Source: Chloroflexota bacterium
GTDB lineage: Bacteria > Chloroflexota > Anaerolineae > Anaerolineales > UBA4823
Direction: 5' to 3'
DNA: 34,095 nt
NCBI GenBank assembly: GCA_030611505.1
Contig: JAUWPO010000009.1
Location: forward strand, 1 to 34,095
In this document: piece after piece, positions 1 through 34,095 of the stretch
How positions within the stretch are numbered: the stretch's first letter is position 1
Layout of the letters: every line of letters begins with the position of its first letter
Translations under genes and position numbers: made by a program
Notes under the pieces: model-generated
The model's input: the letters and a program-made list of their open reading frames with translations, nothing else
The model's database searches: none
Told to the model about the DNA's origin: nothing

Positions 1-41
1 AATAATTCTGCTGGTAAGGTAAAATTGTTTTGGTAGGTCAT
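1..41 (-). CDS. 5' end of a transposase-like ORF (IS256/mutator-like N-terminus MTYQNNFTLPAEL...), truncated by window edge
   Basis: ATG at 39-41 on the minus strand preceded by AAAAGGAGTAACACC (good SD). Only 13 codons are visible; they resemble N-termini of IS256-family transposases. Family call is tentative. Confidence 0.35.
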   Translation of the reverse strand, partial: MTYQNNFTLPAEL

Positions 42-237
42 GGTGTTACTCCTTTTGATTGTGTGATGACTTCCGAAAGGATACACCAGACCTACTACTT
101 TTGGTGAAAACTAGAATTTACAGAAAGAATGATACACCTACTGCCAAACCTCCATCATGTAAGTGAATTAACGCTGCACATATCAATAAAGTAGTCTGAG
201 CACGGGGATGAAACACAACTGCATCGCACCAATAAGG

Positions 238-291
238 TGACATTTTAGCTGAACAGTTAAGGGGTGTCATTTTCGCTGATAAATAACATAA
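238..291. mobile_element. IS terminal sequence (ISNCY-like end) with two tandem TGACATTTTNGCTGA units
   Basis: GTGACATTTTAGCTGAACAGTTAAGGGGTGTCATTTTCGCTGATAAATAACATAA; its reverse complement aligns without gaps to 33841-33896. Confidence 0.7.
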
Positions 292-394
292 TAATTACAG
301 GTAATAATAACAAATAATAACAGGTAATATTGACCCAAATTTCGCTCCGTGTTAAACTAAACGATTGCCGTCTTATTAAGCTTAACATTCGAAA

Positions 395-1027
395 ATGAAA
401 AATCTTATTATGTTCTTACCGTTTCTAAGAAACAATGTGGACAATGAAAGGAAACTTCCTCTTCTAATTGTCGGGTTAGGAAACCCGGGTGCAGAATTCA
501 GGCACAATCGCCACAATGTTGGGTTTTTGCTTCTAGATTGTCTGGCAGACCGTCTGGGAGAATCCTTTTCACGCGTTGAATCAAACTCTTTGCTAACAAA
601 AGCAAAATACCAGGACAAGCGGCTGCTGTTAGCCAAACCTCAAACTTTTATGAACCTGTCCGGTCAGGCTGTTAGTCGACTTGTGAAATATTACAAAATT
701 CCTCTCGAGTCCCTATTAATCATTTATGATGATGTTGATCTGCCTCTCGAAAGTATTCGGATTCGCCCGAACGGGGGAGCTGGAGGTCATAAAGGGGTTG
801 CTTCCATCATCGAACGCCTTGGTACGAACGAATTCCCCCGTTTACGCTTAGGAATTGGCCGCCCATCAGGACGGAAAAACGCGGCCGTGCATGTCCTACA
901 AAATTTCACCAAAGAGGAAAATGTATTCCTTGAAGTAACGCTGGAACGAGCTGTTGATGCGGTCCTGGTATTTGTGTCCGCAGGTTTGGAGACAGCGATG
1001 AATAAATATAACGAAACCGTTCTTTGA
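395..1027 (+). CDS. pth: peptidyl-tRNA hydrolase
   Basis: LIVGLGNPGAEFRHNRHNVGF, KPQTFMNLSGQAV, DDVDLPLESIRIRPNGGAGGHKGVASI motifs typical of Pth. Confidence 0.95.
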   Translation: MKNLIMFLPFLRNNVDNERKLPLLIVGLGNPGAEFRHNRHNVGFLLLDCLADRLGESFSRVESNSLLTKAKYQDKRLLLAKPQTFMNLSGQAVSRLVKYYKIPLESLLIIYDDVDLPLESIRIRPNGGAGGHKGVASIIERLGTNEFPRLRLGIGRPSGRKNAAVHVLQNFTKEENVFLEVTLERAVDAVLVFVSAGLETAMNKYNETVL

Positions 1028-1040
1028 GAAACACTACTGT

Positions 1041-4000
1041 ATGTATTTAGACACCCTCATTAATTGCGTCGCTGAGTCCGCTCAAGCACTCTTTGCCAAA
1101 ATCCAGGCAGGCGAACCGCTGCCAGCATTGGGTCTGCGCCGTTCTGCCCGTTTACCTGTTTTAGCAGCAATTTATAAAGAGCTGCAGCGTCCAATTCTCC
1201 TGCTCACTGATAGAACAGACCGGGCATTAACGCTCGCTGAAGAGCTGTCTTTATGGTATCCAAGCCTGAATTACCAGCATTTTCCCGAACCAACACCACT
1301 TTTTTATGAAGATGCTGCCTGGGGAGAGACCACTCGGCGCGATCGCTTACTTTCGCTGACAGCACTTGCGGCATACCATATCCCAGGGGCGCGTGTCCCT
1401 GAAAACCCTCCTTTGATTATCGCCCCGGTGCGCGCCCTCATGACCCGCACCTTGCCTAGACGTGACTTCATGAAGTCGACACTCACTATCAAGGATGGAC
1501 AGATTTACCAGTTTGAAGGGTTGGTCCGCTCCTGCGTGGCTTTGGGATACGAAAGCGTCAATGCCGTGATTTCTCCCGGACAATTTGCCCGCCGGGGTGG
1601 GATTCTTGACCTCTGGCCTCCAGCCGAATCCCAGCCTGTGCGGCTGGAATTCTTTGGGGATGAGATCGAAACCACCCGCCGCTTTGATCCAACGACACAG
1701 CGAACAACCTCTAAACCAAAAAAAAATGGCTCCGAACCTGTCCTGGTGACCAGCGCTCGAGAATATCTCATCCCGGAAGATTTCCTATCCGCAGATAGTG
1801 AGAATGAGTACTCCGAATTTCACATACCAGTTCTCCACAAGAACGCAGCCAGTATATTTGACTACCTGTCCAATAATGCTCTGGTAGTCATCGATGACAA
1901 GCAAGCATTCGAAGACACGATCAACGAAGTTGAGGAAGGTGCAATAAACCTTCGACGAGAAAATATTGCGGAAGGAATTCTACCTGACCATTTTCCTATT
2001 CCATACCTTACATGGACAGAGATCCAGGATTCACTGAGTACTCATCAGTCTCTAGTTCTAGGTACTCCATCGCCCTCAGAAATTGATTTAAAAATATCGG
2101 ACAGCATACTTCAAGACCAGACTATCTACTTATTGTCAGATAATTTCGCACTTGGACCACGATTTGGTGGGCATCTAAAACATGTATTGGAATATCTTTC
2201 GGACCTCGTTACCAACGGAGATCATCTGATTGTCGTTTCTCGGCAATCTGCTCGCCTGGAGGAACTCTGGAGCGAACAGAAAATCCAATCCGAAAATGGT
2301 GTCCTGGATTTTATTGAGGGCAGTTTAACAGAAGGTTGGATTTTTAACCCTCCGGGTTGCTCCCCTGTCCACCTGCTGACCGATGGTGAAATATTCGGCT
2401 GGCGACGACCCGAACTGCGCCGGCGCGCCCGCCCAATAGTAGAAGCCCCCGAAGCAGGATATACGGATTTTTTATCTGGCGATTGGGTTGTCCACGTAGA
2501 TCATGGCATCGGTCGCTTCGTAGGACTGGTTCAGCGTAATGTGGATGGTTTGGAGCGGGAGTACTTATGTGTTGAATATGCAAATGAAGCTCAACTATAC
2601 GTCCCAGTCCACCAAGCTGACCGTCTGACACGCTACGTTGGTACTAATAGACGCTCTCCTACACCCAGCCGGCTGGGCGGTACCGAATGGAGAAAAACCA
2701 GGACGCGAGTTAAAGAAGCGGTTCAAGAAGTGGCAAAGGATTTGCTAATTCTTTATGCACAGCGCAGCATGGTCCAGGGTTTTTCGTTCAACCCAGACAC
2801 CACTTGGCAGCAAGAACTGGAAGCCAGTTTCCCGTACATCGAGACCGAAGACCAAACCCGTGCTCTGGTTGAAGTCAAGAATGATATGCAGAGCGATCAG
2901 CCGATGGATCGACTGATTTGCGGCGACGTCGGTTATGGAAAAACCGAGGTTGCACTCAGGGCAGCATTTAAAGCCGTGCTGGATGGCAAGCAAGTCGCGG
3001 TGTTAGTCCCCACAACTGTATTGGCTCAACAGCATTTCAACACTTTTAGACAGCGTCTTGCCGCCTTCCCGGTCGTAATAGAGATGCTATCGCGTTTCCG
3101 TACACCACAACAGCAGCGAGATATATTATCTCACCTTTCGAGTGGAAGAATCGACATTCTGATTGGTACACATCGCCTATTCTCATCGGACGTAGAATTT
3201 AAGGATTTGGGATTACTTATTATAGATGAGGAACAGCGATTTGGAGTAACTCATAAAGAAACCCTAAAGAAAATGCGCACCGAAGTGGATGTGCTCACCC
3301 TCACTGCAACACCCATCCCGCGCACACTTTATTTGGCACTTAGTGGAATCCGTGATATCTCCACGATTAACACCCCCCCTGAGGAACGGCTGCCAATTGT
3401 GACTCATGTTGGGCCATACTCCACTCGCTTGATACGGCAGGCGATTTTGCGGGAGCTTGAACGCGGCGGTCAGGTTTTCTTTGTACATAATAGAGTTCAG
3501 ACAATTGGAGCGATGAAGTCTCATCTGAATCATCTTGTACCTGAAGCCCATATTTCGATCGCCCACGGACAGATGCCTGAATTAGAATTATCCAAAAGGA
3601 TGGAGCAGTTTACTGAAGGAGAAGTTGACGTCCTCTTGAGTACTTCCATCATTGAATCAGGGTTGGACATTCCAAATGCGAACACACTAATCGTTGACCG
3701 CGCTGATACATTCGGACTCGCACAGCTATACCAGCTACGCGGCCGTGTTGGCAGGGGGGCGCAAAGAGCTTATGCTTACTTCTTCCGTCACAACAGAAAA
3801 ACTCCCACTCCTGAAGGTCGACAAAGGTTGGAAACTATCGCTGAAAGTACCCAACTAGGGGCAGGATTTTCAATTGCCATGCGTGATCTCGAAATTCGTG
3901 GAACCGGTGATATCCTTGGAACCCGGCAGCACGGGCACGTTGCAGCGGTCGGGTTCTATCTATATACACGCTTGCTTGCTGAGGCGGTGAAGCGTCTTCA

Positions 4001-4484
4001 CCTTGGACAAGATATCCCTGCCCCAATCTTAAGTTCAACAGGTTACCCGAGTTTTAGTTTCGTAAATGTAGATCTGCCCATGGCTATAGGTTTGCCTGTC
4101 GATTATGTTCCAGATAAAAATGTTCGTCTAGGTCTATACCGGCGGATGGCTGATCTGAGAACACTGGAAGAGGTCGAAGCGCTTATAGAAGAATTTAACG
4201 ACCGCTTTGGTTCCCCTCCTGAAACTGTGCATAACCTCTTTTACCAATTAAAGATTAAACTTCTAAGTGAACGAGACGGTATGTCCTCTCTGACCGTAGA
4301 GAACGGGCAGCTCGTAATGCGCTTTCCCAGCGATGAAATCCCTGCCTCCCTGCCCGATCTTGGTCCAAAAGTGCGGATCGGAAAGACAGCTCTATGGATG
4401 CCGTATAAATCGTTGCCAGATTGGCAAAACGAGCTCGTAAACGTGCTATTGGCTCTGCAGTCAAACAATGTGAACGTAAACTAG
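1041..4484 (+). CDS. mfd: transcription-repair coupling factor Mfd
   Basis: 1147 aa; UvrB-like N-terminal part, CarD-like RNAP interaction domain (GDWVVHVDHGIGRFVGL), helicase motifs (CGDVGYGKTEVALRAAFKAV, DEEQRFGV, TATPIPRTL), TRCF C-terminal domain. Confidence 0.97.
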   Translation: MYLDTLINCVAESAQALFAKIQAGEPLPALGLRRSARLPVLAAIYKELQRPILLLTDRTDRALTLAEELSLWYPSLNYQHFPEPTPLFYEDAAWGETTRRDRLLSLTALAAYHIPGARVPENPPLIIAPVRALMTRTLPRRDFMKSTLTIKDGQIYQFEGLVRSCVALGYESVNAVISPGQFARRGGILDLWPPAESQPVRLEFFGDEIETTRRFDPTTQRTTSKPKKNGSEPVLVTSAREYLIPEDFLSADSENEYSEFHIPVLHKNAASIFDYLSNNALVVIDDKQAFEDTINEVEEGAINLRRENIAEGILPDHFPIPYLTWTEIQDSLSTHQSLVLGTPSPSEIDLKISDSILQDQTIYLLSDNFALGPRFGGHLKHVLEYLSDLVTNGDHLIVVSRQSARLEELWSEQKIQSENGVLDFIEGSLTEGWIFNPPGCSPVHLLTDGEIFGWRRPELRRRARPIVEAPEAGYTDFLSGDWVVHVDHGIGRFVGLVQRNVDGLEREYLCVEYANEAQLYVPVHQADRLTRYVGTNRRSPTPSRLGGTEWRKTRTRVKEAVQEVAKDLLILYAQRSMVQGFSFNPDTTWQQELEASFPYIETEDQTRALVEVKNDMQSDQPMDRLICGDVGYGKTEVALRAAFKAVLDGKQVAVLVPTTVLAQQHFNTFRQRLAAFPVVIEMLSRFRTPQQQRDILSHLSSGRIDILIGTHRLFSSDVEFKDLGLLIIDEEQRFGVTHKETLKKMRTEVDVLTLTATPIPRTLYLALSGIRDISTINTPPEERLPIVTHVGPYSTRLIRQAILRELERGGQVFFVHNRVQTIGAMKSHLNHLVPEAHISIAHGQMPELELSKRMEQFTEGEVDVLLSTSIIESGLDIPNANTLIVDRADTFGLAQLYQLRGRVGRGAQRAYAYFFRHNRKTPTPEGRQRLETIAESTQLGAGFSIAMRDLEIRGTGDILGTRQHGHVAAVGFYLYTRLLAEAVKRLHLGQDIPAPILSSTGYPSFSFVNVDLPMAIGLPVDYVPDKNVRLGLYRRMADLRTLEEVEALIEEFNDRFGSPPETVHNLFYQLKIKLLSERDGMSSLTVENGQLVMRFPSDEIPASLPDLGPKVRIGKTALWMPYKSLPDWQNELVNVLLALQSNNVNVN

Positions 4485-4600
4485 TGCCAATAAGTGAGCA
4501 GGTCAGTACTACCTAGTAAATATAACCCTAATGAAACGCATAGAAATCCATCAAAAGGAGATTCTCCGCACCACACGGAATGACCGACAGTAGAGACCGC

Positions 4601-4651
4601 TGGGCAGTAAAGAGCACTGGGCAGTAAAGAGCACTGGGCAGTAAAGAGCAC
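4601..4651. repeat. Tandem repeat: three perfect copies of the 17-mer TGGGCAGTAAAGAGCAC, plus a degenerate copy just upstream (about 4584-4600)
   Basis: Read directly: 4601-4617, 4618-4634, 4635-4651 are identical. Confidence 0.95.
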
Positions 4652-4654
4652 TGC

Positions 4655-4660
4655 TATAAT
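4655..4660 (+). promoter_or_regulatory. Candidate -10 element TATAAT upstream of the sugar transferase
   Basis: TATAAT immediately after the 17-mer array. No convincing -35; the array occupies that position. Confidence 0.4.
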
Positions 4661-4668
4661 TATTCAAT

Positions 4669-5361
4669 TTGACTGATCAATCTAATGTTTCTAATAACTA
4701 TCAAACACTGGATAAATCTAAAACAATAATTATGTTTCCTGATGGAATTCCATATTCCAAACGTTTTTTTGACCTTCTTTTCACCTCTATCGGTTTGGTG
4801 ATTATCTCACCCGTTCTAGCCATCATCGCTATTCTCGTCCGGATGACTCACGGTAAACCCATTCTTTTTCATCAGATTCGCCCTGGCTATTTGGGTAAAC
4901 CATTCTGTAACTTAAAATTCCGCACTATGTTAGATACGCGTGACGCCAATGGAAACCTGCTTCCTGACGATGAACGGATAACTCCCTTGGGTCACTTCCT
5001 GCGCGTCACAAGTTTGGATGAACTACCCGAGTTATTTAACGTTATACGCGGCGAGATGAGTCTGGTTGGGCCGCGTCCGCTGCTTCTGGAATACCTCGAT
5101 CGCTATACAACCGAACAAGCCCGCCGGCACGAAGTCTTACCCGGGATAACCGGTTGGGCGCAAGTCAATGGACGCAATATCCTTACTTGGGAGGACAAAT
5201 TTCGATACGATGTGTGGTATGTAGATCACAGATCACTGGGGCTCGATATTAATATCTTGTGGATAACATTCTGGAAGGTCCTCAAACGGGAAGGGATAAG
5301 CCAACCGGGTCATGCCACTGCGGAGAAATTTATGGGGAGTAAAGAGCAACCCGACGAATAA
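4669..5361 (+). CDS. Bacterial sugar transferase (PglC/WcaJ-type undecaprenyl-phosphate sugar phosphotransferase)
   Basis: KRFFDLLFTSIGLVIISPVLAIIAILVR, PILFHQIRPGYLGKPFCNLKFRTM, DELPELFNVIRGEMSLVGPRPLL, RHEVLPGITGWAQVNGRN. TTG start as called; ATG at 4732 is an alternative. Confidence 0.93.
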   Translation: MTDQSNVSNNYQTLDKSKTIIMFPDGIPYSKRFFDLLFTSIGLVIISPVLAIIAILVRMTHGKPILFHQIRPGYLGKPFCNLKFRTMLDTRDANGNLLPDDERITPLGHFLRVTSLDELPELFNVIRGEMSLVGPRPLLLEYLDRYTTEQARRHEVLPGITGWAQVNGRNILTWEDKFRYDVWYVDHRSLGLDINILWITFWKVLKREGISQPGHATAEKFMGSKEQPDE

Positions 5362-5392
5362 ATAGACCATCAGCTTGATTTTAACGCCTAGA

Positions 5393-5419
5393 TTGACCAG
5401 CAAGGTTTTATGCTATACT
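5393..5419 (+). promoter_or_regulatory. Candidate promoter TTGACC - 15 bp - (TGC)TATACT, extended -10
   Basis: TTGACC 5393-5398, TG at 5411-5412, TATACT 5414-5419. Predicted start about 5426, almost at the ATG at 5428. Confidence 0.4.
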
Positions 5420-6348
5420 TCACCGCAATGTCTGACGACAATACACTTTACGAAGATTTGTTACGAATCCGTCGTTTTGAAGAAGCAGTCCTGGACAACT
5501 TCCCAAAGGGCGTTTTTTTTGGCACCACCCACACCTATCTCGGTCAGGAAGCAAACGCGGTGGGGGTTTTGGATGACATCCACTCAGGAGACATAGTCTT
5601 CAGCAACCATCGCGGTCACGGGCACTTCCTCGCTTATGGAGGAGATATTCGATCGCTTTTTGCCGAGTTAATGGGAAAAACAACCGGTGTATGCGGCGGG
5701 CGCGGCGGCTCTCAACACTTACAGTGGCAAAATTTTTACTCCAATGGCGTACAGGGTGGAATCATCCCGATTGCTACTGGTATGGCTCTGGCTGAAAAAC
5801 GAAAATACAGTGACGCAATCGTGATCGCCTTCATGGGCGATGGCACTCTGGGTGAAGGTGTGGTTTATGAAGCGTTAAATATGGCTTCCTTATGGCAGGC
5901 TCCGATCTTATTCGTCCTGGAAAACAACCGCATAGCACAGACCACTCCAATTGAGATGGCAGTCGCAGGAGACATTTCGGCTCGTTTCAAGGCGTTTAAC
6001 ATAATGGTTCGCGAATTAGATTCTAGTGACGTGAAAGAGATACTGCCGGTAGCCGCTGAACTTATTGCGGAAGTACGGTCTTTGAAATCGCCGCGCACAT
6101 TAATCCTGAACACGTACCGCTTTGGACCCCACTCAAAGGGAGATGATATACGGGATAAGCACGAAATCGACCAATTACGGGTGGAGCGTGATCCGATCCT
6201 TATTCACGCCCACCGATTGGATTCAAACCACAAAGAAGCTATTGAATTGAAAGTTGAAAAGTATATTCAAGAAGCATTCAATCAGGCTCTCGCGGATCCT
6301 CTCCCTGATGCAAGTAAAGCTCTCACCGGATCTATTAACCATCAATAA
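5410..6348 (+). CDS. Thiamine-diphosphate-dependent 2-oxoacid (pyruvate/acetoin-type) dehydrogenase E1 component, alpha subunit
   Basis: GDGTLGEGVVYEALNMASLWQAPILFVLENN (ThDP-binding GDG...NN), HRGHGHFLAYGGDIRSLFAELMGKTTGVCGGRGGSQHL. ATG at 5428 is a likely alternative start. Confidence 0.93.
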   Translation: MLYFTAMSDDNTLYEDLLRIRRFEEAVLDNFPKGVFFGTTHTYLGQEANAVGVLDDIHSGDIVFSNHRGHGHFLAYGGDIRSLFAELMGKTTGVCGGRGGSQHLQWQNFYSNGVQGGIIPIATGMALAEKRKYSDAIVIAFMGDGTLGEGVVYEALNMASLWQAPILFVLENNRIAQTTPIEMAVAGDISARFKAFNIMVRELDSSDVKEILPVAAELIAEVRSLKSPRTLILNTYRFGPHSKGDDIRDKHEIDQLRVERDPILIHAHRLDSNHKEAIELKVEKYIQEAFNQALADPLPDASKALTGSINHQ

Positions 6349-6439
6349 CTTTGACTGTATGAACAGTAGACTCGTTCCATTTCATTGTCCCTTTTTATTA
6401 TATTTTCCCCTATCCCATTAAATTTATCCCTTAATTCCT

Positions 6440-7498
6440 ATGCCAACAGTTTTATACGCCCTCAACGCCGCCCTGCAGAATGCACTCGCTTCAGATGAAC
6501 GCGTTGTTATTATGGGAGAAGATATCCTGGATCCCTATGGGGGTGCATTCAAAGTAACACGTGGTCTATCGGACTCATTCCCGGACCGAGTGATCACAAC
6601 TCCAATATCCGAAGCTGGTATAGTAGGCATAGCCGCCGGAATGGCATTGCGCGGATTGCTTCCGGTTGTAGAGATAATGTTTGGAGATTTCATCACTCTG
6701 ATCGCAGATCAAGTAATAAACCATGCCGCTAAATTCCGCTGGATGTATAACGACCAGGTTAGGGTTCCAATCGTAATCCGGACTCCCATGGGTGGCAGGC
6801 GGGGTTATGGTCCAACTCATAGCCAAACCATGGAAAAATTTTTTATCGGTGTACCAGGTCTGAGGGTTCTCGCCCCCAATACGTTTAGCGATCCAGGCGA
6901 TTTATTGTCAAAAGCAATTTTTGAAGACAATGATCCGGTTCTGTTCATCGAGAATAAATTGCTTTATTTGAACACAATACATGACAGCAACCGCTTATCG
7001 GAGTTTGAATTCTTCGAACAAACCCCGGAGCCGAATTTTTACCATCATTCCAAGCACAATGGCACAATAGCGGATCTTTCGAACAACTATGCTCCGACCT
7101 GCATGCTTTCGCTACGAGATGCTCCTCCACCAGTATTAACAATAGCAGCATACGGGTATATATCAGAATTCGCATATCAAGCTGCATTAAATCTGGCTTA
7201 CGAATACGAAGTCTTTACCGAACTGGTCTACCCCACCCAATTATCTCCCTGCGATATGGGAGCGATCCTTTCATCGACCAAGCGCACTGGACGGCTGTTG
7301 GTCGTTGAAGAAGGCACACATAATCTCGGATGGGGAGCAGAAGTAATCGCGCAAACCGCTGAAAACCTTGGTTCTCGCCTGCTAAGCGCACGACGTATTG
7401 CTGCCTTAAATCTGCCGATTCCAGCTAGCGGTCCTCTCGAAGAAGCCGTATTGCCCGGGATTGAGCATATAATACAGGCAGCCCAAAAGATGGTATAA
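6440..7498 (+). CDS. 2-oxoacid dehydrogenase E1 component, beta subunit (transketolase-like)
   Basis: VVIMGEDILDPYGGAFKVTRGL, PISEAGIVGIAAGMALRGLLPVVEIMFGDF, RRGYGPTHSQTMEKFFIGVPGL. Confidence 0.93.
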   Translation: MPTVLYALNAALQNALASDERVVIMGEDILDPYGGAFKVTRGLSDSFPDRVITTPISEAGIVGIAAGMALRGLLPVVEIMFGDFITLIADQVINHAAKFRWMYNDQVRVPIVIRTPMGGRRGYGPTHSQTMEKFFIGVPGLRVLAPNTFSDPGDLLSKAIFEDNDPVLFIENKLLYLNTIHDSNRLSEFEFFEQTPEPNFYHHSKHNGTIADLSNNYAPTCMLSLRDAPPPVLTIAAYGYISEFAYQAALNLAYEYEVFTELVYPTQLSPCDMGAILSSTKRTGRLLVVEEGTHNLGWGAEVIAQTAENLGSRLLSARRIAALNLPIPASGPLEEAVLPGIEHIIQAAQKMV

Positions 7499-7531
7499 AA
7501 ACTTTCGGTTTTCAAAATAAAATGACCTGGA

Positions 7532-8701
7532 TTGACTGTATTGAACGAAAAATTTGCTGTACTCATTCCTCTACTTAACCCAAACGAGCAAGAAGTTGCA
7601 ATTACCGCTCTTCATGTTGTCGAAGGACAGCCGGTTGCAAGTGGCGATGTTCTTTGCACAATCGAAACCACGAAATCGGCTGCAGATATTGAGGCGGATA
7701 GGGATGGATTCGTGGTTAATCTGCGCTACAAGCAGGGAGACACAACTTTAGCCGGGAACATACTCTGCTACCTTGCAGAATCTCCAACCTGGACTCCGCC
7801 TAACGATACGGACGTCAATATAGAACCTGGTGATCTAGATCAAGCTTTCCTCCAATCCCTAAACGATCTTCCAGACGGATTGCGTGTTACTAAACCAGCC
7901 CTCAGGCTGGCTAACAAACACGGCTTGGATTTAGGTGAACTTCCTAAGAATCGGTTAGTAACTGAAAAAGATGTGCACAATATCTTAAAAGGGCGACAAC
8001 CCACACACGATCCCTATCGCAAGGAGCTGTCCATGGATGAATATTCACTCCCCCAGAAAGCATTTGACTCTCAGGCTATCATCGTTTACGGCGGTGGCGG
8101 TCACGGGAAGGCGTTAGTAGATTTGCTGCGCGCTATGCGGATTTACCAGATTGTTGGGATTGTGGACGATGGGATAGATTCTGACGAGACTATTATGGGT
8201 CTTCCAGTCCTCGGTGGGGGGGATATTCTTAATGAACTGCACACAAAAGGTGTGCTCCAGGCTATCAATGCCGTGGGGGGTATTGGAGATATGAGTATAC
8301 GTACGAAGATTTTCCAGCAATTAGCTGAAGCCGGTTTCGTCTGCCCTGCAGTTGCACACCCAACAGCATTCGTTGAACCAAGCGCCTCCCTATCAGGTGG
8401 CTGCCAAATCTTCTCCCATGTATATGTCGGCAGCGAATCGTTTGTGGGTTATGGCGCTATTGTTAATACCGGTGCCATTGTTTCACATGGTTGTATATTG
8501 GATGATTATGCAAATATCTCACCCGGAGCGATATTAGCAGGCAATGTTCACATAGGCAAAAGCACGTTGATCGGAATGGGTGTGACCGTAAACCTGGACG
8601 TTACAATCGGTAAAGGGGCGAGGGTTGGCAACGGGTCTACAATAAAAACGGACGTGCCGGACAATGGTATTGTGCGAGCTGGAACAAGTTGGCCCGACTA
8701 A
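7532..8701 (+). CDS. Fusion: N-terminal lipoyl domain + divergent peripheral-subunit (E3) binding domain + NeuD/PglD-type sugar O/N-acyltransferase (left-handed beta-helix)
   Basis: Lipoyl-lysine motif CTIETTKSAADIEADRDGFV; PSBD-like RVTKPALRLANKHGLDLGELPKNRLVTEKDVHNIL; PglD-like IIVYGGGGHGKALVDLLRAM and GAIVNTGAIVSHGCILDDYANISPGAILAGNVHIG with the conserved His. TTG start. Confidence 0.88.
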   Translation: MTVLNEKFAVLIPLLNPNEQEVAITALHVVEGQPVASGDVLCTIETTKSAADIEADRDGFVVNLRYKQGDTTLAGNILCYLAESPTWTPPNDTDVNIEPGDLDQAFLQSLNDLPDGLRVTKPALRLANKHGLDLGELPKNRLVTEKDVHNILKGRQPTHDPYRKELSMDEYSLPQKAFDSQAIIVYGGGGHGKALVDLLRAMRIYQIVGIVDDGIDSDETIMGLPVLGGGDILNELHTKGVLQAINAVGGIGDMSIRTKIFQQLAEAGFVCPAVAHPTAFVEPSASLSGGCQIFSHVYVGSESFVGYGAIVNTGAIVSHGCILDDYANISPGAILAGNVHIGKSTLIGMGVTVNLDVTIGKGARVGNGSTIKTDVPDNGIVRAGTSWPD

Positions 8702-8748
8702 GCCTCATTTTAAGTAATAATACGAATAACGACCTAGAGGAGTATTAA

Positions 8749-9942
8749 TTGTCACCAAAATTCACTATACCAATGTCCTCTCCGGACCTGACGGAAGCTG
8801 AGCGCCAGGCTGTATCCGCAGTGCTCCAGACCCCATATCTCAGCATGGGCAGGGAATTAGAGGCGTTTGAAGCCGCCTTTTGCAACTTCACAGGCAGCCG
8901 TTCTGCAATAGGAGTTAATTCGGGCACAGCTGGTCTACATTTGTGTGTGCGTGCGGCAGGAATTACGGAAGGTGACATTGTAATTACGACGCCCTTTTCA
9001 TTCGTCTCTTCTACAAATGTACTGCTTTTTGAACGAGCTGTCCCGATCTTTGTGGATGTGGAAGCAACGACCGGCAACATTAACGTTGGTCAGGTGAACC
9101 AGGCTGTAAAGGACATAACAAGCGGCGGCACTGCTGCTGAAAATTGGCTACCCAGTAGTGTTACATTCGATAAAGCGAGATTAAAAGCTATTCTCGTGGT
9201 GGATGTATTCGGACAGCCCTCAGATATGGATCCCATCCTCGAAATCGCCGAGGAACACAATCTTAAAGTGATTGAAGATTCCTGTGAAGCATTGGGGGCT
9301 GAGTATAAGGGCAGGAAAGCCGGTACGCTTGGTGACTATGGCGTATTCGGTTTTTATCCCAACAAGCAAATTACCACTGGAGAAGGCGGTGTTATCGTAA
9401 CGAGTGACGATCGAGCGGCCTCCATAATGCTAGCATTGCGAAACCAAGGACGCGCTCCAGGCGACACCTGGCTAGAGCATTCTTATCTAGGGTATAACTA
9501 CCGGCTAGATGAAATGTCCGCCGCGCTTGGTCGTGTTCAGTTAACAAGGCTGGATGAGATGCTTGCAAAGCGGTCACAGGTCGCCGCCTGGTATGAGAAC
9601 AGATTGTTTGAAATTCCCGAGGTTGAGACTCCACAGGTCGAAAAATCCACATCTCGAATGAGCTGGTTTGTTTATGTTATTCGTTTGACACTTGCTGTCG
9701 ACAGGGATTATGTTGTAAGCGAACTTGAGAAACGTGGGATTCCTGCTAGACCATATTTCGCTCCCATCCATCTTCAACGCTATATGGTTGAGCAATTCGG
9801 TTATAAAGAGGGTGACTACCCGGTTACTGAAGACCTTGGACATCGCAGTCTAGCGCTACCATTTTCAGGTGTAATGAAAGAGACCCAGGTTGATTTTGTT
9901 TGCAGTGCAATCAGGGAAATCATACATCAAGCAGGGATGTAA
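8749..9942 (+). CDS. DegT/DnrJ/EryC1/StrS-family PLP-dependent aminotransferase (nucleotide-sugar aminotransferase, PglE-like)
   Basis: TPYLSMGRELEAFEAAFCNFTGSRSAIGVNSGTAGL, VIEDSCEALGAEYKGRKAGTLGDYGVFGFYPNKQITTGEGGVI (PLP lysine), YNYRLDEMSAALG. TTG start with upstream AGAGGAG. Confidence 0.93.
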   Translation: MSPKFTIPMSSPDLTEAERQAVSAVLQTPYLSMGRELEAFEAAFCNFTGSRSAIGVNSGTAGLHLCVRAAGITEGDIVITTPFSFVSSTNVLLFERAVPIFVDVEATTGNINVGQVNQAVKDITSGGTAAENWLPSSVTFDKARLKAILVVDVFGQPSDMDPILEIAEEHNLKVIEDSCEALGAEYKGRKAGTLGDYGVFGFYPNKQITTGEGGVIVTSDDRAASIMLALRNQGRAPGDTWLEHSYLGYNYRLDEMSAALGRVQLTRLDEMLAKRSQVAAWYENRLFEIPEVETPQVEKSTSRMSWFVYVIRLTLAVDRDYVVSELEKRGIPARPYFAPIHLQRYMVEQFGYKEGDYPVTEDLGHRSLALPFSGVMKETQVDFVCSAIREIIHQAGM

Positions 9943-9986
9943 CTAGATTTGATATACACATTCCACGGAATATTTTATTAACCAAC

Positions 9987-10026
9987 AAAGCCTGGAATTC
10001 GTTGAAAATTAGAATTCCAGGCTTTT
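9987..10026 (+). terminator. Intrinsic terminator between convergent genes
   Basis: AAAGCCTGGAATTC - GTTGAAAATTA - GAATTCCAGGCTTTT: 14-bp perfect stem followed by T's. Confidence 0.85.
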
Positions 10027-10107
10027 CGCATATCTCTACTACCGGCTTGCTGGTAAGTGGTTTATTTGACCAGTATAGATCCCCACAATCAAACCGAAAG
10101 CATGCTG

Positions 10108-11220
10108 CTACTTCAGATGACCAGCGATAACCAACCCGGCGTGATACTTACCGCTGCCTAAATCCTCAACGCCTACCAACACTTTCATACCGGCTTCCAA
10201 ATCATCTAGACTCTGAACTTGAGTATTACGGCTGCGGAAATGCGTATCCTCTGTTACCGAAAATGCGAATTGTTTGCCTTTAGGTGTTTCTATAGTGAAA
10301 GTAGAATTGTCCACGGAAACAACTTCTCCGGTTATTCGCCAATCGTATTTGGGCAGTTGATCCTGTGCCGCGGCTGCAACCATTAACGCTTCAAGCGGTG
10401 GAATCTGCTCAGTATCAATCTCTCCACCAGGTGTTTTCGCAGAGATGAATGCTTACATATCAGGCTCTAAATCTGCTAGAGTTTCTATAGAACCTTCACG
10501 GCTGCGGAAACCTGTTTCATTGGTCACAATAATCGTCACATCCTTATCACCACGCCGAGTGAGCAATGTAAATGTACCCGCTGATGTGTCAACCTCGCTT
10601 ATTCTGCCAGTCAACTTTACGATCGGATAGCGTGCTCTAACAGCAAGCGCAAGCAGGTTTCCATCATCCAACTTCTTCACACCCGCCCAGGCAAGCATCC
10701 CGTCCTGCAAATCCTTAAGGTTTTCAACACCGCCAGAATAGCGGGTCTCTTCGTTCACCGTGACGATCACGTCATCGCTATTACGTGTCTGCAGTGTAAA
10801 AGTTTCTACTCTGGTATCCACATCGCTTATACGACCGCTCACTCCCTCGTGTTCGGAAGGATTAAAATCTTCCGGTAGGATGACCACTAGGCGCGCCAGC
10901 ATCCCACCACCTTCGTTGCGCACTGCTGTCACCCGCACCCACTGACCGGTTGACAAATCTTCAAACTCAAGTTCAGAGTCGTCGAGTCCTCGAAAGATCG
11001 TATGCTCATCCACCAGGAACGAGCTTTCGTCTTCGTTGGGTTTCTGGAGTGTGAATTGATCTTTTGAGATTGACGTCACCTGTCCAACTGTATGTGCACC
11101 TTTCCGAGGGCGTCTGCGCGAACTTGGATCTAGAGCAAAAGCTTCATCGCTCACCCACACTCCGGCGATCAGAGCCACCAAAGCGGATATAACAACAGGG
11201 ATGTATATTTTCTTGAACAT
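10108..11220 (-). pseudogene. Secreted DUF5666-like multi-repeat protein interrupted by an in-frame TAA at 10453-10455 (called as ORFs 10453-11220 and 10108-10383)
   Basis: Signal peptide MFKKIYIPVVISALVALIAGVWVSDEAFA; repeated G.I..VDT...TFTLQTR..D.V.VNEET blocks. The two ORFs are in the same frame (11220-10383 = 837 = 3x279) and the repeats continue across the stop. Confidence 0.75.
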
Positions 11221-11441
11221 ATTACTTTACCTCCATATTAGATTTTCAGGCATCCAGGTTTTCGTTACTATTTTTGATAAGCTAACATTTCAATTTTTAA
11301 AAACACCCGCGGATGCCTATGAATTTTTGTGGGTTATCAACTGTCCAAAGGATAACCTGGAGGGATAAACGAGCATGGATCAGTTTGTAAAATCCTGGTA
11401 AAAACCATGCTTCCACAATCTCTGAGCTGGATAAAAAGAAG

Positions 11442-11468
11442 AAATCCGGACACATCACACCCGGATTT
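11442..11468 (-). terminator. Intrinsic terminator of the nrdR-nrdJ-dNK operon
   Basis: Minus-strand AAATCCGG-GTGTGATGTGT-CCGGATTT followed by CTTCTTTTT. Confidence 0.65.
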
Positions 11469-11567
11469 CGTTGAATTTTGAGTAATAGCGCCGCTATACT
11501 TCGACAAGGTCGCTTCAGACCAATTTATTGTGTCGTGAGGAAAGGAAACTTACTACGATTTAATCCA

Positions 11568-12215
11568 TCATTTGTCTTTCAGGAAAACTACTTCTTCCTT
11601 ACCCGCCAACGTATCTTGAATTCGCTGCATTACAATATCCAAATGGCGCGCCTTATGGACGAAATCCAGGTCATCTGTGCGGATGGTAAGTACTGGACAT
11701 AGGTCAAAAGTTACCATCCAATCATCGTAATATGATTCGAGCAACGATAGGTATTCTTCGGTAATACCGCTTTCGATATCGCGTGCCCGTTTCCGGATGC
11801 GTTCCATTAATACATTGACAGGAGCTCTAAGGTATATCATGAGATCAGGCGAGGGGAGATTGGATACTACCAGATCAAAGACTCGCCGGTAGGAGAAATA
11901 GTCACGTTCATTCAAATTCCCCAAATGGTTCAAGGCGCGTGCAAATATGTAAGCGTCTTCATAAATACTGCGGTCCAGGATGGCAGATTGGGGAGAGTTC
12001 ACAATTTCAAGGTACTGATCCGCACGATGACCGAGGAAAAATACCTGTAAATGAAACGACCACGCCTTCATATCAGCATAGAAATCCGGCAAGTATGGGT
12101 TCTCGGCTACCGATTCGAAAGCTGTCTGCCAACCCATACGCGACCCCAACCGCTCTGTGAGGGAAGTTTTACCAGCGCCAATATTTCCAGCGACGAGGAT
12201 CATTCTTTTTGTCAT
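11568..12215 (-). CDS. deoxynucleoside kinase (dNK family)
   Basis: ILVAGNIGAGKTSLTERL P-loop, ILDRSIYEDAYIFA (DRS motif), ERIRKRARDIE lid region. Confidence 0.9.
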   Translation of the reverse strand: MTKRMILVAGNIGAGKTSLTERLGSRMGWQTAFESVAENPYLPDFYADMKAWSFHLQVFFLGHRADQYLEIVNSPQSAILDRSIYEDAYIFARALNHLGNLNERDYFSYRRVFDLVVSNLPSPDLMIYLRAPVNVLMERIRKRARDIESGITEEYLSLLESYYDDWMVTFDLCPVLTIRTDDLDFVHKARHLDIVMQRIQDTLAGKEEVVFLKDK

Positions 12216-12228
12216 TCTTTACCTCCGG

Positions 12229-14838
12229 TCAACATTCGCTGAATCCACAGGCATAACATTTACGGCACCCCTCTTCGTTGACAACTGCCGCCTGACCACA
12301 GTCTGGGCACAAATCCCCGATCTTGAAGGATTGCGATTCTCCAGACTCTTGGGACGATGATAAAGCAATTTCATTTCGCAGATTATCCCCGTTGCCATGT
12401 CCTGGATCATTGTCTTCCCCTATCTCCTCTTGCTCGTACATAGGAGGTGCCTCCAGATATTCGGCAATAACCCTGGCAACACCATCCGGTAGTGAGCGAA
12501 CACGGTTGGGACCAAATCCTAATGAGCGTCCACCACCGATGCCCGATAATTGACGCCAAACTTCCTTCAATCGTTCGCGTGGTGGAATCGGAGACGATAG
12601 GCGAAGGATGTAGGAAATCAAACGTCCGATGGCTTCAGATACCGCTGCTGTGTCCGATCCGGCTTTAGCCGTGTTAACGAATACCTCAAAAGGTTGATTG
12701 TCCCCATTGATATTGATTGTAACGAAAGCTTTACCAAGCGGCGTGCTGACATTAAAGGTTTGACCCTTTAAACTGCGAGGTCGAGGCTTCTTTATGTCAG
12801 GTAGTACTGTTAAATCCCTTACTTGTGGAGTTTGAGTGGACTCTGCTTGTTGGTTTTTACCTTTGACTGTGGCTTGTGTTTCGAGGACTACATTTTGGCG
12901 TGAACCGGTAACATATACTGTTAGCCCTTTACATCCCAACTTCCAAGCCAATTGATAAACCTGTGCAACATCGTTTTCCGTCGCGCTGGCAGGAAAGTTT
13001 ATCGTCTTCGAAAGTGAATTATCTACAAAAGCCTGTAGAGCAGCCTGCATGCGAACTTGTTCCTCCGCGTCTATATCTTGAGAAACCACAAAGATGCGTC
13101 GGATATGTTCCGGAACTTCTGGGATATCCCGACACGTGCCTCGCTCCAATACCTGTCCAATAATGCTCTGGCGTGACTCAGCTTCGACTCCGGCTTCAAC
13201 AAGCGCTTTCTCAAAAAGTGGGCTTGAATAACTGAGCTGCAGATCGCGGCCGTTATCATCAACGTGACGGTTGTAAGCCAATGCAAAGACTGGCTCGCAT
13301 CCATAACCCTCACAACCTGCTACAGTTGCGATCGTTCCAGTAGGTGCAACTGTGGTTTGAGCTGCGTTTCTAATGCCGTGCTGTTGGATTCCTTGCACAA
13401 CTTTTTGCCAGTCTACAGTTGGTCGCCCCCAATCATGTGTGTACGCCTTCAAAGGACGAGGAGGTTGCCATTTCAAGCTCTGTGGATCGTATATGCTCCC
13501 TTGAATTGCAGGAAAGGGACCCCTGGTTTCTGCCAATTCTATACTCGTAAGCATCGCGTGATAACGGACAAACTCCATCACTTGAGCAGCGAACTCCTGC
13601 CCTTCCTCAGACCCATAACGAATCCCAATGAAGTACATCAAATCCCCAAGACCCATGATGCCTAAGCCAATGCGTCGATTACGGCGGGCTGCCTCGCGAA
13701 GCTGTGGGACAGCAGGAACATATGAGTTTGCTTCTACAACATCGTCTAAAAATATCGAACTCAACCTTACACTGTCACGCAGCTTCTGCCAGTCCACGGT
13801 TCCATCAGGTCCAAAATGCTGAGCAAGATTGACCGAACCCAGGCAGCAGTTTTCATAAGGTCCCAACCATTGCTCCCCGCATGGATTAGTCGCTTCTAAT
13901 TGGTACAAATGTGGCACCGGATTATCCTGATTAGCAGCGTCTAGGAACAAAACGCCAGGCTCACCGTTGTGATATGCTTGCCTGACGATCACTTCAAATA
14001 AATCGCGAGCTTTAACTCGATTATGAATCTTAATAGGGATTCCTGCAGCTTCAGCCTGCTCGAGGTTGCCATTAAAACCTATATACCCCGGATCATTAAT
14101 GTCTGGGAAACGCAAGGACCACATTTCGTCCCCAATCACAGCTTCCATAAACGCGTTAGTTATTCCAACTGAGATATTGAAATTAGTAATCGAATTCTCG
14201 TTTACCTTGCAGGTTATAAATTCCTCAATATCAGGGTGATCAACACGCAGTACTGCCATGTTAGCCCCCCTTCTTGTACCACCCTGAGCAATCTCCCCAA
14301 ATGCAACATCATAAACTTTAAGAAAACCAACTGGACCGGTTGCGTGTCCAGCGGAGGATTTTACAACTGTGCCTTTCGGTCGCAACCTTGAGAACGAAAA
14401 TCCATTGCCTCCCCCTGTTTGTTGTATCAATGCCGCGTCTCTTAACGTCTGAAAAATCCCGGATGAATCTCGTCCCATGTCATCGTTGACTGGTAAAACG
14501 AAACATGCTGCTAGCTGTCCTAATGGTGTCCCAGCACCAGTGAAAGTAGGCGAGTTAGGGAAAAAACGTTTGGTGATTAGCAGATCGTAAAACTGGCGCG
14601 CTCTTTGCAGGACTTCTTTCTCCCAATTTGATTCATGCACCGCAATATGGTAGGCAACTCTCCAAAACATCTCTTCCACACGCTCTACGGGCTCGCCATC
14701 TTTTCCACGTCGAATATAGCGCCGAGCCAGTACATGGCGGGCATTCTCGGACAATTGAACAGAGTCGAAATTCACAGGCAAAGGAGGAGTAGAAAATAAT
14801 CCATTTTCATCTGTTTGTATATTAAGTTCCTGCAACAT
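12229..14838 (-). CDS. nrdJ: Adenosylcobalamin-dependent (class II) ribonucleoside-diphosphate reductase
   Basis: [69 protein letters not shown]-terminal CPDCG...CYACGFSEC. Confidence 0.95.
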
Positions 14839-14925
14839 TGTGCCTTCTCCTCATCCATAACAATAAAACCATACGGATAAGCCACACCTGCTTTAAATTT
14901 TAAAAATAGGGTTGCGATAACGAGA

Positions 14926-15375
14926 TCACCCTTCTAACAAACGATCAATCTCGTTCCTTATCGCTTGTAAATCATCTAGACCCAGATAAACAATTGCGTA
15001 GCGAATATAGGCGATTTGATCCAGTTTCTTAAGACCTTCAATAACCATGTCACCCACAATACGCGAGGAAACCTCTGCTCGCCCCATCGCCTGGAGCTTG
15101 GCTTCTATTTCGCCAACCTTGCGCTCGATATCAGCAGCAGAAACTGGGCGCTTGGCACAAGCAATCCGAATGCCGCGAATTAATTTATCACGGTCAAAGC
15201 TTTCTCGTGTGCCATCTTGTTTAATGACCAAGGGCGTCGCTAAAATCGGGCGTTCATACGTGCTGTAGCGTTGACCACAATTCTCACATTCCCGCCGACG
15301 GCGAATACCGCCGCGTGCATCATGCGACGTATCTACTACTCTCGAACGTTGGTTATTACAATAAGGACAGAGCAT
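14926..15375 (-). CDS. nrdR: Transcriptional repressor NrdR
   Basis: MLCPYCNNQRSRVVDTSHDARGGIRRRRECENCGQRYSTYERP zinc ribbon followed by an ATP-cone. Confidence 0.97.
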   Translation of the reverse strand: MLCPYCNNQRSRVVDTSHDARGGIRRRRECENCGQRYSTYERPILATPLVIKQDGTRESFDRDKLIRGIRIACAKRPVSAADIERKVGEIEAKLQAMGRAEVSSRIVGDMVIEGLKKLDQIAYIRYAIVYLGLDDLQAIRNEIDRLLEG

Positions 15376-15898
15376 ACAACCCCGAATATTTTAGAACAAA
15401 TATACCCGCCACAGGTAGGGGGATTTCATTAAACAACCCACATCTATGGGTGTAAGGGAACAAAATTTTAGCACAACAGTGCGATAGTGGCAAGGGGTTC
15501 GCACCTTAAATTTTTTCCTTTTCGTCTATTTAATCAAGCTTTTGATGAACGTTTGTGGTTCTGGATAGGACCGGTGCTACAGAACCATACACCACGCTAA
15601 CGCGCCAGGTCTGGAGGATCCACCAGACCCGACCCATCAGTTATACGCTTCCCCATGCGAAGGCAATGTGGGGACAGCCGACCATTCTACTTTTCATCAT
15701 ATGACCACCGCATAATTTTTGAACTGCCAACATAATCAGAGCGAGGAGGAAATACACATTTTTCCTAAGATGCGGTCATTCAGATTAAGTGCACCAAATC
15801 TGAAGCCAATTGGAATACCATATGCAATCTCGGGATATTACTGTTGACAAGTTCATCAATTACTACATTAACACCTCAAACTTTATCTAATAAAGTTG

Positions 15899-17044
15899 CT
15901 ACAGAACTGAGTGATCTTTTCGGAGGAATGCTGGAATATCCAGGTCTTCAGTGTTCAATTCGCGCGGTTGAAAACTCTTGATCGCAGAACTTACCGGTTG
16001 CGCAGCGCGTGCCCTATATTCCTCTTTCCCGGCTCTTGACGTATCGCTGACTGGCTTCTCAACGATAAAGTGAGGCATACCTTGACGCTCAAAACCCGTT
16101 GCAATGACCGTTATACGCACCGAATCTTTCATGTTGGGATCGATTACTGCGCCAAAAATAAGGTTGACATCCGGATGGGCTGTTTCTTTAATGATTGAAG
16201 CAGCCTGGTTGACATCGAAGAGGGTTAGATCGGGACCTCCTGTCACGTTGAACAGGATACCGCGTGCACCGTCAATAGTGATATCCAGCAATTGGCTTGA
16301 TATTGATTGCTCAGCCGCAACACGTGAGGCATCCTCACCCTTTGCAATTCCAACCGCCATTAACGCGGCGCCACCTTCTGACATAATCGTGCGCACGTCG
16401 GCAAAATCCAAGTTTATCAAACCAGGAACAGTGATCAGCTCAGAGATTCCTTGGACGCCCTGTCGCAGCACATCATCAGCCATACGAAACGCCTGTTGCA
16501 GGTTTGCGCGCTTATCGACAATTTGGAGCAGCCTATCGTTCGGGATTACGATCAAGGTGTCCGCTTGTTCTTTCAGCTTATGGATACCTGTCTCTGCTGA
16601 TTGGATCCTGCGCGCGCCCTCAAATGTGAACGGTCTAGTAACCACACCAATGGTCAAGGCACCCACCTCTTTGGCGATTTGGGCGACTACTGCAGTTCCA
16701 CCAGTGCCTGTGCCGCCGCCCATGCCGGATGTAATGAAGACCATATCCGAACCTTTGAGCACCTCATACAATTCCTCTGCCGACTCTTCGGTCGCCTTCC
16801 GGCCAATCTCGGGGTCACCCCCCGAACCCAAGCCGCGTGTCAATTTCTCACCTATACGAACGCGCGTTATTGCCTGGGATAACATCAATGCCTGAGCGTC
16901 GGTGTTCACAGCCACAAAATCAACACCTTGGAGACCTTCCTCAATCATACGATCGACAGCATTACAGCCTCCGCCACCGACGCCCACAACTTTGATGCGG
17001 GCAAAGGATTCAATCTGGTTGGGGTGATTCATACTAGTTGTCAT
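15899..17044 (-). CDS. ftsZ: cell division protein FtsZ
   Basis: [36 protein letters not shown] tubulin signature, PNDRLL; SD GAGGAGG before ATG. Confidence 0.98.
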
Positions 17045-17081
17045 ATGTTCCTCCTCTTTTATATAATACCTTTTTAGATTT

Positions 17082-17110
17082 TATTTATCTATCCAATATT
17101 TTTCAGACAA
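17082..17110 (-). promoter_or_regulatory. Candidate ftsZ-proximal promoter TTGTCT - 17 bp - TAAATA
   Basis: Minus strand: TTGTCT (17105-17110), TAAATA (17082-17087), exact 17-bp spacer in the ftsA-ftsZ gap. Confidence 0.35.
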
Positions 17111-17189
17111 TTTATAAACTCTGTTTCAACTAGTCTCCAAAGGCAGGTTTTTTTTGCATAATAATTGCCATATGTATTGCTGTCACAAA

Positions 17190-18446
17190 TCAAGGAAGCA
17201 AACGTTTAATCCAGGTTTTCGCAAACTCCCAATCAATACGGTTTCCGTTTATTCCATGGCGGTATCTTGGTCGCTCGTTTTGAGGCGCCACTTCACCCAT
17301 CAGAACCGCCCAACGCAACAATCCTACGCTGGTTGTGAAGGCTGGCGAAAACAGACTATCCGTCATTCCAACCAGATCCTTTGGCTGTGCGATTCGCACC
17401 GGAAGCCCCATGACCTTACTGGCTACTGATCTGATGCCGGGCAAGGCACTAGAGCCACCGGTGAGCACCATACCAGCCGGGAAAAGACCATCATATCCGG
17501 AACGTTTGATCTCCTGTACAACCATGCTGAAGATCTCTTCGACGCGGGCGTTAACGATATGGGCGAGTTCCCGATGACCAATCTGGATCGACTGCTGATC
17601 CCCGAACGTTCGGACGGGGATATATTGATTAGCATCTACTTCATTCTCCAATGAATGCCCATGTCCAAGTTTTATCTCCTCAGCCAACGACATCGGCAAT
17701 CGCATTCCCTGTGCTATGTCAGAAGTAATATGATTACCCCCGACTGCTAGAACGGCTGTATGCCAGACATCCCCATCCACATAAACAGCTAGATCGGTTG
17801 TACCACCTCCCACATCACAGATTACTGCGCCCATTTGCCGCTCAGTCTCTGTTAGTGCCTCCTCGGCAGCAGCCAGCGGATTGAGTACAAATTGTGAAAC
17901 TTCAACACCCGTCTCTTGGATACATTGACGCAAATTTTCAACACTCGCGGCACTCGAAGTAATAATATGGGTTTCTACTTCAAGACGATATGCATGCATC
18001 CCGATTGGCGCTCGAATGCCATCTTGACCATCAAGTTTAAAGCCTCGTTGAATTACATGAACGACCTCGTGATTGTGTGGGACGGATATTGCTCGAGCCG
18101 AGTCTACAGCCCTAGCGACGTCATCACCCTGAACCACCCCTCGTGCGACCCCGACGGCTCCTGCGTTATTGACTGATGATACACCTGACCCAGCCAGACT
18201 GACCAATGCTGATGTGATTTCAAGCCCAGAGGACCGTTCAGCCTTATCAACCGAGCGGGTAATTGCCTTAGCGGTGGCATCAAGATCAACAACTACACCC
18301 TTTCGTAGTCCTTGAGATGGCTCAATCCCAACCCCGAGAATACGCATCTGCCCTGGAGAGTCTACCTGGGCAACCAGAGTGCATATCTTCGTTGTACCTA
18401 CATCTATCCCGACTAAGACTTGATCATCCACTTGTTGATCTCTCAT
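17190..18446 (-). CDS. ftsA: cell division protein FtsA
   Basis: VGIDVGTTKICTLVAQ, ICDVGGGTTDLAVYVDG, VLTGGSSALPGI; basic amphipathic C-terminus WIKRLLP. Confidence 0.96.
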   Translation of the reverse strand: MRDQQVDDQVLVGIDVGTTKICTLVAQVDSPGQMRILGVGIEPSQGLRKGVVVDLDATAKAITRSVDKAERSSGLEITSALVSLAGSGVSSVNNAGAVGVARGVVQGDDVARAVDSARAISVPHNHEVVHVIQRGFKLDGQDGIRAPIGMHAYRLEVETHIITSSAASVENLRQCIQETGVEVSQFVLNPLAAAEEALTETERQMGAVICDVGGGTTDLAVYVDGDVWHTAVLAVGGNHITSDIAQGMRLPMSLAEEIKLGHGHSLENEVDANQYIPVRTFGDQQSIQIGHRELAHIVNARVEEIFSMVVQEIKRSGYDGLFPAGMVLTGGSSALPGIRSVASKVMGLPVRIAQPKDLVGMTDSLFSPAFTTSVGLLRWAVLMGEVAPQNERPRYRHGINGNRIDWEFAKTWIKRLLP

Positions 18447-18454
18447 ATCATTCT

Positions 18455-19501
18455 TTACTCCTCCAGACGATAGTACGGAGCATGAACATACTCCACACTG
18501 ATCATCGCCGGTTTAGTATCTTCTTCTCTCAAATATTGAAAGATAGCTTCATAGACTCGCAATTTCATTCCAATATCATTTAATTCTCCAAAATACACAT
18601 CCCAACCGCGCCTGTCCTTCCATGACAGACCATATGTATTGTCATAGGACAAGGTTGCTCCATCCGGGGTGTGTTCATCCAACAATAAAACAGCCGCAAC
18701 CATTTCAGGAGACAGCAGCCTTCCAGTTTCGTCGTCTGACAGCTTGCTCTCCGCGAATTGGAGACCAGTTAAATCAAACTCTAGCGAGGCCTGTTTGGAC
18801 TCAGTGGGATCTAATTGAGGCGGTTCTTCCTGCGCTTCGATGATCGGATACAATCCTTGATCAAATACCTCATTCCGCAATGGGAACGCCTTCCCGTTTT
18901 CATCTACCAGTACAGATTGACTATCATGACTCCATACGAGTACAGGAATACGCTCAGTAACTGCAATGTTCACCGTATTCGGTAAATCCAATACGACAGC
19001 AGCGGATGAAATTTCCGAAAATGATTCCAATAGTTTATTTTGCATTTCCAACCTGTCAAGCGTGAAAATCGACTTTCCCGTCACACCCAACACAGAGTTT
19101 ACATCTCGACTTGTGATGTTATGCAAGCCTGTAATATTAGCCACATCAATACGAAAATCCTGCGAATTCCATCCTATGTAAACCATATAGGACAGCACAA
19201 CTAACAGAGCAAAAGATATCACCCGCCAGCCAATATGCACCTGAGGCAAGGAAGGCAGCCGCATTTCCGCACCAGTAACATTTAAGGCGACATCTATGCG
19301 GCGGCGGTTTTTTTTGTAGTTTCCACCTACACTTACAGCAGCACCACTTGCGATACCGCGCACCATGACCGGAGGAGGTGTGTTTGATGCGACTGAGCAT
19401 CTTCGAGTTTTCACCTTTTTTCCATCATTTGAGTGCTCCACTCGTCTTTGACGAATTTTATTCGTACGTCGCGTAGAACGGGCTTGACGGTTGATTATCA
19501 C
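18455..19501 (-). CDS. ftsQ: cell division protein FtsQ/DivIB (POTRA domain)
   Basis: Single TM, POTRA-like RIDVANITGLHNITSRDVNSVLGVTGKSIFTLD; position between ddl and ftsA. Confidence 0.85.
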   Translation of the reverse strand: MIINRQARSTRRTNKIRQRRVEHSNDGKKVKTRRCSVASNTPPPVMVRGIASGAAVSVGGNYKKNRRRIDVALNVTGAEMRLPSLPQVHIGWRVISFALLVVLSYMVYIGWNSQDFRIDVANITGLHNITSRDVNSVLGVTGKSIFTLDRLEMQNKLLESFSEISSAAVVLDLPNTVNIAVTERIPVLVWSHDSQSVLVDENGKAFPLRNEVFDQGLYPIIEAQEEPPQLDPTESKQASLEFDLTGLQFAESKLSDDETGRLLSPEMVAAVLLLDEHTPDGATLSYDNTYGLSWKDRRGWDVYFGELNDIGMKLRVYEAIFQYLREEDTKPAMISVEYVHAPYYRLEE

Positions 19502-20640
19502 CCTTCACTCCGGTATCGCCGTTCAATGCGATTACACTCAGATTTGCGTTCCAACGCCAGTTCAACCAATCGATCTACCAGGGCAGGGTATGGTAAGCCA
19601 CTCTCATCCCACAGTTTGGGGTACATGCTGATCTTTGTGAATCCTGGGATTGTATTGATTTCATTCACGTATACTTCACCAGGTTCACCTCTTTGAGATT
19701 CGTTCTTTTCGAGCAAAAAATCCACTCGAGCCATACCAGCACAATCTACAGCATGGTATGCTTGCACTGCTAACTGTTGCACCCACTGTGCCAATTCGGG
19801 CGGAATCGGCGCTGGGATAATGAGATTTGAGTTATCATCAATATATTTCGCTTCGTATGAATAAAATTCACGATTCGGTATTATCTCACCTGGCACAGAG
19901 GCCCGCGGTTCTTCATTTCCTAAAACACTGACTTCAATCTCGCGAGCATTCACCCCACGTTCGATCAGCACCCGCCGGTCATAGCGTGCGGCCTCTAACA
20001 ATCCTTCAAAAAGGTCCGAACGTGATTTACACTTCGTAATACCGATCGAAGAACCCATATTGGCTGGCTTAACAAACAACGGGTAGGTCGCTAACGCTTC
20101 AGCTTGACCTATTATGGAATCAGCATCCTCTTCAATCTCGCGCTTCGAAACCACAATAGAATCCAATACAGGAACACCGTTGGCACGCATTACATCTTTA
20201 AACACACCCTTATCCATGCCAAGTGATGAGCCCAGAACACCGGCACCAACATATGCAATGTCTGTCAGTTCAAGCAAGCCCTGTAGTGTCCCATCCTCCC
20301 CAAAAGTCCCATGCAATACAGGGAAAATAACATCCAGGTTGGTATACCGTTGTAATATTTCTCTTTGCCCGGTTATATTTATCGTGTACAACTCCTTACG
20401 AGTAGGAATGGGCATTAATACGACCGGATTTAAGTTCCGATAATCACCTTCGATCATTGCACCCAAAACATTTTCACCAACCAACCAATCGCCATCGTGG
20501 GTGATTCCGATTTGGGTAACTATATACGTGTCCGGATCAAGGGCAGATAGTATCGATCGCGCCGACATAAGCGAGACTTCGTGTTCTCCTGAACGTCCGC
20601 CAAAGATTACACCAATACGGATTTTGCTCTTTTTTTTCAT
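19498..20640 (-). CDS. ddl: D-alanine--D-alanine ligase
   Basis: GVIFGGRSGEHEVSLMSA, FPVLHGTFGEDGTLQGLLEL, EINTIPGFTKISMYPKL. Confidence 0.97.
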   Translation of the reverse strand: MKKKSKIRIGVIFGGRSGEHEVSLMSARSILSALDPDTYIVTQIGITHDGDWLVGENVLGAMIEGDYRNLNPVVLMPIPTRKELYTINITGQREILQRYTNLDVIFPVLHGTFGEDGTLQGLLELTDIAYVGAGVLGSSLGMDKGVFKDVMRANGVPVLDSIVVSKREIEEDADSIIGQAEALATYPLFVKPANMGSSIGITKCKSRSDLFEGLLEAARYDRRVLIERGVNAREIEVSVLGNEEPRASVPGEIIPNREFYSYEAKYIDDNSNLIIPAPIPPELAQWVQQLAVQAYHAVDCAGMARVDFLLEKNESQRGEPGEVYVNEINTIPGFTKISMYPKLWDESGLPYPALVDRLVELALERKSECNRIERRYRSEG

Positions 20641-20693
20641 AATATGCTTACGTCACCACAATCAACCCAATAAATCTGACTGGCAGCATCTCC

Positions 20694-23075
20694 CTATACA
20701 ACGCTGTTAGATATACTCCATTCACCGACCAATTCGATTTCTAATTCAAGTTCGACACCAAACTTTCTCGCTACCGATTTACGCGCCAGTTGAATTAATT
20801 CCCAAACATCACCAGCCGATGAGCTGCCTTGGTTGATGAAAAAATTGGCATGCAATGAACTTATCTCCGCACCACCAATACGAGTACCCTTAAGCCCCAC
20901 CGCTTCAATCAGATGTCCTGCATAATCTCCGGGTGGATTTTTAAACATAGATCCCATACTCGCTCCAGGTGGTTGTGTGCGGTGGCGATGGGAAACAAAG
21001 CTCTTCATCCTGGTCTGAACAGCTTGCGAATCACTGCGTTCCAGTTCTAGGACAGCACTTAAGACGACAAAATCTCCCGGATAACGCTTGATCACACTAT
21101 TGCGGTAAGAATACCCAAATCGTTCTACAGGCCAATGCTTACGCCGGGGTTCGGCATCTTTTGATTTACTTGAACGGTGCAAGATTTCGGCCAATTTTAA
21201 TACCGTAGAAATTTCTCCACCATGCGCTCCCGCATTGCCTACCACTGCTCCACCCAATGTGCCAGGTATCCCTGCCGCCCATTCCAAACCTGATAATCCG
21301 CGTTGGGCGGTCTGGCGAGAAATCACCCCAAAATTCACGCCACTTTCAGCCCATACAGTCGGTGGAGCGGATTCTTCATCAAACATCACCTTTTTGGCTT
21401 TATTCAACACCACAACTCCACGTATGCCGGAGTCGCTTACTAATATGTTCGAACCTCCTCCGAGGATAATAAAGGAAACACCGCTTTTCCAAAGCAGAGC
21501 TGCAGCTTGTGCAAGTTCATCAGAAGAATTCACCTCTAATAGCACATCTGCAGGACCTCCTATCCGTGCGGCAGTAAAGCGAGCCAGGGGGACATTTTCC
21601 TGTACACGATCGCCGAATATATCTTGCAGCGCTCTCAAGCAGAGGGATTGATTTTGTTTTCGCAAAACAAGCATCGACTGATCAATAATCTGGTTCGCAT
21701 CACCTGCTGAGAGAACAATAACCACATCACCGGGTTGCGTAGTCTTGAGAAGATGATCTCTTGCATCCAGGATGCCAGGCACATAATGCACGTCTGAAGA
21801 AGAATTCTTTTCATTTGATATCGCTTCCACGACCTGCTCAGCCGAGAACCCGTTCTCAGGTGCGCTCTCACGAGCCGCATATACATCAGTAACCAGGACA
21901 TGATCGGCGTCCCGAAATGCTCCTGCGAATTCGGTAAATAAAGTCCGAGTGCGAGAGTACGTATGGGGCTGCCACACCGCCCAAATATTGCGGTTAGGGA
22001 ATCGCATACGTGCTGCGGAAAGTGTGGCCATTATCTCCGTTGGATGGTGGGCATAGTCATCGATAAATGTTACATGTTGGGCTTCACCGCGAACCTCGAA
22101 TCTTCTCTCGGTTCCTCGAAACCTACTTATCTCACTCGCTGCCTCAACGACAGACACACCGATCAAATCCGATACCGCCAAAGCAGCCGTAGCGTTACGA
22201 ACATTATGAATACCTGGAACTTGTAAGGAAACCTTTGCACGTCTTTCGACGTCCTCACCTACAAATTCAAAGTTATAGCCACCCAGGTCATTCAAAACCA
22301 AGTTTTTCGCCTGGTAATCGTAATATATTGCACTTTGAACTAATTTGACCCTGTATTGCTCATCAGAAATCCCGTAAACAAGTGATCTATCCGGTGGAAT
22401 ATTTGTTTCATTAAGTAGACGAGAAGCACCAGGGTCATCACCACAAACAAGCAGTGCTCCATCCGGTTCTATTTGCATAAGAAAATCTAGAAATGCATGG
22501 TAGAAATCCTGTGATGTTGGAAAACAATCTGGGTGATCGTGCTCCACGCTTGTCACAACAGCAATATAAGGTTGCAATCCTAAAAACATACGATCGTATT
22601 CGTCTGCTTCGATAATAAAGTGATTGCCCCGACCAGCATGAGCGTTATTACAAAGGTCTTTAGACTCACTGCCGATAATATAAGAAGGATCATATTTTAA
22701 CTGGCTAAGAATCCAGGCGATCATCGCCGTTGTAGTTGTCTTTCCATGGGTACCTGCAATAGCGACACATCGCTGATCCGCAATAACCTGACTTAGAAAA
22801 TCTGCCCGTTTCATGACCTGGATACCGGCTTTTACTGAAGCTAACACTTCTACGTTGTCATCTGGTATCGCCGATGAGCGTAAAACAATATCTGCTCCGC
22901 TAATATTTTCTGCGCTATGACCAAGATAGACGTCTACTCCGGCAGCCTGTAACCGCTTGGTTTGGGGTGATACCTGACGATCAGAACCGCTCACCTTAAA
23001 GCCGCGTTCCAACATCACCATCGCAATGGCTGAAAGACCAGTACCACCTATACCGATAAAATGAATCTTGGTCAT
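20694..23075 (-). CDS. murC-murB: MurC-MurB fusion: UDP-N-acetylmuramate--L-alanine ligase + UDP-N-acetylenolpyruvoylglucosamine reductase
   Basis: MurC half: IHFIGIGGTGLSAIAMVM, AGTHGKTTTTAMIAW; MurB half: TAARIGGPADVLLEV, ILGGGSNILVSDSGIRGVVV, GASMGSMFKNPPGDYAGHLIEAVGLKG. One uninterrupted 793-aa frame. Confidence 0.95.
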   Translation of the reverse strand: MTKIHFIGIGGTGLSAIAMVMLERGFKVSGSDRQVSPQTKRLQAAGVDVYLGHSAENISGADIVLRSSAIPDDNVEVLASVKAGIQVMKRADFLSQVIADQRCVAIAGTHGKTTTTAMIAWILSQLKYDPSYIIGSESKDLCNNAHAGRGNHFIIEADEYDRMFLGLQPYIAVVTSVEHDHPDCFPTSQDFYHAFLDFLMQIEPDGALLVCGDDPGASRLLNETNIPPDRSLVYGISDEQYRVKLVQSAIYYDYQAKNLVLNDLGGYNFEFVGEDVERRAKVSLQVPGIHNVRNATAALAVSDLIGVSVVEAASEISRFRGTERRFEVRGEAQHVTFIDDYAHHPTEIMATLSAARMRFPNRNIWAVWQPHTYSRTRTLFTEFAGAFRDADHVLVTDVYAARESAPENGFSAEQVVEAISNEKNSSSDVHYVPGILDARDHLLKTTQPGDVVIVLSAGDANQIIDQSMLVLRKQNQSLCLRALQDIFGDRVQENVPLARFTAARIGGPADVLLEVNSSDELAQAAALLWKSGVSFIILGGGSNILVSDSGIRGVVVLNKAKKVMFDEESAPPTVWAESGVNFGVISRQTAQRGLSGLEWAAGIPGTLGGAVVGNAGAHGGEISTVLKLAEILHRSSKSKDAEPRRKHWPVERFGYSYRNSVIKRYPGDFVVLSAVLELERSDSQAVQTRMKSFVSHRHRTQPPGASMGSMFKNPPGDYAGHLIEAVGLKGTRIGGAEISSLHANFFINQGSSSAGDVWELIQLARKSVARKFGVELELEIELVGEWSISNSVV

Positions 23076-23120
23076 AATTGCATTTAAACCGATAATATAA
23101 TCCGATTACAGGTATTACCT

Positions 23121-23657
23121 CTAGATAAACACGATTAACACGAAGATAAAAGCTATAACAACCGCAATATAAATCCAATAACCAGACAACAAAGCCGGCG
23201 CAAACATATTTAATAATCGCTGAGCGGTTTCAGCAGTGACTGGATCATTCGCGGAGGATGAAATATATGGTGTAAAAGGATATCCAGCTTTATCCATGAA
23301 ATACCAAAGCGTTCCAAATATCAAATATCCATTAATCGCACCGAATAATATACCAAGAATAAAATCCTGGATCCTAGCACGTTTTTCACTGAACCGGGCG
23401 AACTGCGAAAACCTCGGCGATTGATAGCCAAAGAAAACCATTACTATCAAAATAGATGACCGAACCCAGAACTGTGATGTGGAGCCATTCTGGATTAGAT
23501 CATTTGTATAAGGTAAAAGGTCCTCAATAACAGCAATAAATGCGAGCGCTAAGATTACACTAAACCCAACCAGGACTTCTTTTCCCCAACCACGCATAGA
23601 GCCAATAACTGCGAATAACACCACGAATATGTAGAAGGCGACCACAAGTGTAACCAT
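23121..23657 (-). CDS. CvpA-family-like multi-TM membrane protein
   Basis: 178 aa, four predicted hydrophobic segments, N-terminal IGSMRGWGKEVLVGFSVILALAF pattern of CvpA-type proteins. Confidence 0.6.
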   Translation of the reverse strand: MVTLVVAFYIFVVLFAVIGSMRGWGKEVLVGFSVILALAFIAVIEDLLPYTNDLIQNGSTSQFWVRSSILIVMVFFGYQSPRFSQFARFSEKRARIQDFILGILFGAINGYLIFGTLWYFMDKAGYPFTPYISSSANDPVTAETAQRLLNMFAPALLSGYWIYIAVVIAFIFVLIVFI

Positions 23658-23660
23658 AGA

Positions 23661-24833
23661 TCAATCCCTTTCACGATTTAGCGCTGCCAACTCAGCGAGG
23701 TGAGAGGCAATCGATTCTGCTGCGTTTGGGTATACCAGGGTACGCATTGCCTGACTCATTTGCTCGCGACGATTATTATCGGTCATCAATTCTCGCACCT
23801 TTGGCAATAATTGAGTTGCCATTTCTTCATCGGGAACAACCTCAGCTGCTCCCTTCTTTGACAAGTACAGGGCATTTACCTCCTGATACCGCCATGCATA
23901 CGGATATGGCACCAGAATTGCTGGTAAACCAAATAATGGATATTCGCCCAAACATGAAGCCCCAGATCGTGAAACTACAAGGTCTGCCGCGGTCAGTGCG
24001 GCTCCCATCTCATCGTGGAGGTAAGGAAACGGTTTATACCGCTCTGCGCAAGGAAGTGAGTCTTTCAGAGAGGTACAAACCGCTTCTACTTCAGACCAAT
24101 CAAGCTCTCCACTGATATGCACGACTTGCATTTCCTTCAATAATTCTGGGAGCAATTTCAACAATGCCTGATTTATCGAACGCGCACCTTTACTTCCTCC
24201 TAACACAAGTAAGGTATGTAAATCTGGATCCAAGCCTAATGCATTACGAGCCGAATCCAAGCTCCACGATTTCAAATTGGATCGTGTCGGGTAGCCTGTT
24301 ACCCGAACATTGGGATGGCGTTCAAAATATTCGTGTGAGGCATCCACGCTCAAATCGATGTGGTCTGCCAACCGGGCTAAGGTTTTCAATGCCACTCCTG
24401 GTTCAATGTCTGGGACAAAAAGTAATGATGGCACTTTGCGACCCGCCAGCGCCATCGGCACGGCAACATATCCGCCAGTGAAGAAAAGTACATCGGGATT
24501 AAACCTTTTTAGGATTTGTCGAGACTGGATGTATCCTTTACCCAATTTCAGCAGGTTTCCAGGTAAAACGCGCAAACCAACACCGTGCACACCCGCGGCT
24601 GGTACAGCTTCATAAGGAATGCCAACTCGCTTTACCAAATCTGCCTCCATACCACCGATTCCTCCAATCCACAAAACCGAATTAATAGTTTCGGTTTTTA
24701 TACCTGGCAAGGTCTTTTTTGAGGCGATTTCATCCCAGGTTATCCCTGAATTGTCACCGATCACGGCTTGCAACACAGCGAGAGCCGGATACACGCTGCC
24801 TCCGGTTCCGCCTGCGCAGATCAATAACCGCAT
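23661..24833 (-). CDS. murG: UDP-N-acetylglucosamine--N-acetylmuramyl-(pentapeptide) pyrophosphoryl-undecaprenol N-acetylglucosamine transferase
   Basis: CAGGTGGSVYPALAVLQ, FTGGYVAVPMALAG, LVLGGSKGARSINQALL, SRSGASCLGEYPLFGLPAILVPYP. Confidence 0.93.
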   Translation of the reverse strand: MRLLICAGGTGGSVYPALAVLQAVIGDNSGITWDEIASKKTLPGIKTETINSVLWIGGIGGMEADLVKRVGIPYEAVPAAGVHGVGLRVLPGNLLKLGKGYIQSRQILKRFNPDVLFFTGGYVAVPMALAGRKVPSLLFVPDIEPGVALKTLARLADHIDLSVDASHEYFERHPNVRVTGYPTRSNLKSWSLDSARNALGLDPDLHTLLVLGGSKGARSINQALLKLLPELLKEMQVVHISGELDWSEVEAVCTSLKDSLPCAERYKPFPYLHDEMGAALTAADLVVSRSGASCLGEYPLFGLPAILVPYPYAWRYQEVNALYLSKKGAAEVVPDEEMATQLLPKVRELMTDNNRREQMSQAMRTLVYPNAAESIASHLAELAALNRERD

Positions 24834-26037
24834 TGAAGAGCTTCCCTTTTTCTGACTTCTTTTTTTCTGACAATCGGGATATATTTATCAGTATCCCAAT
24901 AGCCGCCAATGTAACAACCAAACTCGAACCACCGGCGCTTATTAATGGCAATGCGTTGCCCGCAAAAGGCAACAAGTTCACCATAACGGACATGTTGATA
25001 AACGCCTCAATTGAAATCCAAAGCGTGAGACCGGCGGCAAGTAACATCCCCAACTGATCTGGAGCCTGGCGGACAATTTTAAACCCTCGCCAGAGAAATA
25101 AAGCAAATAAGCCCACTAATACTATCGAACCAATTACACCCATTTCTTCGCCAACTACTGCAAAAATACTATCCGTCGGCGGCACAGGCAGTCCGGTCAA
25201 TTTAGTTTCAGCTTCACCAATTCCTACTCCAAACCACCCCCCCTTAATAATTGCTTCGAGTGAACGTCGGACGTGATAAGAACCCTGGGTAGGATCTTGT
25301 ATTCCAGCTATAAAAAGTTCAATTCTAGCAGCTCCTGTAGGCGCGAGTTGAACGATTCCTAAGCCAATCACCAGTGCAATGACCATTAGAATGCCGATCT
25401 GCTTCAGATCCCCCCCTGCCAAGAAGAACATGAGACCTCCTAGCAAAAAAATGGTCGCAACTGCGCTGAAGTCAGGCTGGATGATAACCAGACCACCCAA
25501 CAACCCCAGAATGATCGCCAGGGGAATGAGACCAAAACTCACATCACTGAGCTTCTCTCGTCTAGCGGATAACCATACCGCCAGATAAATGACCGTCACT
25601 AATTTTGCCAACTCTGATGGCTGGATAGAGCCTCCAAAAAGGGTCCGTACTGCCCCATTTCGCACTTCGTTTAAAAATAGAACCGCAATCAATCCAATAA
25701 TAGTAATCCCCATTAACACAACCGCAATCTGCTGCCATCGATGGTAATCTAAAAATGCCAGAGTAATTGCTATGCTCAATCCAATTACCAACCAGAGAAG
25801 CTGGCGATAGAAAATTGTAGTTGGATCACCATAAAACCTATTTGAATAATCATAACTCGCCGAATAAACCATCACCAACCCAAAAATCAACAGGGTAATC
25901 ACTACTAGAAGAAATGGAACATCAAAACTCAACTGTACTCGTTGGCGGTTCAAGCCTTTCTTTTTCCTGGAAACAGGTTCGTTCACAGATTGTTCCACAA
26001 TATCGCCGGTACTCACTTCAGTAATAAGTCCGTTCAT
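24754..26037 (-). CDS. ftsW: SEDS-family peptidoglycan polymerase FtsW
   Basis: LLIFGLVMVYSAS, IQPDFSAVATIFLL, GGWFGVGIGEAETKLTGLPVPPTDSIFAVVGEEMGVIGS, PLISAGGSSLVVTL. Confidence 0.95.
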   Translation of the reverse strand: MNGLITEVSTGDIVEQSVNEPVSRKKKGLNRQRVQLSFDVPFLLVVITLLIFGLVMVYSASYDYSNRFYGDPTTIFYRQLLWLVIGLSIAITLAFLDYHRWQQIAVVLMGITIIGLIAVLFLNEVRNGAVRTLFGGSIQPSELAKLVTVIYLAVWLSARREKLSDVSFGLIPLAIILGLLGGLVIIQPDFSAVATIFLLGGLMFFLAGGDLKQIGILMVIALVIGLGIVQLAPTGAARIELFIAGIQDPTQGSYHVRRSLEAIIKGGWFGVGIGEAETKLTGLPVPPTDSIFAVVGEEMGVIGSIVLVGLFALFLWRGFKIVRQAPDQLGMLLAAGLTLWISIEAFINMSVMVNLLPFAGNALPLISAGGSSLVVTLAAIGILINISRLSEKKKSEKGKLFNAVIDLRRRNRRQRVSGSRCVASRDR

Positions 26038-26039
26038 CT

Positions 26040-27518
26040 TTAATGGAGTTCCTTTACCAATTGAGCGAAATATTCTCCACGCTGCTCGTAATTTTCAAAT
26101 TCATCGAAACTCGTCCCCCCGGGTGAAAGTAAAACAACCTCTCCCGGTTGGACTATCCGTGCGGCCTCCTGAACTGCATCATACAATCCAACACATTGGG
26201 TAACAGTAATTTTTTCAGTAACGGACAAATCCATTTCTTGCGAAATCTTTTGTGATGCCTCTCCGAACAAAATCAGGTGATCAACGCGTTGGCAAATCAT
26301 CTCACCAAATTCCATCCAAGGTAAGTTCTTATCCCGTCCACCAGCTAACAAAACCAGCGGCATATCAAAAGAATGAATCGCTGCCATTGCCCGTTTTGGA
26401 GTAGTGGCAATCGAATCGTTATACCAATCAGCTCCTCCCCATGATCTGATGAATTCCAAGCGGTGGGGAATTCCCTCAAAACTCTCAATTCCGGGTTGCA
26501 TTATTTCTACCGGAAGGTCCAGTACCGCTGAAATTGTACAGGCTGCCATCACATTTTGTAAATTATGCTCTCCTCGCAGGGGGATTCTATCTCGGGAAAG
26601 AAGCCGGTACTCTTTTGGATCAACATTGAAATTCCCCTTCATAAGATGGGTTCGTCCTGCATTGTTCCTTCCAATCCGCATATAAACAGAATCATTCTTG
26701 ATGAATGCACCGTTCTGATCATGAGCCATCTCGGAAAGTCCGAAGGACATCAAACCACCGTGAACTTTATTTGATAACGACCACGCATTCGCGTCATCCC
26801 TGCCAATGACGGCCGTATCAGATGCTGTTTGAAATTCCAGTATTCGGGTTTTGGCATTGATATACGCCTTCATTGAAACGTGCCTGTCCAAGTGATCCGG
26901 TGAGATATTAAGCACTACCGCTATATGAGGTGATTTGGTCATCAACTCTAATTGAAAGCTCGACAACTCCATTACTGCGATATCTTCTGGCTGGATATCC
27001 TCAATATAAGTAATCAAAGGAATGCCAATATTTCCACCAATCCAAACCCGTTTGCCATACAATTCAGATTGCGAGTCTGAAGTCGCAGTTTTAAGGATGT
27101 GTCCGACCAATGAAGTGGTGGTAGTCTTACCCGCCGAGCCGGTTATGCCAACAACTTTGCACGGGACAACTTCCATGAATACCTGCGAATCATTCACAAT
27201 TGGAATACCCAAAGAGTTCGCCTTTCTAACAAGTGGTAAGGTCAAAGGTACACCACCAGAGACACCTAGAACATCACAAGTGTCTAGTAAGCTCAATGGA
27301 TGCCCGCCAATAACCCATTCGATAGGATAGCCGTCATCTGACAATTCCTTTAGGGCTTCACGGGCATCGAACAATTCACTCGCTGGCTTACAATCGTTCA
27401 AAACAATGCGAGCACCTTGACCTGCCAGGTAGCGCGTCAGGGCAATCCCTTGTCGGGCTGCACCAACGATGACCACCTTCTTACCCTGCCATTCTTGCAT
27501 ACTTGTAATTATCCGCAA
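26040..27518 (-). CDS. murD: UDP-N-acetylmuramoyl-L-alanine--D-glutamate ligase
   Basis: VGITGSAGKTTTTSLVG, VLNISPDHLDRH, HRLEFIRSWGGADWYNDSIATTPKRAMAAI, LLAGGRDKN. Confidence 0.96.
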   Translation of the reverse strand: MRIITSMQEWQGKKVVIVGAARQGIALTRYLAGQGARIVLNDCKPASELFDAREALKELSDDGYPIEWVIGGHPLSLLDTCDVLGVSGGVPLTLPLVRKANSLGIPIVNDSQVFMEVVPCKVVGITGSAGKTTTTSLVGHILKTATSDSQSELYGKRVWIGGNIGIPLITYIEDIQPEDIAVMELSSFQLELMTKSPHIAVVLNISPDHLDRHVSMKAYINAKTRILEFQTASDTAVIGRDDANAWSLSNKVHGGLMSFGLSEMAHDQNGAFIKNDSVYMRIGRNNAGRTHLMKGNFNVDPKEYRLLSRDRIPLRGEHNLQNVMAACTISAVLDLPVEIMQPGIESFEGIPHRLEFIRSWGGADWYNDSIATTPKRAMAAIHSFDMPLVLLAGGRDKNLPWMEFGEMICQRVDHLILFGEASQKISQEMDLSVTEKITVTQCVGLYDAVQEAARIVQPGEVVLLSPGGTSFDEFENYEQRGEYFAQLVKELH

Positions 27519-27557
27519 TCTTTATATTTTTTATTCATACCACAACAATGGAATGTT

Positions 27558-28550
27558 CTAAACGAGTGCTAATGCCACTCCAATCATGGCAAACAACAGA
27601 CTTACTAACCAGAATCGCTGTACAACCTGCGTTTCACTCCAACCAGAAAGCTCAAAGTGATGGTGCAACGGAGACATCTTAAAAAGCCTGCGACCACCGG
27701 TATATTTAAAATATGCCACCTGTAAAATTACGCTCAATACAGTACTGGCAGGGATAATAGCAATAATAGGCAAAACAATCCAATGTCCGGTCATCAAAGC
27801 CACTACAGCCAGTGTCGATCCGAGAGCTAACGAACCCGTATCTCCCATGAACATAAGTGCAGGGTGGACATTGAACCATAAGAACCCAAACAGCGCACCA
27901 ACCACTGTGAAGCAAAAATTAGCCAGGAAAGTTTGACCCTGCAAAAGGGCAATACCGCCATAGGCTGCAAAAGCGGTCGCAGAGATCAAACCAGCCAAAC
28001 CATCCAGACCATCTGTCAAATTGACCGCGTTGGTGGTTGCTACAATTACGAACGCTGCGATTGGGATATACCACACTCCTAGATTTATGTATCCATCCAT
28101 CCCTGGTAGATAAAAAATTTTGATCTTAAGTACATAGAAAATTCCCATAGCCGCAGCAACTGCTAAGGCTACTTGAAAAAAAAGTTTCGTGCGCGCTCGC
28201 ATACCCGTTGAACTTCCCTGATTACGCAGCCCTTCCCAATCATCTATAGCACCCAGGGTTGCATAAACCACCATCACAACCATAGGCAGCAGTACAGACC
28301 TGCCCAAGACAGTAATGCCGATCAAAGAACCTGCGTTCAGTAATACGGTGATAAACACAACTGGCAATACGATCAGTACTCCTCCCATGGTAGGTGTACC
28401 TAATTTGCTGAAATGCCGGTCTGGACCTTCGATGCGAATGGCCTTACCCACTCCATAATGACGGAGAACTCGCAACAAAGGTGGTCCCCAGATTACCGTC
28501 AACATGAAACTGAACCCTGCTAAAGCCAGGGACATTGAGGTTTGAGTCAT
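27558..28550 (-). CDS. mraY: phospho-N-acetylmuramoyl-pentapeptide-transferase
   Basis: GTPTMGGVLIVL, NAVNLTDGLDGLAG, FMGDTGSLALG, SPLHHHFELSGWSETQVV. Confidence 0.97.
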   Translation of the reverse strand: MTQTSMSLALAGFSFMLTVIWGPPLLRVLRHYGVGKAIRIEGPDRHFSKLGTPTMGGVLIVLPVVFITVLLNAGSLIGITVLGRSVLLPMVVMVVYATLGAIDDWEGLRNQGSSTGMRARTKLFFQVALAVAAAMGIFYVLKIKIFYLPGMDGYINLGVWYIPIAAFVIVATTNAVNLTDGLDGLAGLISATAFAAYGGIALLQGQTFLANFCFTVVGALFGFLWFNVHPALMFMGDTGSLALGSTLAVVALMTGHWIVLPIIAIIPASTVLSVILQVAYFKYTGGRRLFKMSPLHHHFELSGWSETQVVQRFWLVSLLFAMIGVALALV

Positions 28551-29980
28551 TCGCGGACCTCCAATGCAGCGACAATACGATCCATCCGTATCGCGTGTGA
28601 GCCTTTAACTAGGACAATATCGTTCTTTCCCAAGCGATTAACCAAGAAAGCGATCGCCTGTTCACTATCCTCAAATTCTGTCACTGCTGTAGTTGGAAGA
28701 CCTGTCTGGCGCGCTGTCTTTGCAATAATCAGGGCGCGCTCACCGACCGTGATCAATTCGTCGACAACTTCTGCTGCACGTACTCCTACCATCTTATGAC
28801 CATGAAATTCATATTGACCTAATTCCAGCATATCGCCTAAAACTGCAATTTTATGTCCTTCTAGCTCATTGAGCAAGTTGAGCGCGGAAAAAGTGGACTG
28901 CGGTGATGCGTTGTATGTGTCATCAAGAATCAAGGCACCACTTGGACTCTGGACGGCAACCAGCCTCAGCTGGGCGCGACCAGACCTCAACCCGTCGACA
29001 ATTTCTTGCCAGGTCAATCCTTCAACAATTCCTATAGCTGCAGCACGAAGGACGGTATGGACTGAATGGCGTCCAATCAATGGCACCTTCATATATTGTG
29101 TTTCACCGCGGAAATGCAGACGAAATCTAATCCCATCCAAACCCAATCCTTCCACTGCATCTGCCCACATTTCGGCATTTGAATCTAGACCATAATATAG
29201 AATGCGGGCCTCGGTCTTTGATGCCATGTCTCGTACCAAAGGGTCATCGTAATTAAGTATGGCTACACCTTTCGGGGATGGTGGAAGCGCCTGCACTAAT
29301 TCAGATTTCCCTATTGCGATCGCTTCTTGTGAACCCGCTCGTTCAGCATGAACGGTGCCTACATTGGTCACGACACCAACCTGAGGGTGTGCTAAATCGC
29401 ACAAGAATGCGATTTCACCAGGCACGTAAAACCCCATTTCCAAAATAGCTCGTTGGTGACCTTCATCCAAGCTGAGAAGGGTTAAAGGTAAACCGATCTC
29501 GTTATTCAAATTACCTGGATTTTTTAAAGTGCGGTATCTTTGATTTAATACTTCCGCGGTCACCTCCTTGGTCGTTGATTTGCCAACACTACCAGTGATA
29601 CCGATAACCCTCGGTTCTAATTTTTGTCGCCAGAAGCGAGCTGTTTCCTGTAACGCTGCAACGGTGTCATCAACCCTTATACAAAAAGGTGCCTCAATTA
29701 CTTCTTGTATCTTTCCTTTCGTCTTTATTCTTAAATCCAGCACTCGAAATTGAGACGAAAGATCTTTCTGAATAAAAGCTAACTTTGCGCCCTGATCGAA
29801 CGCCTGATGGACGGAATCATGACCATCGACCCTTTCTCCAGTTACAGCAACAAACAGACAACCTTGCGATGCTTGCCGTGAATCCACCACTGCACCTGTG
29901 ACTCTTTCCTGAGCCCAAGCGGGGCGATGATCGCATAATGCTTCTATGACATCAGCTTGTATCAGCATTTGACGTACCAA
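28547..29980 (-). CDS. murF: UDP-N-acetylmuramoyl-tripeptide--D-alanyl-D-alanine ligase
   Basis: VIGITGSVGKSTTKEVTAEVL, NNEIGLPLTLL, LILDDTYNASPQSTFSALNLL, AVLGDMLELG. Confidence 0.95.
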   Translation of the reverse strand: MVRQMLIQADVIEALCDHRPAWAQERVTGAVVDSRQASQGCLFVAVTGERVDGHDSVHQAFDQGAKLAFIQKDLSSQFRVLDLRIKTKGKIQEVIEAPFCIRVDDTVAALQETARFWRQKLEPRVIGITGSVGKSTTKEVTAEVLNQRYRTLKNPGNLNNEIGLPLTLLSLDEGHQRAILEMGFYVPGEIAFLCDLAHPQVGVVTNVGTVHAERAGSQEAIAIGKSELVQALPPSPKGVAILNYDDPLVRDMASKTEARILYYGLDSNAEMWADAVEGLGLDGIRFRLHFRGETQYMKVPLIGRHSVHTVLRAAAIGIVEGLTWQEIVDGLRSGRAQLRLVAVQSPSGALILDDTYNASPQSTFSALNLLNELEGHKIAVLGDMLELGQYEFHGHKMVGVRAAEVVDELITVGERALIIAKTARQTGLPTTAVTEFEDSEQAIAFLVNRLGKNDIVLVKGSHAIRMDRIVAALEVRE

Positions 29981-30015
29981 AATTATTCAAAATAATTACT
30001 CAACTCGATTATCCC

Positions 30016-31833
30016 TCAATCACTATACAAATCGCTGCGAATATCATCTGGTGGCAGATCCATTAAAACAACAAGCTCTTCTACTGCTTCACGGAACACG
30101 GGCGCAGCAACAACTGATCCCCAAGGAGACGATTGAGGCCTCTCTAACCATACATAGACCAGGAATTGTGGATCGTCAATCGGACCCCAGCCGACAAACG
30201 AAGCATTGGTCTCATTGGTTGTATACCCAAAAGGAGTCGGGATTTCAGCGGTTCCGGTCTTGCCTGCAAGCCGGTAACCTGTAACAAGTGCATCCGATGA
30301 TTCTGTCTCTAAAGATCGCGCCAACATCTTAGTCATCAAAACAGCTGTCTCTGCTTTAATCGGCATGCCAACGATCCGTTTTTCGATATCATGCTGATAT
30401 CCATCGTTTACGACCGAACGGACTATATGTGGCGCCATCATTTTGCCATCATTAGCCAGGGCTGCTATTCCGGCTGCCATCTGTAAGGGTGTCGCAGACA
30501 CTCCCTGACCAAATGCGTTTGTGCCCAGGTCAGCGTCATACCAATCTTCGTCGCCTGGAATCTTCAGCCTTCCAGGAACTTCTCCAGCCAGGTCAATACC
30601 AGTTAAGTGACCTATCCCAAAGGCCTGCATGTAAGCGTAAAAATCTTTTGGACCTAATTGCTTTGCAACCCATGCAAGACATACATTCAATGAATGCTGC
30701 AGACAACCCTGCATATTCTGTGGACCCCAGGCTCCCATGTTCCAATTGTAAATTCGCGTTCCACCAATCTCAAAAACACCCGTATCTAAGAAAGTCGTTT
30801 CTGGTGTTACAGCACCATTATCTAGAGCCGAAGCCATTGTGAATACTTTATATACGGATCCGGTCTCATATGCCTGACTGACACCTTTGTTATATGGAGT
30901 CTCATCTGTAAATATTTGACCGTACTTCCAGTACTCATTTATATTCAGACGCGGCGTGGTTGCCATGGCGATGAGTTCACCGGTTTTCGGGTCTATCACA
31001 ACAATGGTGCCAGATTCGGAGCCGCTCTCTTTTATGGCTGAATCTATTACATTCTCCATGCTCCGCTGTATCGCACGGTCTATGGTTAATACCAGACTCG
31101 CCCCTTCCGGAATTTCGGGCAGTTCCTGTACTCGACTGGGATCAAGTGAAACCCATATTGTAGATTCATCACCTGCCAATAAATCGTTGTATTTTTCCTC
31201 CACACCATAAAAACCTAAACCTTCACGATTAACAAAGCCCAATATATTCGACGCTAATTCCTTTTCAGGGTAAGTTCTTTGTAAATGGGGTTTAAACAGC
31301 AATCCATTTAAACTTGGAGCGTTTTTATCCCTTCTTGAGCCGTAGAGTTCGTTCATCTGTTGAATAAGCAAGCCAAGTTGGTCGACCTTTTCCTGAGTTA
31401 CATTGCTTGCAACAACCCGGTACACAGCAGTTTCCGAAGGCTCTAAGCTTGCAACTCCCAACGCCTCGACATAATCAATATCAAGGACCAGGTTTAAGGT
31501 TTGAGCAATTGTTTCTGGATTTCTAACTCTCCTCAATTCAATTCCAACTTCATATACAGTTTTATTCCCGGCCAATTGATGACCCCAGCGGTCGTATATT
31601 TGACCGCGCGCTGGAGTAACTGTCTGGTATTCACCAGAATAGGTTTTTCCTTCTGAAATTATTTTCTCCACTTGTCTTGGATTTACTTTAATCCGTACCA
31701 TTTGGAGCACAATCAATATTGGCAGAACAAATAATAAGGATTTAATGAGGTTATAGCGCCATAAAGGTTCTCTCATCATGGCGTAATCTCCGGCAGGGTA
31801 AATGAAATCCAACCAGATTGCTTTTTTAACCAA
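30016..31833 (-). CDS. ftsI: class B penicillin-binding protein (FtsI/PBP2B-type transpeptidase)
   Basis: ETGSVYKVF (SxxK), QHSLNVCLAW (SxN), LAGKTGTAEIPTP (KTG). Likely true start is ATG at 31779 or 31776, overlapping the stop of the upstream gene. Confidence 0.94.
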   Translation of the reverse strand: MVKKAIWLDFIYPAGDYAMMREPLWRYNLIKSLLFVLPILIVLQMVRIKVNPRQVEKIISEGKTYSGEYQTVTPARGQIYDRWGHQLAGNKTVYEVGIELRRVRNPETIAQTLNLVLDIDYVEALGVASLEPSETAVYRVVASNVTQEKVDQLGLLIQQMNELYGSRRDKNAPSLNGLLFKPHLQRTYPEKELASNILGFVNREGLGFYGVEEKYNDLLAGDESTIWVSLDPSRVQELPEIPEGASLVLTIDRAIQRSMENVIDSAIKESGSESGTIVVIDPKTGELIAMATTPRLNINEYWKYGQIFTDETPYNKGVSQAYETGSVYKVFTMASALDNGAVTPETTFLDTGVFEIGGTRIYNWNMGAWGPQNMQGCLQHSLNVCLAWVAKQLGPKDFYAYMQAFGIGHLTGIDLAGEVPGRLKIPGDEDWYDADLGTNAFGQGVSATPLQMAAGIAALANDGKMMAPHIVRSVVNDGYQHDIEKRIVGMPIKAETAVLMTKMLARSLETESSDALVTGYRLAGKTGTAEIPTPFGYTTNETNASFVGWGPIDDPQFLVYVWLERPQSSPWGSVVAAPVFREAVEELVVLMDLPPDDIRSDLYSD

Positions 31834-32255
31834 TCGAATAAGGGCTCAGTGTATTCCTTGGGAATGATGGGCGCGCCAATTAAATCGTTATGTAAATAAG
31901 GGGCCAAGACTGCTGGTTTTCGTCCAAGGTGACCGGGGACAGGGAGAAATTTAGCCTCGTTCATTCCTAAAGGCTCATAACCAAGGCTTTGAGCTCGCTT
32001 TCCCATCTCACGATCGGACAATAAATATGCTAATTGAGATTGTTTATCCTCGATTTCTCGGTCCAATGTCTCTATTTGTTTCTTCATATATTGAATATCA
32101 CGCCCAACTTTTGCCGTTCGGGCGCTTACATTCAGATAGATTCCAGCAACCAGAGCGATGAACACCAGGAAAAGTGAGAATAAGCCTATAAACTGCAACT
32201 GTTTTCTCCAAGGTGCCTGAGAGTATGCTTGTGTAATATTATCGATTTGATTCAT
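31776..32255 (-). CDS. ftsL: FtsL-like short bitopic septum protein (TM + coiled coil)
   Basis: Single TM followed by a coiled-coil-like IQYMKKQIETLDREIEDKQSQLAYLLSDREMGKRAQSLGY; position between rsmH and ftsI. Confidence 0.7.
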   Translation of the reverse strand: MNQIDNITQAYSQAPWRKQLQFIGLFSLFLVFIALVAGIYLNVSARTAKVGRDIQYMKKQIETLDREIEDKQSQLAYLLSDREMGKRAQSLGYEPLGMNEAKFLPVPGHLGRKPAVLAPYLHNDLIGAPIIPKEYTEPLFDWLKKQSGWISFTLPEITP

Positions 32256-32295
32256 GTTAAATTGTTATAAACAAATTTGCAACTTATGTGCCAAA

Positions 32296-33255
32296 TCATG
32301 CAATTTTCTCAACAACTCTAAGACGAGCACTTCTTGCACGAGGATTTTGTGCGACTTCGTCTTGGCTTGGTCGAACAGGCTTCCGATTTATCTCAATGAC
32401 GATTGCTTTATGCTCACAATTACACACAACCAGTTCTGGAGGGCAGATGCAATCTTTACTTTCACGCCGGAAATATCTTTTTACGATGCGATCCTCCAGC
32501 GAATGAAACGATAAAACAGCCAAACGCCCGCCAGCGACCAATACATCCAGCGCTTGAGGTAAAACCTGCTCCAATGCCTCAAGCTCACGGTTTACAGCAA
32601 TCCGCAAAGCCTGAAACGTCAAAGTCGCTGGATGGCGACGATAACCCCTACGATCACGCCCTCCCTTTCCAACAGCTTGTGAGACGACATCAGCAAGCTG
32701 GAGAGTCGTCGTGAGTGGACGAACCTCGACGATGGCCTTGGCGATCTTGCGGGCTTTCCTCTCTTCTCCAAATTTGTAGATCAAATCAGCCAACTTTCTT
32801 TCCGGCAACTCATTTATTAGATCCTGAGCCCGCACTGGACTATGCGGATCGAATCGCATATCCAACGGCGCATCAGCCTGAAATGAGAAACCCCTTGCAG
32901 GAACATCTAACTGCATGGATGAGAGTCCTAAATCCAGTAGTACGCCATCCACTTTACTCCAACCTAACTCATCCAACTGTTGTTTCAACGCTACGTAGGA
33001 GGTCTTTTTTATCACAACTCGTCCTCCAAACGGCATAAGCCGATGCTGCGCAATTTCTAAGGCTTGAGGATCAACATCCAGACCTAACAAACGACCATCC
33101 GGTGAACTCATCTTGAGAATACCCCAGGCGTGACCACCCGCCCCAAGTGTACAATCCACATACAAACCGCCTTTTTTAGGTCGCAACGCGTGTATAATTT
33201 CTTGGAAAAGTACGGGACGGTGGAAGTGCACATTGTTAGTGCTTGAACCGTTCAT
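32296..33255 (-). CDS. rsmH: 16S rRNA (cytosine(1402)-N(4))-methyltransferase
   Basis: HRPVLFQEIIHALRPKKGGLYVDCTLGAGGHAWGIL, LGLDVDPQALEIA, GVLLDLGLSSMQLDVPARGFSFQADAPLDMRFD. ORF track extends to 33390, but ATG at 33255 (MNGSSTNNVHFHRPVL) fits and avoids overlap with mraZ. Confidence 0.95.
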   Translation of the reverse strand: MNGSSTNNVHFHRPVLFQEIIHALRPKKGGLYVDCTLGAGGHAWGILKMSSPDGRLLGLDVDPQALEIAQHRLMPFGGRVVIKKTSYVALKQQLDELGWSKVDGVLLDLGLSSMQLDVPARGFSFQADAPLDMRFDPHSPVRAQDLINELPERKLADLIYKFGEERKARKIAKAIVEVRPLTTTLQLADVVSQAVGKGGRDRRGYRRHPATLTFQALRIAVNRELEALEQVLPQALDVLVAGGRLAVLSFHSLEDRIVKRYFRRESKDCICPPELVVCNCEHKAIVIEINRKPVRPSQDEVAQNPRARSARLRVVEKIA

Positions 33256-33274
33256 CACATAGCAACAGATTGAT

Positions 33275-33727
33275 TTACGCGGAGGTGAGATCCAAAGCCG
33301 AAAATCGGTGGGCATTCGCCTGAGCATCTTGTATTTGCTCTGACTGTATCGACCACTGTTCGGGTGACCAAACCTCGAAATAAACCCCATTGCCTACAAC
33401 TACTGCTTCACCTTGAAGGGAAGCAGCCTGACGTAGGAACTGGGGAATGAGAATACGACCTGCCTTATCTACCTCCACATGGTGTGCAGTGGAAAAAAAT
33501 AAACGTCTCAACAAACGGGTTGTCGGGTCGGTCATGCTCATTTGGTTGACTCGGCGAGAAACGGATTCAAAAGTGGAAGAAGGTAGAACAAACAAATTTT
33601 TATCAAATCCCTGCAAGATATAGGCGCCATCAATGGACAAATAATCCCGAAAGCGCGCTGGGATTATCAGGCGACCTTTTTCATCCATGTTGTGGTAGAA
33701 TTGCCCCAAGAACATAAGTTCTGTCAT
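33275..33727 (-). CDS. mraZ: Transcriptional regulator MraZ
   Basis: MFLGQFYHNMDEKGRLIIPARFRDYL, AGRILIPQFLRQAASL (two SpoVT-AbrB-like repeats). ORF track uses GTG at 33796, which lies upstream of the predicted transcription start; ATG at 33727 or 33715 preferred. Confidence 0.92.
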   Translation of the reverse strand: MTELMFLGQFYHNMDEKGRLIIPARFRDYLSIDGAYILQGFDKNLFVLPSSTFESVSRRVNQMSMTDPTTRLLRRLFFSTAHHVEVDKAGRILIPQFLRQAASLQGEAVVVGNGVYFEVWSPEQWSIQSEQIQDAQANAHRFSALDLTSA

Positions 33728-33744
33728 ATCAATTAACAGCGAAA

Positions 33745-33762
33745 CGCCGGATGGAACCGGCG
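33745..33762 (-). promoter_or_regulatory. GC-rich leader hairpin CGCCGG-TTCCAT-CCGGCG between MraZ boxes and mraZ start
   Basis: Perfect 6-bp GC stem, 6-nt loop. Confidence 0.5.
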
Positions 33763-33787
33763 CTCCACATTCTCCCACTTTCTCCCA
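33763..33787 (-). promoter_or_regulatory. MraZ-binding repeats: TGGGA-N5-TGGGA-N5-TGGAG
   Basis: Three pentamers at 33783-33787, 33773-33777, 33763-33767 (minus strand), exactly 10 bp apart; matches the TGGGN-N5 direct-repeat architecture known for MraZ autoregulation. Confidence 0.8.
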
Positions 33788-33798
33788 CGAATACACAC

Positions 33799-33827
33799 AG
33801 TATATACCAAGTTACTCTTAAATGCAA
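33799..33827 (-). promoter_or_regulatory. dcw cluster promoter TTGCAT - 17 bp - TATACT
   Basis: Minus strand -35 at 33822-33827, -10 at 33799-33804, spacer exactly 17 bp, followed immediately by MraZ boxes. Confidence 0.75.
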
Positions 33828-33840
33828 GCGGATTCATCCC

Positions 33841-34095
33841 TTATGTTATTGTTCAGGGAAATTGACACCATCTAACTGTTCAGCGAAAATGTCACCCTAT
33901 GAGAGAAAGAGTGACATTCAGCATGGACTAAATTAAACGACTGCACATCATGCAGCAAATAGAAAGCCAGCAGATGACAGCAGGGCAAGCTGGTGAACTA
34001 GTAGGTCTGTCGATCCGGCAAATCCGGCGGTTGATTGCCAGGTACCGGGAACAAGGAGCCCCTGGACTGGTGCACGGCAACCGTGGACGGAAACC
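33841..34095 (+). mobile_element. 5' end of an ISNCY-like insertion sequence (terminal repeats plus start of transposase), truncated by window edge
   Basis: Terminal sequence TTATGTTATTGTTCAGGGAAATTGACACC...AACTGTTCAGCGAAAATGTCACC mirrors 238-291, followed by a HTH transposase start. Confidence 0.7.
33950..34095 (+). CDS. Partial ISNCY-like transposase N-terminus (helix-turn-helix)
   Basis: MQQIESQQMTAGQAGELVGLSIRQIRRLIARYREQGAPGLVHGNRGRKP..., runs off the window. Confidence 0.75.
   Translation, partial: MQQIESQQMTAGQAGELVGLSIRQIRRLIARYREQGAPGLVHGNRGRK

Follow-up and report, generated by a model that had tools for sequence, protein, structure and literature searches.

In place of the catalytic core expected of an E2, a single protein encoded by a Chloroflexota bacterium (assembly GCA_030611505.1, contig JAUWPO010000009.1) carries a sugar N-acyltransferase of the NeuD/PglD type behind a lipoyl domain and a divergent E3/E1-binding segment (PSBD), an architecture now confirmed in the window, that is, in the whole 34,095-nucleotide stretch of DNA that was analysed. 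A probable function of this fusion, held with good though incomplete confidence, is that a dedicated E1 charges the lipoyl arm and that the beta-helix domain passes the acyl group directly to a nucleotide-linked amino sugar, free of CoA. The fusion and its parts are located as follows.

7532..8701, + strand: lipoyl-PSBD-PglD fusion, 389 aa (Pfam, NCBIfam, AlphaFold2)
7553..7783, + strand: lipoyl domain, residues 8-84 (Pfam PF00364; AlphaFold2 barrel)
7673..7675, + strand: lipoyl-attachment Lys48 in the motif ETTK (E45, T47 and K48 each in 81/81 sequences)
7865..7999, + strand: divergent PSBD, residues 112-156, without the GTGxGGR loop (hhalign, AlphaFold2, Foldseek)
8078..8323, + strand: PglD_N Rossmann-like nucleotide-sugar part, residues 183-264 (Pfam; His191, Asp212 and Asp213 invariant)
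8345..8689, + strand: left-handed beta-helix acyltransferase core, residues 272-386 (Pfam, AlphaFold2, Foldseek)
8486..8488, + strand: catalytic-type His319, equivalent to PglD His125 (80/81; aligned to the PerB/PglB His)
8468..8470, + strand: Thr313 (81/81 fusions; substituted in lipoyl-less relatives)
8567..8569, + strand: Leu346 (81/81 fusions; Gln in most lipoyl-less relatives)

As the preliminary description had stated, the frame is uninterrupted over its whole length. Its start codon is TTG, and a second in-frame TTG, at 7541, could equally be the start. Among the Pfam families to which that description pointed, Biotin_lipoyl (PF00364, residues 19-81, E 3e-11) and Hexapep (E 1.5e-11) are matched in the window protein together with PglD_N (residues 183-264, E 1.5e-13), whereas E3_binding gives no match there at E<=1. 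The NCBIfam model TIGR03570 (NeuD/PglB/VioB) scores the fusion at 167.5 bits against a cut-off of 160.8, which places it within that family; the CAT-type acyltransferase core (PF00198) is absent from the fusion by Pfam and is encoded by two genes elsewhere in the genome. An AlphaFold2 model of the monomer (mean pLDDT 89, the domains confident and two linkers flexible) has a lipoyl barrel at residues 8-82, a two-helix PSBD-like fold at 121-152, a Rossmann part at 182-266 and then the beta-helix, and in Foldseek searches the C-terminal half leads to PerB, PglB and PglD structures and the lipoyl part to human PDH lipoyl domains. The N-terminal lipoyl domain with its lysine, and the PglD-like Rossmann and beta-helix parts with a catalytic-type histidine, all proposed at the outset, are thus upheld.

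E3_binding also lies outside the 25 commonest Pfam families among 78 homologues, and because Pfam was negative the PSBD was approached by profile-profile and fold comparison. The segment aligns with real PSBDs in hhalign (P 8e-6, probability 65%), and its 45 residues, modelled alone in AlphaFold2 (pLDDT 91), yield a structure whose first 18 Foldseek matches are all PSBDs, alone or inside E2 models, some of them in complex with E1 or with E3 (best E 0.13). A six-sequence PSBD HMM, used alone, gives a weak signal (best 6.5 bits, against 4.9 in shuffles). On profile and predicted-fold comparison the segment may be counted as a PSBD, in the divergent form lacking GTGxGGR that had been proposed.

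Full-length homologues number 80 in 85,462 species genomes, nearly all of them Anaerolineae/Anaerolineales MAGs, and every domain recurs jointly in these relatives, far above chance. Their independent occurrence across many MAGs and families rules out an assembly chimera or frameshift joining E2 and PglD genes, an explanation for which no supporting point was found and which is next to impossible; the two objections foreseen in the preliminary description, a chimeric origin and an architecture absent from relatives, both fall, the architecture being widespread. Across 81 sequences no substitution occurs at E45, T47 or K48 of the lipoyl motif or at D212, D213 or N312, and a single sequence lacks H319. 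In PglD, Asp35 and Asp36 bind the UDP-sugar and His125 is the catalytic histidine (PMC8040287); the counterparts in the fusion are Asp212, Asp213 and His319. The conserved residues are, by alignment, those required for the lipoyl arm, for nucleotide-sugar binding and for catalysis. On viral contigs the PglD relatives all stand alone, without the fusion, and on plasmids no place covers 80% of the fusion query. On a 2.5-kb contig labelled Desulfosarcina (L111) the fusion is nested among Anaerolineaceae sequences; this contig is probably mis-binned or the product of a recent transfer.

The genes around the fusion in the window run in the order PglC-like, E1-alpha, E1-beta, fusion, PglE-like aminotransferase.

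4669..5361, + strand: PglC-like initiating sugar phosphotransferase (Bac_transf; Pfam PF02397, E 1e-62)
5410..6348, + strand: E1-alpha, ThDP-dependent (Pfam PF00676, E 5e-52; tree 100/100; GDG...NN and His conserved)
6440..7498, + strand: E1-beta with the active-site loop GRRGYGPTHSQ (Pfam PF02779/PF02780; tree 100/100; signature residues)
8749..9942, + strand: DegT/PglE-like aminotransferase, PseC/LegC-like (Pfam PF01041, E 9e-110; NCBIfam PseC/LegC matches below cut-offs)

In 52 of the 54 assessable loci (those with enough sequence around the fusion) both E1 genes precede the fusion; the PglC-like transferase and the PglE-like aminotransferase often accompany the E1 pair, as in the window, and many homologous loci have the PglC-like gene directly before that pair. 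An unrelated gene sometimes interrupts the arrangement: an antisense membrane-protein gene of ~230-260 aa lies between E1-beta and the fusion in four loci (L118, L122, L127, L131), and an NHL-repeat-like gene takes that position instead in three others (L056, L060, L062). In two further loci (L192 of genome G640 and L193 of G605) the E1 pair is present and the fusion frame is broken or truncated, through assembly error or decay. Within the operon no intergenic gap is large enough for an ACP gene. Elsewhere in the window (20694-23075, minus strand) a 793-aa protein reads as a MurC-MurB fusion inside a cell-division/peptidoglycan gene cluster.

Conservation of the sugar-nucleotide residues, together with the PglC/PglE-like neighbours, suggests that the acceptor is a sugar rather than CoA, an addition to the preliminary description, which named no acceptor. 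On the proposed mechanism, a keto compound would supply the ThDP-dependent E1 (alpha and beta) with an acyl unit, two-carbon or otherwise, for reductive acylation of the lipoyl-lysine K48; the acyl-dihydrolipoyl arm would reach the left-handed beta-helix active site within the same trimer. The acceptor would be a nucleotide-linked (UDP-type) 4-amino sugar, the product of the neighbouring DegT aminotransferase; at the active site His319 would activate its amino group, and the acyl group, we infer, would move from lipoyl to the sugar nitrogen directly, without CoA. The PSBD would dock the E1 and/or the cell's single E3, which would reoxidise the arm, and the PglC-like enzyme would then load the N-acyl sugar on a lipid carrier for a surface glycan. 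That the beta-helix core is instead a true E2 substitute, moving acyl groups from lipoyl to CoA for general metabolism, is very improbable: the E1-E2-like gene order and the trimer analogy drawn in the original reading fit such a role, but the sugar-nucleotide residues are invariant, the partners are PglC and DegT, and two canonical E2s are already present. The genome encodes one E3 and, elsewhere, two canonical E1-E2 pairs, and the operon E1 is therefore a third, specialised one; UDP-sugar dehydratase candidates lie at other places. LipA and LplA/LipB were not found in the source genome, which is 86% complete; given that LplA/LipB occurs in 18 of 18 other fusion-bearing genomes tested, an assembly gap likely explains its absence.

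Natural losses of the E1-lipoyl module serve as built-in controls. Among 349 genomes of the order surveyed, a lipoyl-bearing PglD occurs in 116, and 112 of these have the operon E1-beta, which is found in none of the 34 genomes whose PglD is without a lipoyl domain (31) or without its lysine (3), an association with Fisher p 1e-29 when kinship is ignored. Three of the four exceptions lie at contig edges, two of them with a partial E1-beta there, and one (G508) is a true exception. In the PglD tree the lipoyl-less forms are nested inside the fusion clade at four places. The best tree has four changes, yet only two pairs sit on well-supported branches, and the AU test against a single clade of lipoyl-less forms gives p 0.044; repeated independent loss is therefore claimed cautiously. 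In relatives of family f99 the operon is reduced to PglC-PglD-DegT, so that E1, lipoyl domain and PSBD departed jointly and the sugar genes remained; the PglD core thereby goes with the sugar, and the E1-lipoyl module with the acyl donor. Three loci (L181, L182, L038) are apparent decay intermediates, in which PglD still bears a lipoyl domain, the Lys position is replaced, the PSBD is gone and the genome is without a dedicated E1. An alternative view gives the lipoyl/PSBD half no part in acyl delivery and makes it a tether with a regulatory or redox role, such as the sensing of lipoylation or of NADH via E3; it draws on the side roles that lipoyl domains can have. The close association of this half with a dedicated E1, and the loss of the two together, argue against that view, which is highly unlikely.

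The same losses bear on whether the fusion achieves channelling only, with the acyl group passing first to CoA (canonical E2 or free CoA) and the PglD domain acting as an ordinary acyl-CoA-dependent enzyme that the fusion co-localises. PglD relatives of known structure bind acetyl-CoA (PMC8040287), and close lipoyl-less relatives exist that keep the beta-helix core, which is evidently able to use another donor, presumably acyl-CoA; no test revealed loss of the CoA site in this core. However, the fusion has no CAT core to make acyl-CoA, and the genomes that lost E1 and lipoyl changed residues near the active site, as if the donor or the acyl group had changed: the fusion-invariant T313 is altered in all four loss lineages, L346 has become Gln in three of the four, and in place of F294 three lineages have Leu and one has Tyr. 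Judging from the 18-residue repeat, these positions would sit on coils beside the catalytic His, and shared descent may account for part of the pattern. Channelling alone thus appears rather unlikely, and direct transfer from the lipoyl arm to the sugar is the reading that we retain.

Both E1 trees rule out a PDH-, acetoin- or branched-chain-type identity for the operon E1. Its subunits stand apart from those three types and from both canonical E1s of the genome, and each groups (100/100) with RenH of the renieramycin cluster and three actinomycete E1s, one of whose loci is a cassette of ACP, E1-alpha, E1-beta and E2 adjoining an NRPS gene. RenH is also the best match of both subunits among plasmid records (47% identity each), and active-site-loop residues are common with the cassette E1s (GYGPTHSQ in E1-beta, IAQ[TS]T in E1-alpha). 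Likewise, the lipoyl-PSBD half scores 64 bits against RenI, 64 against a Streptomyces cassette E2 and 56 against that of S. cattleyicolor, as opposed to 27-52 bits against canonical E2s, a range into which the Nonomuraea cassette E2 (49) also falls, and a short PSBD loop is common to the fusion and the cassette E2s. Given this E1 ancestry, these bit scores and this loop, the fusion resembles an E2 of natural-product type in which PglD has taken the place of the CAT core that the closest cassette E2s still bear; the original proposal of an E2 with a swapped catalytic core fits well with this kinship and with the E1 genes that precede the fusion.

QncN, QncL and QncM are reported to assemble a C2-glycolicacyl unit and to transfer it via lipoyl to ACP, and SclQ1-4 are proposed to take a C2 unit from a ketose phosphate (PMC6335953). 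From E1 clade membership and this published account of related cassettes, the acyl group may be glycolyl (hydroxyacetyl), a prediction of moderate strength, the trees having sampled RenH and actinomycete cassette-type E1s but no QncN, QncL or SclQ sequence. A second fusion clade, in a different class, is 26% identical and has the canonical ETDK motif. Its member G158 has the order PglC, Gfo/Idh, fusion, E1-alpha, E1-beta, DegT, the same five functions rearranged, and in G302 the same parts are split across two contigs; these are the only two members among 160 genomes of that class. The fuller proposal, that N-glycolyl amino sugars of Anaerolineae surface glycans receive their acyl group directly from a lipoyl arm, which the E1 charges with glycolyl derived from a ketose or from hydroxypyruvate, and that the second, distant clade came to the same parts by convergence or ancient transfer, is plausible but falls somewhat short of an even chance.

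The known recipients of acyl groups from lipoyl arms are CoA and, in a few antibiotic pathways, ACP. If the proposed transfer is correct, nucleotide sugars would join CoA and ACP as acceptors, an E2 would have had its catalytic core exchanged for a different fold, and cells would acylate sugars without coenzyme A. The reading predicts, in a form open to direct test, that a large group of bacteria with few cultured members has unusual N-acyl sugars, perhaps N-glycolyl ones. No description of a lipoyl-PglD link was found in the open-access literature, most subscription journals lying outside that search, and the E1-lipoyl-PglD system, widespread in bacteria, is apparently undescribed. Other unusual gene sets were seen on plasmids. 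At 6240-10361 of a Rhizobium leguminosarum plasmid (L036, NZ_CP090094), split transketolase-like genes are followed by genes for a beta-helix acyltransferase resembling PglD, for a hypothetical protein of ~79 aa and for an AMP-binding enzyme. This set may represent a further ThDP-fed acyl pathway with a beta-helix transferase, and several Rhizobium plasmids are similarly annotated; identity with the present system was rejected on the different arrangement. A Paraburkholderia phymatum plasmid (L217, 3459-5997) has a non-canonical E1-lipoyl set, in which E1-alpha/beta precede a free lipoyl protein of 130 aa and an alpha/beta hydrolase that is truncated.

Among known systems, QncN/QncL/QncM, SclQ1-4 and RenH/RenI share with the fusion system a dedicated E1, a lipoyl and PSBD-like carrier and an acyl group diverted from central metabolism, a likeness that was compared by sequence for RenH/RenI and the Streptomyces cassettes and is taken from description only for QncL/SclQ (PMC6335953). 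In both trees the E1 of the fusion system falls in the clade of RenH and the actinomycete cassette-type E1s. The carrier of the QncL/RenI-type cassettes, however, has an E2 core of the CAT type and passes the unit to a partner ACP, whereas the fusion has a PglD core, no room for an ACP and a glycan setting. With NeuD, PglD and PerB (TIGR03570) the fusion has in common the Rossmann part and left-handed beta-helix, the catalytic His, PglC/PglE-like neighbours and the family's residues (H319 in 80/81, D212/D213 in 81/81), but the known members have no lipoyl domain, PSBD or dedicated E1 and use acetyl-CoA as donor. The E2 of 2-oxo acid dehydrogenase complexes likewise has a lipoyl domain, a PSBD-type domain and E1 genes alongside, together with the CAT domain (PF00198) that the fusion lacks. 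Finally, LpxA and LpxD are beta-helix acyltransferases with a protein-bound acyl donor and, as is proposed for the fusion, acylate a UDP-sugar with a group taken from a carrier protein; their carrier is a separate acyl-ACP, whereas that of the fusion would be its own fused lipoyl domain.
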